From Fischerella sp. PCC 9431 (GTDB taxonomy: Bacteria; Cyanobacteriota; Cyanobacteriia; Cyanobacteriales; Nostocaceae), in contig NZ_KE650771.1 of NCBI RefSeq assembly GCF_000447295.1, positions 1,476,730 through 1,540,729 of the forward strand: a stretch of 64,000 nucleotides of DNA. The letters run 5' to 3'. Shown here in pieces: positions 1-64,000 of the stretch; positions within the stretch are counted from its first letter, which is position 1; every line of letters starts with the position of its first letter. The notes beneath the pieces were generated by a model. The model did not search any database. It was not told the origin of the DNA and worked only from the letters and a program-made list of their open reading frames with translations. A program made the translations under genes and the position numbers.

Positions 1-166
1 TGGTGCGATCGCATTCTATCTAGCCAATCGTGCTGAGATCGATGTTTACCTAGCAGCAGAAGAAGACGCATTTGATACAATGCCTCAACCACTACAATCT
101 GCTGATCCTGTTCTATATAGTAAACTCATCGCTGCTAAAGCTACAAAACAGCGGGTAGAATCGTGA
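1..166 (+). CDS. DUF433 family protein, C-terminal part (antitoxin-like)
   Basis: This is the 3' end of a gene that begins before the window. The frame read from base 2 gives an uninterrupted tail containing YLANRAEIDVYLAAEEDAFD and stops with TGA at 164-166. That tail matches the usual C-terminus of DUF433 proteins, which have a small helix-turn-helix-like fold and commonly sit directly upstream of DUF5615 genes. The stop overlaps the GTG start of the next gene (GTGA), so the two are probably translated as a coupled pair. A toxin-antitoxin role (DUF433 as antitoxin) is inferred from this pairing, not shown. Only about 54 residues are visible. Confidence 0.6.
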   Translation, partial: GAIAFYLANRAEIDVYLAAEEDAFDTMPQPLQSADPVLYSKLIAAKATKQRVES

Positions 167-513
167 ATGTTCGCTACCAAGCTGATGCTGATTTGAATCA
201 GGTGATCGTAACAGGTGTTTTACGACGAGAACCTGCAATTGATTTCCAAACTGCCTTTGCTGCTGGGTTGAAAGGTGTTAAAGATCCAGAAGTATTGGCA
301 ATCGCAGCACAACAGAAACGTATTCTCGTCAGTCATGACCGCAAAACAATGCCATTAGAGTTTGCTGAGTTCATCATAGAGAAGCAAAGCTCAGGAGTTA
401 TCATCGTTTCCAGAAAGCTATCGATTGAGGTCGTTATTGAGGAACTATTACTAATTTGGGCAGCGTCCAGTGCAGAAGAGTGGGTAAATCGCATTGCAAA
501 ACTACCCCTTTGA
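163..513 (+). CDS. DUF5615 family PIN-like protein (toxin-like)
   Basis: A 116-residue protein starting at GTG 163, overlapping the stop of the DUF433 gene. It shows the DUF5615 PIN-like pattern: an early acidic residue in QADADLN, DPEVLAIAAQQKRILVSHDRKT in the middle (written here as DPEVLAIAAQ plus ILVSHDRKT), and a short IIVSRK strand near the C-terminus. PIN-fold proteins are typically metal-dependent RNases, with the conserved acidic residues binding the metal. Context supports a two-gene toxin-antitoxin-like module. Whether this copy is toxic cannot be judged from sequence. The GTG start is preferred because it couples to the upstream stop. Confidence 0.7.
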   Translation: MNVRYQADADLNQVIVTGVLRREPAIDFQTAFAAGLKGVKDPEVLAIAAQQKRILVSHDRKTMPLEFAEFIIEKQSSGVIIVSRKLSIEVVIEELLLIWAASSAEEWVNRIAKLPL

Positions 514-561
514 CAACACACCCTACAAAATTTGTTGTTTATAAGATTAATTCACCAATAC

Positions 562-715
562 AGGACTTACGCAAGTGTCACAACAAATAAAAATTTTTTT
601 GCTTGTAGTAAGGGCTTTAGCCCTTATTTTGAGGACTAAAGTCCACCCTTCGGGAAGCCGCTCTTACGAGCGTCTACACTACGAACTTAAATAATATGCC
701 AGTTGCGTAAGTCCT
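562..715. mobile_element. MITE-like element with 13-14 bp terminal inverted repeats
   Basis: The ends are AGGACTTACGCAAG at 562 and GTTGCGTAAGTCCT ending at 715, which are near-perfect inverted repeats. The interior is non-coding and contains a second palindromic stretch (AAGGGCTTTAGCCCTTATTTT). The 154 bp size, matching ends and lack of an ORF fit a miniature inverted-repeat transposable element. It lies in the gap between the DUF5615 gene and the MscS-like gene. Confidence 0.6.
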
Positions 716-722
716 ACAATAG

Positions 723-761
723 CAGAAACCGAGTTTTTGCAGAAACAAAAACTCGGTTTCT
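723..761. terminator. Strong hairpin between convergent genes
   Basis: AGAAACCGAGTTTTTG pairs with CAAAAACTCGGTTTCT across a six-base loop. The stem is flanked by the convergent DUF5615 and MscS-like genes, so it could end transcription from either side, although no long U-run follows. It may instead be a dispersed repeat. Confidence 0.45.
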
Positions 762-826
762 AACCTCTAGTTATAGTACTAGATTAACTGTTTTAAGTTG
801 TTTAATCAGGCTGCTTGCAAGTTGAG

Positions 827-2482
827 TTAGCCTTTATTTTTGAAAGATTCTAGCCATTGCTGGACTTGTTCTCTGGCGATATCGCGAGTTCCTAAGCCAA
901 AAGCAAGTGCGATCGCCACTGCGATCGCACCGAGTAACAAGCCAAAGGCTAGATTTACAATATCGGGTGCAACACCGATTTGTTGTAGCGCCATTGCTGA
1001 GACTAGCGCAATAATGGCAATTCGTGTGACTTGACCTAAAATTCTCGCTTGGGGATTACCGGAACTGGTAATGATGCTAAACGCAAGATTGGCTAGATAT
1101 AAACCAATCGCAAAGATAATCGCTCCAGCCAAAATCCGCCCTAGTACAATGACAATACCAGTAACCAGTGCAGTCAGAGCAGGGATATTAAGGATATTCA
1201 CTGCTGCTACAGTTGCGAACAGCATGATCCCAACTAATACAATAATCCCCGCAAGTTCTGAAGGTGTGCGGCTAGTAGGAGTTGGCGGTGTCGGTTCTTC
1301 TGCGGGAATGACAATCCGTCTTGAGGGTGTTGATAAACCTAAGACAGACAAAATATTGTTAAAACCGATACTGGTCAAAATGTTGGTGACTAAATCAGCC
1401 ACGAACCGACCTAAGAAGTAGGCAAGAATGAGAATGGCGATCGCTGTAAATATTGCGGGAAGTGCATTGAGAACTTGCTGCAACATGGCGATCGCAGGTA
1501 CGGAAATCGCCTCGATTTGCAGAGTATTCAACGCGGCGATCGCTACAGGAATCAAAATCAGAATATAGACAATTGTGCCAATAATTCTGGAAAGAGGCTG
1601 AGTTCCCGCAGCACGGGATAATCCTAGTTGAGTTCCTAAATTGTCGATTCCTGTTGCTGCTAGTAAATTCGTGACAATCCGTTGTACAACAGTCGCCAGA
1701 AACCAACCTACACCAGCAATGATGATTGCACCGAGAATATTCGGTAGAATCGTCAAAATCTCTGTCACCAGCGCTTCTACTGGTAGTAACGCTCGTTGTA
1801 ACCCCAGAGTATCTAGGATTGGAATCAGAAAGAGTAAAAAGATGAACCAATACAGAGCATTACCAATCGTATCGCTCAGAGGTAATTGATTTTGACTAGT
1901 TGTATTATCTTCTGGCGGATTTAAGCGTTCGTCTACTCTTAACGCCCGTAATCCTCTAATGGTGATGAGTTTGACAACAGTAGCTACTAACCAAGCAACC
2001 CCTACAAAAATCAGCGCCCCTACTAACCTGGGTAGAAAGTCACCAATTTGATTGAGGAAAGTATTAAGCGGTTGAGAAGCAACCCTTAACTCCAGCGTGT
2101 CTAGAACAGCGACTAATGTCAGCAGTAAAATGCCCCAAAATACCAAGTTAGAAATCAATTTTTCTACTTGGGGAAGGTCGTTGTTGTCTTCACGTCCAAC
2201 AACACCAGCAGCAATGCGATTATCAATTTGTGTGCGGTTGAGGATTCCTCGCGTGAGTGCAGCAACACCAGCAGCAATCAACCAACCAATTAACAAAATT
2301 ACTACCGCTCCCAGCAAGCGGGGTAGAAATGCAACCATTTGTTGGAAAGAATTCTGCACATAAGTATTGAATCCTACATCCTGTTGCGATGGTAATGCAG
2401 GTGATTGTGCTAAAAATGTTTCCACCCTAACACACAAACCAGTTCCGATTACTTGGGTTATATTTTGCCAAGTTATATTCAT
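827..2482 (-). CDS. Mechanosensitive-channel-related multi-helix membrane protein
   Basis: A 551-residue, very hydrophobic protein made of several repeats of a conserved transmembrane-helix unit. LPRLLGAVVILLIGWLIA, LPRLVGALIFVGVAWLVA, LPNILGAIIIAGVGWFLA and LPAIFTAIAILILAYFLGRF recur at roughly 100-150 residue spacing, each followed by an amphipathic stretch with a Gly-rich turn. This repeat is the TM-helix unit found in MscS-like small-conductance channel relatives of cyanobacteria. It is expected in the plasma membrane; a role in osmotic or ion flux is inferred from the family. The C-terminus (GLGTRDIAREQVQQWLESF) is a short cytoplasmic tail. There is no Sm-like beta domain, so it is not a canonical MscS. 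It starts at ATG 2482. Confidence 0.75.
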   Translation of the reverse strand: MNITWQNITQVIGTGLCVRVETFLAQSPALPSQQDVGFNTYVQNSFQQMVAFLPRLLGAVVILLIGWLIAAGVAALTRGILNRTQIDNRIAAGVVGREDNNDLPQVEKLISNLVFWGILLLTLVAVLDTLELRVASQPLNTFLNQIGDFLPRLVGALIFVGVAWLVATVVKLITIRGLRALRVDERLNPPEDNTTSQNQLPLSDTIGNALYWFIFLLFLIPILDTLGLQRALLPVEALVTEILTILPNILGAIIIAGVGWFLATVVQRIVTNLLAATGIDNLGTQLGLSRAAGTQPLSRIIGTIVYILILIPVAIAALNTLQIEAISVPAIAMLQQVLNALPAIFTAIAILILAYFLGRFVADLVTNILTSIGFNNILSVLGLSTPSRRIVIPAEEPTPPTPTSRTPSELAGIIVLVGIMLFATVAAVNILNIPALTALVTGIVIVLGRILAGAIIFAIGLYLANLAFSIITSSGNPQARILGQVTRIAIIALVSAMALQQIGVAPDIVNLAFGLLLGAIAVAIALAFGLGTRDIAREQVQQWLESFKNKG

Positions 2483-2814
2483 GGTTTTCCGGTATTAAAG
2501 TAAGTTTGCTCCAGAAAACACTGTAGATGCTCTTGGAATAGATTGCCCTGGACAATTCTACATCCCAATCACTCCGTAGTGTTTTACATTTAATTTGAAT
2601 TAGTCAATTTTACAGGTAATTGATCTCAACCGTTATTTCAGAATTTTTATTTTTTTTTATTTAAAAAAGCAAACTAAAATATATATCTTTTAGTCGTTGA
2701 CTAGTATGGACAGATACATAGTATACTAGCTCGGTTATAGTGATTAAATAATACTAAAATCTTAATCGCTATATAGTTAATAGTTATTTTTTAATTTCGG
2801 TCGATGTCTAATTC

Positions 2815-2890
2815 TGATATCTTGCACCAACCCCATATCCCGTCAATAAATCAATTTATTGGCGGGATGAAAAGCTGATGCAAGATATGA
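2815..2890. repeat. 76-bp imperfect inverted repeat in the 2483-2952 gap
   Basis: TGATATCTTGCA at 2815 is mirrored by TGCAAGATATGA ending at 2890, and an inner stem CCCGTCAATAAA / TTTATTGGCGGG lies between. The structure is non-coding and sits just upstream of the SRPBCC gene. It may be a small mobile palindrome or a 5' leader structure. The rest of the gap is AT-rich with no recognisable gene. Confidence 0.45.
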
Positions 2891-2952
2891 TTAATTACTA
2901 CTTTCTGATTTTGCGTTAATCTGAGTGCAGATATAATTAAAAATAGGGTGAA

Positions 2953-3414
2953 ATGTCTGCAATCGAAGTTTTTGAACAATCGATAGATATTAATACTTCA
3001 GCCGCAGTAGTGGAACGCTGTATTAGCGATCGCATTTTAATGCACCGTTGGCTCAATCCTGCCTTGCGTTGCGAACCTGTGGGTGAATGGAGTACTGATG
3101 TGGGTAGTCGTAGTCGATTTGTGATTCAAATACCTGGAATCAAACCAACTTTGAATAGTGTTGTGGTCGAAAGAGAACCAGGTTTGATTGTTTGGGGGTT
3201 TGATGGTTTTTTCAAAGGACGCGATCGCTGGGAATGTCAACCACAAGCAAAAGGAACGCGCCTAATTAACCGCTTTGAATTTGAGATACCCAATCCCCTA
3301 GTTAGTTGGGGTTTTAAAACCTTCGCCGAAACCTGGACAAAACAAGATATGCAAGCCCAGTTACGTCGCCTTAAACTTGTAGCTGAGGGGATAGGGAACA
3401 TATCAATTAAGTAG
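2953..3414 (+). CDS. SRPBCC (START-like) family protein
   Basis: A 153-residue protein that looks like a polyketide cyclase/dehydrase or START-like fold. It begins with the typical strand EVFEQSIDINTSAAVVERCISD and has a helix-ending basic patch, then the strands RCEPVGEW, GSRSRFVIQIPG, LIVWGFDG and TRLINRFEFE, and ends with a long C-terminal helix containing DMQAQLRRLKLVAE. Such proteins bind hydrophobic ligands in a cavity; the ligand cannot be told here. It appears to be a single gene, convergent with the downstream SirB1-type gene across a repeat tract. Confidence 0.65.
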   Translation: MSAIEVFEQSIDINTSAAVVERCISDRILMHRWLNPALRCEPVGEWSTDVGSRSRFVIQIPGIKPTLNSVVVEREPGLIVWGFDGFFKGRDRWECQPQAKGTRLINRFEFEIPNPLVSWGFKTFAETWTKQDMQAQLRRLKLVAEGIGNISIK

Positions 3415-3437
3415 TTATGCAAAATAAATTATTCATT

Positions 3438-3668
3438 TAGGCAAGGGAACAGGGAACGGGGAACAGGGAACAGAGGAGGAATACAGCGTTTTAGTTAGTT
3501 TGAAAAATGTCTAAATATTTATGCGTAGGTACTTAAAAATTAAAAATTAAAGAATTTGTTCCCCGATGCCCGATGCCCAATGCCCAATGCCCAATGCCCG
3601 ATGCCCAATGCCCGATGCCCAATGCCCAATGCCCAATGCCCAATGCCCGATGCCCAATGCCCCATGCC
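3438..3668. repeat. Short tandem repeats (heptamers CCCAATG / CCCGATG)
   Basis: A first block from about 3438 has GGGAACA/GGGAACG-type heptamers. A longer block from about 3560 to 3668 is an almost uninterrupted run of the heptamers CCCAATG and CCCGATG. Heptameric STRR sequences of this sort are typical of filamentous cyanobacteria. The tract ends only a few bases from the stop of the next gene. Confidence 0.85.
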
Positions 3669-3674
3669 TAATGA

Positions 3675-4496
3675 CTATCCTCTACCAAGTTGAGTTAACA
3701 AGCGTCGGATCATGTATGCATCTTGGGCTTCGGGGGTTTTGACGAGATAGGTTTCTAAGTCGTTGGCTGCTTGGGAAAAACGCCCAAGTTGGTAACATAA
3801 AAGACCGCGATCGCGTACTTCTAAGGCAAAACCAGGAAATAATAACAATATTCTCTCTACTGCTGCTAAGGCTTTTTCTAGTTCTTGTTTGTTTAAATAA
3901 ATATATTTGAGATTTGTCAACATCCTGGCCAAAATTTGTTTGTTTGTCACTGCTGCTAAAAATTCTGGTTGCAGAGTCACGGGATGCTGATATATTTGAG
4001 TCAATTTTTCTTGACAATCTTGGGGAAATAAAACCTCACCGTTGTTGAAAGTATCAACAAAAATTTCAATATCAGAAACGTCAGGACGAATGAGGAAATG
4101 TCCTGGCATTCCTACACCGATCATGGCAAAATCAATGCGTCGGGCAATTTCGAGATATATGAGCGCCAAAGTAATCGGAATTCCCAGACGGCGATCGATC
4201 ACATCATTTAAATAGCTATTACGGGGGTCATAATATTCTTGTTTATTTCCTGCAAATCCTAAATCGTTATAGAGATATTGATTAATAGTTTGGATAATTC
4301 GCAAAGGATAACGTTCTGTTGGGAGACGTTCTTCTAATTCTGCTGCCATTGTATCCAGACTGTTGATATATTCTTCTGGATCTAGATCGGGATATTCTTC
4401 TTGAGCAATATATAAAGCTGTTCTGGCTAAATCTATATACTCATCAGGCTGCTGAATTTCCTGGTAAAAATATTGCCGCGCTGACGAGATATTCAT
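3675..4496 (-). CDS. SirB1 family protein (transglutaminase-like fold with TPR-like tail)
   Basis: A 273-residue protein. The middle carries the SirB1/Transglut_core2 signature: NSYLNDVIDRRLGIPITLAL, then RRIDFAMIGVGMPGHFLIR, and FVDTFNNGEVL. The usual catalytic Cys of transglutaminases is not evident, and in SirB1 proteins function is generally unknown. The last 80 residues (KYIYLNKQELEKALAAVERI, LLCYQLGRFSQAANDLETYL) look like two TPR repeats. It starts at ATG 4496. Its neighbours on either side are unrelated, so it is probably monocistronic. Confidence 0.75.
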   Translation of the reverse strand: MNISSARQYFYQEIQQPDEYIDLARTALYIAQEEYPDLDPEEYINSLDTMAAELEERLPTERYPLRIIQTINQYLYNDLGFAGNKQEYYDPRNSYLNDVIDRRLGIPITLALIYLEIARRIDFAMIGVGMPGHFLIRPDVSDIEIFVDTFNNGEVLFPQDCQEKLTQIYQHPVTLQPEFLAAVTNKQILARMLTNLKYIYLNKQELEKALAAVERILLLFPGFALEVRDRGLLCYQLGRFSQAANDLETYLVKTPEAQDAYMIRRLLTQLGRG

Positions 4497-4973
4497 AAGC
4501 TTTGCCGAGTATAGGTTTACAGTTGAGAATAGGGATTATGAAGTGTTAAAAGATTTCTTGCAGAAGATTACAAAAAGGTCACAAGCGAGGGTTAAAGAGA
4601 TAAATTTTTTTCTACCCCTTACCCTTGAACTTTGCTCTCATTCAACATAGGTGTAATGATACCTACATTTCATCTTAAAAATACTGGAAAGATTTGCAAA
4701 TATTTTGACGCATAAAAATAAATCAAAAGTATCTATCGAAAGTATGATAATTGAGAACAACTGCGATCGCGCGTGCAGAACAGAAATACCTCAAGTCCCC
4801 ATCGTCATTTTAGACGAACATTTTTCTCTTGCTTTACGAAATAGCGTCAAAATGAAGTGTATCTCATAAATATGTGAAATGGCATGGCTTCGCTCTCTCT
4901 GCTACTCTGCGGGGGGAGCAGTTTTTTATTCTAGTTATAATTGCCGAAGGGATAAAAATCCTCTAGTCAATAG
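4497..4973. other. Intergenic region, no gene recognised
   Basis: A 477-base stretch between two minus-strand genes. All six frames are short. It should contain the promoter of the SirB1-type gene and the 3' end of the methyltransferase transcript. A GC-richer patch near 4880-4925 (GGCATGGCTTCGCTCTCTCT) resembles fragments of dispersed repeats but was not assigned. Confidence 0.5.
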
Positions 4974-5708
4974 CTATGAACATTCAATGAAAATTATAGG
5001 TGCATATTCTAGAAACACTTGCCAAAACTCTTGACCAAACTCCTCTACCCCTTGAGGAGAAACTAGGGGTTTTTGCCAGCGAACCTCTTTGAAACCTGCG
5101 CTTTGCAATGCCCATTCATAAGTAGATTTACTGAGGTAATAGTTATAAAAACTGAATTTATCTGTATCGACTGATATTGTATATTGTATGGGCGTACCTT
5201 CCTGAAGTGGTCGGTCTATGCTTTTGATAAATCCATATTTTTTAGTTAAAAGATAAGATGCAGGAGGTTGTTCACTATTGTTGTTGATAGTGACGAAACG
5301 ACCCCCCGGTTTCAGGTTAGCAAATATGTTTTGGCAAATTTTGAGCGCTTGTTCTGGAGTTTGGCAATAATTTAGCAGATATGAAGCTACCACCAAATCA
5401 AAGCTACCGATTTTACCTAGTTCGAGAACATCACTAAGAATATATTCAACACCTAGCGGTTCTCTAGCTTCCTCCTGTGTCGCTAGTTCAATCATTTTTT
5501 CCGAAATTTCTACCCCGACAACCCGTGTAGCGCCTTTTCGTTTTAATTCTCTAGAATAAAATCCTTCTCCACAAGCTAAGTCGAGGATCGACTTTCCAGT
5601 CACATCACCGAGCAAATTTAAATATGTATATGTCTCTATGTGTAGACGAAATGGTAATTCTTTTGATTTTTTATACTGCTGGGCAATGGTGTCATAATCA
5701 GCTGCCAT
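4974..5708 (-). CDS. Class I SAM-dependent methyltransferase
   Basis: A 244-residue protein. Motif I, SILDLACGEGFYSRELKRKG, lies around residues 39-58, followed by the acidic ribose-binding residue in VVGVEIS and the motif YILSDVLELG. FDLVVASYLLNYC is motif IV-like and LKPGGRFVTINN is the post-motif strand. This pattern defines a Rossmann-fold small-molecule-type methyltransferase; the substrate cannot be deduced. The N-terminus MAADYDTIAQQYKKSKELPF is typical of the family and supports ATG 5708 as the start. No partner gene is obvious. Confidence 0.8.
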   Translation of the reverse strand: MAADYDTIAQQYKKSKELPFRLHIETYTYLNLLGDVTGKSILDLACGEGFYSRELKRKGATRVVGVEISEKMIELATQEEAREPLGVEYILSDVLELGKIGSFDLVVASYLLNYCQTPEQALKICQNIFANLKPGGRFVTINNNSEQPPASYLLTKKYGFIKSIDRPLQEGTPIQYTISVDTDKFSFYNYYLSKSTYEWALQSAGFKEVRWQKPLVSPQGVEEFGQEFWQVFLEYAPIIFIECS

Positions 5709-5845
5709 TTTTTATCCCGCTTAAATAGACTAATTTACTTAGATTATTAGTCTATAGCGTTTACCAATCTGGTGAAGTACATTTTCAAAGCTCATAACCT
5801 TAGTAAGATATTAAAATAAAGTTAATTGCTATCAAATTTGGAAGT

Positions 5846-5948
5846 AGCGATCGCTCTTCCAATCACTTCCCTTAATTCCTCATAGATCATTGGTTCTGAT
5901 TGGTAAATCACGCAGGAAATAAAAGCGATCGCTCTTCCAATCACTTCC
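5846..5948 (-). repeat. 25-bp direct repeat spanning the stop of the nuclease gene
   Basis: The same 25 bases occur at 5846-5870 and 5924-5948, exactly 78 bp apart. One copy encodes the nuclease's C-terminal GSDWKSDR. The other lies in frame after its stop codon and would encode the same residues. The C-terminus has therefore been partly duplicated, and the current stop at 5880 may not be the ancestral one. Confidence 0.7.
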
Positions 5949-7361
5949 TTTAGTTCGTCCCAAATAACCAGTTAAGGGTGATGAAAGTTCGATGAGAATC
6001 TCGTGCATTTCTTCAATTTTTAATAGCTGTGGTGGTTTGGAAGCAATATAAACACCATATAATGTCTCAACTCCAGTGTTGAGTGAGCCTGTATCTTCCA
6101 GATAAATTTTCACAAGCTGGACAAGGTGCGATCGCAGACTAATTTCTCTGTTAACTTGATCTATATATTTTTCAACTTCCTGATCAGATTGACCTGCTTT
6201 TAAATACTGTTTAAGCTTAAATAAGTCTATTGAGTTTTTATAGTTACTTTGTAATTTGACAAGCTTCTCTAATGTTTCTGGGTTAATAATAGCCATATCA
6301 TGTACTTTGGCAGCATCTTGCAGTTGAGTAGTTGGTTCACCAGGGCCAATAATTAATTTAGTTGCTTGTTTGAATATTTCAGGACTTTTTAAACGTAGTG
6401 TTCCTAAATTCAATAATTGTACTGCGGTATCGTTGGGAATTTTCTTACCGGCTTTACATTCTCCGACTAAAGAATAAGGCTGTGAACAAAATATGTCTAT
6501 CCCACCAGCACCACCTTTATGAAAATAATCAATCGTAAAGCCTAAAAATTCTAGACTCTGACGAACTATGTTTTCAAAATCTGTTCCAGCTTGGTAGTTG
6601 CTTTTACCTTCGTCTTGTTGTTTACTGCGATTACCCAAAGCAGCAATATTATTTATCCAAGCTAATTCTGAATCAAGTTGCTGAATAAGCTTTTTACTAC
6701 TCCAACCCAAAAACACTTTAATATCTTCTTCTAATGTTCTAGCTGCTGGGTTGGTGATTCCAAAAGAGGCTAAACTACTCTGTAATTCTTCCAACTCAGG
6801 ATGTAGTGGTGCTTCAAGTTTTTCCAGTTGGTCTTTGCGTTTGAGAAAAATGCGATCGTTCAATACAGGATTTGCATCAGTAACACTCAAAGGTTGTGTT
6901 AAAGCCAGAAACTGGCTGTTTTGCTTATATTTAACAGAAACTTCAATAGCTTTTGGCAGTTGATAAACTCGTAAATACGCTAGAAAGATGTTTTGTTTTT
7001 GTGCGAGTATGTTTTGTAAAGCTTGTTGAGTCCAAATCGTGAGTGAAGATAAAGCAGCTAATGATTCGGTTTGATTAAGAATTTGGCAGGATTCACATTT
7101 TGCCCAAGCTTGAATTTTAAGTGTATCAGATCTTGAATGTAATAATTGTAAATGTGCGATCGCACTCTGAGCAATAGGTAAAAAACTTGAATTATAGTAT
7201 TGCTCAATTCTAAGTGGGATATTAAGACATTGTGTAGGATAAAGAACAAACTGCTGTCCAGGACGGATAAAATATTTGGGTAAAGCAGTAATTATTCGTC
7301 CTTGTATTAATGCTTCAATATCAGGAACAGGTAGACACAGACTTATTGAAATTCTAACCAT
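5880..7361 (-). CDS. DUF1802-like protein with PD-(D/E)XK (Mrr-like) nuclease domain
   Basis: A 493-residue protein. The first ~180 residues resemble DUF1802 (IEALIQGRIITALPKYFIRP, FVLYPT, LTIWTQQALQN, FLAYLRVYQLP). A PD-(D/E)XK nuclease core follows: GTDFENIVRQSLEFLGFTID, then GGAGGIDIF around residue 287, and LVGECKAGKK around 298-307, giving D...ECK catalytic residues, and TKLIIGPGEPT. DUF1802 is known to occur with Mrr-type nuclease domains and has been suggested to belong to restriction systems. It starts 5 bp after the stop of the ATPase gene, so the two are co-transcribed. A DNA-cleaving effector role is inferred from the intact catalytic motif. The C-terminal ~130 residues are not recognised. 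Confidence 0.7.
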   Translation of the reverse strand: MVRISISLCLPVPDIEALIQGRIITALPKYFIRPGQQFVLYPTQCLNIPLRIEQYYNSSFLPIAQSAIAHLQLLHSRSDTLKIQAWAKCESCQILNQTESLAALSSLTIWTQQALQNILAQKQNIFLAYLRVYQLPKAIEVSVKYKQNSQFLALTQPLSVTDANPVLNDRIFLKRKDQLEKLEAPLHPELEELQSSLASFGITNPAARTLEEDIKVFLGWSSKKLIQQLDSELAWINNIAALGNRSKQQDEGKSNYQAGTDFENIVRQSLEFLGFTIDYFHKGGAGGIDIFCSQPYSLVGECKAGKKIPNDTAVQLLNLGTLRLKSPEIFKQATKLIIGPGEPTTQLQDAAKVHDMAIINPETLEKLVKLQSNYKNSIDLFKLKQYLKAGQSDQEVEKYIDQVNREISLRSHLVQLVKIYLEDTGSLNTGVETLYGVYIASKPPQLLKIEEMHEILIELSSPLTGYLGRTKGSDWKSDRFYFLRDLPIRTNDL

Positions 7362-7366
7362 CTAAT

Positions 7367-9202
7367 TTATTGAAAATTAATATCATCATGAAAATCAGAA
7401 ATACTTTGAGGAATACTCATCGGTAAGTCATCACTTAAATTAGTCGGTTCTTGACCAGAAGGTTCACTAAGAATTTCTCTAATCAATGGATTATTAATTA
7501 CTATTTTTTTTTGCTTAAGAAAATCAAAAATTTCTGCTTTGCTTAAATTATCGCCTTCGCAATTAACAAGAAAATAAATAGCTAAAAGGGGTTTGACATC
7601 TTGAGTTTGCAGCTTTACCCATTCTCCACCTTTTTGCTGTAAAAGTATTTTCAAATTCTCTTTTGCAACTTTTGCAGACGGGCTAATTTTCTTGGAACGC
7701 ACTAAGCAACCTCGTGTTAAATCAAACTTTTCATATTCTATGAGGCGCCTTAATGCTGCTCCTACGTAGCTACCACCAGATTGTTGTATGATATCTACTC
7801 CTATTTTAACTTTTCCTTGATTACCCACAATTTTAAAATCAATAAAACCTTTATCTGCTGAACTAGCTTTAACGTCTTCTACAGCTTCAATCGTAACTTT
7901 TTCTAATGTTTCTCCAATTAAGCTACTGAATGCAATCCTCAGTGCATTAGCAATTTTACCTTCATCTTCTAACAGTGAATCTATAGAATCTTCAACTTTA
8001 GCTAATTCTTGTTGGAAATATTCTTCTACAGGATTTTTCATCTCAGGAACAAAATTATCTGCACACCATTTTAAAAGTGACCTGACAGTCGGTTTAGTTT
8101 TACCTAGAGTTCTTAGTTTAGCTTCATTAAATGGGTATAAAGAATGTGGTGGAATGTGCTGATTTTCTTCATAAAATTCTTGTAGCCACTGATGCACAAC
8201 AGCAACAACATCATCTGAATTTAAATATTGTAATGCAATCGGTTGTCTATCAGATTGCTCACTAACTAATCTATCAACTACTGCTTCAGCTTGTGGTAAG
8301 CTCCTGATTTGATAATTCCAAGTATCAGGATACATTGCTAATAATAAAACGCCATTTTGAAGATTATTATACAAATCCTTAGCTAAACTGGCAACAATTT
8401 GTGCTGCGGTAAAACCGTTGTCAGCAATATCAGCAATATCTAATTCATCAAAACAAATAATAGGGATTTTATAATTACTGGTAATGTCCAATATTTGCCG
8501 GACAAATTTTAATGATTCAGTTTGCCTCTCTTCTTGTTTGTGATTTGGTAAACCCATTTCTTCAGCTTGTGTTGGTGCAAGTTCATATCCAGATAGCCAA
8601 TAGTTTGCATAGGTGGTATGAGCAGAAGATAATGTCCATAAAATAGCTTTAATTATGTAAGGGTTTGTGATTTCTGGTTTAGATTTTATAATTGTTTCTG
8701 TCAGAATATTAACTACTTTATTTGAGGATTTCAGCAACCAATTAGGAAATCCATTAATATACTGTTGTGGTGTATATTTCCAATCTTTGACTTCGTTAAT
8801 TAAAGCTGCGGCTATTTCCTGCCATTGCATAACTTTTTCAGTAGTTAATGATCTCAAGCTAGAAGCCACTGTTTGCAAAAATTGGTATTGAATTTGATTG
8901 AGGTTATCATACTTACTCATGTATATAAATAAAGTCCCATTTTCTGCTTGTATGCGGTGGCGAATCCGGCTAATAATATGACTTTTTCCTAGACCTCTTT
9001 CAGCAGTAATTGTGATACCGACTGTTTGACGCTCTCCCTTACGGATTTTTTCAACAGCATCAAACACTGCATTGGAAGCGTGAGCATTGATAGAAGCGAC
9101 ATCAGGAAAACTTTTTCCCCATATTTGGGATGGTCTAACAACAAAATTTCCTAAAAAAGGATTTTTCTCTCTAATTAATTCATCAATTTTGCTATCTGTC
9201 AT
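7367..9202 (-). CDS. P-loop (AAA/ORC-type) ATPase of a putative defence module
   Basis: A 611-residue protein. GITITAERGLGKSHIISRIR around residues 62-80 is a Walker A motif (GLGKSH), and IPIICFDELDIADI near residue 250 is Walker B. The sequence VLLLAMYPDTWNYQIRSLPQ looks like sensor 1, and the following AVVDRLVSEQ carries a candidate arginine finger. This layout suits an ORC/STAND-like AAA+ protein. The last 200 residues include FIDFKIVGNQGKVKIGVDII and AALRRLIEYEKFDLTRGCLV, which resemble a PD-(D/E)XK fold with lost catalytic residues; this is speculative. It lies between a winged-helix gene and the nuclease gene, pointing to a DNA-sensing motor that controls the nuclease. Confidence 0.7.
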   Translation of the reverse strand: MTDSKIDELIREKNPFLGNFVVRPSQIWGKSFPDVASINAHASNAVFDAVEKIRKGERQTVGITITAERGLGKSHIISRIRHRIQAENGTLFIYMSKYDNLNQIQYQFLQTVASSLRSLTTEKVMQWQEIAAALINEVKDWKYTPQQYINGFPNWLLKSSNKVVNILTETIIKSKPEITNPYIIKAILWTLSSAHTTYANYWLSGYELAPTQAEEMGLPNHKQEERQTESLKFVRQILDITSNYKIPIICFDELDIADIADNGFTAAQIVASLAKDLYNNLQNGVLLLAMYPDTWNYQIRSLPQAEAVVDRLVSEQSDRQPIALQYLNSDDVVAVVHQWLQEFYEENQHIPPHSLYPFNEAKLRTLGKTKPTVRSLLKWCADNFVPEMKNPVEEYFQQELAKVEDSIDSLLEDEGKIANALRIAFSSLIGETLEKVTIEAVEDVKASSADKGFIDFKIVGNQGKVKIGVDIIQQSGGSYVGAALRRLIEYEKFDLTRGCLVRSKKISPSAKVAKENLKILLQQKGGEWVKLQTQDVKPLLAIYFLVNCEGDNLSKAEIFDFLKQKKIVINNPLIREILSEPSGQEPTNLSDDLPMSIPQSISDFHDDINFQ

Positions 9203-9338
9203 TGTTTTACTCAGTGAAAAATAAAGTTTAAAATAGAGCTTTTGTTTGTATTGAGAGTAATTTCACTCACAGCATGAATTTTTAGGATCAAACCCCTGAC
9301 TACGAGCTTGAATTTAATTCTCATACTCCAAATAAACT

Positions 9339-10010
9339 TTAGACCTTCAAAAGTCTGGCGTAGCAGCGTAACCCATCGAGTTCTGTAGTAATTGAATCTT
9401 CTATTTTGTCTGGTGCGCTATCTTCGACACTTCCACCTTGCAGTTGCAAAACATCATTAGCTTGCATTTCTAATAGCCATTCCTTAAAATCGGAACGACT
9501 GACTCGTTCTCCTATCTCACGACGAATCCGATAAATTGGAACGAGATGATTATAGCTATAATCATTATTTAGCTTTTCATATACATCTAGCGCTATTTTC
9601 TCAAACTCTTCGTAAGATTTAACCCCACTTTTTATCCCATTAGCTGGTGCAAATGTACCAGTATTATCCATCTCTCGTATCCATTTCAGCAGCGCATTTG
9701 CAGTCTTAGCTCCTATATTGGATTCATACTTAAACTCAGAGTTTTTAAGTCCCTCATCTAGCATCTGTAAGCCCTTATTTGTCAAAAAAACAGTCTCTGC
9801 TTTGTTTTTCTTTCCTATTTTGATAACTTCTGCTTTTTCTAATTCCTGCAAGATACCTTTGTAATCTCCACTTTTTTCACTACTGCGTTTGGCTCGCTCT
9901 ACTACTTCTGTTCTTTTAACTTCCTGCTTCTCTCCTCCCAAGTCCCACAAAGCCAAAAGTATACGAGTCTGTGCTTGGGTAACTTCTAAATGATGATTTA
10001 GTGATTTCAT
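9339..10010 (-). CDS. Winged-helix protein of the putative defence module
   Basis: A 223-residue protein with an N-terminal winged helix: TQAQTRILLALWDLGGEKQE, KGILQELEKAEVIKIGKKNK, and the wing TVFLTNKGLQML. The C-terminal half has a second putative helix-turn-helix domain (LVPIYRIRREIGERVSRSDF, then KEWLLEMQANDVLQLQGGSV). Double winged-helix proteins of this shape occur in ATPase-nuclease modules as DNA-binding or sensing subunits. It is 136 bp upstream of the ATPase gene on the same strand and starts at ATG 10010. A simple transcriptional regulator is the alternative. Confidence 0.6.
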   Translation of the reverse strand: MKSLNHHLEVTQAQTRILLALWDLGGEKQEVKRTEVVERAKRSSEKSGDYKGILQELEKAEVIKIGKKNKAETVFLTNKGLQMLDEGLKNSEFKYESNIGAKTANALLKWIREMDNTGTFAPANGIKSGVKSYEEFEKIALDVYEKLNNDYSYNHLVPIYRIRREIGERVSRSDFKEWLLEMQANDVLQLQGGSVEDSAPDKIEDSITTELDGLRCYARLLKV

Positions 10011-10144
10011 ATTGAGTGTTAGAAATTACTCTTAAATTTTAGATAAATATATAGTTGCTTGATGATAACCTTGCTGAAAATTTATGGTAACTTTAGAAAA
10101 ATAAGTAAGTATATTTATAAACAAAAAACAATATTTACTTTTAT

Positions 10145-10179
10145 GTAAAAAACCCCAACTTCTCAAAGAAGCCAGGGGT
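10145..10179 (-). terminator. Intrinsic terminator after mdh
   Basis: On the minus strand ACCCCTGGCTTC pairs with GAAGTTGGGGT and is followed directly by a run of T (10145-10151). It lies about 50 bp past the mdh stop and so ends the mdh transcript. Confidence 0.75.
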
Positions 10180-10230
10180 ACAATCTTTATCTTTAACATC
10201 CAAAATCTTTACCTAGTCTTCATCTCAAGA

Positions 10231-11208
10231 CTATTGCGCCGCCATTAAAATCTCCTGCGCCCGTTCAATATTCTTCCGCACCGACTCCGCCGATCTATGA
10301 AGACCAGCCGTTTCCTCATCATCGAGATTCAATTCCAATACACTTTCAATTCCGCCGCATCCCAACCGACAGGGAACACCGATCGCCACATTTTCTAAAC
10401 CGTATTCTCCCTGAAGAGCCACAGTTACGGGTAACAAACGCGACTGATTTAATAAAATCGATTCCACCATCAAACAAGTAGCAGAGGCTGGAGCAAAAAA
10501 CGCACCACCTGTATGCATTAGTTCAACAATTTCTGCACCACCGTGACGAGTGCGTTCTACTAAACGTTCAATTGTGTCTGTATCTAACAATTCTGTAAGT
10601 GGAATACCATTGACAGTAGCAAAACGCGGCAGGGGAACCATCAAATCACCGTGGCTACCCAGTACCATTGTCTTGACATCACGAGGTAATACTCCCAATT
10701 CCATCGCAATGAAAGTTTCAAAACGGGCTGAGTCTAACACGCCTGCCATACCCATAATGCGATCGCGCGGTAATTCTGTAGCTTGCCAAGCTAAATAAGT
10801 CATCACATCTAAGGGATTAGTGACGACAATAAAAATTGCATCAGGAGAATGAGCGATCGCTTGTTTAGCTGCATCCACAACAATCTTGGCATTTGTCTTT
10901 AATAAATCATCCCGACTCATCCCCGGTTTACGCGGAAACCCTGCGGTGATTACCACAATCTCCGAACCAGTTGTATCGGCATAGTCATTAGTACCGATAA
11001 TCTGACGGTTATGCATTTCAATTCCCCTCGCCTCCATCAAATCTAGCGCCAATCCCTGGGGCATTCCTTGTACAATATCCAGCAAGACTACATCCGCAAG
11101 ATTTTTCTCAGCGATGCGTTGAGCAAGGGTACTACCAACTCTACCAGCACCAATCACGGTGATCCGGGGTGAATAGCACACAATGGAGGAAGAAGGGGAA
11201 GTATACAT
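10231..11208 (-). CDS. mdh: Malate dehydrogenase
   Basis: A 325-residue NAD-dependent malate dehydrogenase of the lactate-dehydrogenase-like type, interconverting malate and oxaloacetate in the cytosol. The Rossmann motif VIGAGRVGSTLAQRI is near residue 19. The substrate loop GFPRKPGMSRDDLLK carries the Arg that selects a dicarboxylate, and NPLDVMTYLA, MAGVLDSARF and the catalytic His in VLGSHGDLMV follow. The first ~12 residues (MYTSPSSSIVCY) are a poorly conserved extension, so a later start is possible. ndhO lies 18 bp upstream on the same strand and may be co-transcribed. A terminator follows. Confidence 0.93.
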   Translation of the reverse strand: MYTSPSSSIVCYSPRITVIGAGRVGSTLAQRIAEKNLADVVLLDIVQGMPQGLALDLMEARGIEMHNRQIIGTNDYADTTGSEIVVITAGFPRKPGMSRDDLLKTNAKIVVDAAKQAIAHSPDAIFIVVTNPLDVMTYLAWQATELPRDRIMGMAGVLDSARFETFIAMELGVLPRDVKTMVLGSHGDLMVPLPRFATVNGIPLTELLDTDTIERLVERTRHGGAEIVELMHTGGAFFAPASATCLMVESILLNQSRLLPVTVALQGEYGLENVAIGVPCRLGCGGIESVLELNLDDEETAGLHRSAESVRKNIERAQEILMAAQ

Positions 11209-11226
11209 AAATTTTTACTTAGAATT

Positions 11227-11442
11227 TTACTTAAAATCTTCTAGTTGATCTAAACGTAACCAAATATTTGGTGTTGGTACTTCGCCAAACTTGACAAACG
11301 CATAATCACCTTTGATATCAACAATTTCGCCTTTACTGTCAAACAAATAATCAGGAAAACGAGTATCGCTAGCTTTTGCTTCTACACTATTTTCCAACTT
11401 CTCACGAATCACTCGAACAATATCACCACGTTTAGCAGGCAT
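11227..11442 (-). CDS. ndhO: NAD(P)H-quinone oxidoreductase subunit O
   Basis: A 71-residue protein matching the cyanobacterial/plastid-type NdhO, a small cytosol-facing subunit of the photosynthetic complex I (NDH-1) at the thylakoid. Diagnostic pieces are [50 protein letters not shown] and IWLRLDQLE. Its length is normal for the family. It starts at ATG 11442 after GGGAATGT; mdh follows 18 bp downstream. Another NDH-1 subunit gene, ndhD1, is about 2 kb away on the same strand. Confidence 0.92.
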
Positions 11443-11527
11443 ACATTCCCCTCTTAAATCTATCGATTGCTATACAGGATTCTATCTTGGCAAGTGTAGG
11501 TCTTGCGCTCCTACCAATCACTAAAAA

Positions 11528-12370
11528 CTATCGTTGACATTGCAAACAAAAATGACTGGATCTCCCAGCTAACCTCGTCCGTTGAATTACATTTCCGCAA
11601 ACACGACAGGGTTCACCGGTACGATTGTAAACCCATGCTACACCACCGTAATTACCGTTAACGCCCTTAACATTAAGGAAATTACTAAAAGTAGTTCCAC
11701 CGGCTGCGATGCTGGTTTCCAAGACTTTAATGATTTGCGATCGCAACTTTTCGATTTGTGCTGGCTGCAAATCTACACACATCGTTTCTGGTAATATGCC
11801 ACTTAGAAACAATGCTTCATCGGCGTATATATTACCCAATCCTGCAACTACAGATTGATCTAGTAAAGCGGTTTTAATTGGACGACGCTTGTTTTTGAGT
11901 TTCTCGGCTAGATAATCAACTGTAAATTCTGGTGAAAACGGGTCTGCTGCTAGTTTTGCTAAACCCGTAATAATACTTTCTGGGGCTTGATTTGGTGGTA
12001 CCCACCACATTTGACCAAAGGTGCGCTGATCAACAAAGCGCAATTCCCATCCATCTTCAAAAAATAATCTGACTCGCGTGTGCTTATGTAAAGGTTCATC
12101 TTGATTCAACCATAATAATTGACCAGTCATGCGGAGATGAACACCCAAATAAGCAGTGTGGGGAGTGCAACTAAGTTCAGCGAGGAGATATTTACCACGA
12201 CGATACCAACTGGCGATCGCACTTTTTGTAATTTCGCTGACAAAATCATCTACTGAAACCGGATAAGCGATCGTGCGATGCAACAGCACGTCTCCACCCG
12301 TGATTTTTTGGTTAAGGGTCAATTGATTTAGACCCCGCCGGACTGTTTCAACTTCAGGCAACTCAGGCAT
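11528..12370 (-). CDS. mutM: Formamidopyrimidine-DNA glycosylase (MutM/Fpg)
   Basis: A 280-residue bifunctional base-excision repair enzyme that removes oxidised purines such as 8-oxoguanine and nicks the abasic site. The N-terminus MPELPEVETVRRGL contains the catalytic Pro1 and Glu2 exposed after Met removal. LLDQSVVAGLGNIYADEALF is the conserved helix-two-turn-helix, and the C-terminus has the zinc finger VYNRTGEPCRVCGNVIQRTR followed by HFCLQCQR (four Cys). The full family length is present and the ATG start is fixed by the catalytic N-terminus. Confidence 0.95.
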   Translation of the reverse strand: MPELPEVETVRRGLNQLTLNQKITGGDVLLHRTIAYPVSVDDFVSEITKSAIASWYRRGKYLLAELSCTPHTAYLGVHLRMTGQLLWLNQDEPLHKHTRVRLFFEDGWELRFVDQRTFGQMWWVPPNQAPESIITGLAKLAADPFSPEFTVDYLAEKLKNKRRPIKTALLDQSVVAGLGNIYADEALFLSGILPETMCVDLQPAQIEKLRSQIIKVLETSIAAGGTTFSNFLNVKGVNGNYGGVAWVYNRTGEPCRVCGNVIQRTRLAGRSSHFCLQCQR

Positions 12371-12546
12371 TTAAGCTAAATTATTGACAACAAGCATATT
12401 TATTGTGACAACTACCGTGATTTTTTGGCAGACATTAAAACCGGGAGTAGTCAACAGCGAGTATTGAATCAAAGTCTTGACTCTCTACCCTCTGCTACTT
12501 GCTCCCGAAAATCACCCCATGAAGTTTTCCTGGAAGTTGCTACACT

Positions 12547-12765
12547 TTAGGCTTTTTTAGCTTTTGCCTTTGGTGCTTCAATTTCTACTAATTCATCTTG
12601 AGCAAAGTTATTTGTGTTAACGCCAGCATAATTCACTCTCTCAAAGCGAACAATTACTGGGTATCTGATGGCGCTATTTTGCTCAACAGATGCAACAGTG
12701 CCTACATCTTGGAACCAGTAGGACTCTGGACGAAGAACACGTACTTTAGAACCACGTTGAACCAT
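12547..12765 (-). CDS. psaE: Photosystem I reaction centre subunit IV (PsaE)
   Basis: A 72-residue stromal-side subunit of photosystem I that supports ferredoxin docking and cyclic electron flow. It is recognised from [49 protein letters not shown] and [10 protein letters not shown], ending in the usual Lys/Ala-rich tail. It folds as an SH3-like barrel. An in-frame ATG eight codons upstream exists (MIKKRKKL), but the family always begins MVQRG and AAGGAAGAAA sits just before the ATG at 12765, so the shorter start is preferred. Confidence 0.95.
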
Positions 12766-12976
12766 GAGTTTCTTCCTTTTTTTTATCAATTGCCAACGTA
12801 TTAAGGCTAATTGATTTCACTGTACTATTGTGCAGAGTCTGGCAAAAGCTTTGTTAAGTTATTTGTCTAACTAATTTTTTGAATAACATTGTTACAGCTT
12901 TGGCACAACAGCGTGATTGGGCGACTTTTGGGGTGTTCCGCCTGCTTTGAGTCTAAATAACTGGGGATAAATAGAC

Positions 12977-13432
12977 TTATCCGAGGTGTTGTGTCCATTT
13001 TTCCCACAATGGATGCACATCTTGTGGCTGTCCTTCATAATTGAGCAATTCGTCAGAAATTAAAACCCAGGGCTGGGCGCTGCGTGTCCAGATGTTACCC
13101 ACAGGATGTAACCAACTTGTATCATCTAAAGTACCGGCTTTAACGTTAATTGTCTGTTGATTGTAAGCACGATCATGAAACAATCTGGTTCCGCAGTTAT
13201 CGCAAAATAGACACTTCACCTCACGTCCACTATCGGCTTTACGAGTCCAGGCTTTTGGTTGTCCTTGGACGACAACAACAGCATCTCTTGGGACTGTGAG
13301 AGACATACCAAAAGCACTAGATGATTGTTTTTGACATTCTTTGCAATGACATAAATAAAGAGTTAAAGGTTCAGCGCGAATTTCATAACGAATCTGTCCA
13401 CACTGACAACCTCCGGTGTATGAACTACTCAC
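12977..13432 (-). CDS. GFA family (formaldehyde-activating-like) zinc protein
   Basis: A 151-residue protein with the GFA/CENP-V zinc-binding layout: YTGGCQCGQIRYEI at the start (CxC), LYLCHCKECQKQSSSAFG (CHCxxC) and CLFCDNCGTRLFHD (CxxCxxC). Families with this fold include glutathione-dependent formaldehyde-activating enzyme and the centromere protein V; most bacterial members have no proven reaction. It lies between psaE and ndhD1 on the same strand but is separated by more than 120 bp from each. Confidence 0.85.
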   Translation of the reverse strand: MSSSYTGGCQCGQIRYEIRAEPLTLYLCHCKECQKQSSSAFGMSLTVPRDAVVVVQGQPKAWTRKADSGREVKCLFCDNCGTRLFHDRAYNQQTINVKAGTLDDTSWLHPVGNIWTRSAQPWVLISDELLNYEGQPQDVHPLWEKWTQHLG

Positions 13433-13488
13433 TACTTTTCTCCTCTATATTTCGATAGAGTGTTTGTCTGTAAGCAATATAAACAACT

Positions 13489-13520
13489 GTGGGGGCGATT
13501 TTACAATCACCCCCACTTTT
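13489..13520 (+). terminator. GC-rich hairpin with T-run
   Basis: GTGGGGGCGATTTTA folds back on CAATCACCCCCAC, followed by TTTTTC on the plus strand. It lies just past the 3' end of ndhD1, which is on the minus strand, so it may stop antisense transcription or act as a stabilising 3' hairpin for ndhD1. Confidence 0.6.
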
Positions 13521-13559
13521 TCTTTCTAAGCTTATTTAATAGCACCAGCCCTTGAAATA

Positions 13560-15179
13560 TTAATCAGCAATGTTAACCAAACTTGGAACTTGTGAATTTG
13601 CCAATGTTGGCGCAGTCATAATAGTTGAGTATAAACTTGATGGTTGTTGTCTAGCGACTACTGGTAGAAACTGGCGAGCGTGGGCTGCAACTTCTACTGT
13701 CTTGACGTCGTAGGTTTGGGTTGCCAATTTGGGATACAAGCCGATACCGATGATTGGAAGTAAAAGACAAGCAGTGATGAACAATTCGCGGGGTTTGACA
13801 TCGGCTACTACTGCATCCAAATGTAATTCTGTATTCTGCTTACCGTAGAAGACTTGACGCAACATCGACAATAGATAAATCGGAGTCAGAATCACGCCTA
13901 CAGCAGACAGTAGTACAACTACTACTGTGAAACTGGAACTGTAAACATCGCTGGTAGCAATACCCAGAAATACCATCAACTCACCGACAAAGCCGCTCAT
14001 TCCTGGTAAGGCGAGAGAAGCCATTGCACCGGCGGTAAAGAGAGCGAAGGTTCTAGGCATGAGTTTGGCGATACCACCCATTTGATCCATCATTAGGGTG
14101 TGAGTCCGTTCGTAAGTGACACCAGAGAGGAAGAACAAGCTAGCAGCAATCAAACCGTGGGAAATCATTTGCAGTACAGCACCACTCATCCCAATTTCTG
14201 TATAGGAAGCGATACCAACCAGCACAAATCCCATGTGAGCGATAGAAGAGTAGGCTAAACGACGCTTGAGGTTAGTTTGAGCAAAGGCACAACAAGCACC
14301 GTAGATAATATTGACTACACCTAAAATTGCTAGAACTGGAGCGAAGTAAACATGAGCATTGGTTAGCATCTCCATGTTGATACGAATCAGCGCATAACCA
14401 CCCATCTTTAACAACACACCAGCCAAAATCATCGAACCAGGTGCAGAAGCTTCACCGTGAGCATCAGGTAGCCAAGTGTGGAGAGGGAAAATTGGTAGTT
14501 TGACACCAAAGGCGATCAAGAAACCTGCGTAAACTAATAATTCTAAAACTCTAGGATATTGCTTGGCTCCCAAGGTTGCCATATCGAAGCTGACGGTATC
14601 GCCAGAGAATGCCATAGCAAAGGCTGCTACCAGAATAAATATAGAAGCTGCGGCGGTATAAAGAATAAATTTAGTAGCTGCATAACGGCGCTTTTGCCCT
14701 CCCCAGATGGAAATCAATAGGTAGACGGGTACTAATTCAATTTCCCACATTAAGAAGAACAGCAGCAAATCTTGGGCAACAAATACGCCAAGTTGAGCGC
14801 TGTACAACGCCAACATCAAACCATAAAATAAACGCGGCTTGTTGGTTACTTTCCAAGCCGCGAAGATTGCGAGGGTGTTAATTAAGCCTGTCAGCAGTAC
14901 CAAGGGCATTGATAATCCATCGACTGCAACAGACCAGTTTAAGCCCAATTGCGGAATCCAAGGATATTTTTCTATAAGTTGAAATGCTGAACTTTGAAAA
15001 TCGTAGCTCTGCCAAAAAGCAGAAATCATTAATCCAAAATCGGCGATCGCCACTCCCAGAGCATACCAACGGGCAGTTTTGCCTTCTTTATCTGGGATGA
15101 GCGGAATGGCTAAGGCAGCCACCAACGGCAATGCAATTATGGTTGTTAACCAAGGAAACTGAGCAATCATCACTGACAA
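13560..15179 (-). CDS. ndhD1: NAD(P)H-quinone oxidoreductase subunit 4 (NdhD1)
   Basis: A 539-residue polytopic antiporter-like subunit of NDH-1, with about 14 membrane helices, working in respiration and cyclic electron flow at the thylakoid. Characteristic segments are [20 protein letters not shown] (with the conserved Glu), [38 protein letters not shown] (with Lys and His), [18 protein letters not shown] and [20 protein letters not shown]. The start [20 protein letters not shown] is conserved. The specific D1 paralogue call is by resemblance and could be another NdhD copy. Confidence 0.9.
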
Positions 15180-15336
15180 TCGTTTTTCATTTTTGCTTTT
15201 AATTACATTATATTAAGCACTTAATAGTTTTGTAAACGATATTTATCCCTACAAACATTAAATCTTCAAACTTCTTAGTAATAAATACTCATTAACTTTG
15301 TAGTTTTTCGTCTAAATGTAAAGTTTTACTAAGTCA

Positions 15337-15364
15337 ACAAAAAACGATGGCTCTAGCCACCGTT
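15337..15364 (-). terminator. Intrinsic terminator after the coiled-coil gene
   Basis: On the minus strand AACGGTGGCT pairs with AGCCATCGTT and is followed by TTTTTTG. It lies about 40 bp past the stop of the 15403-15939 gene and probably ends the thrB transcript too. Confidence 0.7.
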
Positions 15365-15402
15365 ATAAATCTTAATATCAATTGTCTTAAAAATTTTGCT
15401 TT

Positions 15403-15939
15403 TTAGACAATGCGGTTAACAATTGTCCAGACATCGCCGTCAGAGCGGACATAGGGAACCGAGATTGTCTTGAAGCCAGTAATAAACGGCTTGTAATATA
15501 CTTGCCAATACAACGGACTGAGTTCGTCAGCGCAAGCCTTGAGACTGCGTATTTCTGTGGCAAGTTCCGCCGCAAGTTCATTAATGCGTTCAGCATGAAC
15601 CTGAGCAATCTTTCTGGCTTCCTCTAGTTGTTCCTCTAGGGAAAGTTGTTTAGCTAGTATCTGCCTTTGTTGTAACTGGGCTTGTTTTTGCGTCAACTGA
15701 ACTTCCAAAGCAGCGATCGCATCATCTATTCCCTTAAGTTCTGCCACTAATTGGGAATTTTCGCGAGCATAACGACGGTAAGCATCAGCTATAGCTTGGG
15801 GTGAATTATTTTCTGGAAGTATGACACTAACACTCAAAGAAACACGTTCTTCACGCAGAACCTCGATTTGAGAGCGAACTGCTGCAATTTCAGCCAGAAT
15901 TTGCTCGGTAGTCATTTGTCTATAGTCCATAGAGTCCAT
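15403..15939 (-). CDS. Conserved coiled-coil protein of unknown function
   Basis: The product is 178 residues, not recognised as a named family. Residues 12-60 and 70-145 are long charged helices with heptad spacing (EQILAEIAAVRSQIEVLREE, AIAALEVQLTQKQAQLQQRQ), so a coiled coil is likely. The C-terminus (YYKPFITGFKTISVPYVRSD) is a short conserved-looking globular tail. No signal peptide is seen. The first eight codons (MDSMDYRQ) fall inside a TCCATAG-type repeat, so the Met at residue 9 (15915) is a credible real start. thrB lies immediately upstream on the same strand. Confidence 0.6.
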   Translation of the reverse strand: MDSMDYRQMTTEQILAEIAAVRSQIEVLREERVSLSVSVILPENNSPQAIADAYRRYARENSQLVAELKGIDDAIAALEVQLTQKQAQLQQRQILAKQLSLEEQLEEARKIAQVHAERINELAAELATEIRSLKACADELSPLYWQVYYKPFITGFKTISVPYVRSDGDVWTIVNRIV

Positions 15940-15990
15940 AGTTCATAGTCCATAGTCTAGAGTTTTTGACAATTGACAATTGACTATTGA

Positions 15991-16935
15991 CTAATAAAAA
16001 CTCCTTGCTCCTTGAGTATCAATTTCAAGCGATCGCACTACAGGCGAAATTCCTTGCGATTGCCAAGCATTTGACATCGCCGCCGCCACTGCTACCGAAT
16101 TACTTGTATCAGTTAATGCTAACAATGTTGGACCTGCGCCACTAATTACCATACCGTAAGCACCCGCATTAATAGCAGCAGCATTAACCGCATCGTAACC
16201 TTGAATCAGTGCTTTACGGTAAGGCTGATGTAACTTATCTTGCAAAGCTGCTTTTAACCAATTACCGTTACCACTCTCCAAACCACGCAACAACAACCCC
16301 AAATGGGCCGTGTTAAAAATCGCATCTACACGACTCACCTGAGTAGGTAACACCTGACGCGCCTCTTTTGTAGAAAGCTCAAAATTTGGAATCGCCACCA
16401 CAGGCACAATATTCTCACACCAAGGAATCTCGCAAATTTCCCAAGTTGTATCACTTCTGGTAGCTGCCAAACGACAGCCACCCAACAACGCTGGTACTAC
16501 ATTATCTGGGTGTCCTTCTATGGCGATCGCTAACTCCATCACCTGTGATTGACTCAAAGGTTCACCCGCCAGCATATTTGCACCTACTAAACCGCCAACA
16601 ATCGCCGTTGCTGAACTACCCAAACCCCGTGCTAACGGCACACCCAACTTGATCTCAATTTGCACGGGTGGCGGAGTTTGCTCTAAGTATTGATATAACT
16701 TTACAAACGCCTGATAGAGCAAATTACTCTCATCAGTTTGCATTTGTTCAGCCTCTGCACCAGTAACAGTGATCTTTACTTTTTCTACTTCCCCTCCCAA
16801 AAGGAAAGATGAGTCTACACGTATAAACTTAAACTCGTTGTACAGCGTTAAAGCCGCACCGATACAATCAAAACCAGGTCCCAAATTTGCGGTAGTTGCG
16901 GGAACAATAACAGATACAGAATCAACAGCAGTCAT
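15991..16935 (-). CDS. thrB: Homoserine kinase
   Basis: A 314-residue GHMP-family kinase that phosphorylates homoserine on the way to threonine. [20 protein letters not shown] is the N-terminal GHMP substrate motif, [20 protein letters not shown] is the ATP-binding glycine-rich loop, [17 protein letters not shown] is the family motif, and [18 protein letters not shown] is motif 3. The length is typical. It is interesting that this window also holds a threonine-related leader system at 59.5 kb, but the two loci are 43 kb apart and unlinked. Confidence 0.94.
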
Positions 16936-17126
16936 TGAAGAAAATTTAACTAATCAATCAACCAGCATCTCACGATTTTGGATTTTGTAATGGATTGCTC
17001 TGCCCTTATCTTGTGGAGTGTGATCGAGAAAAAGAGATCGCTTCCATAGTAGAAGGTAAGCATGTCATTCCCGTGTGGTTAGATCAGATTTATCAACAGA
17101 TAGCAACTAGGCTGGTGGGATAAATT

Positions 17127-17771
17127 TTAAATGTTGATGATGTCATCATCATGAATGCTACCATCGGGCATTGTTGCTCCCCCTAAATATGCATCATCTA
17201 GATCAACACTACTGAGATCAATACCAAAAAGGTCAGCATACTTAAGGTCAGCACATTTCAGTTTAGCGCGACTCAAGTTAGCACCCCTAAGAATAGCACT
17301 CCTCAAATTTACACCACTGAGGTCAGCATTACTCAAATTGATACCACTTAAGTTGCAACCACCTAAGTTACAATCTGTCAAATTAGCACCGACCAAGTAT
17401 GTATCATAAAGGTTAGCACTGCTAAGGTCAGTTAAGCTTAAGTTGACATAGTTGAGATTAGTACTGCTGAGGTTAGTTTTTCTTAGGTCAGCATGACTAA
17501 GGTTGGCACTACTGAGGTCAGTTTGAGTCAGGTTCGCATCATTAAGGTTGGCACTGCTGATGTCAGCATCTATTAAGCAATTTGCTTCTAGTTCAGCACC
17601 ACTGAGATTAGCGTTAATTAACTTTGCTTCACGCAGGTCTACCCACCTTAAATCAGCTTTCTTCAGTTCGGCATCAGTCAAGTCTACTTTTCTCAGATTT
17701 GCTCTTAGTATTTGTGCGTTATTTAACTTTGCTGCCTTTAAGACTGCTCCGCTTAAGTTTGCCCATCTCAT
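17127..17771 (-). CDS. Pentapeptide-repeat protein, probably 5'-truncated
   Basis: At least 36 tandem A(D/N)LXX repeats (for example ADLRWVDLREAKLINANLSG) predict a right-handed quadrilateral beta helix. The first ATG in the frame is at 17771, but the same frame stays open back to 17897 and its 41 codons there also encode pentapeptide repeats (ATLRTAKLGEANLQAAKLAY) with no ATG, GTG or TTG start before a TAG at 17898-17900. A start has therefore been lost, and the gene abuts, head to head, another broken gene starting at 17894. Either translation restarts at 17771 or this is a pseudogene. Function of pentapeptide proteins is usually unknown. Confidence 0.65.
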   Translation of the reverse strand: MRWANLSGAVLKAAKLNNAQILRANLRKVDLTDAELKKADLRWVDLREAKLINANLSGAELEANCLIDADISSANLNDANLTQTDLSSANLSHADLRKTNLSSTNLNYVNLSLTDLSSANLYDTYLVGANLTDCNLGGCNLSGINLSNADLSGVNLRSAILRGANLSRAKLKCADLKYADLFGIDLSSVDLDDAYLGGATMPDGSIHDDDIINI

Positions 17772-17893
17772 CTCACTTTTTTGCAGGTAAGCTCCACTAA
17801 GGTCTGCATCAGTTAGTTCTGTATAGGCTAACTTAGCTGCTTGCAGATTTGCTTCACCAAGCTTTGCAGTTCTCAGAGTTGCTCTGTTGAGAT

Positions 17894-18748
17894 ATGCCTA
17901 GAGGCGCTGGTGTTGGAAATGCAGATACTCTCCAGCAGAGAGCGCGTTTTTTTGGATACAAACGCTCATATTTGGGGTACTGTCGTGTTTTTTTGGAAGA
18001 GGATGTAAAAGATGCTTTTATAAACTATGTAGAGCATGAAGAAAATATACGCCAACAGTTGAAAACATACAGAGGCAAGCCGCTATTCGAGTGGAAACGT
18101 GCATTTTTCCTGGACAATGCTCTTAAACCAACTAGAGGCGATGTATTAGACTTGCCATTGATGACGGGTGGATTTAGTAATGATTGGTATGTACCCAACT
18201 ATCCTCATGACTCAGATGAAGATGCTATCAATAAAAACCGAGAGGTTGTAGATACATTTTGGTCACAGTTAACAGCCTTGAATGAAAAGATTTTTGGAAA
18301 AATATCAGTTAACAAGCATTTATTTGCAACTGATATTCCCCTGAGAGATACTTTTGAACAACTGATTGTAAAGTTCCGTACAACCCATCCCAGCGATTCG
18401 CAGCGATTTACTGGACTGATGCTACAGGTGCAGCATTACTTGGAACAAAATCCAGATGAACTCTGTGATATCTACCTCATGGACAAGGGTAGACACCGCC
18501 CAAGAACTATAACTAAAAGCATAGGTAGATTGAACTTGTTTCAAGGGAGAAATTCTAAAGATCCAGATAAATACCCAGGTGACAGACAAATTGTGGTGAA
18601 AGACAAGTTAACAATTCAAATCCACAAACTTAATCTTCAAGTAGAAGCGGAGGAACGAGATATTCCCAATGTGTCTGTCATTGCTATATGGATTCCTCAA
18701 AAAATGGAGCATGATTGGGTTAGCCAAAATCAAGGCGGTGTAGTGTAA
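17894..18748 (+). pseudogene. Z1-domain endonuclease, C-terminal remnant
   Basis: A 284-codon frame whose very first residues, MPRGAGVGNADTLQQRARFF, followed by GYKRSYLGYCRVFLEEDVKD, match the conserved inner segment of Z1-domain proteins, which are large (about 900 residue) helicase-linked putative endonucleases found in restriction and defence loci. The C-terminal part (IYLMDKGRHRPRTITKSIGR, ISVIAIWIP-like end) continues as in the family. The upstream helicase part is absent, and an in-frame TGA lies two codons before the ATG. Only about a third of the expected protein remains, so it is a relic even though the frame is open. Assignment by eye. Confidence 0.65.
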
Positions 18749-18781
18749 AAGTACCTGTTACGCCAGAACTCAAAGTTTGTA

Positions 18782-18811
18782 GCCTGGTTTGTATTACCGG
18801 GCTTTTTATTT
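18782..18811 (+). terminator. Intrinsic terminator after the Z1 remnant
   Basis: GCCTGG and CCGGGC form the stem across a nine-base loop, followed by TTTTTATTT, about 35 bp past the stop. Its survival suggests this is the original 3' end of the Z1 gene. Confidence 0.7.
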
Positions 18812-18922
18812 CCAAATTATGCTAATACGTTACCCTACTCTGGTGGCTCTTGCGTCGATCTGAGTGACTCAAACTCTCGAATTGGTAATATTTCCTGTAA
18901 CTCAAGCTTGAACAGAATTGTA

Positions 18923-18953
18923 AACCCAGTCACTTTTAGGAAACTGGGTTTTG
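18923..18953 (+). terminator. Second hairpin downstream of the Z1 remnant
   Basis: AACCCAGT pairs with ACTGGGTT and is followed by TTG. The stretch 18749-19157 contains no gene; it holds this hairpin, the terminator above and the two minus-strand terminators below. Confidence 0.45.
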
Positions 18954-19055
18954 ATTAAAAGTAGCTACAATTTTTTATTAAAAAATGTTAAATTAAAAAT
19001 TGTGGGATTAAAAATAGTAAACTAAATCTATTCAACCAAACAAAAGAAGTTGCTG

Positions 19056-19087
19056 TAAAAAACAACGACTGGAAGTGAATCCAGTCG
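19056..19087 (-). terminator. Terminator 2 after the DUF1257 gene
   Basis: On the minus strand CGACTGGATT pairs with CTTCCAGTCG, followed by TTGTTTTTT. It is the second of two tandem terminators behind the DUF1257 gene. Confidence 0.75.
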
Positions 19088-19090
19088 GTA

Positions 19091-19128
19091 AAAAAAGCGG
19101 GCTAACCGCTATTAACATGGTTAACCCG
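19091..19128 (-). terminator. Terminator 1 after the DUF1257 gene
   Basis: On the minus strand CGGGTTAACC pairs with GGTTAGCCCG and is followed by TTTTTT. It sits about 30 bp past the DUF1257 stop. Two strong terminators in a row imply tight insulation of a highly expressed gene. Confidence 0.75.
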
Positions 19129-19157
19129 TGCAGCTTTGGGAACGCGCAGAGAAATTA

Positions 19158-19508
19158 CTATTGCAATACCAACTTAACGTTGGCATTTTGCAAACCGCGT
19201 TGTTTTACTTCTGTCAAGGTCTTGTTAACAGCATACTTTTGGTTGATGGAGTTAATCAGTTCGGTCTGATTATGCTTCTTAGCAACACCCCACAGGTCTG
19301 CGATTAGATCAAAAGAACCATCGCTGTTGCGAGACCAACCGAGGTCATATTCGCCTTCTAATACTGCTACGATGTCAGCACGAACACGCTGACCATTGTA
19401 ACCGCGAACATCAGCTTCGGTTTTTACGCTAATACCGAGGTCGCGCAGGGATTGCTTGAGGATTTCAGCTTCGGTAATTTTGGTACGCAGAGTGCTAAAA
19501 TGAGACAT
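19158..19508 (-). CDS. ycf35: DUF1257 (Ycf35-like) protein
   Basis: A 116-residue protein of the DUF1257 family, with a plastid homologue Ycf35. It is recognised by MSHFSTLRTKITEAEILKQS, LRDLG, ADVRGYNGQRVRADIVAVLE, YDLGWSRNSDGSFDLIADLW and INSINQKYAV. Function is not established. A longer frame would begin at a TTG five codons earlier, but GGAGG directly precedes ATG 19508 at good spacing, so ATG 19508 is the start. It lies next to the Ycf46-like ATPase on the same strand, a pairing that suggests a shared process. Two tandem terminators follow. Confidence 0.85.
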   Translation of the reverse strand: MSHFSTLRTKITEAEILKQSLRDLGISVKTEADVRGYNGQRVRADIVAVLEGEYDLGWSRNSDGSFDLIADLWGVAKKHNQTELINSINQKYAVNKTLTEVKQRGLQNANVKLVLQ

Positions 19509-19569
19509 TTGGGTTTCCTCCAAAGAGAGTAGAGAGAAAGGACAACAGTTTAGTTTGTTTGAGAGTAAG

Positions 19570-19650
19570 CCGCGTTTAGCAGAACGCGGTTTTTTATTAA
19601 CAGCTAGCTTGAATGCTAGCTCTTTCCCCCTGCGTTCACAGGGGAAAGCT
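19570..19650. terminator. Paired hairpins between ycf46-like and DUF1257 genes
   Basis: Two stems are visible: CCGCGTTTAGCAGAACGCGG followed by TTTTTTATT on the plus strand, and CTTTCCCCCTG / CAGGGGAAAG followed by CTTTT. A palindrome GCTAGCTTGAATGCTAGC lies between. The plus-strand T-runs face away from the local genes, so they may be anti-antisense terminators or 3' stabilisers. Confidence 0.5.
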
Positions 19651-19651
19651 T

Positions 19652-21163
19652 TTAGAATTCCATTCGCTGATATTCAGCAATGGAAGCTGCTGCGGGTCTA
19701 GCACGCTGTCTAGCCCAATCTCTGAGGGCTGTAACTTGTTCTTGCATCGTTCGAGACAACGGCAATGTCGCTTTGAGCGCAGCAATAATATCTAGTTGGG
19801 TGAACTCCCGATCTTGGGCGAAAGCTTCGTACATCGCCGCTACGATCGCCTGTTCAATTTCTGCTCCAGAAAAACCATCTGACATTTTAGACAACTGTTC
19901 TAAGTCAAACCTAGAGATGTCTTTCCGGCGCTTATGTAAGTGGATCTTAAATATATCTTGTCTTTCTTCTGGTGTGGGCAGATCCACAAAGAAAATTTCA
20001 TCAAAACGACCTTTCCTTAAAAATTCCCCTGGCAATCTTTCGACTCGGTTTGCAGTCGCCATGACAAATACTGGGGATTTTTTCTCTTGCATCCAGGTGA
20101 GGAAAGATCCAAATATCCTGCTTGAAGTACCGCCATCAGAATCAGAAGACCCAGTACTACCAGCAAAGGATTTATCTAATTCATCGATAAATAATATTGC
20201 AGGGGAGATAGATTCGGCAGTTTTGAGGGCGTTACGTAAATTGGCTTCCGAACGTCCTACCATTGACCCATCATAAACTCGACCCATATCTAACCGCAAC
20301 AGTGGCAAGCCCCAAAGACGAGATGTGGTTTTAGCAATCAATGACTTACCACAACCAGGAACACCGAGAATTAACATCCCTTTCGGTTGAGGTAGACCGT
20401 ACTCGCGCGCCCTTTCAGTAAAAGCGTTTGAGCGCTGTTTTAACCACTTTTTCAACTCTTCTAAGCCACCGACCGCGTCAATGGTTGCATCTTCTTCTAT
20501 GTACTCTAGTATACCATTGCGCCGGATTAATTGTTTTTTCTCCGATAAAACTATATCAACTTCTTCTTCTGTTAAGCGTCCAGTTGTAACCTGAGCTTTA
20601 CGATATACTTTTTCAGCTTCGTCTTTTGTTAATCCTAAAGCAGCTCTGAGAAGCTTTTCCCGTGCTTCCGTTTGTAACCGTCGCCCACGATTGTTATCTA
20701 TGTGATGAGTTAATACTTTATTCAACTCACCCATATCTGGAAGTGCAAAGTCTAAAACAACAACTTCTTTTTCCAGTTCAATGGGTACCTGCTGCATTGG
20801 TGACATCAAAATGATGTTCTTCTGCGTGCCTTTAAAGCTGGCGATCGCATCTCGTAAAGACCTTGTTGTCGCAGGCGCATCTATAAAAGGATGTAAATCT
20901 TTAAGAATAAATATACCTGGTTCTCTTTGCCGGATAATCCAATCAATCGCCGCTTCTGGGGAAACAGTATTATGCTGACCTACATTCCGGGGTTGACCAT
21001 ACTCCACGATGCCGTGAGTTACTGTCCAAACGTACACTCGCCGTTGTGGTTTTGACGATTGAGCGATTGTAAAGATTGCCTGCTCAGCCCGCTCTTCCTC
21101 GGAGGTCACAAGGTAGATTAAAGGGTATTGAGCTTGAATGAGGATATTGAGCTCTTCTTTCAT
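19652..21163 (-). CDS. ycf46: Ycf46-like AAA ATPase
   Basis: A 503-residue AAA+ protein of the Ycf46 group. The N-terminal domain starts MKEELNILIQAQYPLIYLVT and has EERAEQAIF and GIFILKDLHPFID, a degenerate ATPase-like half. The true AAA module has LEELKKWLKQR, Walker A GMLILGVPGCGKSLIAK around residues 255-272, Walker B AILFIDELDKSFAG, and the second region FVMATANRVERLPGEFLRKG with arginine fingers. In cyanobacteria Ycf46-like proteins have been linked to photosynthetic regulation and CO2 use; the partner is unknown. The gene is 110 bp downstream of the RHH/zinc-ribbon gene on the same strand. Confidence 0.88.
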   Translation of the reverse strand: MKEELNILIQAQYPLIYLVTSEEERAEQAIFTIAQSSKPQRRVYVWTVTHGIVEYGQPRNVGQHNTVSPEAAIDWIIRQREPGIFILKDLHPFIDAPATTRSLRDAIASFKGTQKNIILMSPMQQVPIELEKEVVVLDFALPDMGELNKVLTHHIDNNRGRRLQTEAREKLLRAALGLTKDEAEKVYRKAQVTTGRLTEEEVDIVLSEKKQLIRRNGILEYIEEDATIDAVGGLEELKKWLKQRSNAFTERAREYGLPQPKGMLILGVPGCGKSLIAKTTSRLWGLPLLRLDMGRVYDGSMVGRSEANLRNALKTAESISPAILFIDELDKSFAGSTGSSDSDGGTSSRIFGSFLTWMQEKKSPVFVMATANRVERLPGEFLRKGRFDEIFFVDLPTPEERQDIFKIHLHKRRKDISRFDLEQLSKMSDGFSGAEIEQAIVAAMYEAFAQDREFTQLDIIAALKATLPLSRTMQEQVTALRDWARQRARPAAASIAEYQRMEF

Positions 21164-21273
21164 ACATCGACCTACTTGAGACCTTTTACAGAAACCCTAG
21201 ACATCGCAGTTGGCAAAGATGGCAGAATTGTCATAATTCATAATTCATTATGTATTTGCAATTCTGAAGATAT

Positions 21274-21615
21274 TTAGCAAGGAACTAACTCTTCCTCACC
21301 TTTAGGATGGGCTTGTTCTTCCACCTCTTCCACTGACAGATGCTCTTGACAAATTACTCCTGGTTGTTTGCCCATAGCAACCAATTCGCCATCCCGTACA
21401 ACCAAGGAGCTTTCACAATTAGGACAAGTGTAAACTCTGTGAGTTTTTCCGTAGATAGCTACTTCTTCAACTAACTCCGAATTTGCCAGGTAGAAAACGA
21501 GGGCGCGTTCGGCAAGATCCGACATCGGTGCTGAATCAATAGCTGAACGTATTTTCAGTTTTCTGTGTAATTCTGGCGATAAGTATAAAGTGACCTTTTG
21601 CTTATTAGCTTGCAT
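21274..21615 (-). CDS. Ribbon-helix-helix / zinc-ribbon-like protein
   Basis: A 113-residue protein. The start KQKVTLYLSPELHRKLKIRS, with a helix containing MSDLAERALVFYL, is a ribbon-helix-helix-type DNA-binding pattern. It is followed by YTCPNCESSLVV, half of a zinc ribbon, and a CQEH later in the protein that may complete it. The tail is acidic. It lies upstream of the ycf46-like gene in the same direction and could regulate it; a DNA-binding role is inferred. Not assigned to a named family. Confidence 0.6.
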   Translation of the reverse strand: MQANKQKVTLYLSPELHRKLKIRSAIDSAPMSDLAERALVFYLANSELVEEVAIYGKTHRVYTCPNCESSLVVRDGELVAMGKQPGVICQEHLSVEEVEEQAHPKGEEELVPC

Positions 21616-21888
21616 AACTCTGTTAACGGTCTTACCCGGGTATGTATCTTACGATATCTACTCCTGTTTGCCTTGTCAAGACAGCAAGACGCTTTAACGT
21701 CAATATCGTAATGTTTGTTTACAAAAAAACGAACATAAGGCTTTGCACTATCACAACAGGTAGTGGTACAAAAACAACACTATCTCAAGAATATTTAGTG
21801 AAATACCGATAAGTTCTCTTTGATGGCTATATTGATGAAAACTTTGACCAATAATGCTTCGAGTCTTTTACCCCCTGCTTTCCACTTC

Positions 21889-22374
21889 ATGAGGAATTTA
21901 AGACATATTATTTACGCGATCGCTTTGTCTGTAATTCTAGGAGGCTGTACAACAACTACTGCTTTTAACATCTCTAATCAAACTTGGAAAATCTATAGTA
22001 ATACCCGGTATGGCTTTGAATTTCCCTATCCCAGCACCTGGAAATCTGTGCCATCAGACAACGGCGACGGTATTGTCTTTATTTCCCCAAGAAATAACAC
22101 TGTAGAGATTCGTAGTTGGGCAGGAATGCAACTACCAGAAGGCATAACCTCAGAAAAAAACCCAAAAACATTGATAAATTCCAACTTTACTACAGCCCAA
22201 GGAGTATCTGGAGTACTGACGGTAGAAGTCGGACAACAAGAAGGCGTTATGACGCTGAAATTAGCTCAAGGAAAAGTGAAATACTATTGGCAAGGAAAAG
22301 CACCCAGTCCAGAATTTGATAATTATTACCGCTTTTTTGATTACATAGCTAGTAGCTATAAAATTGGTCAATAG
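21889..22374 (+). CDS. Putative lipoprotein with PsbP-like domain pattern
   Basis: A 161-residue protein from ATG 21889. The N-terminus MRNLRHIIYAIALSVILGGC is a lipoprotein signal with lipobox LGGC. The mature part contains YSNTRYGFEFPYPSTWKSVP, IVFISPRNNTVEIRSWAG, and a C-terminal YYRFFDYIASSYKIG, the layout of PsbP-like/DUF1795-like secreted proteins. Earlier in-frame ATGs at 21820, 21823 and 21835 would add residues ahead of the signal sequence, so the signal peptide decides this start. Role unknown; anchored on the periplasmic or lumenal face if processed. Confidence 0.6.
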   Translation: MRNLRHIIYAIALSVILGGCTTTTAFNISNQTWKIYSNTRYGFEFPYPSTWKSVPSDNGDGIVFISPRNNTVEIRSWAGMQLPEGITSEKNPKTLINSNFTTAQGVSGVLTVEVGQQEGVMTLKLAQGKVKYYWQGKAPSPEFDNYYRFFDYIASSYKIGQ

Positions 22375-22516
22375 TCAATGGTCAATAGTCAATGGTCAAT
22401 AGTCTTAGTGGTTAGTAATCGTTAATGTTGTTAATCATGCTCAATCCGTCCCATCTAAAACACATCTGACTCCCTCTTCCTAAATTTTTAATTTTTAATT
22501 TTTAATTTTTAATTGT
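22374..22516. repeat. Short tandem repeats (GTCAATG, TTTTAAT)
   Basis: The heptamers GTCAATA/GTCAATG recur from 22374 to about 22405, and TTTTTAA units recur from about 22484 to 22516. These are non-coding STRR tracts between the lipoprotein gene and sqdB. Confidence 0.7.
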
Positions 22517-22588
22517 TTACTACCCAATCCCCAATCTTCATGGCCTAGAGGTGACACAAACCTGGTAGATTTAGCTATCAGCGAGTAA

Positions 22589-23755
<1,167 letters not shown>

Positions 23756-23791
23756 CAAAGCATGAATATGCGATCGCTAGACAGTTATCAG

Positions 23792-23827
23792 TTATCAGTT
23801 AGTAGCTGTTAACTGATAATTGGTTTT
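23792..23827 (+). terminator. Hairpin after sqdB
   Basis: TTATCAGTTA pairs with TAACTGATAA about 40 bp past the sqdB stop, followed by TTGGTTTTT. It also resembles a dispersed TTATCAG-type repeat, so its terminator role is uncertain. Confidence 0.45.
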
Positions 23828-23941
23828 TGGCTATGTGGAATTGATTGTAGCGCATGAGACAGTATACGCTGTGAGTAATGCTGGAAGTTGTCCAGAAGCT
23901 TGAGATTATCTGAACACCCTGCCTGTAGTGAATGATATTTT

Positions 23942-25075
23942 ATGAGGATTGCTCTATTTACCGAAACCTTTCTGCCCAAGGTTGACGGCATTGTCACACG
24001 CCTACGTCATACTGTTGAACATTTACAACGCAGTGGTGACGAAGTACTAGTGGTTTGTCCAGAAGGTGGTATTACAGAATACAAAGGCGCACAAGTATAT
24101 GGTATCTCTGGTTTTCCGCTACCACTGTATCCAGAGTTAAAAATGGCACTGCCTCGCCCAGCAATTGGTCACATATTGGAACAGTTTCAGCCAGATATTA
24201 TTCATGTGGTCAATCCAGCAGTTTTAGGACTAGCTGGTATATTTTATAGCAAGATGCTCAATATCCCTTTGGTGGCTTCTTATCATACCCACTTGCCTCA
24301 ATATCTCCAGCATTATGGTTTAGGAATGTTGGAAGGCTTCCTATGGGAATTACTGAAAGCAGGTCACAACCAAGCAGCTTTAAATCTATGTACCTCTACA
24401 GCAATGATGGAGGAACTAACAACTCACGGCATTGAAAGAGTCAACTTGTGGCAACGGGGAGTAGACACAGAAACATTTCATCCTAGTTTGAATAGTGAGG
24501 AAATGCGATCGCGTCTATCGCAAAATCATCCAAATAGCCCTTTGTTATTATACGTTGGACGTCTTTCTGCGGAAAAAGAAATTGAGCGGATCAAACCCAT
24601 ACTAGAAGCTATCCCTGAAGCCAGACTAGCATTAGTGGGAGACGGTCCCCATCGCCAAGCCTTAGAAAAACATTTTGCTAATACAAACACCCACTTTGTC
24701 GGATATTTAGTTGGTAAAGAATTAGCATCAGCCTTTGCTAGTGCCGATGCTTTTATCTTTCCTTCCCGCACAGAAACATTAGGTCTAGTACTCCTAGAAG
24801 CAATGGCGGCTGGATGTCCGGTAGTTGCAGCCCGTTCTGGTGGCATTCCCGACATCGTGACCGATAGTGTCAATGGATACCTATTTGCTCCAAATACAGG
24901 TGACGAAGGTGCGATCGCAGCTACAATTCGCTTGTTAGAAATGAAACAAGAACGAGAATCGATTCGTCAAAATGCCCGTAGAGAAGCAGAACGCTGGGGA
25001 TGGGCTGCTGCAACTCGTCAGTTGCAAGATTACTATCAAAAAGTAATTTATTCAGAATTACCGAAAGCAGCGTAA
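23942..25075 (+). CDS. sqdX: Sulfoquinovosyltransferase (SqdX)
   Basis: A 377-residue GT4-family glycosyltransferase that moves sulfoquinovose onto diacylglycerol to form SQDG. MRIALFTETFLPKVDGIVTR opens the acceptor domain. The donor domain has NSPLLLYVGRLSAEKEIERI, ARLALVGDGPHRQALEKH and the E-x7-E loop in FIFPSRTETLGLVLLEAMAA GCPVV. It directly follows sqdB, making a two-gene sulfolipid cluster. Length and start are usual for the family. Confidence 0.93.
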   Translation: MRIALFTETFLPKVDGIVTRLRHTVEHLQRSGDEVLVVCPEGGITEYKGAQVYGISGFPLPLYPELKMALPRPAIGHILEQFQPDIIHVVNPAVLGLAGIFYSKMLNIPLVASYHTHLPQYLQHYGLGMLEGFLWELLKAGHNQAALNLCTSTAMMEELTTHGIERVNLWQRGVDTETFHPSLNSEEMRSRLSQNHPNSPLLLYVGRLSAEKEIERIKPILEAIPEARLALVGDGPHRQALEKHFANTNTHFVGYLVGKELASAFASADAFIFPSRTETLGLVLLEAMAAGCPVVAARSGGIPDIVTDSVNGYLFAPNTGDEGAIAATIRLLEMKQERESIRQNARREAERWGWAAATRQLQDYYQKVIYSELPKAA

Positions 25076-25079
25076 TTTT

Positions 25080-25256
25080 AGGGATCGGGGATTGGGGATT
25101 GGGGATCGGGGATCGGGCATGGGACATTGGGCATGGGGCATTGGAAAGAGACTTATTAAATAATTCTCCCTACACCAGACACGCCAGACACATTCCCTTC
25201 TCCTGTCTCCCCGATCCCCGATTCCCAATACCCGATCCCCGATCCCCAATCCCCTA
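25080..25256. repeat. GGGGATC/GGGGATT short tandem repeats
   Basis: Blocks of GGGGATC, GGGGATT and GGGCATG heptamers at 25083-25145, then their complements CCCCGATCC and CCCAATCC at 25206-25255. The two blocks are of opposite sense, so the transcript could fold into a long hairpin. It fills the sqdX to cyclase gap. Confidence 0.8.
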
Positions 25257-25266
25257 AAATAAAATC

Positions 25267-27825
25267 ATGTCACTTCTAAACACTGGTAGCGTGTTGGCTA
25301 CATTAACTGAACTTACTCAAGTTAATCGTACTCACAGTTTACTACGTCGCGTTAAAGAGCTTTCTGTTAATGAATTCGTTTGCTTACTAGACTTTATCAC
25401 TGCGGAATTTCAGCAATTTCTGCGCGCCATTGAACTTATTAATAATGAAGCGCTAGAAACAATGCTGGAAAAAGTTCTAGAAGCAATTACATTAAAAATA
25501 GGTCAAATTCTTCAAGCTGAACACACTACTATTTTTTTAGTAGACCACGATAAAAGTCAACTTTGGACAAAAATTCCTCAAGATGATATTCCTAAACCTT
25601 TGGAAATTCGGATTCCAATTACTGTTGGTATTCCTGGTTATGTTGCTACTACAGGCAAATGTTTAAATATATCTGATACTACTTTCCACTCTCTCTTCAG
25701 CCCAGATTTAGAAAAACAAATGGGCTATAAGATTGATAATCTTTTGTGTATGCCAATTTCAAGTAGTAAAAATCAAGTTGTGGCGGTAGTACAACTGGCA
25801 AATAAAGCTGGAAATATTCCTTTTGATAGTGAAGATGAAGAAAGATTTCGAGATTTTGCTTCTGCTATAGGTATTATCTTAGAAAGTTGCCAATCTTTTT
25901 ATGTTGCAGCCCGTAATCAAAGGGGTGCTACAGCACTTTTGCGGGCAACTCAAACACTAGGACAAAGTTTAGACTTAGAAGCAACTTTGCAAATAGTGAT
26001 GGAACAGGCACGAATTTTAATGCAAGCAGACCGCAGCACCCTATTTTTATATCGCAAAGAAATGGGAGAATTATGGACAAAAATAGCAGCTGCGGATGGT
26101 AAAAAAATGATGGAAATTCGTATTCCTGCTAACAGAGGAATTGTTGGCTATGTAGCCGCTACTGGTGAAGCGCTGAATATTCCTGATGCTTATAAAGATC
26201 CCCGTTTTGACCCCACAACAGATCAAAAAACTGGCTATATAACCAGCAATATTTTATGTTTACCAGTATTTAATTCTGCAAACGAATTAATTGGTGTTAC
26301 ACAGCTAATTAATAAACAGCAAGGAAGTTTTAGTGCTTCGGATGAAGAATTTATGCGGGCTTTTAATATTCAAGCTGGAATTGCTTTAGAAAATGCCCGT
26401 TTATTTGAAAATGTACTATTAGAAAAACAATATCAAAAAGATATTCTGCAAAGTCTTTCAGATGCAGTAATTTCTACAGACATGGAAGGTCGCATTGTGA
26501 CAATTAACGATGCAGCTTTAGAGTTGCTTGGTTGTCCTTTGAAAAATTCAAATACTAAAAATAATAAACTTGCTTGGGAAAAAAATTTAATTGGTAGCTT
26601 AGTCTGGGATGTTGTACCAATTGATAATTTGCAAATGCGGTTGGAAGACAGTTTAAAAACAGGTGCAAAACATTATGTACCTGAGCAAAGTTTGACATTA
26701 GGATTATATTTAGATACTACAGAACAAGATCTAAAAACTTACATTTTAGTAATTCGCGATCGCACTCAAACTGATCTTTTTATTCCCTGGAATCAACCCC
26801 TGACTCCCCAGTCAAAGTTTGTAAAAGCTGAAAACGTTAACCAAATCGAACGTAGTATAAATTTAACTGTTAATCCTCTGACAAATCCAGAAGGAGGAGT
26901 GCGGGGTGGTTTGGTAGTTTTAGAAGATATTAGTCGGGAAAAACGGATGAAAAATACTATGTACCGTTACCTGACTCCTCGTGTTGCGGAACAAGTAATG
27001 GCATTGGGCGAAGATGCTTTAATGGTAGGTGAACGTAAAGAAGTTACCATTTTGTTTTCAGATATCAGAGGTTACACAACTTTGACCGAAAATTTGGGTG
27101 CAGCTGAGGTGGTATCGCTGCTAAATCAGTATTTTGAAACGATGGTAGAGGCGGTATTTAACCACGAAGGTACTCTTGATAAGTTTATTGGTGATGCTTT
27201 GATGGCGGTGTTTGGTGCGCCACTCCCGCTTACGGAAAATCATGCTTGGAAAGCCATACAAGCTGCTTTAGAAATGCGACAGCGATTAGAAGAATTTAAC
27301 CGACGTCGCGTAATTCAAGAACAGCCAAAAATTCATATTGGTATTGGAATTAGTTCTGGAGAAGTAGTTTCTGGAAATATCGGTTCTCACAAACGTATGG
27401 ATTACACAGTCATCGGTGATGGTGTAAATTTAAGCTCGCGTTTAGAAGCTATCACCAAAGAATATGGTTGTGATATCATCATCAGTGAATTTACTTACCA
27501 ATTGTGCCGCGATCGCATCTGGGTACGTGAATTAGATAAAATTCGCGTCAAAGGTAAACATCAGGCTGTGAATATTTATGAATTAATAGGCGATCGCACT
27601 ACCCATTTAGACGTTGCAACTCAAGATTTTCTGTATAACTATAATTCTGGACGTGACGCTTATTTAAACCGTGATTTTAAAGGCGCGATCGCGTACTTTG
27701 AATCAGCAAAAAAAATCCGACCACTAGATCAGACTGTAGATATTCACTTGAAACGCGCTCGTAGTTACATTAGACAAATTTTACCAAACTCTTGGGATGG
27801 AGTTTGGACGATGATGCACAAATAA
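25267..27825 (+). CDS. GAF-GAF-PAS class III adenylate cyclase (CyaB1-like)
   Basis: An 852-residue soluble signalling protein. GAF1 spans about residues 58-210 and GAF2 about 219-380; both keep the NKxxxxFxxxDE-type motif typical of cyclic-nucleotide-binding GAF domains (NKQQGSFSASDEE in GAF2). A PAS segment follows (IVTINDAALELLGCP, about 400-430). The class III cyclase core has VTILFSDIRGYTTL near 595-608, LDKFIGDALMAVFGAP near 638-653 and MDYTVIGDGVNLSSRLE near 712-728, keeping both metal Asp residues, a Lys/Thr pair that suits ATP, and Asn/Arg. A C-terminal TPR-like unit (AYLNRDFKGAIAYFESAKKI) closes it. The order and length match the cAMP-activated CyaB1/CyaB2 type. Confidence 0.9.
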   Translation: MSLLNTGSVLATLTELTQVNRTHSLLRRVKELSVNEFVCLLDFITAEFQQFLRAIELINNEALETMLEKVLEAITLKIGQILQAEHTTIFLVDHDKSQLWTKIPQDDIPKPLEIRIPITVGIPGYVATTGKCLNISDTTFHSLFSPDLEKQMGYKIDNLLCMPISSSKNQVVAVVQLANKAGNIPFDSEDEERFRDFASAIGIILESCQSFYVAARNQRGATALLRATQTLGQSLDLEATLQIVMEQARILMQADRSTLFLYRKEMGELWTKIAAADGKKMMEIRIPANRGIVGYVAATGEALNIPDAYKDPRFDPTTDQKTGYITSNILCLPVFNSANELIGVTQLINKQQGSFSASDEEFMRAFNIQAGIALENARLFENVLLEKQYQKDILQSLSDAVISTDMEGRIVTINDAALELLGCPLKNSNTKNNKLAWEKNLIGSLVWDVVPIDNLQMRLEDSLKTGAKHYVPEQSLTLGLYLDTTEQDLKTYILVIRDRTQTDLFIPWNQPLTPQSKFVKAENVNQIERSINLTVNPLTNPEGGVRGGLVVLEDISREKRMKNTMYRYLTPRVAEQVMALGEDALMVGERKEVTILFSDIRGYTTLTENLGAAEVVSLLNQYFETMVEAVFNHEGTLDKFIGDALMAVFGAPLPLTENHAWKAIQAALEMRQRLEEFNRRRVIQEQPKIHIGIGISSGEVVSGNIGSHKRMDYTVIGDGVNLSSRLEAITKEYGCDIIISEFTYQLCRDRIWVRELDKIRVKGKHQAVNIYELIGDRTTHLDVATQDFLYNYNSGRDAYLNRDFKGAIAYFESAKKIRPLDQTVDIHLKRARSYIRQILPNSWDGVWTMMHK

Positions 27826-27872
27826 GAAGAACGTACAGACGCGAGGACAATAAATTAATAACTATTAACTAT

Positions 27873-28154
27873 TTAATTTTCTGGTTGATTTCCATCATCA
27901 TCCATTCGGAAAGGATTTTCGCCAATTCTTAACTGTTTTTTTGCTTGTTTCAAGCTTTTCCAAAGACCTTTAATATTTTCATAAGCCTCTTCAGGAGACA
28001 TTTTACCGGCGGTCTCTAAATTGCAGATATAGCTAATTCTTTGGGCAAATTCTTGGAGATTCGCATTAAAGACCAAGTTTTCTGGCTTTACTTGACCATA
28101 GTAACGGCCACGAGGATAAAGAAAATCATCTTTGTTAGACATATTTTTATCCAA
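27873..28154 (-). CDS. Conserved small cyanobacterial protein, function unknown
   Basis: A 93-residue soluble protein, mostly helical, not recognised by name. Clear features are DDFLYPRGRYYGQVKPENLV, FAQRISYICNLETAGKMSPE and EAYENIKGLWKSLKQAKKQL, which look like a compact conserved helical domain in cyanobacteria. The start is decided by the ribosome-binding site: AGGAGGTGA lies four bases before TTG 28154, whereas ATG 28142 is 16 bases further on. TTG 28154 is therefore preferred, with ATG 28142 as an alternative. It is convergent with the cyclase gene. Confidence 0.6.
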   Translation of the reverse strand: MDKNMSNKDDFLYPRGRYYGQVKPENLVFNANLQEFAQRISYICNLETAGKMSPEEAYENIKGLWKSLKQAKKQLRIGENPFRMDDDGNQPEN

Positions 28155-28629
28155 TTTTCACCTCCTTATTTTTTGTAATCTCTAATGAAAGAACTGGCAA
28201 TCCTGATATTTCTCTTAAAACTTGGAAACGATAAAGCAAAAAAGTCAAAAACCCGGATTTCTTACTGTCTAATCTTCCCAAGGATAATTTTGTCAAAAAT
28301 TCATTATTTAGTTTTGAGTAGTTTTACGGATTTTTCACAATTTTTGTAAAAAACTATTTTGTTTAACTTTATTTACTAAATAATTATAATATTGTTTTAA
28401 TTTATACATTTTAATTACCAATTTTCTCTTTTGAAAAATAGCAACTACTTCAATAAATGCAAATAATAGACAATCTATGTTAAATTCCCACTGTTATTCT
28501 ATGCATCTATCTTTAGTCAACAGTTTTACTTAAATATTTTACTGATGACTAATAACGAAAAACAAAAGATAAAATGGTTAAGCCTAAACACATAGAAGCA
28601 AGCCATCGAACTTAAATTTACTTCTTACC
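28155..28629. other. Intergenic region, AT-rich, no gene recognised
   Basis: A 475-base, very AT-rich divergent region between the small minus-strand gene and purC. It must hold both promoters. No conserved ORF, hairpin with T-run or long repeat was seen. Confidence 0.5.
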
Positions 28630-29367
28630 ATGACTGCCCAAACCAAGTTATACGAAGGCAAAGCCAAAATTATTTATCCTACGGATAACCCGGAAATTTT
28701 ATTGGCTGTTTTTAAAGATGATGCCACAGCATTTAACGCTCAAAAACGCGGCAGTATAGAAAATAAAGGAAGCATAAATAATATCATTTCTAGTAAAATA
28801 TTTCAACAGCTAGAAGCCCGTGGCGTCAAGACCCACTTTATTGACAGTCCTGCTCCAAACCAAATGCGGATCAAGGCAGTAAAAATATTGCCATTGGAAG
28901 TAGTTGTCAGGAACATCGCCGCAGGTAGTCTTTGTCAACAAACAGGGTTAGCACTGGGTACTGTACTCAAAATGCCATTAGTGGAGTTTTATTATAAAAA
29001 CGACGAATTGGGAGATCCATTGCTGACACGCGATCGCCTCTTGCTTCTGGAATTAGCAACTCCGGAACAAGTTGACAGTATAATCCATCTTGCATCGCAA
29101 ATTAACGATTTTCTTAAAGAGTTTTTTCAGGGGTGTGGTATTACCTTAGTGGACTTCAAACTAGAATTTGGTTTGGATTCACAACAGCAGTTGCTATTAG
29201 CAGATGAAATTAGTCCTGATACCTGTCGTTTGTGGGATATATCCGCAGGAGATGACCCCAATCGTCGTGTACTAGATAAAGACCGTTTTCGTCAGGATTT
29301 AGGGAATGTTGAGAATGCTTACCAGGAGGTTTTAACAAGAGTGTTAGAAGCGGTGGAAAAAGTGTAA
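28630..29367 (+). CDS. purC: SAICAR synthetase
   Basis: A 245-residue enzyme of purine synthesis that joins CAIR and aspartate with ATP. KLYEGKAKIIYPTDNPEILL, NIISSKIFQQLEARGVKTHF, EVVVRNIAAGSLCQQTGLAL and ISPDTCRLWD are family signatures, and the length is typical. It opens a plus-strand run with omp85 and the lpx genes, an arrangement often seen in cyanobacteria. The gap to omp85 is about 190 bp. Confidence 0.95.
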   Translation: MTAQTKLYEGKAKIIYPTDNPEILLAVFKDDATAFNAQKRGSIENKGSINNIISSKIFQQLEARGVKTHFIDSPAPNQMRIKAVKILPLEVVVRNIAAGSLCQQTGLALGTVLKMPLVEFYYKNDELGDPLLTRDRLLLLELATPEQVDSIIHLASQINDFLKEFFQGCGITLVDFKLEFGLDSQQQLLLADEISPDTCRLWDISAGDDPNRRVLDKDRFRQDLGNVENAYQEVLTRVLEAVEKV

Positions 29368-29559
29368 TGGAGTGTGAGGAGTGGACGGACATTGAGCATT
29401 GACCATTAACCGATAATTCCGATAAGGGTACAAGAAAGCGGATAAATACTGGAACTCATTCCGCAATCTAAAATCCACAATTGTTTGACCAACAAAAATT
29501 TTTGACTAAAAGCTAAATCTCTATTTGATGGTGTGGAAGTGAAGAACAATCAGAATAAA

Positions 29560-32061
29560 ATGCGCTTGTCTCCGGTATTGATGACTATGGTGGCGATCGC
29601 CACACCTTTAAGCGGTTCGCTTCATGCTAACGCGCAAACCGCGAGTAATTCCAAAAAAACAGCAGATTTTTTCGTGCCAACGACAAATCAAGACCAAGAA
29701 GTTATTGCGGGGTTTCCAACGATTGAGACAACAGCAGAGGTAACAATCCCAACTTCTACTAATCCAAATAGTACACAAATTACTGAAGATACAACAGCAA
29801 CGCTCAAACCAGAAAAAGAAGAAGTCGTTGCTGTCTTTCCAGCAAAGAAGACGACATTAGACTTATCCAAACTAACTAAAAATACGTCAAAAAAAATACC
29901 AAACTATCAAAAAACACAGCCAGCAACATTAAGGACATCGACAGCAAACCAACAAGTTTTTGTTAGTAGCGTCGGTGCGTCAGCACTAAAGACAACACCA
30001 AAGAGCGTAACATCAACAACTTCAAAAACTGCACAGAATCCTCCCACGGTTGTTCCTCAAAATACCCAACAGCAAACCAACCAACAGCAAATTAATCAAC
30101 AGCAAATTAACCAACAACCACCAACTAATCAACAACCACCAAATAACCAACAACCACCAAATAATCAACAACCAACAACTAATCAACAACCAACAACTAA
30201 TCAACAACCAACAACAGAAGCAGAACCCCGCGTATTAGTATCAGAGGTGGTGGTTAGGACAGAGGGTGGACAACCGCTACCAGCAGCACAGGAAAACCAA
30301 GTTTATGGAGTAATTCGTACTCAACCAGGACGGACAACAACGCGATCGCAACTGCAAGAAGATATTAACTCTGTCTTTGCTACTGGCTTTTTCTCGAATG
30401 TGCAAGCAGTACCAGAAGATACACCATTAGGAGTACGAGTCACATTTGTAGTTCAGTTGAACCCCGTATTAAATCAAGTAAAAATTGACGCCAATCCTGG
30501 TACAAATGTAACTTCTGTACTACCTCCAAACACTGTCAATAAAATATTTAGCAGCCAGTATGGTCAAATTTTGAACTTACGTGACTTGCAAGAAGGTATT
30601 AAACAGTTACTCAAGGTATATCAAGACCAAGGATATGTGCTAGCACAAGTGGTTGGATCTCCACAAGTATCTCCAGATGGAGTTGTCACCCTAAATGTCG
30701 CAGAAGGGGTAGTGGAAAATATTAATGTCCAATACCGCAATAAAGAAGGTCAGGAAACCGATAAAAATGGAAACCCAATCCGGGGACGGACACAGCCGTA
30801 TATTATTACACGGGAAATTCAATTGAAGCCCGGACAAGTCTTCAACCGCAACGTCATCCAAAAAGATTTACAACGTGTATACAGTCTGGGGCTATTTGAA
30901 GATGTGAATGTTTCTCTCAACCCTGGTACTAACCCTAGCGAAGTCGATGTACAAGTTAATGTAGTTGAACGTAACAGTGGTTCCATCGCTGCTGGTGCAG
31001 GTATCAGTTCTGCCAGTGGCTTATTTGGTACTATCAGCTATCAAGAGCAAAACCTCAATGGTAGAAACCAGAAACTGGGAGGCGAATTAGAGATTGGTCA
31101 ACGGGAATTGCTGTTTGATGTCCGGTTTACCGATCCTTGGATAGCAGGAGACCCATACCGGACTTCCTATACAACAAATCTTTTCCGTAGCCGTTCGATT
31201 TCATTAATCTTTGAAGGTAAAGATGATAATGTTGAAACCTTTAAAAACAGTGAATCTACGGATGGAGATGTTCCCCGGATTTTACGTCTAGGTGGTGGTG
31301 TCAACTTCACTCGTCCTTTGTCTAAAAATCCCTACGAACGTGCAGAATGGACAGCTTCAGCTGGTGTGCGGTATCAACGAGTATCCACTCGTGATTCTGA
31401 TGGTGATATCAGAAAGAGAGGAACAGTATACAAAAATGACCAACCAACAGAGATCATTGACCTGACCGAATCTGGCACAGGTCAGGATGACTTGCTGACA
31501 TTGCAACTAGCAGCAGTCCGGGACAAACGTGATAATGCTTTACAACCAACAAAGGGTTCGTTTTTCCGCTTGGGATTAGACCAGTCCGTACCAATAGGTC
31601 TAGGTACAATTTTATCAAGCAAGATCAGAGGTAGCTATAGCTACTATCTGCCTGTAAATTTTATTAAACTTGGCAAAGGAGCGCAAACTATAGCTTTCAA
31701 CGTACAAGGAGGAACGATTCTAGGTGATGTACCTCCTTACGAAGCTTTTACTCTGGGTGGAAGTAACTCGGTGCGAGGCTATGACGAAGGTCAATTAGCT
31801 AGTAGTAGTAGTTTCTTGCAAGCCACTGTTGAGTATCGCTTCCCTGTATTCTCCGTAGTTAGCGGCGCTCTATTTTTCGATGCAGCTACCGACTTGGGAA
31901 CAGAAACAAAAGTAGGAGATTTGTTGGATAAAAACGGTACTGGCTACGGCTATGGTCTTGGTGTGCGAGTACAATCTCCACTTGGTCCCATCCGCATTGA
32001 CTATGGCATCAATGATGAAGGAGATAGCCGAATCAATTTTGGTATTGGGGAAAGATTCTAA
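29560..32061 (+). CDS. omp85: Omp85/BamA outer-membrane assembly protein
   Basis: An 833-residue outer-membrane protein that inserts beta-barrels. MRLSPVLMTMVAIATPLSGS LHANAQT is a signal peptide (shown in two pieces). A Thr/Gln-rich linker from about 110 to 230 contains a repeated NQQPPTNQQ/NQQPT unit. Three POTRA-type repeats follow (for example LVSEVVVRTEGGQPL with GVIRTQPG; TRSQLQEDINSVFATGFF; REIQLKPGQVFNRNVIQKDL). The C-terminal barrel has VRGYDEGQLA and IRIDYGINDEGDSRINFGIG. Alternative GTG starts at 29533 and 29539 exist; the signal peptide favours ATG 29560. Confidence 0.9.
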   Translation: MRLSPVLMTMVAIATPLSGSLHANAQTASNSKKTADFFVPTTNQDQEVIAGFPTIETTAEVTIPTSTNPNSTQITEDTTATLKPEKEEVVAVFPAKKTTLDLSKLTKNTSKKIPNYQKTQPATLRTSTANQQVFVSSVGASALKTTPKSVTSTTSKTAQNPPTVVPQNTQQQTNQQQINQQQINQQPPTNQQPPNNQQPPNNQQPTTNQQPTTNQQPTTEAEPRVLVSEVVVRTEGGQPLPAAQENQVYGVIRTQPGRTTTRSQLQEDINSVFATGFFSNVQAVPEDTPLGVRVTFVVQLNPVLNQVKIDANPGTNVTSVLPPNTVNKIFSSQYGQILNLRDLQEGIKQLLKVYQDQGYVLAQVVGSPQVSPDGVVTLNVAEGVVENINVQYRNKEGQETDKNGNPIRGRTQPYIITREIQLKPGQVFNRNVIQKDLQRVYSLGLFEDVNVSLNPGTNPSEVDVQVNVVERNSGSIAAGAGISSASGLFGTISYQEQNLNGRNQKLGGELEIGQRELLFDVRFTDPWIAGDPYRTSYTTNLFRSRSISLIFEGKDDNVETFKNSESTDGDVPRILRLGGGVNFTRPLSKNPYERAEWTASAGVRYQRVSTRDSDGDIRKRGTVYKNDQPTEIIDLTESGTGQDDLLTLQLAAVRDKRDNALQPTKGSFFRLGLDQSVPIGLGTILSSKIRGSYSYYLPVNFIKLGKGAQTIAFNVQGGTILGDVPPYEAFTLGGSNSVRGYDEGQLASSSSFLQATVEYRFPVFSVVSGALFFDAATDLGTETKVGDLLDKNGTGYGYGLGVRVQSPLGPIRIDYGINDEGDSRINFGIGERF

Positions 32062-32186
32062 TTTGGTCATTTGTCCAGAGTCAAGAGTCCATAGTCAATT
32101 GTCAATAGTACAGAGAATTTCAAATTGATCCTTGACCTTTGACCCTTGACCCTTAACTTTTGACCCTTGACTTTCGACTAAATTTT

Positions 32187-33035
32187 ATGCAAAAAACTCT
32201 CGCAGCTGAAATTACTCTTACAGGGGTGGGACTGCATAGTGGTGCAAATACCAAAGTGCAGATAATACCAACACAAGCAGATAGCGGACGTTACTTTGTC
32301 CGCACAGACTTACCAAACACGCCAATTATTCCAGCTCAAGTACCTGCCGTTAGTCAGACTGTTCTCTCTACTCAATTAGGCAAAGATGAGGTAAGTGTTC
32401 GGACTGTTGAGCATTTATTAGCAGCATTAGCGGGTATGGGTGTAGACAATGCGCGTATTGAAATTGACGGCCCAGAAGTACCGCTTCTAGATGGTTCGGC
32501 AAAACTATGGGCAGAAAGTATTGCTCAAGTGGGTTTGGTGTCCCAAAGCTCAACTACAGAATCCAGTATTGCTGTGTCTATCAATGAGCCTATATGGGTT
32601 CGTCAGGACGATGCTTTTGTTTGCGCCCTCCCTGCACCAACGACTCGGTTTACCTACGGCATTGATTTTGAATTATCTGCGATTGGTAATCAATGGCACA
32701 GCTGGTCACCAGTTCCAGAATCAGAAACATCTGATGCTAGCTTTACAACAGAAATAGCCCCAGCCCGTACTTTTGGTTTACTACATCAAATTGAATACTT
32801 GCAAAAATCCGGCTTGATTAAGGGTGGAAGCCTAGAAAATGCTCTTGTGTGTGGACCTGATGGTTGGCTAAATCCACCATTAAGATTTGCAAATGAGCCA
32901 GTACGTCATAAAATTTTGGATCTAGTAGGAGATTTGAGTTTACTAGGACTTTTCCCTCATGCTCATTTTTTGGCATATAAAGCCAGCCACAATTTACACG
33001 TGCAACTGGCACAGAAAATTTGGGAATTGCGTTAG
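32187..33035 (+). CDS. lpxC: UDP-3-O-acyl-N-acetylglucosamine deacetylase
   Basis: A 282-residue zinc deacetylase performing the committed step of lipid A synthesis. The start [20 protein letters not shown] is conserved. [20 protein letters not shown] supplies zinc-binding His, and [22 protein letters not shown] (in two pieces) gives the other zinc ligands and catalytic residues. An upstream in-frame start at 32160 lies in repeat-like TTGACCC sequence, so ATG 32187 is preferred. It is the first of four consecutive lipid A or fatty-acid genes. Confidence 0.93.
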
Positions 33036-33163
33036 TGGTTATTGGTTTATGGATAGTGGTAAATAGTTAGTGGTATTTTGTTGTCAAAATACTAACTAAT
33101 AACTACTAACAAACATAATTCGATCGCCTGCTAGACTACACCTAAAAATCAACCACACAATCA

Positions 33164-33694
33164 ATGGCAACTGTCACCGAAGTCAATTCTACCGATAATC
33201 CGACATCCGCACCTACCCAGGAGCAGTCTGATAATTCCACTACAAACACATCAGAAACAAAAGTGATGTTCACGGCGGAAGAAATTCAGAAACTTCTACC
33301 CCATCGTTATCCCTTTGCACTTGTAGATAAGATTATTGACTACACACCAGGGAAACGAGCTGTTGGTATTAAAAACGTCACAATTAATGAACCTCATTTT
33401 CAAGGACATTTTCCAGGACGTCCGATCATGCCAGGTGTGCTGATTGTAGAAGCAATGGCACAGGTTGGTGGTGTCGTGATGACACAAGTGCCACAATTAG
33501 AAGGCGGACTCTTCCTATTCGCTGGTATAGATAAAGTCCGCTTCCGTCGCCAAGTTGTTCCCGGAGACCAACTGGTGATGACTGTGGAACTGTTATGGAT
33601 CAAACAACGTCGTTTCGGTAAGATGCAGGCTCACGCCGAGGTTGACGGTCAGTTAGTTGCTGAAGGCGAATTAATGTTTTCCCTTGTAAGCTGA
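33164..33694 (+). CDS. fabZ: 3-hydroxyacyl-ACP dehydratase FabZ
   Basis: A 176-residue hot-dog-fold dehydratase of fatty-acid elongation. The core is clear: [40 protein letters not shown] (catalytic His) and [15 protein letters not shown] (catalytic Glu). The first ~35 residues are a Ser/Thr-rich extension of low complexity that many family members lack, so the true start could be the Met near residue 35 ([11 protein letters not shown]). It sits between lpxC and lpxA as is common. Confidence 0.92.
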
Positions 33695-33913
33695 AAATTT
33701 ATTCTATTGGTAGAGGCGTAACCGTGAACTGCCTCTACAAAATTTTGTATTAGGGATATCAGCAGCAACAAACAACAACTGTTACACTCTGATTTCCATA
33801 TATTCACTGCCCTCACACCTGTAAAAACTTGATGCTTTCGGCTACTGAACTCAGACGCTCCGTGGCGCGTTTGGCAATAAACTTAGCACGCTTACTGTTA
33901 TGGAGATGCACCC

Positions 33914-34735
33914 TTGAAAACGCTTATTCATCCAACTGCTGTAATTCATCCTAACGCGGATCTGCACCCGACAGTTGAGGTCGGTGCTTATGCTGTGATT
34001 GGTGGGCATGTGAAAGTAGGCCCTGATACTACAATTGGCGCTCATGTAGTGTTGGACGGACATGTGGAAATCGGAGCGCGAAATCAGATTTTTCCGGGGG
34101 CGGCCATTGGTATGGAACCCCAAGATCGAAAGTATGCTGGTGAAGCTAGCTGGGTCAAAATTGGTAACGATAATCGCATTCGCGAATATGTAACAATTAA
34201 CCGTGCTACTGGTGTAGGAGAAGCTACAACTATTGGTAACGGTAATTTACTCATGGCTTATGTACATGTTGCTCATAACTGTGTAATTGAAGACTTTGTG
34301 ACTATATCCAATGCGGTAGCGATCGCAGGTCATGTTCATATTGAATCACGAGCAACAATCAGTGGGGTTCTTGGTATCCATCAATTTGTGCATATTGGTA
34401 AGCACGCGATGGTAGGAGGAATGAGCCGTATTGACCGGGATGTACCACCATATATGTTGGTAGAGGGAAATCCGACACGAGTGCGATCGCTCAACCTCGT
34501 GGGACTCAAACGCGCTGGTTTTTCTGTTAGTGAATTACAAATATTGAAAAAAGCCTTCCGTATACTCTACCGTTCTGATTTACTCTTCAAAGACGCTTTG
34601 GAAGAAGTAGAACTGTTAGGAAATACAGAACAATTACAACACTTGCGTCGTTTTCTTCTACTTTCGCAAATGCCCGGAAGACGTGGTTTAATTCCTGGAA
34701 GAGGGAAAGTAACCAGCAAAGATGATGAGTCTTGA
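33914..34735 (+). CDS. lpxA: UDP-N-acetylglucosamine acyltransferase
   Basis: A 273-residue left-handed beta-helix acyltransferase that starts lipid A synthesis. Hexapeptide repeats run through the N-terminal 190 residues (IHPTAVIHPNADLHPTVEVG), and the catalytic His lies in MAYVHVAHNCVIED. The C-terminal helical part (LNLVGLKRAGFSVSELQILK) is typical. The start is a TTG at 33914, preceded by GGAG; the matching family N-terminus MKTLIHPTAVIHP supports it. A five-codon upstream frame, ATG 33900 to TGA 33917, overlaps this start and may couple translation. Confidence 0.92.
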   Translation: MKTLIHPTAVIHPNADLHPTVEVGAYAVIGGHVKVGPDTTIGAHVVLDGHVEIGARNQIFPGAAIGMEPQDRKYAGEASWVKIGNDNRIREYVTINRATGVGEATTIGNGNLLMAYVHVAHNCVIEDFVTISNAVAIAGHVHIESRATISGVLGIHQFVHIGKHAMVGGMSRIDRDVPPYMLVEGNPTRVRSLNLVGLKRAGFSVSELQILKKAFRILYRSDLLFKDALEEVELLGNTEQLQHLRRFLLLSQMPGRRGLIPGRGKVTSKDDES

Positions 34736-34737
34736 TC

Positions 34738-34957
34738 AGAAGAGATCGGGGAAAGGGGATTGGGGATCGGGGACAAGGGAGACAAGGAGGACAAGGGAGC
34801 AAGGGAGCAGGGTGCAGGGAGAAGGGAGAGATAGAGAATAATCAATGCCCAATGCCCGTTCCCCAATCCCTGTTCCCCAATCCCCATTCCCCAATCCCCA
34901 TTCCCCAATCCCCGATCCTCTTTCCCCGATCCCTGATCCCTATTCCCCTATCCCCTA
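34738..34957. repeat. Short tandem repeats between lpxA and lpxB
   Basis: GGGGATC/GGGACAA and AAGGGAGCA blocks at 34742-34830 and CCCCAATCC/CCCCATTCC blocks at 34858-34955. They are STRR sequences in opposite orientation that could pair, and they leave only a few bases before the lpxB start. Confidence 0.8.
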
Positions 34958-34960
34958 AAA

Positions 34961-36115
34961 ATGCGAATATTTATTAGTACTGGTGAAGTGTCTGGCGATT
35001 TGCAGGGGTCGCTCTTGGTGACAGCACTGCGACAGCAAGCTATTGCTGCTGGGTTGGAATTAGAAATTGTGGCGCTTGGTGGTGACAAAATGGCAGCAGC
35101 AGGAGCAATTTTGCTGGGTAATACTAGCGAAATTGGTTCTTTTGGTCTGTTGGAATCTTTAAGTTTTGTACTACCAACTCTGCAAATTCAGCGTCAAGCG
35201 ATCGCCTATCTGAAGGAAAATGCGCCTGACTTGGTAGTGTTGATTGACTACATGGGACCAAATCTAGGTATTGGCAATTATCTGCGCCGCCAACTACCAC
35301 AAGTTCCTATTGTATATTATATTGCTCCCCAGGTTTGGGCTTCTTCAATTAATCTTGGTAATACAAAACGAATTATTCATGTTAGTGATAAATTATTAGC
35401 TATTTTCCCTGAAGAAGCACGTTACTTTCAAGACAAAGGTGCAAAAGTTACCTGGGTAGGTCATCCACTAGTGGATCGAATAGAAAAATTTCCCAGCCGA
35501 GAAACAGCACGTAGTCAATTAGGAATTGCCAATGATGCGATCGCTGTGGCACTTTTACCAGCTTCTCGTCATCAAGAACTCAAGTATCTTCTCCCTGTAA
35601 TGTTTCAAGCAGCACAGGTAATTCAAGCTAAACTACCGCAAGTCCATCTCTGGATTCCCCTCTCACTGGAAATTTACCGTCAAAAAATAGAACAAGAGAT
35701 ACATCGGTACGGTTTACAAGCCACGGTAGTTTCGGGTCAACAACAGGAAGTGCTGGCTGCTGCTGATTTAGCACTGACTAAGTGTGGAACTGTTAATTTA
35801 GAACTCGCCTTGTTAAAAGTACCGCAGGTAGTTATTTACCGTCTCAGTCCTTTTACTTATTGGGTTGCTCGTAACATCCTCAAAATAACTTTTCCTTTTG
35901 CTTCCCCAGTTAATTTGCTGGTGATGAAAGCAATTGTGCCAGAGTTCATTCAAGAAACAGCCACGCCAGAGAATATTATTCAAGCAGCAATGGAATTTTT
36001 GCTCAACCAGGAACACCAACAACAAATACAAGCAGATTATGAAGAAATGCAACAGTCGATTGGAGAATTGGGAGTGTGCGATCGCGCAGCCAAAGAAATT
36101 TTGCAAATGCTGTAA
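34961..36115 (+). CDS. lpxB: Lipid-A-disaccharide synthase
   Basis: A 384-residue GT19 glycosyltransferase that joins two acylated glucosamine units in lipid A synthesis. MRIFISTGEVSGDLQGSLLV is the family N-terminus. LGGDKMAAAGA, LIDYMGPNLGIGNYLRRQLP, YYIAPQVWASS, VTWVGHPLVDRI, LPASRHQELKYLLPVM and LTKCGTVNLELALLKVPQVV follow in order. It closes the lpxC-fabZ-lpxA-lpxB cluster. Confidence 0.94.
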   Translation: MRIFISTGEVSGDLQGSLLVTALRQQAIAAGLELEIVALGGDKMAAAGAILLGNTSEIGSFGLLESLSFVLPTLQIQRQAIAYLKENAPDLVVLIDYMGPNLGIGNYLRRQLPQVPIVYYIAPQVWASSINLGNTKRIIHVSDKLLAIFPEEARYFQDKGAKVTWVGHPLVDRIEKFPSRETARSQLGIANDAIAVALLPASRHQELKYLLPVMFQAAQVIQAKLPQVHLWIPLSLEIYRQKIEQEIHRYGLQATVVSGQQQEVLAAADLALTKCGTVNLELALLKVPQVVIYRLSPFTYWVARNILKITFPFASPVNLLVMKAIVPEFIQETATPENIIQAAMEFLLNQEHQQQIQADYEEMQQSIGELGVCDRAAKEILQML

Positions 36116-36137
36116 GTAGTTGGGACAAGCGATTTTT

Positions 36138-36398
36138 CTAGATGAATAAAAAGAAAGCAATCAGAACAAAACTCAGAGCAATAGCGAACAAAATAGCATA
36201 TTCGACTCGGCGACTGATGATTCCGACAGCTGCAATTAAAACGATCGCCAGACTAAAAATACCAATATATTGTTCTCTTTGTAAATTTTTTGCGATCAAA
36301 GGGTCTTGTTGCTGATTATTTGGTAATGGGGTTTCTGGAATTGTTTGTGCTAGGTAGTGTGAGTTAAAACTAACTGATTCTTGTTTATAAGTTTTCAT
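36138..36398 (-). CDS. Small two-helix membrane protein, unknown
   Basis: An 86-residue protein with a soluble N-terminal 45 residues (QTIPETPLPNNQQQDPLIAK) and two close membrane helices (YIGIFSLAIVLIAAVGIISR, VEYAILFAIALSFVLIAFFL). Not recognised as a named family. It is convergent with lpxB and starts at ATG 36398. Confidence 0.5.
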   Translation of the reverse strand: MKTYKQESVSFNSHYLAQTIPETPLPNNQQQDPLIAKNLQREQYIGIFSLAIVLIAAVGIISRRVEYAILFAIALSFVLIAFFLFI

Positions 36399-36809
36399 AA
36401 GTATTGTTTTGTAATCGATTTTATTAAGACAATCAATGATTGATTTCTCAAATATTTGTCATTTCTATGTCAAACATGCATCAAGTTTATTGTTGATGAA
36501 TTATTTTAATATCAACCTTTGGGGAGATTCTGAACAAAACAAAGACGTTTTGTATCTGTCAAAGCACATGCAAATTCAAGCACTTGCCATTGCAAGGCTT
36601 CGTGCATTGTTTTCAGTTGCTCAATCACTTTGTTTAAGATAGATGTATCTATCTTGCGTTTTGCTCTAATCTTCTAAATTTATTTTAGTTGGGCTGTGGT
36701 TAGTTGCGGACTTGCAATCACCAATTTACAGGCTCAATTTAGTTGTGCGAATACACTTGCACATCAACATCAATATTAAAGATCAGAAAGAGACGGCTAG
36801 AAGCTAATA
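36399..36809. other. Intergenic region, no gene supported
   Basis: A 411-base stretch. A 68-codon plus-strand frame at 36436 exists but has no recognisable features. GCACTTGCCATTGCAAGGC is a partial inverted repeat. No confident feature was seen. Confidence 0.4.
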
Positions 36810-39485
36810 TCAAACAGATAAACCATCTTGATTTTCCTTCCTACTAGTCTTTGGCTTTCTAATTTTTGAGTTAATTGATGAGGTACTAGCTGACTCAACA
36901 TTTTCTGACAAATAGTGATTGAAATCAGAATTTTCTGATGGAGAATTAATTAAGCTAACATTTTCAGTATTAGGCTCGTGATTTTCCTGATTTTCTTGGC
37001 TTGCAAGTTTTCCCAGATACTTGAGTCGTTGTACATCAAGTCTAAATTGTTTGTAATCATCTACGCGCTCCCCTAAATTAACATGAAGCTTATAATCATT
37101 CCGGATACCTCCTATACCTTTTCTAATTTCATCACTATCAAAACTGTCATCCATAAGTAGTAATGCTTCCAATTTGTCCAAAAATTCTACGACATCTTCT
37201 CGGTTAGCACCAATTGGATGATTAGTAAAGAAGCTCTCCTCAAGATCCTTAACTTTTGTGGAAGCTTTCTCTCTAGTGCGTTCTAGTTCTGCTATTGACT
37301 TTCTTTTATCAAGTTCTCGAAACAAGATTTTAAAGTTATATTCAAATTTCTCTAACGCCTCAATATATTTTAAATCTTTGGTTTCATCTTTTTTTAATTT
37401 ATTAACAACCTCAATCACATTTCGCGCAAAGCCAATTTTCTCAAGATGAGGTAGTTCTTTTGAACATGCTTGAACACAAGCATTTACTGCATCAAACATT
37501 GTTTCACCTGATTCGACTCTTTTATCAACTTCATTTTCTGTAATATCTCTGATATCACGTTCTCTAACACCACATATCTCTGAAGCATATTTTTGAGCAG
37601 CCATTACACTAATTGGTACTGGTATTAAATCTTCCACTTCAGGACTTACAAGGTTTTTAGGAAAGTTTACACCTAGACTAGCTAAATCACCAACTTGAAG
37701 GACAAATTCTTTTTTAAGTGGAGGCTTTTTTCGTGGCCCATAACCTTTTTCTGTTAATTCTTTTTTAGCTTGATTACCTGCTTGATCACTGTCTAAGAAA
37801 ACAATCACTGCTGGTTGTTCTGAGTCACGTCCACGAGCTAGATAAGTCAAGTAAGGAATACTGGTTGTTCCTCCAGCAGGAACAATAGTAATTTCATTAA
37901 GGTCAATAGATTCACGCTTAGAACTAATACCAAAGGTACGCAAATATGTTGATGCTCCTGCAATAAGTACTTGGTCTACAGGACCTTCTACCATTAAGTT
38001 GCAATTGCTTATATAAACAGTCTCAGCTACGAATGCTCCAAATGCAGAACGGAGCGGCTCATAATGATTTTGAGATACACTTTTAACTATACGAGTTCCT
38101 TCATAGTCACTTCCTTTTTCTAGAACACGAATGCGTTCAGCATGATTTTTATCGATTAGGAAAGGTGAGTGAGTCACATATACTACTTGAGATGCTGGTT
38201 TATCATCTTCTGCACTTGCGACTTCCTCAAATATTTTAAGTAGATCTTGCTGTGCCATATTGGATAGAAAAGCATCTGGCTCATCCATTAAAAGAATTTC
38301 AGGAACATTATTTGGTGGTTGATAAGCTCTGTGTTGAATGAAGTAACTCAGAAAATACTTTAATCCACTACTACGTTCTTCAAAGGAATATTTGGTTCCT
38401 GTTCTATCGAGTATAGTGAACTCAATGTTATGATCCTTAGTTGACATCAATATGCGAAACTTGCTGTCTTGAGCCCAGTAATTTGGAAAGTTTAAATTTG
38501 CTGATAATTGTCTATTCATTTTATCTACCAAAGCTTGTGTAAAGCCTAAATCGTTTGCTTCCATTGAATTAGCAAGGTCTAGCAAACTTTCAAACTTAAT
38601 TCCAGCGATTTTACATAGTAGATCATATGTAAGATTAATTTCTTCTTCTGCTTTTTCTCTATCTTCTTCAATTAAATTACTATCAACATTAGACAAAACA
38701 TTAATAATTTCCTTTATTATTTTATTGGATTTAGATTCAGATTCATTAGTGCTATATGGATTTTTATTTTGCGTAAATATCTCAGGACTTATATAAAATT
38801 CATCTATTAATTTACGGATTCTTTGACGTTGAGTATTTGAAAGAATTTCATACCTAGTGCAATTAACTTCACCCCTTACTTTTTGAACTAGCTTTTGAAT
38901 TGGTATGCTTGAGGGAAGTGCTACATTGCTTTTGAGCCTACGAGTGCCTGGTAGTATTTTTCTAATCTCTTCTATATTTTTGGAATTTACTTGATAGAAA
39001 GAATATTTTCCCTCTCCTTCGGGAAGATATATCGTTAATGAGTTTCCATGATTTCTGAAGAGAAAAAATTTATCAAATGAACGACTTGGGGGAATATCAG
39101 ATATTTTTATAATACGTTCACATTCTGTCTTAGATACACAAGACCACTCTGTACCAAAATCAGGTAGACGGTTTTGCTCAGAAGTTACGAGAAAACGTTC
39201 CGAGTAACGACAAAAATCTCTTGAAGAAATAGGTTGATCTTTGTAATCGTAACCTGTAATTGCTTTTTCAATAGCACTTAAAAGATGAGATTTACCTGAT
39301 TCGTTTGCTCCTACAACGGCTGTAATTTTTTGATCTATTGGTATTTGGATGTAGGGATACCACATTTCTGTATCATCGACTGTAATTTTTTCCCAAGGCT
39401 TCTTTTGAACTTTAGAATTATTCTGTCTCATGTAATCAACATTAAACGATTTATAAAACCTGATGAAAACGGATTCTAGACGCAT
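36810..39485 (-). CDS. OLD-family ATP-dependent nuclease (AAA plus TOPRIM)
   Basis: An 891-residue protein. The ATPase half has Walker A VVGANESGKSHLLSAIEKAI near residue 57 and Walker B EILLMDEPDAFLSN near 397, with VVYVTHSPFLID as the H-loop. The TOPRIM half has NLMVEGPVDQVLIAGAS near 498 (catalytic Glu) and AVIVFLDSDQAGNQAKKE near 560 (DxD). This is the layout of OLD/GajA-type nucleases, some of which act against phage. No GajB-like helicase or reverse transcriptase flanks it, so it looks like a solitary OLD enzyme. It is AT-richer than its neighbours, which fits transfer. The last 120 residues are a charged coiled-coil and Ser-rich tail not recognised. Confidence 0.8.
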   Translation of the reverse strand: MRLESVFIRFYKSFNVDYMRQNNSKVQKKPWEKITVDDTEMWYPYIQIPIDQKITAVVGANESGKSHLLSAIEKAITGYDYKDQPISSRDFCRYSERFLVTSEQNRLPDFGTEWSCVSKTECERIIKISDIPPSRSFDKFFLFRNHGNSLTIYLPEGEGKYSFYQVNSKNIEEIRKILPGTRRLKSNVALPSSIPIQKLVQKVRGEVNCTRYEILSNTQRQRIRKLIDEFYISPEIFTQNKNPYSTNESESKSNKIIKEIINVLSNVDSNLIEEDREKAEEEINLTYDLLCKIAGIKFESLLDLANSMEANDLGFTQALVDKMNRQLSANLNFPNYWAQDSKFRILMSTKDHNIEFTILDRTGTKYSFEERSSGLKYFLSYFIQHRAYQPPNNVPEILLMDEPDAFLSNMAQQDLLKIFEEVASAEDDKPASQVVYVTHSPFLIDKNHAERIRVLEKGSDYEGTRIVKSVSQNHYEPLRSAFGAFVAETVYISNCNLMVEGPVDQVLIAGASTYLRTFGISSKRESIDLNEITIVPAGGTTSIPYLTYLARGRDSEQPAVIVFLDSDQAGNQAKKELTEKGYGPRKKPPLKKEFVLQVGDLASLGVNFPKNLVSPEVEDLIPVPISVMAAQKYASEICGVRERDIRDITENEVDKRVESGETMFDAVNACVQACSKELPHLEKIGFARNVIEVVNKLKKDETKDLKYIEALEKFEYNFKILFRELDKRKSIAELERTREKASTKVKDLEESFFTNHPIGANREDVVEFLDKLEALLLMDDSFDSDEIRKGIGGIRNDYKLHVNLGERVDDYKQFRLDVQRLKYLGKLASQENQENHEPNTENVSLINSPSENSDFNHYLSENVESASTSSINSKIRKPKTSRKENQDGLSV

Positions 39486-39761
39486 AGATTTTTGAGTTTT
39501 TAATTTTTATATACGCTTACTATATATCTAATACGCATATTGTGCAATTTTTAACAAAGTATTTTGATCTAAAAAATTATGTCTCAGAATTATCTAAAAA
39601 GACCCAAAGGTAAATATGAATATTTACAGGTTTAACTTAGACACCTTATTTTTTTACCGTTTTCAATCAATTTATGTATCTCATCAATTAGATTGGCTTA
39701 ACCTTCTCTTAAACTAATTAATATCTTCTGAAATCTAATTTAAGGGTGGTCTACGATCGCC

Positions 39762-41480
39762 ATGTTAAAAAATAAGGTTATCTCCCTGCGACTACCAGGG
39801 TTGAAACGGTTACTGTCTTACCAGCGAGCATGGTTACGAGGGGATGTGCTAGCGGGTATAACAGTGGCTGCTTATTTAATTCCCCAGTGTATGGCTTATG
39901 GGGAGTTAGCAGGGGTAAAACCTGTTGTAGGATTGTGGGCAATTATACCACCAATGATAATTTACACTCTGTTTGGCTCATCACCTCAACTCTCGGTAGG
40001 ACCAGAATCAACAACAGCAGTGATGACATCGGCTGCGATCGCTCCTTTGGTAGCAGCTAATGATACTAATTACCCTATTCTCGCTTCTCTGCTGGCTTTG
40101 ATGGTGGGAATAGTCTGCATAATTGGTTACATTGCCCGTCTGGGTTTTCTGGCAGACCTCTTATCCAAACCAATCTTGATTGGGTATATGGCAGGGGTTG
40201 CTGTGATTATGATTACGGGTCAACTTGGTAAAATTAGCGGTATTGATATTGAGGCAAACACTGTTTTTGGACAAGTTAGAGAATTTCTCAGCAGGCTGGA
40301 TCAAATTCACTTACCAACTTTGATTCTGGCAGTTCTTGTCTTATTTTTCTTATTCTTTATTCAAAATCGCTTTCGCAATGCACCCGGCCCTTTGCTAACG
40401 GTGTTACTAGCAACGGCTGCTGTCACACTATTTCATCTGGATCACTGGGGAGTGGCTGTTGTGGGGCAAATCCCAGCTGGCTTGCCTCATTTTGCCTTAC
40501 CCAAGGTTTCAGTGCAGGAACTTTTACCACTAGTAGCATCGGCGATTGGGATTGCGATCGTTGGTTATTCGGATAATGTACTGACGGCACGGGCATTTGC
40601 TACGCGCAATCACTATAAAATCAATGCAAACCAAGAACTATTGGCGCTAGGAACCTCTAACTTGGGAAACGGATTGATGCAAGGTTTCCCAATCAGTAGC
40701 AGTGGTAGCCGTACTGTAATCGGTGACTCATTGGGAAGCAAGACACAGATGTTTTCCTTGATAGCGTTGGTTGTGGTTGTCTTGGTGCTGTTGTTTTTGC
40801 GGCCGTTATTAGCACAATTTCCGAAAGCAGCACTGGGAGCAATTGTGATTTATGCTGCTACCAAACTAATTGAAATCCGAGAATTTTTGAGGTTGGGAAA
40901 ATTTCGCCGGAGTGAGTTATTGCTGGCTTTGATCACAACGCTTGGGGTTCTGTTGACAGATATTCTGGTTGGCGTTGCTGTAGCTGTGGGTTTGTCAGTA
41001 ATTGATTTGTTTGCTCGCGTAGCACGTCCACATGATGCAGTTTTAGGAGAAGTACCAGATTTACCAGGATTACACGATATCGAAGATTGGGAGAGAGCGA
41101 AGACCATTCCAGGATTAGTAATTTATCGCTATGATGCTCCCCTATGTTTTGCCAACGTGGAACATTTCAAAAGACGCGCATTGGAAGCTATAGAAGCGGA
41201 AACAACTCCAGTGGAGTGGTTTGTGCTGAACACCGAAGCAATTGTGGAAGTTGATATTACTGCCATTGACACAATTGCAGAATTGCAAAGTGAACTAGCC
41301 ACCAGAGGTATTACCTTCGCTATGACGCGTGTAAAACGGGATCTCTATTTACAGCTAAAGCGATCAGGATTATTGCAGAAGATAGGAGCTGAACATATAT
41401 ATTTGACTATACATACAGCGATCGCAGGATTTGCAGCACGCGATCGCCATTCTTACAATATACTCAACGATAAAGAATAG
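39762..41480 (+). CDS. SulP-family anion transporter with STAS domain
   Basis: A 572-residue inner-membrane transporter. The SulP signature is clear in the N-terminal half: RGDVLAGITVAAYLIPQCMA, YTLFGSSPQLSVGPESTTAV and LSKPILIGYMAGVAVIMITG; the second half has FPISSSGSRTVIGDSLGSKT. About 14 segments, then a C-terminal STAS domain (PGLVIYRYDAPLCFANVEHF, WFVLNTEAIVEVDITAIDTI). Substrates of this family are sulfate, bicarbonate or other anions; the sequence alone does not say which, and I do not see strong reason to call it BicA. Confidence 0.88.
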   Translation: MLKNKVISLRLPGLKRLLSYQRAWLRGDVLAGITVAAYLIPQCMAYGELAGVKPVVGLWAIIPPMIIYTLFGSSPQLSVGPESTTAVMTSAAIAPLVAANDTNYPILASLLALMVGIVCIIGYIARLGFLADLLSKPILIGYMAGVAVIMITGQLGKISGIDIEANTVFGQVREFLSRLDQIHLPTLILAVLVLFFLFFIQNRFRNAPGPLLTVLLATAAVTLFHLDHWGVAVVGQIPAGLPHFALPKVSVQELLPLVASAIGIAIVGYSDNVLTARAFATRNHYKINANQELLALGTSNLGNGLMQGFPISSSGSRTVIGDSLGSKTQMFSLIALVVVVLVLLFLRPLLAQFPKAALGAIVIYAATKLIEIREFLRLGKFRRSELLLALITTLGVLLTDILVGVAVAVGLSVIDLFARVARPHDAVLGEVPDLPGLHDIEDWERAKTIPGLVIYRYDAPLCFANVEHFKRRALEAIEAETTPVEWFVLNTEAIVEVDITAIDTIAELQSELATRGITFAMTRVKRDLYLQLKRSGLLQKIGAEHIYLTIHTAIAGFAARDRHSYNILNDKE

Positions 41481-41486
41481 GTTCCT

Positions 41487-41882
41487 TTATGGTGAAAAGC
41501 GAGATAGTATTGCTTTTGTTTTTAAAATACAAATTTTGACAATCGCCTCTACTATTTCCTTCTGATCCCCTTGCAAATTGAGTTTGTCTAGTGCTTGCTG
41601 AAAATCATCACCAGAACGTAAGTTGTGAGTCAATTCAGTCAGTTGAGATGAGTCCAAAACTTTTTGAATTTCTCGATTACGCCGTTGACGTACTGCTTGA
41701 AGTTGTTGCCGTACTTGCGGGGTAAGATTTACTTCTGAGGATGATTTCGCTGTTATGGCAATAGTCACAGCAGAGTTTGTATAGAAATTAGCCGAGGAAG
41801 CTAAAGCCCTTTTCGGTGATAAAACAAAAAGTAGAAAAATTATACTGAAGATACATAGAAACTTAGTAAATTTGAGCGTCAT
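41487..41882 (-). CDS. Small secreted helical protein
   Basis: A 131-residue protein with signal peptide LKFTKFLCIFSIIFLLFVLS followed by PKRALASSA. The mature part is helical (VNLTPQVRQQLQAVRQRRNR EIQKVLDSSQLTEL, in two pieces) with an LTPQ-type motif reminiscent of the Spy/CpxP periplasmic chaperone fold, but the match is only a pattern. It ends close to the SulP gene in convergent orientation. Function not assigned. Confidence 0.5.
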   Translation of the reverse strand: MTLKFTKFLCIFSIIFLLFVLSPKRALASSANFYTNSAVTIAITAKSSSEVNLTPQVRQQLQAVRQRRNREIQKVLDSSQLTELTHNLRSGDDFQQALDKLNLQGDQKEIVEAIVKICILKTKAILSRFSP

Positions 41883-41944
41883 ATTGAAAAATTTTTACTT
41901 GTTAGTAGTTAGTGATTAATAATTTCCCAATCCCCCATCACCAC

Positions 41945-42916
41945 TTAACCTGATTTTTTTATTTTATTAATCTGTCTTTGCAATTCTTCAATTTTTCGCT
42001 GTAATTTTTCGACTTCTGAGTTTTGGGTAGCATTTTCTGTTGCTTTCACATCTACCGATCCCGATGCAGGCGATCGCACATAATTTCCTTGCTTGATTTG
42101 CTGATATTCTGCTGATACTGCCCACTCCTGTAGATAACGCAAGCGTTCTACAGGAAAAGGATGGCTCAACATCTCGCTTTGAGCGCCACTGTAAACCAAA
42201 AATTTATAGACTTGATTTAATTCATCTTCATCAAGCACCTGATAATTTTCTGACTGAATAATTAATTCTTTTAAACTACATTCATTGGCATATTTTATAC
42301 TGCCACCCGTGCTTTTCATAATTGATGTCATCACGGTATTTAAGTCATCTGCTAATAATAATGCCGCTCGATCTGCTGATAACTCTGCTTTTCGTCGCCA
42401 TTCAAAAAAAGCATAAATTAATGCTGGTGTAGCAAAATTACCAATACCAAAAGTAAATCTGCTCAGGGCAGAAGCAGCACTCATCGCCCCCATCGCCATT
42501 TGAATTAAAATAGTATGACCACATTTAATATGCCCCAGTTCATGGGCTAGCACCGCCCTAATTTCGGCTTCGTTTAGTAAATCTAAAATCCCTGTATTTA
42601 TGACTATATAAGGATGCTCTTGCCCTAGCGCATAGCTATCAGCTTGGGGATTTTGTGAAACAAACAGTGCTGGTTCTGGATAAATATCCAAATCTCGCAC
42701 ACATTGGCGAAAAATCTGGTAAATAGTGGAGTATTGACGAGGCCCAACTTGGATGGTGTTACCCATTAGATAAATTAACTGGGGGCGCTCGTAGATAAAT
42801 TCCATCAGTTTACGGGCGACTAAATCAAATCCCGGTAAACTACGCAAGGCTTGTTCAGCTTGCCGATCCAGGGGGTGTCTAAAAGCTTCGCTGGAAATTC
42901 CTGTATAAGTTGCCAT
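41945..42916 (-). CDS. M48 family metalloprotease
   Basis: A 323-residue protein. EIRAVLAHELGHIKCGHTIL contains the zinc-binding HELGH, with the third ligand presumably the Glu in WRRKAELSADRAALL. Conserved LVARKLMEFIYERPQLIYLM at the start and HPFPVERLRYLQEWA near the C-terminus fit M48 peptidases of the HtpX/Oma1 group. One or two weakly hydrophobic stretches follow the HELGH. The tail (EVEKLQRKIEELQRQINKIK) is a coiled coil. Substrate unknown. Confidence 0.85.
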   Translation of the reverse strand: MATYTGISSEAFRHPLDRQAEQALRSLPGFDLVARKLMEFIYERPQLIYLMGNTIQVGPRQYSTIYQIFRQCVRDLDIYPEPALFVSQNPQADSYALGQEHPYIVINTGILDLLNEAEIRAVLAHELGHIKCGHTILIQMAMGAMSAASALSRFTFGIGNFATPALIYAFFEWRRKAELSADRAALLLADDLNTVMTSIMKSTGGSIKYANECSLKELIIQSENYQVLDEDELNQVYKFLVYSGAQSEMLSHPFPVERLRYLQEWAVSAEYQQIKQGNYVRSPASGSVDVKATENATQNSEVEKLQRKIEELQRQINKIKKSG

Positions 42917-43067
42917 AATTTAGGGTAGTTGGTCAGTTAACAGTTAACAGTTAACAGTTGTCAGTTATCGATTATTAGTCTGATGACTGGTCACTGATAA
43001 CTGATAACTGAATAATATAAGTGGGGCTATTACAAGCAAAAATCACTTTGTATGGGATGAAAAGCGT

Positions 43068-44603
43068 GTGATTGAGGCAGAAGTTCATTTATCATTACAT
43101 AACTTCCTGCGATCGCAGGCGGGTTTCCCAACGTGGCCCCATCATTTAACGATGGCACGGTTGGTTGCACGCGCCCTGCGCTTGGGACGTAGCGCCCTGA
43201 TTCAAGTGGGTGCGGCTTGCGGCTATCAAGGACGATATCGTACAAGTTTTGTAGCATCGGCTTTGATGTGGTACGGGCCTGTGATTATCGTTGCTCCTGA
43301 AGTTGTGCAGCAACGTCTTGTAAAAGTGGAAATTCCTCGCCTACAGCAATGGCTGGGAATTAATAAGTCAATTCGGACAGGTGATGTCTGGCCAGGTAAT
43401 GACTTTCAAGGACTGTTTTTAACTTCTCCTCAAGCTTGGTTAAAAGCACAACTAACACCCAAAGATAATTTTCCAGCTGGTATTCCGACAATTATTGATG
43501 GTGTAGATGATTTAGAAACTTGGGTGCGCGATCAACTCACTATCACTTGGGAAGCGCAAGATTGGGATCAATTGATCCTTGCCTACCCGCACATTGCTGA
43601 GGAGATTCGCTCTGTACGAGCAAAACTTACACACGAACTATTTCAGCATCCTGCAAATCCTTATGAATGTTATTTGATTTCTCAAGCAGAAACAGAATTG
43701 TTGAACTCTCTATATTCAGATTTAGATATAGATGCTCTCCCCGATACGTGGAAACAGTTTTGGCAACAATTCCAGCACTCTTTTACTTCCTCTACTCTTC
43801 TGTGGGCTACTATTAGTCGTCGCCAAGGTTTATTTTCTTTACATAGCGCTCCGATTGAGATAGCAGAAATACTGACGCCGGTGTGGCAACGTCAACCTGT
43901 GGTATTAATTGGTAGTTCCTTAGAACCGGAAACCGAGGCTCCTATTTTTCGCCAACACCTTGGTTTAGATGAGGAGTTGACTTGTTTAAAGTTCTCGGAT
44001 AGCCAAACTGAAGCGATTCAACTTTATATACCGTATCAGTTGCCCTTACCAAATACTCCAGAATTTCAAGCAGCATTTATTCATAAAGTGCGGGCATTAG
44101 TCTGTCTGAGTGCGACATCACCAGGATTAACAGTGGTGTTGGTGGGAGATGTGCCATTAAAGTCCCAAGTGGGAGCAATTTTAGCTGCGGAATTTGGTTC
44201 ACGAGTCCAAGTAGAAAAAACTTGTTTGGATGAAAATGGGATTTTAATCAGTGGTTGGGAATTTTGGCGAGAACATCAAAGAGTTTTACCTGCACCACAA
44301 TTGCTTGCGATCGCGACTTTACCTTTACCATCTTTGGAACATCCATTGGTAGCCGGAAGAGTTGCCCATTATAAGCGATCGCATCAAGACTGGTTTCGTT
44401 TATATTTATTGCCAGCTGCTTTAAACGAATTACAAAGAGCGATCGCTCCAGCCAGAGAAAGTCAAGGTGTTGTAGCTTTACTCGATAGTCGAGTTGTCAG
44501 CCGTAGCTATGGCGCTCAAATATTAACAGCACTCAGTCCTTCAGCACGTATTAACTATCTTGATCCGAGCTTATTTTCTCAACCGAGTGAGGACGAATCA
44601 TAA
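43068..44603 (+). CDS. DinG/XPD-like helicase with degenerate motifs
   Basis: A 511-residue protein that aligns in order with DinG-type helicases but has lost key residues. Where Walker A should be is IQVGAACGYQGRYRTSFVAS, without a GKT/GKS. IPTIIDGVDDLETW replaces the DEAH box. Near the end LLAIATLPLPSLEHPLVAGR, DWFRLYLLPAALNELQRAIA, PARESQGVVALLDSRVVSRS mirror the DinG C-terminus, but the QxxGRxxR arginine motif is missing. It may be a non-catalytic DinG relative. It starts at GTG 43068. The family comparison is from memory and by eye. Confidence 0.65.
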   Translation: MIEAEVHLSLHNFLRSQAGFPTWPHHLTMARLVARALRLGRSALIQVGAACGYQGRYRTSFVASALMWYGPVIIVAPEVVQQRLVKVEIPRLQQWLGINKSIRTGDVWPGNDFQGLFLTSPQAWLKAQLTPKDNFPAGIPTIIDGVDDLETWVRDQLTITWEAQDWDQLILAYPHIAEEIRSVRAKLTHELFQHPANPYECYLISQAETELLNSLYSDLDIDALPDTWKQFWQQFQHSFTSSTLLWATISRRQGLFSLHSAPIEIAEILTPVWQRQPVVLIGSSLEPETEAPIFRQHLGLDEELTCLKFSDSQTEAIQLYIPYQLPLPNTPEFQAAFIHKVRALVCLSATSPGLTVVLVGDVPLKSQVGAILAAEFGSRVQVEKTCLDENGILISGWEFWREHQRVLPAPQLLAIATLPLPSLEHPLVAGRVAHYKRSHQDWFRLYLLPAALNELQRAIAPARESQGVVALLDSRVVSRSYGAQILTALSPSARINYLDPSLFSQPSEDES

Positions 44604-44684
44604 GTGCATGGTGGATAGGTATTCGATTGAATGAGAATATATCATCTGTGCTAACATTTTAGACTTTAGTCGTAGGTGAACCAA

Positions 44685-44903
44685 ATGGGTGAAGCAAAAC
44701 GTCGTAAAGAAGCACTCGGAGAACAATACGGTCAACCCCAACAAGAACGCATTATGCCTTGGGTTCCGATCACAAAGTCACAAGCAGAACTTTTTGTAAA
44801 ATGGACTACTCGTGGTGCTTGGATTGGCATTGGCGTTATGGTTGCAGCTTGGGTGACAATTCGTTTTATTGGCCCGGCTTTCGGCTGGTGGCAAGTAGTT
44901 TGA
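44685..44903 (+). CDS. DUF2839 family small membrane protein
   Basis: A 72-residue cyanobacterial protein with a positively charged start MGEAKRRKEALGEQYG and a single C-terminal membrane helix in TTRGAWIGIGVMVAAWVTIR ending FGWWQVV. The longer frame from GTG 44676 is unlikely because AGGTGAA lies just before ATG 44685. DUF2839 has no assigned function. A terminator follows. Confidence 0.8.
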   Translation: MGEAKRRKEALGEQYGQPQQERIMPWVPITKSQAELFVKWTTRGAWIGIGVMVAAWVTIRFIGPAFGWWQVV

Positions 44904-44933
44904 ACCAGCAAATTAAACTATTATTTCAATTTA

Positions 44934-44970
44934 AAGATAGATCGAATGACCGATCTATCTTTTATTTTTT
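44934..44970 (+). terminator. Intrinsic terminator after the DUF2839 gene
   Basis: GATAGATCG pairs with CGATCTATC and is followed by TTTTATTTTTT. It is 30 bp past the stop. Confidence 0.85.
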
Positions 44971-45044
44971 ATACTAATATCTGCAATATACTCAGAAAAT
45001 TTATTTAGATAAAATCCATTCTACTGTGCGATCGCTGTTTAATA

Positions 45045-45240
45045 ATACCAATTTGAAAAAAGAATGCGACAAATAAATCTTGTAGAGACGCGATAAATCG
45101 CGTCTCATATCCTGAATCGCGTCTCATATCCTGAATCGCGTCTCATATTCTGAATCGCGTCTCATATCCTGAATCGCGTCTCATATTCTGAATCGCATCT
45201 TATATTCCAAATGCGTCGTAAACATTTTTTGAATCGGTAT
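45045..45240 (+). mobile_element. MITE copy A with internal 19-bp tandem expansion
   Basis: It begins ATACCAATTTGAAAAAAG and ends TTTTTTGAATCGGTAT, near-perfect inverted ends. The core GTAGAGACGCGATAAATCGC begins at 45082. A shorter copy of the same element, inverted, lies at 50430-50527. In this copy a 19-bp unit GAATCGCGTCTCATATCCT is repeated at 45114, 45133, 45152, 45171 and 45190, about doubling the length. It is non-coding. Confidence 0.65.
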
Positions 45241-45279
45241 AAGTAGTTGCACAAAATTAAATTCATTCGTGGAGGTCAG

Positions 45280-45422
45280 GAAACGGGGAGACAAGGAGGA
45301 GAAGGGAGAAGGGAGCAGGTAGAAGGGAGAAGGGAGAAGGAAGAAGGTAGAAGGGAGAGATAGAGAATAATCAATGCCCCATGCCCGATCCCCGATCCCC
45401 AATCCCCAATCCCCAATCCCTA
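45280..45422. repeat. Short tandem repeats upstream of the Fur-family gene
   Basis: GAAGGGA/GAAGGGAG units at 45298-45358 and CCCCAATCCCCAATCCCCAA at 45395 onward. Another pair of opposed STRR blocks. The remaining stretch up to the regulator start at 45686 holds no gene. Confidence 0.8.
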
Positions 45423-45685
45423 TTTCTAAAGTCAATACACTCGCCTTTAGGTAGACGTTTACAGCAATTTTAAGCTAAAGTTGTAATGAGTTTGTTTTAG
45501 GTTTAGGTGTGACTGCAAAATTGTCAAGAAACATAAAAATTCCTCTCGCTGATCTGTGATTTCCGCAGCAATTACTAGTCACAACACAGTTTCAGGCTGG
45601 CTTGGGAGGCAAATAAGCGTTAGATATATAAATAACAATAAACATTGACAAGAAAAATTTAGTAGAACAATTAACAAGCATCAAT

Positions 45686-46123
45686 ATGCAAAAACCGACG
45701 ATATCTACAAAAACCATTCGTTCTTTAGAAGATGCACTAGAGCAGTGTCAAGTACAAGGTATGCGTGTTAGTCGCCAACGTCGCTTTATTCTCGAATTAC
45801 TTTGGCAAGCAAAAGAGCATCTTTCTGCTAGAGAAATTTACGATCGCCTCAATCAACAAGGTAAAGCGATCGGTCACACTTCTGTATATCAAAATTTAGA
45901 AGCCTTATCTTCTGGTGGGATCATTGAATGTATTGAACGGTGTGACGGACGTCTGTATGGTAATATCAGTGACTCCCACAGCCATGTTAACTGTTTGGAT
46001 ACAAACCAAATTATGGATGTTCATATTACATTACCAGAAGATATTATTCGCTTGGTTGAAGAACAAACAGGAGTAAAAGTTACAGATTATAGTATTAACT
46101 TTTACGGCTATCGCAATTCGTGA
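45686..46123 (+). CDS. Fur-family transcriptional regulator (PerR/FurC-like)
   Basis: A 145-residue metal-responsive repressor. The winged-helix region is MRVSRQRRFILELLWQAKEH LSAREIYDRLNQQG (two pieces) with HTSVYQNLEALSSGGIIECI, and the metal region has DSHSHVNCLD. The CxxC structural zinc motifs of many Fur/Zur proteins are absent. It most resembles the peroxide-type regulator branch (PerR/FurC of filamentous cyanobacteria), but that subfamily call is from memory. A strong terminator follows, so it is monocistronic. Confidence 0.8.
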   Translation: MQKPTISTKTIRSLEDALEQCQVQGMRVSRQRRFILELLWQAKEHLSAREIYDRLNQQGKAIGHTSVYQNLEALSSGGIIECIERCDGRLYGNISDSHSHVNCLDTNQIMDVHITLPEDIIRLVEEQTGVKVTDYSINFYGYRNS

Positions 46124-46149
46124 ACTACATAAATTTTTGAATTTATAAG

Positions 46150-46181
46150 CCCACGCTGTTAGTTAGGACAGCGTGGGTTTT
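46150..46181 (+). terminator. Intrinsic terminator after the Fur-family gene
   Basis: CCCACGCTGT pairs perfectly with ACAGCGTGGG, followed by TTTTC, 27 bp past the stop. Confidence 0.85.
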
Positions 46182-46463
46182 CACTATTGATATCTACCTT
46201 AAGATCAATATCTAGATTATCTTTTGTGAATCAAACTTATCCGCAAGATAGTTTTATTTTCTATATCAAAACGTCTATTTTAAATATGATGGTTATTTAT
46301 GTGAAATTTATTTTGAAAACAAAAATGAGGATAATTATAAGCAACTTAATTTGAATAAGAGAGCAAGTGAAACTAACTGTTGAATTTCTATTAATGAAAT
46401 AGTAATTCTATTCTCAAAGTATTGCAAAAGCATTGCATTGTTCCAACCTTATCTCTAAAAAAT

Positions 46464-47969
46464 ATGTATAATCTATCAGGAAAACACATATCTTACTGGA
46501 TTGACTCGACACCCACAGCTAATTTTTCACCACTTAGCAATAATCTATCTGTAGATGTTGCAATTGTCGGCGCAGGTCTTGCGGGAATCACTGCTGCAAC
46601 ACTACTAAAACGCGCGGGTAAGACTGTTGCGGTAATTGAATCAAAACAAATATCTACTGGTGTGAGTGGTCATACTACAGCCAAAATTACTTCGCTTCAC
46701 CAATTGATTTATGCAGATTTGATTCAAAAACATGGTAAAGAAAAGGCACAGATATATGCACAGTCAAACCAAGCAGCACTAGAATTTGTTGCCAAAATGG
46801 TTAGGGAAGAACAAATTGATTGTGATTTCAGTCGCAGAAGTGCTTATACATTCGCAGAAACAGAAGATCATCTCAAGGACATAGAAAAAGAGGTAGAAGC
46901 AGCATTAAAATTAGGACTACCTGCAACATTTGTTCGGGAAACTTCTTTACCTTTTCCGATTGCTGGTGCTATTAAGTTTGACAACCAAGCACAATTTCAC
47001 TCTCGCAAATACCTGTTACATTTGATCAAGGAGATTCCTGGTAATGGAAGTTATGTATTTGAAAATACAAGAGTACAAAAGGTAGAGGAAAATAATTTTT
47101 GCCAAGTCATTACCGATAAAGGAATTATTCAGGCACAGGATGTTATAGTTGCAACTAATATTCCCATTACCGATGAGGGATTATTCTTTGCAAAAACTTA
47201 CCCTAAACGTTCTTACATTATTGGTGCGCGTATTGCTGAGGATAAAGCACCTGATGGAATGTATATAGGAACAGGAGACAAATATTACTCGATTCGTACT
47301 ACTCCTGACAAAGATGGCTTATTGTTGCTTGTTGGTGGCGGTGGTCATAAAGTGGGAACAGTGGAAAATACCGAGGAAAAATATTTCGATTTAGAAAATT
47401 ATGCTCGTTCTCGCTTCCGTGTAGAGTCAATTGATTATCGTTGGTCTACCCAGGATTTTGTCTCTTTTGATAGGATACCTTTCGTAGGAAAACTAACTCC
47501 TTTAAGCAAGCATACCTTTGTCGCAACTGGGTTTAGTCTGTGGGGTATGACTCAAGCAACTCTATCTGGAATGATACTTGCAGATAATATTTTAGGTATT
47601 GAAAATCCTGCGGCTGATTTATACGATGCAACCCGCGCTACTCCTTTTGTCAGTCCCGAAGGTATCAAACAAAACTTGGAAGTTGGTACTCATTGGGTAG
47701 GCGATCGCCTCAAGGGATTGAATAAATCTCTAGCAGATGTGGCGATTGGTGAAGGAGAACTAGTCACTGTTGATGGCGACAAGGTAGCAGCTTACCGAGA
47801 TGAAACAGGTCAAATACACGCTGTTTCTGCGGTGTGTCCTCACTTGGGTTGTATTGTTGCTTGGAACAGCGCTGAGAAAAGTTGGGATTGTCCATGTCAC
47901 GGTTCGCGTTTCAATTGCGATGGGGAAATTCTGCACGGTCCAACTGTGAAAGATTTAGAGAAGTTTTAG
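46464..47969 (+). CDS. FAD-dependent oxidoreductase with Rieske domain
   Basis: A 501-residue protein. VDVAIVGAGLAGITAATLLK near residue 30 is the FAD-binding motif of D-amino-acid oxidase-like enzymes, with VSGHTTAKITSLHQLIYADL conserved behind it. The C-terminus has a Rieske [2Fe-2S] site: SAVCPHLGCIVAWN and WDCPCHGSRFNCDGEILHGP, giving Cys-x-His and Cys-x-x-His ligands. Proteins with this layout are common but their substrate is unknown. The first in-frame start 42 bases upstream adds unconserved residues, so ATG 46464 is used. Confidence 0.85.
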   Translation: MYNLSGKHISYWIDSTPTANFSPLSNNLSVDVAIVGAGLAGITAATLLKRAGKTVAVIESKQISTGVSGHTTAKITSLHQLIYADLIQKHGKEKAQIYAQSNQAALEFVAKMVREEQIDCDFSRRSAYTFAETEDHLKDIEKEVEAALKLGLPATFVRETSLPFPIAGAIKFDNQAQFHSRKYLLHLIKEIPGNGSYVFENTRVQKVEENNFCQVITDKGIIQAQDVIVATNIPITDEGLFFAKTYPKRSYIIGARIAEDKAPDGMYIGTGDKYYSIRTTPDKDGLLLLVGGGGHKVGTVENTEEKYFDLENYARSRFRVESIDYRWSTQDFVSFDRIPFVGKLTPLSKHTFVATGFSLWGMTQATLSGMILADNILGIENPAADLYDATRATPFVSPEGIKQNLEVGTHWVGDRLKGLNKSLADVAIGEGELVTVDGDKVAAYRDETGQIHAVSAVCPHLGCIVAWNSAEKSWDCPCHGSRFNCDGEILHGPTVKDLEKF

Positions 47970-48014
47970 AACGATACGGTTCAATTAACAATTTTTCGTC
48001 ATAATTCTGGGGTT

Positions 48015-48042
48015 GTAGAGACGCAAAATTTTGCGTCTCTAC
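48015..48042. repeat. 28-bp perfect palindrome
   Basis: GTAGAGACGCAAAA is followed directly by its complement TTTTGCGTCTCTAC. It belongs to a GTAGAGACGC-type family also seen near 45082, 50469 and 58062. It lies in the 205-bp gap before the DUF3685 gene. Confidence 0.7.
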
Positions 48043-48174
48043 TTTGCAGTTAGTATAGCTATACGATTCACAATATTGTTCTGAATTTACAATAGTTGGG
48101 GCGACAAAGGGGAAAATGATTTAAGGTATCGAAGCTGTGATTGTAAAAAACAGCGCTAAACTATAGTTTGAATT

Positions 48175-49941
48175 ATGAGCGATCGCCCTCTGAAATTATT
48201 GCTAGTTGACCAAGACCCCATCTTCCGGCTAGGGTTACGAGTTGCTCTAGAAGAATTTTCCAACTTACAAATAGTATCAGAGGCACAAACAAATACTGCT
48301 GTTTTGCAGATTCTCGCAGAGTTTGCCCAACAAGACCCAACTAGTATAAATTTAGTTGTCTTAGAACTAGGTAATAATCGCTCAATCAATAGTCAGCAAC
48401 TCGGTTTACAACTGTGTCGCCAACTCAAAACCCAGTATCCAAATTTACCTGTATTATTATTGAGTTCCTTGCAAGACCAGGGGCTATTATTAGCAGCTAA
48501 GGCGATTGGCATAGACGGTTATTGTCCTAAAGGTACACCTGTGGGTGACTTAGTTGCTATTATGCAAGCTGTCGCAGATGGTGATACCTATTGGTATGAG
48601 TTCAATAACACAACCACAGAGAAATCACCCCTATCTCCCAATCTTTCCACCTCCCCATCTCCCTATCATTTTCTGACTCGACTATTAGAAAACTGGCGTT
48701 TGTCAGGTAATGCTCAAATAAATGCTAACTTGGCAGCAGTAACAACACAATTGCTGGTTCCTGGACACTCGCTCCTAGAAAAAGCAATGCTAGCTGGACA
48801 ACAACGAGAGTTATTAGCAGCTCGTTGGTTGATTAATCATTTATTGACAACGCCAACATCGCAACCTGAGCAAATAAATGACCAAATTGAATCTCAAGGT
48901 GTTGAGCAATTACCACCGCCCGTAGAAAATATTCCTAGCGATCGCAGCATTATCCCTCATACCCCCTCTCTACTTAGCCCTAGAGCATTGCAAGCAACTT
49001 TATTTACATCTTGTATTAATAAGCTGCAATTTCCTTTGCAGAATATTACAGATGAGTCTTTAGAAATTGATATTTTACGACAAGATAAAAAAAGAGAATT
49101 ACTATATTTAATTTTGCAAAAAGTTGCGGATACTCTAGATGAATTACGTAGTTCCCAGGTTAGTATTAATCAATTATCTGAAATCAAAAATGCCATTTTA
49201 TATGAATTATGGAAGGAAGCTGCTACAGATTTTTTTGGTAAGTTCTCTCGCGTCAAAGTTGGTAATCTTCAAGTAGAAATCCTCGGTGTAATTTCCCGAA
49301 ATTCGGGAGTTTTACAAACAGGAATTCTGAATAAAATTCCTTTATTTACTGAGTTATTTTCTTATTTACTATTTCAAACAGACTTAACTATTAATAATAC
49401 TCATCTTCCTGCGGGAAGTTTTGAAGCTAATCAAAATGCAGAAATGTTGTTAGAAAACTTGCTAATTCAAGTAGGAAATGCTGTCATCCAGCCTCTACTG
49501 AATTATTTAGGAGATATAGAAGAGATTAAACTGAATTTTTATAATCGTAAGTTTATTTCCACACGAGATATTGAAAGCTTTAGAAATAGTTTATCTTGGA
49601 AATACCGCGTCACAAACTTAGTTACTGAACCTAAAGCAATTTTTGAGAGTCGCTATGAACTATTTGTCTTTGCTCCACGTGGTATCGCCAAAACATCTAT
49701 TTACGCTCCTCGTCGCCAAGAATTAGAAGAACTTTCGGGTATTCCTTTAGTAGTCACATTAGGACTAGAATTTAATGATGCGATCGCTCCACCTTTAAAA
49801 TCATTATTATCTTTCTTAGGGAGTGGAGTAGTATTTTTACTCACAAAAATAGTCGGTCGAGGTTTGGGTTTAATTGTTCGCGGTATTTTACAAGGGATTG
49901 GTAGTGTTTCAATGTCAGAAGGAAAGAATAAAAAAAGTTAG
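48175..49941 (+). CDS. DUF3685 protein with pseudo-receiver domain
   Basis: A 588-residue protein. Residues 1-130 follow the response-regulator receiver fold: LKLLLVDQDPIFRLGLRVAL, an acceptor position in NLVVLELGNN, VLLLSS and GYCPKG with the conserved Lys. The acceptor Asp is replaced by Glu in VLELG, so it cannot be phosphorylated normally and may be constitutively active-like. A linker and the DUF3685 region follow (FGKFSRVKVGNLQVEILGVI, YELFVFAPRGIAKTSIYAPR), ending in a hydrophobic tail (LKSLLSFLGSGVVFLLTKIV). DUF3685 is cyanobacterial and plant; its role is not established. Confidence 0.8.
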   Translation: MSDRPLKLLLVDQDPIFRLGLRVALEEFSNLQIVSEAQTNTAVLQILAEFAQQDPTSINLVVLELGNNRSINSQQLGLQLCRQLKTQYPNLPVLLLSSLQDQGLLLAAKAIGIDGYCPKGTPVGDLVAIMQAVADGDTYWYEFNNTTTEKSPLSPNLSTSPSPYHFLTRLLENWRLSGNAQINANLAAVTTQLLVPGHSLLEKAMLAGQQRELLAARWLINHLLTTPTSQPEQINDQIESQGVEQLPPPVENIPSDRSIIPHTPSLLSPRALQATLFTSCINKLQFPLQNITDESLEIDILRQDKKRELLYLILQKVADTLDELRSSQVSINQLSEIKNAILYELWKEAATDFFGKFSRVKVGNLQVEILGVISRNSGVLQTGILNKIPLFTELFSYLLFQTDLTINNTHLPAGSFEANQNAEMLLENLLIQVGNAVIQPLLNYLGDIEEIKLNFYNRKFISTRDIESFRNSLSWKYRVTNLVTEPKAIFESRYELFVFAPRGIAKTSIYAPRRQELEELSGIPLVVTLGLEFNDAIAPPLKSLLSFLGSGVVFLLTKIVGRGLGLIVRGILQGIGSVSMSEGKNKKS

Positions 49942-50151
49942 TGGTTAGTTGTTAATGATTAGTGTTGTTAGTGCTGACTATTAACAGTTACTAGTGGTGA
50001 TGCAATAATTACTGGTAGCCGCTCAACCGGAACATTATACCGCTTATAAATCTTGAATCCTTAAAGGAGAAAACGAATAAATTTCGTAAAATTCCGGAAG
50101 ATTGTCAAATTCTCTTTGAATCGTTATCCTTCAGACATAGAGAAAACTCAA

Positions 50152-50367
50152 ATGGCAACTAACACTTCTTTGGAAGAATGGCTTGCAGCAGTAGAAGCAG
50201 CGATCGCTGAATTACAAAAACAAGTTACGACTCCTCAATCGACTAATTGGCTACAACAAATTACAGGGTCTTTTAAGGATGAACCTGCTTTTGAGGAAGT
50301 ACTTGCCTATGGTCGAGCAATTCGTCAAGGTGATGAATCTATTCTCGAAGTGCAAGACAAGCCATGA
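50152..50367 (+). CDS. VapB-like antitoxin
   Basis: A 71-residue acidic protein: NTSLEEWLAAVEAAIAELQK, then WLQQITGSFKDEPAFEEVLA YGRAIRQGDE (two pieces). The C-terminal FEEVLAYGRAIRQ pattern is the toxin-binding end common in antitoxins paired with PIN-domain toxins. The stop overlaps, as ATGA, the start of a vapC relic. A Met 12 codons upstream (50116, ATA-like region) gives a longer frame, but ATG 50152 gives the compact product. With its toxin destroyed it is an orphan. Confidence 0.6.
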   Translation: MATNTSLEEWLAAVEAAIAELQKQVTTPQSTNWLQQITGSFKDEPAFEEVLAYGRAIRQGDESILEVQDKP

Positions 50368-50480
50368 AATATCTGTTGGATACGGATCATCTGAGTAATA
50401 TTCGTCCAAAACTTTTCAAACATCCTCTAATACTGATTCAAAAAATAGTTGCGACACATTCGGAATATGAGACGCGATAA
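50364..50480 (+). pseudogene. VapC (PIN-domain toxin) remnant
   Basis: The ATG overlaps the antitoxin stop (ATGA). The first codons read MKYLLDTDHLSNI, the N-terminus of VapC toxins with the first catalytic Asp in LDTDH. After about 22 residues the frame enters a MITE at 50430 and stops inside its palindrome at 50478-50480. No toxin sequence is visible beyond the element. Confidence 0.7.
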
Positions 50481-50527
50481 ATCGCGTCTCTACAAAATTC
50501 ATCTGTCGGATTTTTTCCAATTGGTAT
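50430..50527 (-). mobile_element. MITE copy B, inserted in vapC
   Basis: It begins ATACTGATTCAAAAAATAG and ends CCAATTGGTAT, with GAGACGCGATAAATCGCGTC in the centre. It is the inverted counterpart of copy A at 45045-45240 without the tandem expansion, about 98 bp. It truncates the vapC gene. Confidence 0.6.
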
Positions 50528-50530
50528 AAA

Positions 50531-50897
50531 TTTTGCAATTCGTAAACTAGCTTTTGCAACTCGCAAACTAAACTTTTGCAACTCGCAAACTAGCTTTTGC
50601 AACTCACAAACTAAACTTTTGCAATTCATAAACTAGCTTTTGCGACTCGTGAACTCAACTTTTGCAACTCGCAAACTAAACTTTTGCGATTCGTAAACTA
50701 GCTTTTGCGACTCACAAACTAAACTTTTGCAACTCGCAAACTAGCTTTTGCGACTCACAAACTCAACTTTTGCAACTCGCAAACTAAACTTTTGCGACTC
50801 GTAAACTAGCTTTTGCAACTCGCAAACTAAACTTTTGTGACTCGTAAACTAGCTTTTGCGACTTGCAAACTAGCTTTTGCAACTCGCAAACTAACCT
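50531..50897. repeat. Minisatellite of 17 units of 21/22 bp
   Basis: Units read TTTTGCAACTCGCAAACTAGC (21, here split: TTTTGCAACTCGC plus AAACTAGC) or end in AAACTAAAC (22). I count 17 consecutive units. Each contains the mini-palindrome TTTGC-NACTC-GCAAA, and variants such as GTAAA or TTTTGCGA recur at the same sites. Two unit lengths alternate without a fixed frame, so it is non-coding. It fills the space between the vapC relic and the flavin oxidoreductase gene. Confidence 0.85.
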
Positions 50898-50980
50898 AAT
50901 TTAGGGATGATAAAGCCTCAAAAAATTTGATTTTTAGTTACTATCTCTGAATTGCTGTTTGAAATTTTTCTTAAGTGATC

Positions 50981-52531
50981 TTATATTTTCCAATCACGGC
51001 GGAAGTGGAAGAAACTTTCTAATAAATCTTGCAATTTTGTGTTGTTTTGTAATTTTTGCTGATGCCATTGTCTGGCGGTTTGTTCTAAAATTTCTGAAAA
51101 ACTGGGAAACATTGCAGCTAAATTTGCTATCTGATTGATTTTAATTTTTTGAGCGATCGCCAAAGCAATAATATTAATTAATTCATCTGCTGCTATTCCC
51201 AAGACGACAGCGCCTAAAATTTCTCCCTGACGTCGAACAATTAATTTACAAATACCCGTGATTTCTTCCTGTATTTGAGCTGCTGCCAGGATTTTAAAAT
51301 ATTGCCGTAACACGATAATTTCATTTTTACCATATTGGCGTTTTGCTTGTGTCTCTGTCCAACCAACTTGTGCCAATCTGGGATCAGAAAATATTCCCCA
51401 GGGAACGCTATGATAATTAACTTGAGAAAAAGGTAAAAATAAAGCATTTTTTAAAGCAATTCTTGCTTCATAATTAGCAATGTGAGGAAATTCATAACCA
51501 CCAATGACATCACCACAAGCATAAATTTGGTGGTTAGTTGTTTGTAATTTTTTATTGACTACCAAGTGCTGGTGACGCCATTTCACACCCACAGCAGCTA
51601 AGTTGAGAGATTCAATATTTGGTTGCTGTGCGATCGCCACTAAAATTTCATCGGTTTCAATGGCTTTGTTTCCTGCTTGTAACCATTTTTTATCTTCTAT
51701 TAACCGCACCTGAGTAACTGTTGTGTTTGTGAGGACATGTACACCTTCTGCTTCTAATTGTGCTTGCAGAATTTGAGCAACTTCAGGGTCAGTATGACGG
51801 AGAATTGCAGGATGATGAGTTATTAATGTGACGCTGCAACCCAAACGTACCAAAGTTTGTGCTACCTCAATGCTTTGAGGAATACCACCAATAATTACCC
51901 AAGTCTTAGGTGGTGCAGAACTCGCTAAAGATTGCCAAATTTCTGATAATGTTAGAAAACCAGTTTTTTGCAAACCTTCAATATCTGGAATTACAGGAAC
52001 TGAACCACTAGCTAATAAATAAGTACGTGCGCGTAGGGAACGATTATTAACAACAAATACTAAATCGGGTGAAGCTTGAAATTGTCCTTGGTCAAGAATA
52101 ACATCGACACCTTGAGCTGCTAGGACAGCAGGTGAATGTTGTTCTTCTAAATTAGAACTAACACCACGAGCATAAAGTAATGCTTCTGACCACTCTACAG
52201 ATGTTTGAGATTTTTCTGAAGATATGGTCCTGAAAGGATCTTGCTGGGAATATTCCTCTGTTTTTTCCGTGGAACTATTAATTGTGCCGTTGTAGACACC
52301 TGTAGGATAAAAAATATCTGGAGGCTTGGAAGCACCAATTCCTAATCGAGCAGCATAATTGAGTTGTTGGGAGAGTCTACCGAATTCCCTCAAAACGTGG
52401 TGATGAATAAATCCGTAATCTATTTTGGGTTCTACTAAAGCAACTTTAGCTTTAAGTTGAGTGGCGATCAAGGCAGCAGAACGCCCTGCAAAACTACCAC
52501 CAATAATTACGACATCGTAGTCAAGAGTCAT
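50981..52531 (-). CDS. Pyridine-nucleotide-disulfide-oxidoreductase-like flavoprotein lacking the redox disulfide
   Basis: A 516-residue protein. TLDYDVVIIGGSFAGRSAAL is the FAD motif, YLLASGSVPVIPDIEGLQKT is the second conserved site, WVIIGGIPQSIEVAQTLVRL binds NAD(P), and IYACGDVIGGYEFPHIA is the third FAD motif. It resembles mercuric reductase/lipoamide dehydrogenase, yet where the CxxxxC active disulfide belongs it has IDYGFIHHHVLREFG with no Cys. An in-frame start at 52600 lies in repeat-like TTTGGATTTT sequence; ATG 52531 fits the FAD motif. Confidence 0.8.
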   Translation of the reverse strand: MTLDYDVVIIGGSFAGRSAALIATQLKAKVALVEPKIDYGFIHHHVLREFGRLSQQLNYAARLGIGASKPPDIFYPTGVYNGTINSSTEKTEEYSQQDPFRTISSEKSQTSVEWSEALLYARGVSSNLEEQHSPAVLAAQGVDVILDQGQFQASPDLVFVVNNRSLRARTYLLASGSVPVIPDIEGLQKTGFLTLSEIWQSLASSAPPKTWVIIGGIPQSIEVAQTLVRLGCSVTLITHHPAILRHTDPEVAQILQAQLEAEGVHVLTNTTVTQVRLIEDKKWLQAGNKAIETDEILVAIAQQPNIESLNLAAVGVKWRHQHLVVNKKLQTTNHQIYACGDVIGGYEFPHIANYEARIALKNALFLPFSQVNYHSVPWGIFSDPRLAQVGWTETQAKRQYGKNEIIVLRQYFKILAAAQIQEEITGICKLIVRRQGEILGAVVLGIAADELINIIALAIAQKIKINQIANLAAMFPSFSEILEQTARQWHQQKLQNNTKLQDLLESFFHFRRDWKI

Positions 52532-52678
52532 CCGATTTGAAATTTTGGATTTTGGATTTTGGATTGGTGAGGTACGGGTAGCAAAACAGCGTCGCCACAT
52601 TCAGTACCGTTCTAGAGATAAAACAGAGAAATATTCTTAATCGTCAATCATCAGAAAATTTGAACATTGAACTTTTGG

Positions 52679-53767
52679 CTATTGACTATGGACTAAAGCG
52701 ATCGCATGTAATAAACGCTGGTTTTCTGAGGATAAACGGACAGCAACCCGGAAATAGCGATCGCTAAGTTCAGGGAAACTCAAGCAGTCGCGAATAAAAA
52801 TTCGGTGATGCTTGAGTAGCTGTTGCTGCAATTCCAGACTTGAATACTGTGATTTCACGAGTAAAAAGTTAGCAGCACCGGGTAAGGGTTGCAAACCTGG
52901 AATTTGAGCTAAACCTGCAAACAGGTGGTTTCGTGTTGGTTCTAGCCATGTCCAAGTTTGCTCCTGAAAATCTCGATCACTAACTACAGCAATTGCTGCG
53001 GCTTGAGCAAGAACGCTGACAGGCCAGGGATCACGCCAAGACTGCCAACGTCGCAAACGATCCGGGTGAGCGATCGCATAACCTAACCTTAGTCCAGGGA
53101 GACTATAGAACTTAGTAAGCGATCGCAAAATGACTAAATTGGGGTATTTCTCTACTTCTCCAATTATGCTTTGTTGCTGCTCTGGAGGTAGAAAATCCAT
53201 AAACGCTTCATCCACCACTACCAAAGCGAATTTCTCTAGATAGGGCAGAATGGCTTGTTTGGCGAATAATTTTCCTGTTGGATTATGGGGGTTATTGAGA
53301 AGAAGTCCTTTGTCCTGGGTGATTTGTTCTCTGTCAAGAATAGATGACAAATCACTTACAAAAAATGACTCTTGACCAATGACTGGGAAAAGAGGAAATT
53401 CCAGCACTTTAGCGTTATGTGCCGCTAGCGATCGGTAGTAATCGCCAAAGGCTGGAGTTATGAAAGCTGTTGCGGCTAATTCTGCCAATTCCTTCCCCGC
53501 CAGAGTTAGTAATTCTGCCGAGCCGTTACCCGGCAGAATCCATTCTGGCGGCAGTTGATGAAACTCACTTAGAGCCAGCCTCAGTTCAAAATAATCTGGA
53601 TCTGGATAGTGCCGAAGATTGACCAGTTGAGACTCGATAGCAACTAATGCACTGCTTGGGGGTCCCAAAGGACTGATACTGGCAGAAAAATCAACAATAG
53701 CACTAGGGGAACAGCCAGCTATTGCTGCTGCCCAAGCTAAATTTCCCCCATGTGCCATTTGCCGCAT
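52679..53767 (-). CDS. cobD: Threonine-phosphate decarboxylase (CobD-like)
   Basis: A 362-residue PLP-dependent aminotransferase-fold enzyme that makes aminopropanol phosphate for cobalamin. MAHGGNLAWAAAIAGCSPSA, IVDFSASISPLGPPSSALVA and LRHYPDPDYFELRLAL are the CobD opening; LLNNPHNPTGKLF, LVVVDEAFMDFLP and ILRSLTKFYSLPGLRLGYAI give the PLP lysine. Histidinol-phosphate aminotransferase is a close relative, but the opening favours CobD. Two in-frame starts exist (MRQMAHG); either is possible. Confidence 0.85.
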   Translation of the reverse strand: MRQMAHGGNLAWAAAIAGCSPSAIVDFSASISPLGPPSSALVAIESQLVNLRHYPDPDYFELRLALSEFHQLPPEWILPGNGSAELLTLAGKELAELAATAFITPAFGDYYRSLAAHNAKVLEFPLFPVIGQESFFVSDLSSILDREQITQDKGLLLNNPHNPTGKLFAKQAILPYLEKFALVVVDEAFMDFLPPEQQQSIIGEVEKYPNLVILRSLTKFYSLPGLRLGYAIAHPDRLRRWQSWRDPWPVSVLAQAAAIAVVSDRDFQEQTWTWLEPTRNHLFAGLAQIPGLQPLPGAANFLLVKSQYSSLELQQQLLKHHRIFIRDCLSFPELSDRYFRVAVRLSSENQRLLHAIALVHSQ

Positions 53768-53799
53768 AAAAAAAGATTTCCCTACAAAAACATTACTGA

Positions 53800-54084
53800 C
53801 TAAGATTTTGGGGGTGCAACTTTCTCTCTAAACAGCTTACCTGCCGAGAAGGCAGGAACCTTTGTCGCAGGAATTTCCATCTTTTCGTTGGTTTTGGGGT
53901 TACGTCCTTCACGGGCTTTGCGTTCCCGTGATTCAAAAGAACCAAATCCTACTAGGGTCACTTTATCGCCAGAGGAAACTGCTTCAATGATAGTTTCCAA
54001 AGCAGCAGTTAAGACAGCATCCGCTTGTTTTTTGGTTACGCTAGCCTTTTCAGCTACTGCATCAACTAATTCGCCTTTATTCAT
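53800..54084 (-). CDS. hup: HU-type DNA-binding protein
   Basis: A 94-residue histone-like protein that bends DNA. MNKGELVDAVAEKASVTKKQ, ADAVLTAALETIIEAVSSGD, KVTLVGFGSFESRERKAREG and RNPKTNEKMEIPATKVPAFS are the HU/IHF signature, followed by AGKLFREKV. The start has a good GGAG upstream (AAGGAGTTTGAC). It lies just upstream of cobD on the same strand. Confidence 0.95.
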   Translation of the reverse strand: MNKGELVDAVAEKASVTKKQADAVLTAALETIIEAVSSGDKVTLVGFGSFESRERKAREGRNPKTNEKMEIPATKVPAFSAGKLFREKVAPPKS

Positions 54085-54725
54085 GTCAAACTCCTTGAGG
54101 TTTACTTGAGATTTTGTACAGATACATTTGACGCATCTCTACCTAAATCCCTGTTTTGAGATTTACAAAAGCCGTCTGTGAGAGTATTTTTGCTTAAAAT
54201 TCCTGTAACTCTCATAGGCTCGACTTTTCAATGAATCATTCTAAAGTGTTCAAGCCAGAAGTGGATAGATGAAACCATTAATTTATATGGATTTCAGGAT
54301 TTGTTCTTGGAAAATAGCCTTTGTTTCACTAAAAACACTGCCAAAAGTAGGAAAAAATACTTAGCAAAAACCCCTGTTCTCAGGAAAACAGGGGGAAGAA
54401 AATAATTCAAAATTCAAAATAGGGGATTGGGAATCGAGAATCTAACTGTCCCTTATCCTATCTGTATTTATCGCCTTGCACAATGCCTTCGTTGTGGGTG
54501 CGATCGCCCGTAGCGTTCTATTTTGATTTCAGTACGTTACACCGTACTTGAGGTATGAGTAATCAACTTCTTGCAAAACGCGATAAAACCGCAAAAGTTG
54601 AAGATTTTATGCGGATTTTCTGTCGAGAGGTAAAACCCTCCATATGTTTTAAGAAGTCTGAGATCTTTTGATTCACATATGACGATTAATGAAATGTCAG
54701 AATAATATGACATAAAGTTCAAGAT
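54085..54725. other. Intergenic region, no gene supported
   Basis: It holds the HU promoter, a hairpin CCCCTGTTCTC / AGGAAAACAGGGG near 54369-54393 and STRR-like AATTCAAAATTCAAAATAGG near 54404. A 61-codon frame on the minus strand directly after the XRE gene (54537-54722) has no recognisable content and was not called. Confidence 0.45.
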
Positions 54726-54953
54726 TTAAAGTTCGTCTTCGCTAAGTGGTGATTTATCAATGACTAATAAATCACCTACTTCACAATCGAGGGCTAGACA
54801 AAGTTTTTCTAAGGTATCAAGCGGAATAGATTTTGCTTTGCCATATTCGATTTTCTGAATATTCGCAAGCGACATCTCTAGTTGTCGTGCTAACGCATTC
54901 TGAGACAAGCCTTTGTCTTCTCTTAGCTGTTTAAGTTTGATCTTTACGGGCAT
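54726..54953 (-). CDS. XRE-family HTH regulator
   Basis: A 75-residue Cro/CI-type DNA-binding protein. KIKLKQLREDKGLSQNALAR, QLEMSLANIQKIEYGKAKSI, PLDTLEKLCLALDCEVGDLL is the complete XRE helix-turn-helix. Proteins this small often act as antitoxins or as autorepressors of small operons. It starts at ATG 54953; a palindromic AGTAGTATAACTTACTTATA AGTAG-like stretch lies upstream. Confidence 0.85.
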   Translation of the reverse strand: MPVKIKLKQLREDKGLSQNALARQLEMSLANIQKIEYGKAKSIPLDTLEKLCLALDCEVGDLLVIDKSPLSEDEL

Positions 54954-55042
54954 ATAGTCAATTTGCCTACTAGTAGTATAACTTACTTATAGTAGTCTAT
55001 CTAGACTATTTAAAAGGGAACAAGGAATCCTAATAATTAAAA

Positions 55043-55489
55043 TTGGAAGATGTAACAATATTTTTGTCTTTTGTGCTTTTTCCTACTAACCAGCAACTTG
55101 CTGACATTGCTGCTACTATTTATGAACAAGGAGGAGTAGTTGGCGCAGTTGGTCATGGTCTAGATCATGGTCAGACTCTAGCGATTGTATTACCTAGTAC
55201 GCTTTCAATCAGACGCGATCGCAAATGGCAAAAACTCCTCCAGTATGCTGAAAGAGTTTGGAACATTGTTGATGGTTCAGAAGAAGAACGAGTTGAGTTA
55301 GCCATCGCCAAAACTCGTGACTTTTTTGAATCTGTAGGTGTACGGACTCGTCTTTCCAATTATGGTGTGGGATTAGACACAATTCCTGTGATTGTTGAAC
55401 GTCTGGAAAAACGTGGTTATGTCGCTTTAGGCGAACACCAAGATATAAATCCTCAGACTGTCGAAAAAATTCTTACTCTGTGCGCTTAA
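55043..55489 (+). pseudogene. Chimeric remnant: DJ-1/PfpI fragment fused to YqhD-type dehydrogenase tail
   Basis: An open frame of 148 codons from TTG 55043. Residues 15-35, FPTNQQLADIAATIYEQGGV, followed by VGAVGHG, resemble the nucleophile elbow of DJ-1/PfpI proteins (usually AVCHG; here the Cys is Gly). From residue 36, LDHGQTLAIVLPSTLSIRRD, then KWQKLLQYAERVWNIVDGSE and VIVERLEKRGYVALGEHQDI match the C-terminus of the iron-dependent aldehyde reductase YqhD. The join lies in a short TCATGGTCTAGATCATGGTC repeat, suggesting recombination at HG. Neither enzyme is complete. Confidence 0.6.
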
Positions 55490-55572
55490 CACAAAATTTC
55501 AGTAGAGGCGTATATCTTTACGCCTCTATGAAACCATGCTTGACCGAAAATCATATATCATGCTAAGTTTAA

Positions 55573-55590
55573 TCAGACTAATCGGTCTGA
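55573..55590. promoter_or_regulatory. Putative TetR-family operator palindrome
   Basis: TCAGACTAATCGGTCTGA is an imperfect 18-bp palindrome, with half-sites of the kind bound by TetR-family repressors, 7 bases upstream of the TetR remnant. It could once have been that regulator's own operator. Confidence 0.5.
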
Positions 55591-55596
55591 TGATAT

Positions 55597-55725
55597 TTGA
55601 TATCTAAAGGCAAAGAAACAAAAGCAAAAATTCTCCAACAAGCAGCTGAACTGTTTAATCAACAGGGATATGCTGGTTCGTCTATTTTTTTGGAATTTAA
55701 AAGACCGAACGTTCTTAAAACATAA
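55597..55725 (+). pseudogene. TetR-family regulator, N-terminal remnant
   Basis: The frame from TTG 55597 encodes SKGKETKAKILQQAAELFNQ QGYAGSSI (two pieces), the first half of a TetR helix-turn-helix, then runs off into unrelated FLEFKRPNVLKT and stops at 55725. The DNA-recognition helix and ligand domain are missing. It ends exactly where the GST gene starts. Confidence 0.6.
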
Positions 55726-56397
55726 ATGACCATGCTCAAGTTTTACTATAATCCGCGATCGCCAATGGCACGTCGTGTATGGCGGACTTTGCTAGAAAAA
55801 GAAATCGCTTTTGAGCCAATTTTAATGAAATTAGATGGCGATCAATTACAACCAGATTATTTAGAACTAAATCCATTTCATCACATTCCCGTCATAGTTG
55901 ATGATAATTTTCGGGTGTTAGAATCACTGGCAATTTTGGATTATTTAGAAACAAAATATCCTCAACCCAAATTATTACCCCAAAATCCTAAAGCATTAGC
56001 AACTGTCAGAATGGTGCAAATGGTATCTACAAATGAACTATTGCCAAAAATGGTTTCTTTGCTTTTTGAAAAAGAAGATTCACCAAAATTTATCCAAGCA
56101 AAGCAGCATTTAGATACTGTATTCAAATTTTTGATGACGACTCTAGGTAATAACTCTTTTTTTGGTGGTGAGCAGTTAACCTTAGCAGATATTGTTGTTG
56201 GTACAGATATATCTTTATTTCCTAAATTAGGAATGAATCTTGATAATTATCCTAATTTAAATGATTGGTTTGAACGCTTAATGCAACGTCCAGCATGGCA
56301 AAAAACAGAATTGAGTCAAGAAGAATTTGAACAGTTTAAACGAGTTTTGGTGAAGTTAAGACAGCGTGAAATGGCTCGTGCAAATCATTCACAGTAG
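55726..56397 (+). CDS. Glutathione S-transferase family protein
   Basis: A 223-residue protein. The thioredoxin-like N-terminal domain reads MLKFYYNPRSPMARRVWRTL with NPFHHIPVIVDDNFRVLESL AILDYLE (two pieces); the conserved cis-Pro and Glu/Ser glutathione residues are present in VPVIVDD..LES-like order. The helical domain has LTLADIVVGTDISLFPKLGM. The second Met (MLKFYY) may be the true start. Detoxification is a family-level inference. It follows a TetR remnant that may once have controlled it. Confidence 0.85.
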   Translation: MTMLKFYYNPRSPMARRVWRTLLEKEIAFEPILMKLDGDQLQPDYLELNPFHHIPVIVDDNFRVLESLAILDYLETKYPQPKLLPQNPKALATVRMVQMVSTNELLPKMVSLLFEKEDSPKFIQAKQHLDTVFKFLMTTLGNNSFFGGEQLTLADIVVGTDISLFPKLGMNLDNYPNLNDWFERLMQRPAWQKTELSQEEFEQFKRVLVKLRQREMARANHSQ

Positions 56398-56430
56398 AGA
56401 AGAACTATGTCAAAATAAAATACTAAAACA

Positions 56431-56499
56431 TTGGTGATCGCCTGTTCTTCAGGTAGCTTTAAAGGTGCTTTTGCTCATGGTGTGTTGAGTTACTTTTAA
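56431..56499 (+). pseudogene. Possible patatin-like phospholipase remnant
   Basis: A 22-residue frame VIACSSGSFKGAFAHGVLSY F (two pieces) recalls the oxyanion loop of patatin-like lipases (GGGxKGxFxxGVL), then stops. No nucleophile or remaining domain follows. Weak evidence. Confidence 0.25.
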
Positions 56500-56748
56500 A
56501 ATTACGAATTCACAGTTATTGTACTTAATGATTTTAGAAATGTGAAGAACAAAATATACGCACTTGTACAAAAACTAGCTAATTGTTCAGGTATTCTTAG
56601 CTTTTAGTTTGGGTGAAGCATACACGAGTGCGATCGCACTGAGAAAATCTCTGTGGTTATAGCTATCACGCCTACCTGATGACGGTGAATCATCTATGAT
56701 TGTTGATATACAAAACTTACAGTAAATTATCTTTTTAAAAATTCGACT

Positions 56749-58062
56749 ATGGAAAAACAACCAATCACAGTCATAGGAGGTGGACTCGCGGGAACAGAAG
56801 CAGCTTGGCAAATCGCCCAAGCGGGAGTACCAGTAATCCTATATGAGATGCGTCCCCAACGCTTTAGTCCTGCTCACCACACAGAACACTTAGCGGAATT
56901 AGTTTGTAGCAATTCGTTTGGTGCAATGGCGAGCGATCGCGCAACTGGTTTGTTACATGAAGAATTACGCCAACTAAATTCAATAGTAATTGGCAAAGCC
57001 GATGAACACCAAGTTCCTGCTGGAGGTGCGCTAGCAGTTGATCGGGGACAATTTAGCCAAGACTTGACACAAACTCTGGCTCAACATCCTTTAATTGAAT
57101 TGCGTCGAGAGGAAATACGTGCTATTCCGGAAGGAATTGTTGTTTTAGCAACAGGGCCTTTAACCAGTCCCGACTTAGCCGAAGACTTGCGCCGCTTTAC
57201 GGGGATGGAATATCTTAGCTTTTTCGATGCTGCTAGTCCGATTGTTGTGGGTGAAACCATCAATCATGATATTGCTTTTCTCGCCTCTCGCTACGACAAA
57301 GGCGAAGCAGCTTATCTCAACTGTCCGATGAACAAAGAGCAATATCTCCAGTTTTGGCAAGAATTGCGTAACGCCGAACAAACAGAATTAAAGGACTTTG
57401 AGCGAGAAACAGCGAAATTTTTTGAAGCTTGTCTACCCATTGAAGAACTCGCACAGCGAGGAGAAGATACAATGCGCTACGGGCCTTTAAAGCCAGTAGG
57501 ATTGACAGATAGTCGCACAGGTGAACGATCCTATGCTATTGTGCAGCTACGACAAGAAGACAAAGCCGGACAACTTTGGAATATGGTTGGATTCCAAACT
57601 AACTTGCGCTGGGGTGAGCAAAAACGTGTCTTCCGCATGATTCCCGGCTTAGAAAATGCCGAGTTTGTGCGGTTGGGAGTCATGCACCGTAACACCTTTA
57701 TTAATGCTCCCCAACTCATGCTATCCAGCTTACAATTCAAAAATCGTCCAACTTTATTAGGTGCTGGACAGTTAATTGGTACTGAAGGCTACACTGCTGC
57801 TGCTGCTGATGGATGGTTAGCTGGTACAAACGCCGCACGTATCGCGTTAGGAAAAGAAGCATTAACTCTACCACCAACAACAATGATGGGAGCGCTGTTT
57901 GAGTTTATCAGTTCAGCTTCACCCAAACATTTTCAACCCATGCCACCCAACTTTGGTATTTTGCCCGAATTAGGAGAAAAAATCAAAAATAAACAAGAGC
58001 GATACGGACGTTATCGCGATCGCGCCTTGTCTGACCTCAAAAGTTTTATTGATCATAAGTAG
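56749..58062 (+). CDS. trmFO: tRNA (uracil-5-)-methyltransferase TrmFO
   Basis: A 437-residue folate/FAD-dependent enzyme that methylates U54 of t[23 protein letters not shown] is the FAD motif. [31 protein letters not shown] (two pieces), [13 protein letters not shown] and [18 protein letters not shown] are TrmFO signatures, with [20 protein letters not shown] and [20 protein letters not shown] at the end. The length is full. Confidence 0.94.
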
Positions 58063-58133
58063 AGACGCGATGTTCCTCGCGTCTGTACATTAGTGGTTTG
58101 TTTTTTGGAACTATCAACCACCAACTACAAATA

Positions 58134-58460
58134 CTAATTACCTGATCTTTTTTGGTCTTGAATCGATTCTTCTTTGGTAATTGCTAACCCATGTATACCA
58201 ATGGCTGCGATCGTCGCGCCGATAAAACCCCAAGTACCATTAGTAAAAGCGTTCATGCGATGAACCATACTCCGATGATAGGCTAATTCTAATTGTCTAT
58301 CATTTGCATTTGTTCTTCTTTGCCTTGCTAATTGATCGACATACCTTTCGGTTCTTTCCATCGTTGCATAATCAGTATTGTATGCGTATATCGATGTTGC
58401 TACTACCATTAAGCCTGGAAAAACCAGAGCAATCAAAAGAATGGCTCTGCCTATACTCAT
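58134..58460 (-). CDS. Small membrane protein of unknown function
   Basis: A 108-residue protein with an N-terminal helix GRAILLIALVFPGLMVVATS, a charged middle (YVDQLARQRRTNANDRQLEL) and a second hydrophobic stretch (WGFIGATIAAIGIHGLAI). It starts at ATG 58460 after a GAGGTTTCT site. No family recognised. Confidence 0.5.
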   Translation of the reverse strand: MSIGRAILLIALVFPGLMVVATSIYAYNTDYATMERTERYVDQLARQRRTNANDRQLELAYHRSMVHRMNAFTNGTWGFIGATIAAIGIHGLAITKEESIQDQKRSGN

Positions 58461-58499
58461 AGAAACCTCGTATTAACTTGAGAAATCCTCTAGCTTGAA

Positions 58500-58575
58500 A
58501 ATGGGTGTGGGGAAAGAGGATCGGGGAAAGGGGATCAGGGAAAAGGGATCAGGGAAAGGGGATTGGGGAATAGAT
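58500..58575. repeat. Short tandem repeats GGGGATC/GGGAAAG
   Basis: GGAAAGGGGATCAGGGAAAA-type heptamers. The gap 58461-58854 also has two GATTTTCCCGTGA repeats at about 58591 and 58670 and the hairpin below; no gene. Confidence 0.75.
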
Positions 58576-58729
58576 TTTCATCTCCGTGTGATTTTCCCGT
58601 GAGAGGATAGCTTGAAAATAGAGTGTAGAGGTGTGGGAAAAGTCATAATTTTTATGCACAGGTTGTGGGATTTTCCCGTGATTGACTTTTTGAAGATGAG
58701 GAATAGATCACAATATAAGAACTAGAGCT

Positions 58730-58812
58730 TCTAATAAAACCGACTGAAGAAGGCTGGGTGTGAGGTACAGAGGTAGATTTAGTAGCTCACCTCTATCCTG
58801 ATACACCCAGTC
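58730..58812 (-). terminator. Long hairpin at the 3' end of the ThrRS-like gene
   Basis: ACACCCAG and CTGGGTGT form the outer stem and AGAGGT / ACCTCT an inner one, followed on the minus strand by TTTTATTAG. It lies about 40 bp past the ThrRS-like stop and may end that transcript; the gap before the U-run makes it non-canonical. Confidence 0.45.
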
Positions 58813-58854
58813 AAAGTAGTTGTGTTTATTTGCGTCTAGTTACTTATCTTTAAA

Positions 58855-59463
58855 TTAATGCTGGCATAGCTGGAAGTTTGCTTCAGTGTGTAGCGAACAA
58901 AATTCAACTTCTAACTCAGCAAGTGGAATTTCCTCTTGTCGAGCAATTCCCAAACGACGCAAGTTGAGAGATTGATTCATTGCTTCTTTTTCCCCAACCA
59001 CAGCAATCAGTGGAATCTTGCGTGCAGACAGTTCTCGAATCTTTTTGGCAATCGTGCGATCGCTCACATACAATTCTACTCTCGCGCCAATTTGTTTTAA
59101 CTTTCTGAAAATCATTTCTGCCCAATCCGCCGATTTTTCAGAAACTGAAGCTACAGCTATTTGCGCTGGACAGGACATCGGTTTCAATGCATAATCTGAT
59201 TCTTCTTCAGCATCCGCACTACCCACAATAAACATGTTTTTACGGAACTTGTGCCAGTGTCCAGAAAGTTCCCAAAGTGACCGATTCAATGCTACTGGCG
59301 ATCGCACTTCCTCAAAGCCATGATCTTGGTAGATCTGTCGCATAAAGTCTTCAATCAGCCGTAACAACTTTAACCCTATGGGATGCCAAAAAATCATCCC
59401 CGGACTATGTTCTTCAAAGTGAAATAGATCCATTACTTTTGCTAGTTCGCGATGATCAGACAT
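58855..59463 (-). CDS. Miniature threonyl-tRNA-synthetase-like protein
   Basis: A 202-residue protein matching two separated parts of ThrRS. Residues 3-95 match the start of the catalytic core: DHRELAKVMDLFHFEEHSPG, motif 1 FWHPIGLKLLRLIEDFMRQI with GFEEVRSP, SLWELSGHWHKFRKNMF, and YALKPMSCP, retaining the zinc Cys. Residues 96-195 match the anticodon-binding domain: ASVSEKSADWAEMIFRKLKQ IGARVEL, KKIRELSARKIPLIAVVGEK. Motifs 2 and 3 and the two zinc His are missing, so it should not aminoacylate. AGGAGA precedes ATG 59463. It is preceded by two Thr leader attenuators. Confidence 0.8.
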   Translation of the reverse strand: MSDHRELAKVMDLFHFEEHSPGMIFWHPIGLKLLRLIEDFMRQIYQDHGFEEVRSPVALNRSLWELSGHWHKFRKNMFIVGSADAEEESDYALKPMSCPAQIAVASVSEKSADWAEMIFRKLKQIGARVELYVSDRTIAKKIRELSARKIPLIAVVGEKEAMNQSLNLRRLGIARQEEIPLAELEVEFCSLHTEANFQLCQH

Positions 59464-59496
59464 GGTTGTATCTCCTGTAAATCAATGTTTTTGGCT

Positions 59497-59530
59497 AATA
59501 AAAAACCCCTCCAGGTCAACCTAGAGGGGT
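59497..59530 (-). terminator. Attenuator terminator 2
   Basis: On the minus strand ACCCCTCTAGGTT pairs with ACCTGGAGGGGT, followed by TTTTTTATT. The 3' arm resembles the CCTGGAGGGA at the end of leader 2, so those two can compete for the same ACCCCTC. It lies 34 bp before the ThrRS-like start. Confidence 0.8.
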
Positions 59531-59562
59531 GATTGAGTCTCGATCGCACACAGCATCTATCC

Positions 59563-59628
59563 TCACGTCCCTCCAGGCGCGATGGTTGTGGTAGTGGTAG
59601 TGAGGTGAATAAACCGACAAATAAACAT
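59563..59628 (-). CDS. Threonine leader peptide 2
   Basis: A 21-codon frame from ATG 59628: nine residues MFICRFIHL, then six Thr, then IAPGGT and TGA at 59563. AGGA lies 9 bases upstream. The six consecutive Thr codons are ACT ACC ACT ACC ACA ACC. The Gly-Gly codons GGA GGG are part of the antiterminator arm. Too short to be found by ordinary gene calling; I infer a regulatory leader rather than a functional product. Confidence 0.75.
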   Translation of the reverse strand: MFICRFIHLTTTTTTIAPGGT

Positions 59629-59652
59629 TTGTTTTTTCCTAATTTGAATGGC

Positions 59653-59692
59653 AATAAAAACTCAAAACCCTCCTGGGTATTACCTGGAGGGT
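59653..59692 (-). terminator. Attenuator terminator 1
   Basis: On the minus strand ACCCTCC pairs with GGAGGGT across AGGTAATACCCA, followed by TTTGAGTTTTTATT. The 3' arm CAGGAGGGTTTTGAG nearly repeats the CAGGAGGGTTGTGAG at the end of leader 1, the mark of mutually exclusive terminator and antiterminator pairing. Confidence 0.8.
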
Positions 59693-59731
59693 AGATGGAG
59701 TGCTATCGAATTTCAGAGCCACGCGATCGCC

Positions 59732-59791
59732 TCACAACCCTCCTGAGTTGATAGTAGTGGTGGTAGTTGTTCGGCGGACGTTTACTTGCAT
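59732..59791 (-). CDS. Threonine leader peptide 1
   Basis: A 19-codon frame, ATG 59791 to TGA 59732, reading MQVNVRRTTTTTTINSGGL. The six Thr codons are ACA ACT ACC ACC ACT ACT. It ends, as does leader 2, with Ile-x-x-Gly-Gly-x-stop, and the Gly codons GGA GGG can pair with the terminator's 5' arm. It starts about 30 bases past the likely transcription start. Confidence 0.75.
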   Translation of the reverse strand: MQVNVRRTTTTTTINSGGL

Positions 59792-59829
59792 GGCGATTTC
59801 AAAACCTTAAATATTACCGATTTAATTCC

Positions 59830-59857
59830 ATTAAAACAAATTTCTGCTGAGTGTCAA
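59830..59857 (-). promoter_or_regulatory. Promoter of the leader / ThrRS-like transcript
   Basis: On the minus strand TTGACA (59852-59857) and TTTAAT (59830-59835) are 16 bp apart. A consensus -35 with a 5-of-6 -10 predicts a start near 59823, about 30 bases before leader 1. It overlaps the 5' region of the divergent M23 gene. Confidence 0.65.
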
Positions 59858-59955
59858 GTTGTTCAAATTCTCGATTCTCCACAAGTTATACCCAAGGAAA
59901 TTTTGGGAACACTACTCATGATGTTTTGAGCGATCGCCTGTCTCTATCTAACAAC

Positions 59956-61152
59956 ATGAGAGTGCTATTTCTAGAAAAAAAGAGAATTTATGATTGTATT
60001 TATCTTGCATTTTTATTAATTTTATGCATACTGCTAACATTGCCAGCTAACGCAGTACCAACAACATCTGATGCAATTATAAATTTGCGACAACAGCAGC
60101 AGCAAATTAACCAACAGCATCAAAGTGTAAAACAAGAACGCGATCGCTTAACCAATTTACAACAAGCAGCTCAAGAAAGACTCAATGGTTTACAGCAAAA
60201 CCTCAAAACTACTGACACGCAAATTCAAGATAGTGAATTCCGCCTCAAACTAGCAACAGAACGTTTGCAGCAACTACAAGCAGATTTAGCAACCAAAGAA
60301 CTGGCTTATCAACAACAACAAGCAGCGACAATTGCTCGATTACGCTTTCTGCAACGTTCGCCAGTTAGTCAAGGTTGGGCGGTTTTGCTGCAAAGTTCAG
60401 ATCTCAGCGATTTTATGAGTCATCGTCGTTATCTGAAGTTACTTTATCAAGCAGACCAAAAAATTTTAGCTCAACTTACAACCCAAGCCAACGAAATCAA
60501 CAACCAAAAAATAGCAGTAGAACAGCAAAAAAACGAAATAGCGTTGATGAGACAGCAATTGCTTGCCCAAAAAGCCGATTATCAAACCCAAGCAGATTTG
60601 CAGCAAGAATTAATCGGGCGTCTCAATAGCGATCGCTTGGCATTAGAAGCAGCACAAACCCAGTTAGAGAAAGACTCCCAGGCGATTACAACTTTAATTC
60701 AGCAAAAGGTTGCACAAGCAGAAGCAAGAGCCAAGACAAACAGTCGCAACAGCGTGATTATTCGTGGTACAGGGATGTTTGCGTATCCTAGTGATGCACC
60801 TACCAGTAGTCCCTTTGGTTGGCGGATGCATCCAATTCTCGGTTATCGCCGCTTTCACGCAGGTCAAGATTTTGCTGCCAGTTACGGCAGTACAATTAGA
60901 GCAGCAGATTCAGGCACTGTGATTTTTGCTGGTTGGTACGGTGGTTATGGTAAAGCTGTAATTATTGACCACGGTAACGGTATAACCACACTCTACGGAC
61001 ATACTAGCGAATTGTATATTTCCGAAGGGCAAACAGTCAAACGCGGACAAGCGATCGCCGCAGTTGGTTCCACGGGTTTATCTACAGGGCCTCACCTCCA
61101 CTTTGAAGTCCGCAAAAATGGTACGCCAGTAGATCCGATGCATTATCTTTGA
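59956..61152 (+). CDS. Secreted M23 peptidase with coiled coil (EnvC/NlpD-like)
   Basis: A 398-residue protein with a signal sequence near IYLAFLLILCILLTLPANAV. Long coiled coils follow (residues about 40-250, rich in LQQNLKTTDTQIQDSEFRLK). The C-terminal M23 domain has GYRRFHAGQDFAASYGSTIR (first His and Asp zinc ligands) and GPHLHFEVRKNG (HxH). All four ligands are present, so it could be an active peptidoglycan endopeptidase. A longer frame from 59851 lacks a signal at its start; ATG 59956 is used. Confidence 0.85.
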   Translation: MRVLFLEKKRIYDCIYLAFLLILCILLTLPANAVPTTSDAIINLRQQQQQINQQHQSVKQERDRLTNLQQAAQERLNGLQQNLKTTDTQIQDSEFRLKLATERLQQLQADLATKELAYQQQQAATIARLRFLQRSPVSQGWAVLLQSSDLSDFMSHRRYLKLLYQADQKILAQLTTQANEINNQKIAVEQQKNEIALMRQQLLAQKADYQTQADLQQELIGRLNSDRLALEAAQTQLEKDSQAITTLIQQKVAQAEARAKTNSRNSVIIRGTGMFAYPSDAPTSSPFGWRMHPILGYRRFHAGQDFAASYGSTIRAADSGTVIFAGWYGGYGKAVIIDHGNGITTLYGHTSELYISEGQTVKRGQAIAAVGSTGLSTGPHLHFEVRKNGTPVDPMHYL

Positions 61153-61202
61153 CACAAATCAAGCGATCGCCCATAATCTCAGCTAAAAAGCTGTATTTCC
61201 TC

Positions 61203-61271
61203 TTTGTGTCTTAGTGTCTTGGTGTTTCAAATACTCTTTTTTCACCACCAAGACACTAAGACACCAAGAAA
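61203..61271. repeat. Long inverted repeat after the M23 gene
   Basis: TTGTGTCTTAGTGTCTTGGT at 61204 and CACCAAGACACTAAGACACC at about 61247 form a nearly perfect long stem around a 19-base loop. Such GTGTCTTAGTGTC-type palindromes recur in cyanobacterial intergenic DNA. It may also act as a terminator. Confidence 0.65.
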
Positions 61272-61378
61272 TTTTCATTTTACAAATTTACACTTTGAAA
61301 GGACTGGTGCTTGCTAATCCAACCCTAGCAATTTTTTCTCCAACGTGGTAGAGAATAGTAGTACAGAAAAACTACGTA

Positions 61379-62254
61379 ATGACCAGAATCCCTTTTGACC
61401 AATTATCTAAGCAATTTCTCGAAGAATTCCTGACTCCTCTTGGCAAAGTAGAGAGAAGTTTAGAGGTTCCTGGAGAGTCACGTTTTGTTGATATCTGGTT
61501 TGTCCCTTCCTCACAGCCTGCGACTAATCCTGTAGACTTGGGTTTATTGGGTAGAATGGCTACTACTCCCTGTTTTATCGAACCGTTCCGCAACCAACCC
61601 ACACCAACAGAAATCCGAAATTGCTTACTGAAATTATTTCTGGTACACGCTGACTCTCAGCGCAAAGTCAAGCGAGAAGAACAACGTAACATTCCTGAAA
61701 CTGAACTTCCACAATTGTGGATTCTTGCATCTTCCGCCTCATATTCCCTAATCAACGGATTTGGTGGCAAAGTACGTGATAGTTGGTTAGAAGGAGTTTA
61801 CTTTTTACCAGATTATTTGAAGATGGTAATTATTGCTATCAACCAGTTACCTCGTAATCAGGAAACACTCTGGTTGAGAATTTTGGGTAAAGGTGCTGTA
61901 CAAAAACAAGCAATTGATGAGGTGATTGCTTTACCTAACAATGATCCTCGGCGTTCCACAGCATTAAGGCTACTGGCAGACTGGAAGATTACCATAGAGA
62001 TAAGCACAGATCAAGATGAAGAAGACCGGGAGTTGATTATGACATTGTCGCAAGCTTATTTAAAATGGGAAGAACAGACAGAACGCCGAGGACAACGCCT
62101 TGTAGTGGAAAATTTGCTCAAGGCGCGTTTTGGGGAACTCAATGATCAACTTGCTGCGATTATCCCAGCTTTGCTAGAGTTACCACCGGAGGAATATACT
62201 CGTTTGCTGTTGCAATTGTCGCAGGAAGAGTTATTAACTCGGTTTCAGCGTTAA
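61379..62254 (+). CDS. Rpn-like / DUF4351 protein
   Basis: A 291-residue protein. The start MTRIPFDQLSKQFLEEFLTP with FVDIWFVPSSQP resembles the Rpn/PD-(D/E)XK transposase-like nuclease family, but the E-x-K catalytic residues are not obvious here. The C-terminus LVVENLLKARFGELNDQLAA IIPALLELPPEEYTRLLLQL (two pieces) is a DUF4351-type helical domain. Function unknown. The start ATG 61379 follows ACTACGTA with no strong Shine-Dalgarno. Confidence 0.65.
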   Translation: MTRIPFDQLSKQFLEEFLTPLGKVERSLEVPGESRFVDIWFVPSSQPATNPVDLGLLGRMATTPCFIEPFRNQPTPTEIRNCLLKLFLVHADSQRKVKREEQRNIPETELPQLWILASSASYSLINGFGGKVRDSWLEGVYFLPDYLKMVIIAINQLPRNQETLWLRILGKGAVQKQAIDEVIALPNNDPRRSTALRLLADWKITIEISTDQDEEDRELIMTLSQAYLKWEEQTERRGQRLVVENLLKARFGELNDQLAAIIPALLELPPEEYTRLLLQLSQEELLTRFQR

Positions 62255-62283
62255 AAGAACTAATACATATACATTGCAGAAGT

Positions 62284-62345
62284 GCGTTTGCGTAGCGTCT
62301 CCCTTTTGGGAGAATCGCCTCTGGCGGGCGCTGTTGCGCCATCGC
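62284..62345. repeat. Dispersed palindromic repeat
   Basis: TTTGCGTAGCGTCTCCCTTT and GGGCGCTGTTGCGCCATCGC contain the nested palindromes TCTCCCTTTTGGGAGA and GGCGGGCGCTGTTGCGCC. A related piece (AAGCGTCTCC) is found inside the neighbouring A2M gene. Confidence 0.6.
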
Positions 62346-62353
62346 TCTTGTAA

Positions 62354-64000
62354 CTATTTCTCCTCCAGTATTAATTTAGACTCCGCCACCCGTCCAAATT
62401 CTTCTGGCGCGTATTGTAGGTGTGCTTCTGCACCGGGATAAGTGAAAGTTCCAGGTGTCACAGAACGCACTAAGTAATGCAAATTATAAACACCAGGTTC
62501 CAAGTGATCTGCATAAGCAACAATGCGATCGCGATAGATTGTTTTATACCCCAGTTGCCAACTGTCGGTTGGTGTTTGTAATGCAGAATTGGCTGTTTGA
62601 AAACTTTCATCTACCGCCTCAAATCCTGCTGGGAGGGGATCTGTAATCACTACATGCTCTACCGGATGATCAGCAATGAGTTCTAAATCAATGTCAAAAA
62701 CTTGACCTGTTTTTAAAGACAATGGTTTATCAAGAGCGTAAATATTGGTTTTTTGCAGGACTTTTTGCTCATCAATTCCGCGAATTGCCCGCGAGACTCG
62801 TAAACCATTATACCTACCTGGTTGATTGCCTTGTAAGCGATAGCGATAAGCCACGAGATAATGCAATTTTCCTTGACCGGATTTTTGCAGTTGCAAATCA
62901 TGACGCCCACGGGGTAGCCTATCCATTGGGACTTTGATCTCTGCACTCGGATTGCTATTAGGTGTAAATTTTGCTTCACCGAGTTTTTTCCCAGCTAATT
63001 GCACAGTAGCGACGAAATTCGGCGATGTCGGTTCTAGTTGAGCATATTCTACCAAAGCGGTTAGTGCTTGGGCGTTATCATAACTAGTTTGCCATGTACC
63101 ATCCCGTCGCAGTGAGAGTAGACTTTGCAATAATCTATCGATGATTTCTGGTTTCGCCTGTTGGGAAATAAACAGTCGTAAAGCTTGCGCTTGCGCTGTT
63201 GTCGGTGAGTTCATCCATCCCCAACTGCGAGGTAAACTGACAGTTGCGGTGCGACCAGTTTCATATATATATTGTTGTAGCTGCTGCAAAAGTTGCTTAG
63301 ACTCGTCTTGCCATCCGCTCAACTGGGATAAATACCGCGCTAGTTTAATTTGGGTGACTGTATCACAAGTTTGGCGCTGTTGATAAATATTTGTAACAAA
63401 GGTGTTGCGTTTGTCTCCCAATTCTGATAAAGCGATTAAAGCGTTGAGTTGCATTTGGCTTTTGCAGGGTTGCTGTTTGCAAAACTCATATGTTCCGGGG
63501 TTCGCCAGGATTTTTTGCAAATATCCTTTGAGGCGAGACAGCATTGTGGTATCGATAAGATTAGGGAAAACTTGATTTGCTGTCGCTAAAGATTCTGCTG
63601 TGTAAGCAGAAACCCAAGGATCAGATTTTTCTTGTCCGGGGAAAGCAGCAAAACCACCATCGCTAAGTTGGAGTTTTTGCAATTGTTCAACAGCTTGGCG
63701 GATTTGGGAATTGGGGATTCTCCAGAGGAGACGCTTCGCGAACGGGTATTGGGGATTGGGATAAAGATTAAGGGAGAAATTGTCCTCCTTGTCTCCCCTG
63801 TCCCCGATCCCCTTTCCCTGATCCCCTTTCCCCGATCCCCGATCCCCTGTCCCTATTCCCCATTTTTCCGAAAGAGTTTGCAGATTAGCAGCAATTAGCA
63901 ACCGACTCGCCGCAGGTTCTGCAAATGGTAATTCGTTATTCTGCCAAACTTCTTGGGCTGGTGCTTTAATTTCTGGTATGAGGGTACTGGCTAGTTGAAT
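62354..64000 (-). CDS. Alpha-2-macroglobulin family protein, C-terminal part
   Basis: The 3' end of a large gene; the frame is open to the window edge. LIPEIKAPAQEVWQNNELPF AEPAASRLLIAANLQTL (two pieces), then LSDGGFAAFPGQEKSDPWVS AYTAESL, LPRSWGWMNSPTTAQAQALR and QPGRYNGLRVSRAIRGI fit the bacterial A2M end. A2M proteins trap proteases at the cell envelope. Between NLQTL and PNSQIRQAVEQLQKLQL is an in-frame repeat insert (63700-63862). Thioester and bait regions would lie beyond the window. Confidence 0.85.
   Translation of the reverse strand: MQLASTLIPEIKAPAQEVWQNNELPFAEPAASRLLIAANLQTLSEKWGIGTGDRGSGKGDQGKGIGDRGDKEDNFSLNLYPNPQYPFAKRLLWRIPNSQIRQAVEQLQKLQLSDGGFAAFPGQEKSDPWVSAYTAESLATANQVFPNLIDTTMLSRLKGYLQKILANPGTYEFCKQQPCKSQMQLNALIALSELGDKRNTFVTNIYQQRQTCDTVTQIKLARYLSQLSGWQDESKQLLQQLQQYIYETGRTATVSLPRSWGWMNSPTTAQAQALRLFISQQAKPEIIDRLLQSLLSLRRDGTWQTSYDNAQALTALVEYAQLEPTSPNFVATVQLAGKKLGEAKFTPNSNPSAEIKVPMDRLPRGRHDLQLQKSGQGKLHYLVAYRYRLQGNQPGRYNGLRVSRAIRGIDEQKVLQKTNIYALDKPLSLKTGQVFDIDLELIADHPVEHVVITDPLPAGFEAVDESFQTANSALQTPTDSWQLGYKTIYRDRIVAYADHLEPGVYNLHYLVRSVTPGTFTYPGAEAHLQYAPEEFGRVAESKLILEEK
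63700..63862 (-). repeat. In-frame short tandem repeat insertion within the A2M gene
   Basis: On the plus strand CCCCGATCCCC and GATCCCCTTTCCC heptamer-type blocks at about 63795-63860, plus a GGAGACGCTTCGCGAACGGG piece at 63727. On the minus strand they encode GTGDRGSGKGDQGKGIGDRG and FAKRLLWRIPNSQ without breaking the frame. These residues have no counterpart in usual A2M proteins. Confidence 0.7.

Follow-up and report, generated by a model that had tools for sequence, protein, structure and literature searches.

The window analysed here, a stretch of 64,000 nucleotides (64 kb) from Fischerella sp. PCC 9431, contains on its minus strand, between positions 59497 and 59857, a series of elements in the order promoter-like pair, leader 1, terminator 1, leader 2, terminator 2 and U tract, followed by a gene. 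The -35-like hexamer TTGACA (59852 to 59857) and the -10-like hexamer TTTAAT (59830 to 59835) are separated by a spacer of 16 bases, in agreement with the promoter proposed in a preliminary description of this DNA. Of 28 loci, the window among them, 24 had a similar pair, TTGACA followed after 16 to 18 bases by a TATAAT-like hexamer, within the 110 bases preceding the aligned first unit, versus 191 of 1,400 shuffles. Leader peptide 1, MQVNVRRTTTTTTINSGGL followed by a stop, is encoded at 59732 to 59791 and includes the threonine codon run ACA ACT ACC ACC ACT ACT (59753 to 59770); a class-1 leader was present in all 27 readable relatives of the first scan. The end of this leader contains segment A1 (CAGGAGGGTT, 59736 to 59745), the predicted 5' arm of an antiterminator, and is followed by the terminator 1 stem-loop (59667 to 59692, -14.1 kcal/mol), in which B1 (59692 to 59683) pairs with C1. 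The U tract of terminator 1 is broken up in the window (GGGTTTTGAGTTTTT), and for this reason terminator 1 should be weaker there than terminator 2. Leader peptide 2, MFICRFIHLTTTTTTIAPGGT followed by a stop (59563 to 59628), includes the threonine codon run ACT ACC ACT ACC ACA ACC (59584 to 59601) and ends with segment A2 (CCTGGAGGG, 59569 to 59577), likewise a predicted antiterminator 5' arm. Terminator 2 (59505 to 59530, -20.1 kcal/mol), in which B2 (59530 to 59520) pairs with C2, has its U tract at 59504 to 59499, and an intact class-2 unit was observed in 25 of the 27 readable relatives of the first scan.

In each unit, segment A at the leader end has the core GGAGGG, segment B in the terminator 5' arm has CCCTCC or CCCTCT, and segment C in the 3' arm again has GGAGGG. 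Since A and C are both complementary to B, they compete for it, and the near-repeat of the leader end within the terminator 3' arm had thus been described correctly. The same is true of the two consecutive frames with six threonine codons, each followed by a terminator: exactly two runs of six consecutive ACN codons occur on both strands of the window, and these are the two leaders, the mean in 100 dinucleotide-preserving shuffles of the window being 0.00. The single-sequence folds of the window were only mildly better than those of shuffles (z of -2.12 and -1.71), and the case therefore rests on comparison between loci. A search of the whole window against Rfam gave no match at gathering level; up to E 10, the interval produced seven matches, including NsiR1, PyrR, ncr1575 and Thr_leader, which were taken as chance given scores far under threshold. 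The match to NsiR1, a nitrogen-stress RNA, lay at 59497 to 59562 on the minus strand (20.1 bits against a threshold of 39, E 0.13), and its overlap with terminator 2 is probably a matter of chance.

The gene that follows (58855 to 59463, minus strand), for which the preliminary description gave no identity, was identified by Pfam, TIGR00418 and alignment as an internally deleted copy, 202 aa long, of a short threonyl-tRNA synthetase (mini-ThrRS), in which an N-terminal portion of the catalytic domain is joined to the anticodon-binding domain. The protein matches PF03129 (anticodon-binding) at residues 101 to 185 and TIGR00418 (threonine-tRNA ligase) in two separate stretches. Relative to its closest relative, the 398-aa mini-ThrRS of Pelatocladus maniniholoensis (L016), the gene as assembled shows an in-frame loss of 612 bases, or 204 codons, and there is a short imperfect similarity at the junction. 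PF00587 (class II core), found at residues 86 to 293 in L016, was absent from the window protein by Pfam search, and the lost part includes class II motifs 2 and 3. Because of this in-frame loss of 204 codons, the window copy is probably a decaying remnant, and the intact switch there probably governs a dead enzyme; with the catalytic core gone from the window gene, the working attenuator system is to be sought in the relatives. One full-length ThrRS1 (621 aa) is encoded elsewhere in the window genome. Among four genomes of the genus searched at E 1e-20, one had a full mini-ThrRS, one (the window genome) the deleted copy and two ThrRS1 only.

Full-length mini-ThrRS proteins are 395 to 423 aa long, and their match to TIGR00418 starts only at about position 163 to 170, indicating that the N-terminal editing region is absent; the Pfam content of L016 was confined to the class II core and anticodon-binding domains. 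A phylogenetic tree grouped the mini-ThrRS sequences (32 rows) into a clade of their own, with support of 100/100, distinct from 18 ThrRS1 sequences and three second copies of about 620 aa; the placement of the one deltaproteobacterial row that joined, L089, may reflect a long-branch artefact. We examined residues to which catalytic and zinc-binding roles were assigned, with Cys, His and His as proposed zinc ligands; these were present in 31 or 32 of the 32 full genes, and on this ground the full mini-ThrRS is probably active, presumably without proofreading of Ser-tRNA(Thr) in cis. A zinc-free enzyme was also considered, but none of the 32 full genes lacked the proposed Cys, His and His ligands, so that mini-ThrRS is not obviously zinc-free; zinc shortage may be a trigger of the switch. 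No common Pfam theme was apparent among 10 chosen neighbours from 10 mini-ThrRS loci. The analysis singles out a short type of ThrRS in cyanobacteria that has no proofreading domain and is likely to serve as an inducible backup.

The first scan of genome contigs yielded 78 relatives, 28 of them cyanobacterial (L016-L042 and L093); one, L022, has just 67 bases upstream and is not counted as readable. A genome search gave 20 further stretches, comprising 10 loci already counted, three loci of second ThrRS copies of about 620 aa and seven new mini-ThrRS loci (L163, L165, L166, L170, L171, L172 and L177). Two loci on the Acaryochloris marina plasmids pREC1 and pREC2 were added, giving, with the window, 37 readable cyanobacterial loci. 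At least one threonine leader unit was found before mini-ThrRS in all 37, in every case of class 1, and both units were found in 34, as expected from the earlier proposal that the threonine runs would be conserved in related genomes; these counts are not phylogenetically independent and include near-identical pairs (L017/L170, L027/L029 and L181/L182, 96 to 98%). The exceptions to the tandem arrangement were L036 and L177, in which unit 2 was absent, and L041, in which it had decayed. The class-1 leaders of L025, L032 and L037 were less rich in threonine.

Several of these loci had features of their own. L181 and L182 lie on pREC2 and pREC1 of A. marina MBIC10699, plasmids that are conjugative by typing, and each carries mini-ThrRS with both leaders; a cysteine-tRNA ligase gene adjoins mini-ThrRS on pREC1 and a Fur-family regulator lies nearby on pREC2. 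In L170 (G437, reverse strand), an insertion with palindromic repeats, recognized by eye, separates the leader 2 stop from terminator 2, both otherwise intact, making this locus a natural mutant of the second attenuator. The class-1 leader of L166 (771 to 842) has seven consecutive threonine codons, an altered peptide end and GGGGGG as segment A, so that A:B pairing there would need G-U pairs. The mini-ThrRS gene of G413 (L171) has decayed by in-frame stops. In G350 (L177/L113), unit 2 and the front half of mini-ThrRS have been lost, and the neighbours are of the M23-peptidase and GidA/TrmFO types, as in the window. In G399 (L172, 1177 to 4108), both upstream leaders are intact and mini-ThrRS is split by an IS605-type insertion carrying, on the opposite strand, a 476-aa ORF that matches OrfB_IS605 and a Cas12f1-like TNB domain.

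The units were specific to mini-ThrRS. None was found at the 30 ThrRS1 genes searched (31 loci, as one gene appears as both L002 and L154) or among the three second ThrRS genes of about 620 aa (L178-L180), the sole match at E 0.1 in these sets being a terminator-like stretch in L148 (15.3 bits). In a control that applied a stricter rule for ORFs with threonine runs to both strands, two matches were obtained outside the 520-base upstream region in the 28 cyanobacterial loci of the first scan (137,847 bases), two in 50 non-cyanobacterial thrS loci (249,961 bases) and four in 38 other cyanobacterial thrS loci (165,788 bases). A covariance model, R2, was built from 54 units and in the window genome detected only the two units above noise, with the next best match at E 0.14. 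Two large genome searches were then made with R2 under strict filters, by which weak matches are lost: in 388 genomes of the order, 60 matched at E 0.01 or better and 13 at E < 1e-9, and in 386 genomes from across the phylum, partly the same as the 388, two matched at E 1e-6, pointing to a patchy distribution of the attenuator system in the phylum. A mini-ThrRS gene or a remnant of one adjoined the match in 13 of the 13 genomes with E < 1e-9. Among the weaker matches (47 of the 60 genomes), no mini-ThrRS was found at the five loci inspected (L114-L118). One of these, L115 (G271, minus strand), has an ORF at 1459 to 1554 of the reverse complement with nine consecutive threonine codons, no GG-x-stop and no mini-ThrRS nearby, and is possibly a negative example.

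Compensatory changes had been proposed as a check on both stems, and the outcome differed between them. For the terminator, 90.1% of the cells in the 54-unit alignment were standard-paired and 58 cells were changed on both sides, compared with 1 to 12 after sliding of the partner and an average of 23.8 after shuffling; as the alignment was fitted to a model containing the terminator stem, this count leans in the stem's favour. Terminator energies had medians of -15.7 and -19.1 kcal/mol, and in several class-1 units the U tract begins a few bases past the stem. For the antiterminator, 86.4% of the A:B cells were paired and only seven were changed on both sides (5.0 in shuffles); the core is nearly invariant, and the count is therefore uninformative, speaking neither for nor against the pairing. 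The A, B and C cores are in fact all nearly invariant. The A:B duplex energy was reached by 0 to 20 of 200 shuffles for class-1 units and by 0 to 32 of 200 for class-2 units.

The leader ends provide a separate view of segment A. The peptide ends in GG-x-stop in 44 of the 54 units, and among these 44 (the 10 units without GG-x-stop being omitted from the count) the two glycine codons are GGA in 43 and GGG in 43, while glycine codons in 25 of the mini-ThrRS genes are mixed (163/144/107/235) and the third positions of leader threonine codons vary. In L033, L034, L039 and L040, an indel alters the end of the leader peptide and GGAGGG is retained. Collectively, these patterns show segment A to be constrained at the RNA level, as judged from the sequences. 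Unit 1 of L031 has TAA directly before GGAGGG, and a ribosome terminating at this stop should still cover segment A. When units were compared between loci, the nearest unit at another locus belonged to the same class in 54 of 54 cases (mean identity 0.82), while the two units within a locus shared 0.52 on average. As every unit has its closest relative in the same class elsewhere, the tandem pair appears to be old, and the duplication seems to predate the spread of mini-ThrRS through these hosts.

The switch was then modelled by folding, with the RNA covered by the ribosome removed and a footprint of the A-site plus 12 bases assumed. For some stall at a threonine codon, every one of the 54 units was expected to have at least six A:B pairs by the time C is transcribed; when the ribosome was placed on the leader stop, 0 of 54 units reached six pairs, which follows from A being masked. 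The mean number of A:B pairs under a stall was 10.6, versus 6.0 with segment A shuffled, and the shuffled segments still reached at least six pairs in 53.7% of cases. Given that shuffled segments can also reach six pairs or similar duplex energies, a single unit is weak proof by itself. When C was present and the RNA at equilibrium, a stall lowered the terminator below 0.5 in 26 of 54 units (14 of 28 class-1 and 12 of 26 class-2); in the window, it was brought to 0.10 in unit 1 and to a lowest value of 0.80 in unit 2. About half of the units, including unit 2 of the window, would therefore have to switch kinetically, with A:B forming first. In 46 of 54 units, the terminator hairpin was less stable than the fold from A to B taken alone.

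We consider it highly probable that the locus type represents two classical ribosome-mediated transcription attenuators in series before an auxiliary, editing-less mini-ThrRS. Several features of classical attenuators were observed, namely ORFs with threonine runs at 37 of 37 loci, an intrinsic terminator between leader and gene, and a gene in threonine metabolism (ThrRS). The ribosome-mediated layout claimed in the preliminary description is supported by the conserved threonine runs and the terminator pairing; in the window, the catalytic core is missing from the gene under control. With Thr-tRNA in good supply, the lead ribosome would reach the leader stop and cover A (GGAGGG), leaving B (CCCUCC) to pair with C and cause termination. 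When Thr-tRNA is short, the ribosome would stall in the threonine run, A:B would form before C is made, and polymerase would pass. The isoacceptor reading ACC and ACU would probably be the first to run short. Polymerase would have to pass two terminators, the effects of which may multiply to give lower leakage and a steeper response. By this direct reading of tRNA charging, mini-ThrRS would answer failure of ThrRS1, shortage of threonine or an inhibitor.

Other explanations of the leaders and terminators were weighed against this model. The GG-x-stop end is kept at the amino acid level in most units, and poly-Thr could itself slow ribosomes, as would suit nascent-chain arrest peptides or functional threonine-rich micropeptides, with the sequence kept for the peptide and not for tRNA sensing. 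However, the leader N-termini vary widely among loci, Gly-Gly is fixed at the codon level, and the leader threonine codons are strongly biased to ACY; moreover, the four loci with a changed peptide end keep the RNA segment, and the class-1 peptide of L031 stops before it. We therefore regard peptide-level function as improbable. Even less probable is that the terminators are constitutive insulation or the ends of unrelated short transcripts, with the leader ORFs fortuitous. The median strengths of the terminators and the equilibrium terminator value above 0.5 at every stall position in 28 of 54 units would suit such a role, but runs of six threonine codons are not expected even once in the window, the units accompany mini-ThrRS at all 37 loci, and the A, B and C cores are near-invariant. 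GGAGGG is also similar to a Shine-Dalgarno sequence, and GTGA is the end of many leaders, raising the idea of an internal ribosome-binding site for reinitiation at GTGA and of translational regulation. With a GGAGG-to-GTG spacing of just 3 bases, TAA and no GTG at that place in 11 of 28 class-1 units, and a reinitiated ribosome that would run into segment B, this is the least credible of the three, and attenuation in series by threonine codons remains our preferred reading.

A further possibility concerns the window gene itself, which might encode a new regulatory or dominant-negative protein, consisting of the motif 1 helices and the anticodon-binding domain, that has kept the starvation switch. 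The deletion is exactly in frame, and the promoter, the leaders and a ribosome-binding-site-like sequence are all intact, as such a protein would need. Against this, the deletion was found in one of the four genomes of the genus, with the full gene in one and ThrRS1 alone in two, and relatives likewise carry disrupted copies of mini-ThrRS, with stops in G413, a deletion in G350 and an IS605-type insertion in G399. The window copy differs from L016 by 28 amino-acid-changing and 21 silent codon differences, compared with 28 and 37 between L016 and L018 over the same part, in a rough count that takes in the diverged C-terminal tail. A new function is thus unlikely, though less so than the alternatives for the leaders, and we favor a decaying remnant.

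The use of threonine and its codons was next compared between the leaders and the gene. In the aligned core, the share of threonine was 1.4% for the 32 full mini-ThrRS genes (median of 5.5 residues), versus 3.2% in 30 ThrRS1 genes, 3.3% in three second copies, 5.0% in 47 non-cyanobacterial ThrRS genes and 5.8% in 29 ORFs of the window; these counts omit L040, which is incomplete (32 of 33 genes kept), and three of 50 non-cyanobacterial loci with short alignments. In the 12 codons before the glycine pair of 44 units, ACC or ACT (ACY) accounted for 237 of 292 threonine codons, as opposed to 34 of 182 (five ACC) in the mini-ThrRS genes. The four-codon boxes of Ala, Gly, Pro, Val, Ser, Leu and Arg in the same genes were 52 to 57% NNY, and the ACY share was 70% in ThrRS1 and 53% (415 of 786) in the window ORFs. 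Fisher tests gave p values of 1e-42 for leaders versus mini-ThrRS genes and 4e-31 for mini-ThrRS versus ThrRS1, which, the rows being related, are not exact probabilities. At three threonine columns conserved in 29 to 32 of the 32 genes, ACA and ACG interchange and ACY was found in 5 of 29, 3 of 32 and 0 of 32. On the contrary side, some poorly conserved threonine columns were all ACT (4/4, 3/3 and 3/3) and one stood at 6/19; furthermore, the 5th percentile of NNY in 50 conserved Ala, Gly, Pro and Val columns was 0.15, so that a single column low in ACY is unremarkable.

From these sequence patterns, the mini-ThrRS gene looks to be built for translation under the very starvation that induces it, in that a threonine-poor mRNA with mostly ACA and ACG codons would still be translatable when Thr-tRNA is short. 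One Thr-tRNA isoacceptor presumably reads both ACC and ACU in these hosts. The chances that the whole forms a self-consistent starvation circuit seem to us evenly balanced. In such a circuit, serial leaders of mostly ACC and ACU codons would monitor how far one Thr-tRNA isoacceptor is charged and release a nearly threonine-free, mostly ACA/ACG synthetase that could be made exactly when ordinary proteins, including ThrRS1 with its 70% ACY, could not; the circuit would move in cassette form, with conjugative plasmids among its carriers, and, as far as searched, no well-supported case of cyanobacterial leader-peptide attenuation would precede it. What is new here is the contrast between threonine-poor, ACY-avoiding mini-ThrRS genes and ACY-rich leaders, classical attenuation itself being known. 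In PMC1183508, it is stated that highly sensitive attenuation demands a particular choice among synonymous codons, the thr leader is given as having eight ACC codons, and selective charging of threonine isoacceptors is described as verified. The codon pattern fits that account, with sensitive codons in the sensor and insensitive ones in the product, and if the proposed model is true, the system would offer a clean test case for the theory as presented there, as well as a naturally occurring pair of switches in series that respond to one and the same amino acid.

Such a system would also extend classical attenuation to a phylum in which, according to PMC4833913 (2016), it is not reliably known, in keeping with the earlier remark that attenuation of this kind is little documented in cyanobacteria. 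A search of titles and abstract openings in the open-licence literature found, among the matches listed, no leader-peptide attenuator from a cyanobacterium.

Among the known systems, the enterobacterial thr attenuator is a single unit and controls biosynthesis. The locus scored 13.5 bits (E 7.7) against its Rfam family, Thr_leader (RF00506), which has a threshold of 55. T-box riboswitches control aminoacyl-tRNA synthetase genes by tRNA charging and operate without a leader peptide; no T-box match was found at gathering level in the window or up to E 10 in the interval. An auxiliary, antibiotic-resistant TrpRS gene of Streptomyces coelicolor is reportedly under ribosome-mediated attenuation (Vecchione and Sello 2010), and the present system would resemble it in that a leader-peptide attenuator governs a second, auxiliary aminoacyl-tRNA synthetase, while differing in amino acid, phylum and leader; we know of no tandem units in the S. 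coelicolor attenuator. With the enterobacterial thr operon, the loci share a leader of threonine codons followed by a terminator and control codons rich in ACC (eight in the thr leader; PMC1183508). The T2 protein (thrS2) of Anabaena PCC 7120 is, according to PMC4787780, a second ThrRS with impaired editing that is induced in a Zur-dependent manner when zinc is short and ThrRS1 fails. Like T2, mini-ThrRS would be a second ThrRS backing up ThrRS1, with inducibility known for T2 and predicted for mini-ThrRS. Unlike T2, a Zur-repressed protein of about 620 aa that includes an editing domain, mini-ThrRS is shorter, has no editing domain and is preceded by attenuators; the second copies compared above (L178-L180) were taken by length, with no orthology to T2 implied. 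Finally, the Salmonella mgtCBR leader has two ORFs with attenuators in series, sensing ATP and proline (PMC3641672), an arrangement matched here by two leader-ORF attenuators in series, except that in the present case both leaders carry threonine runs.
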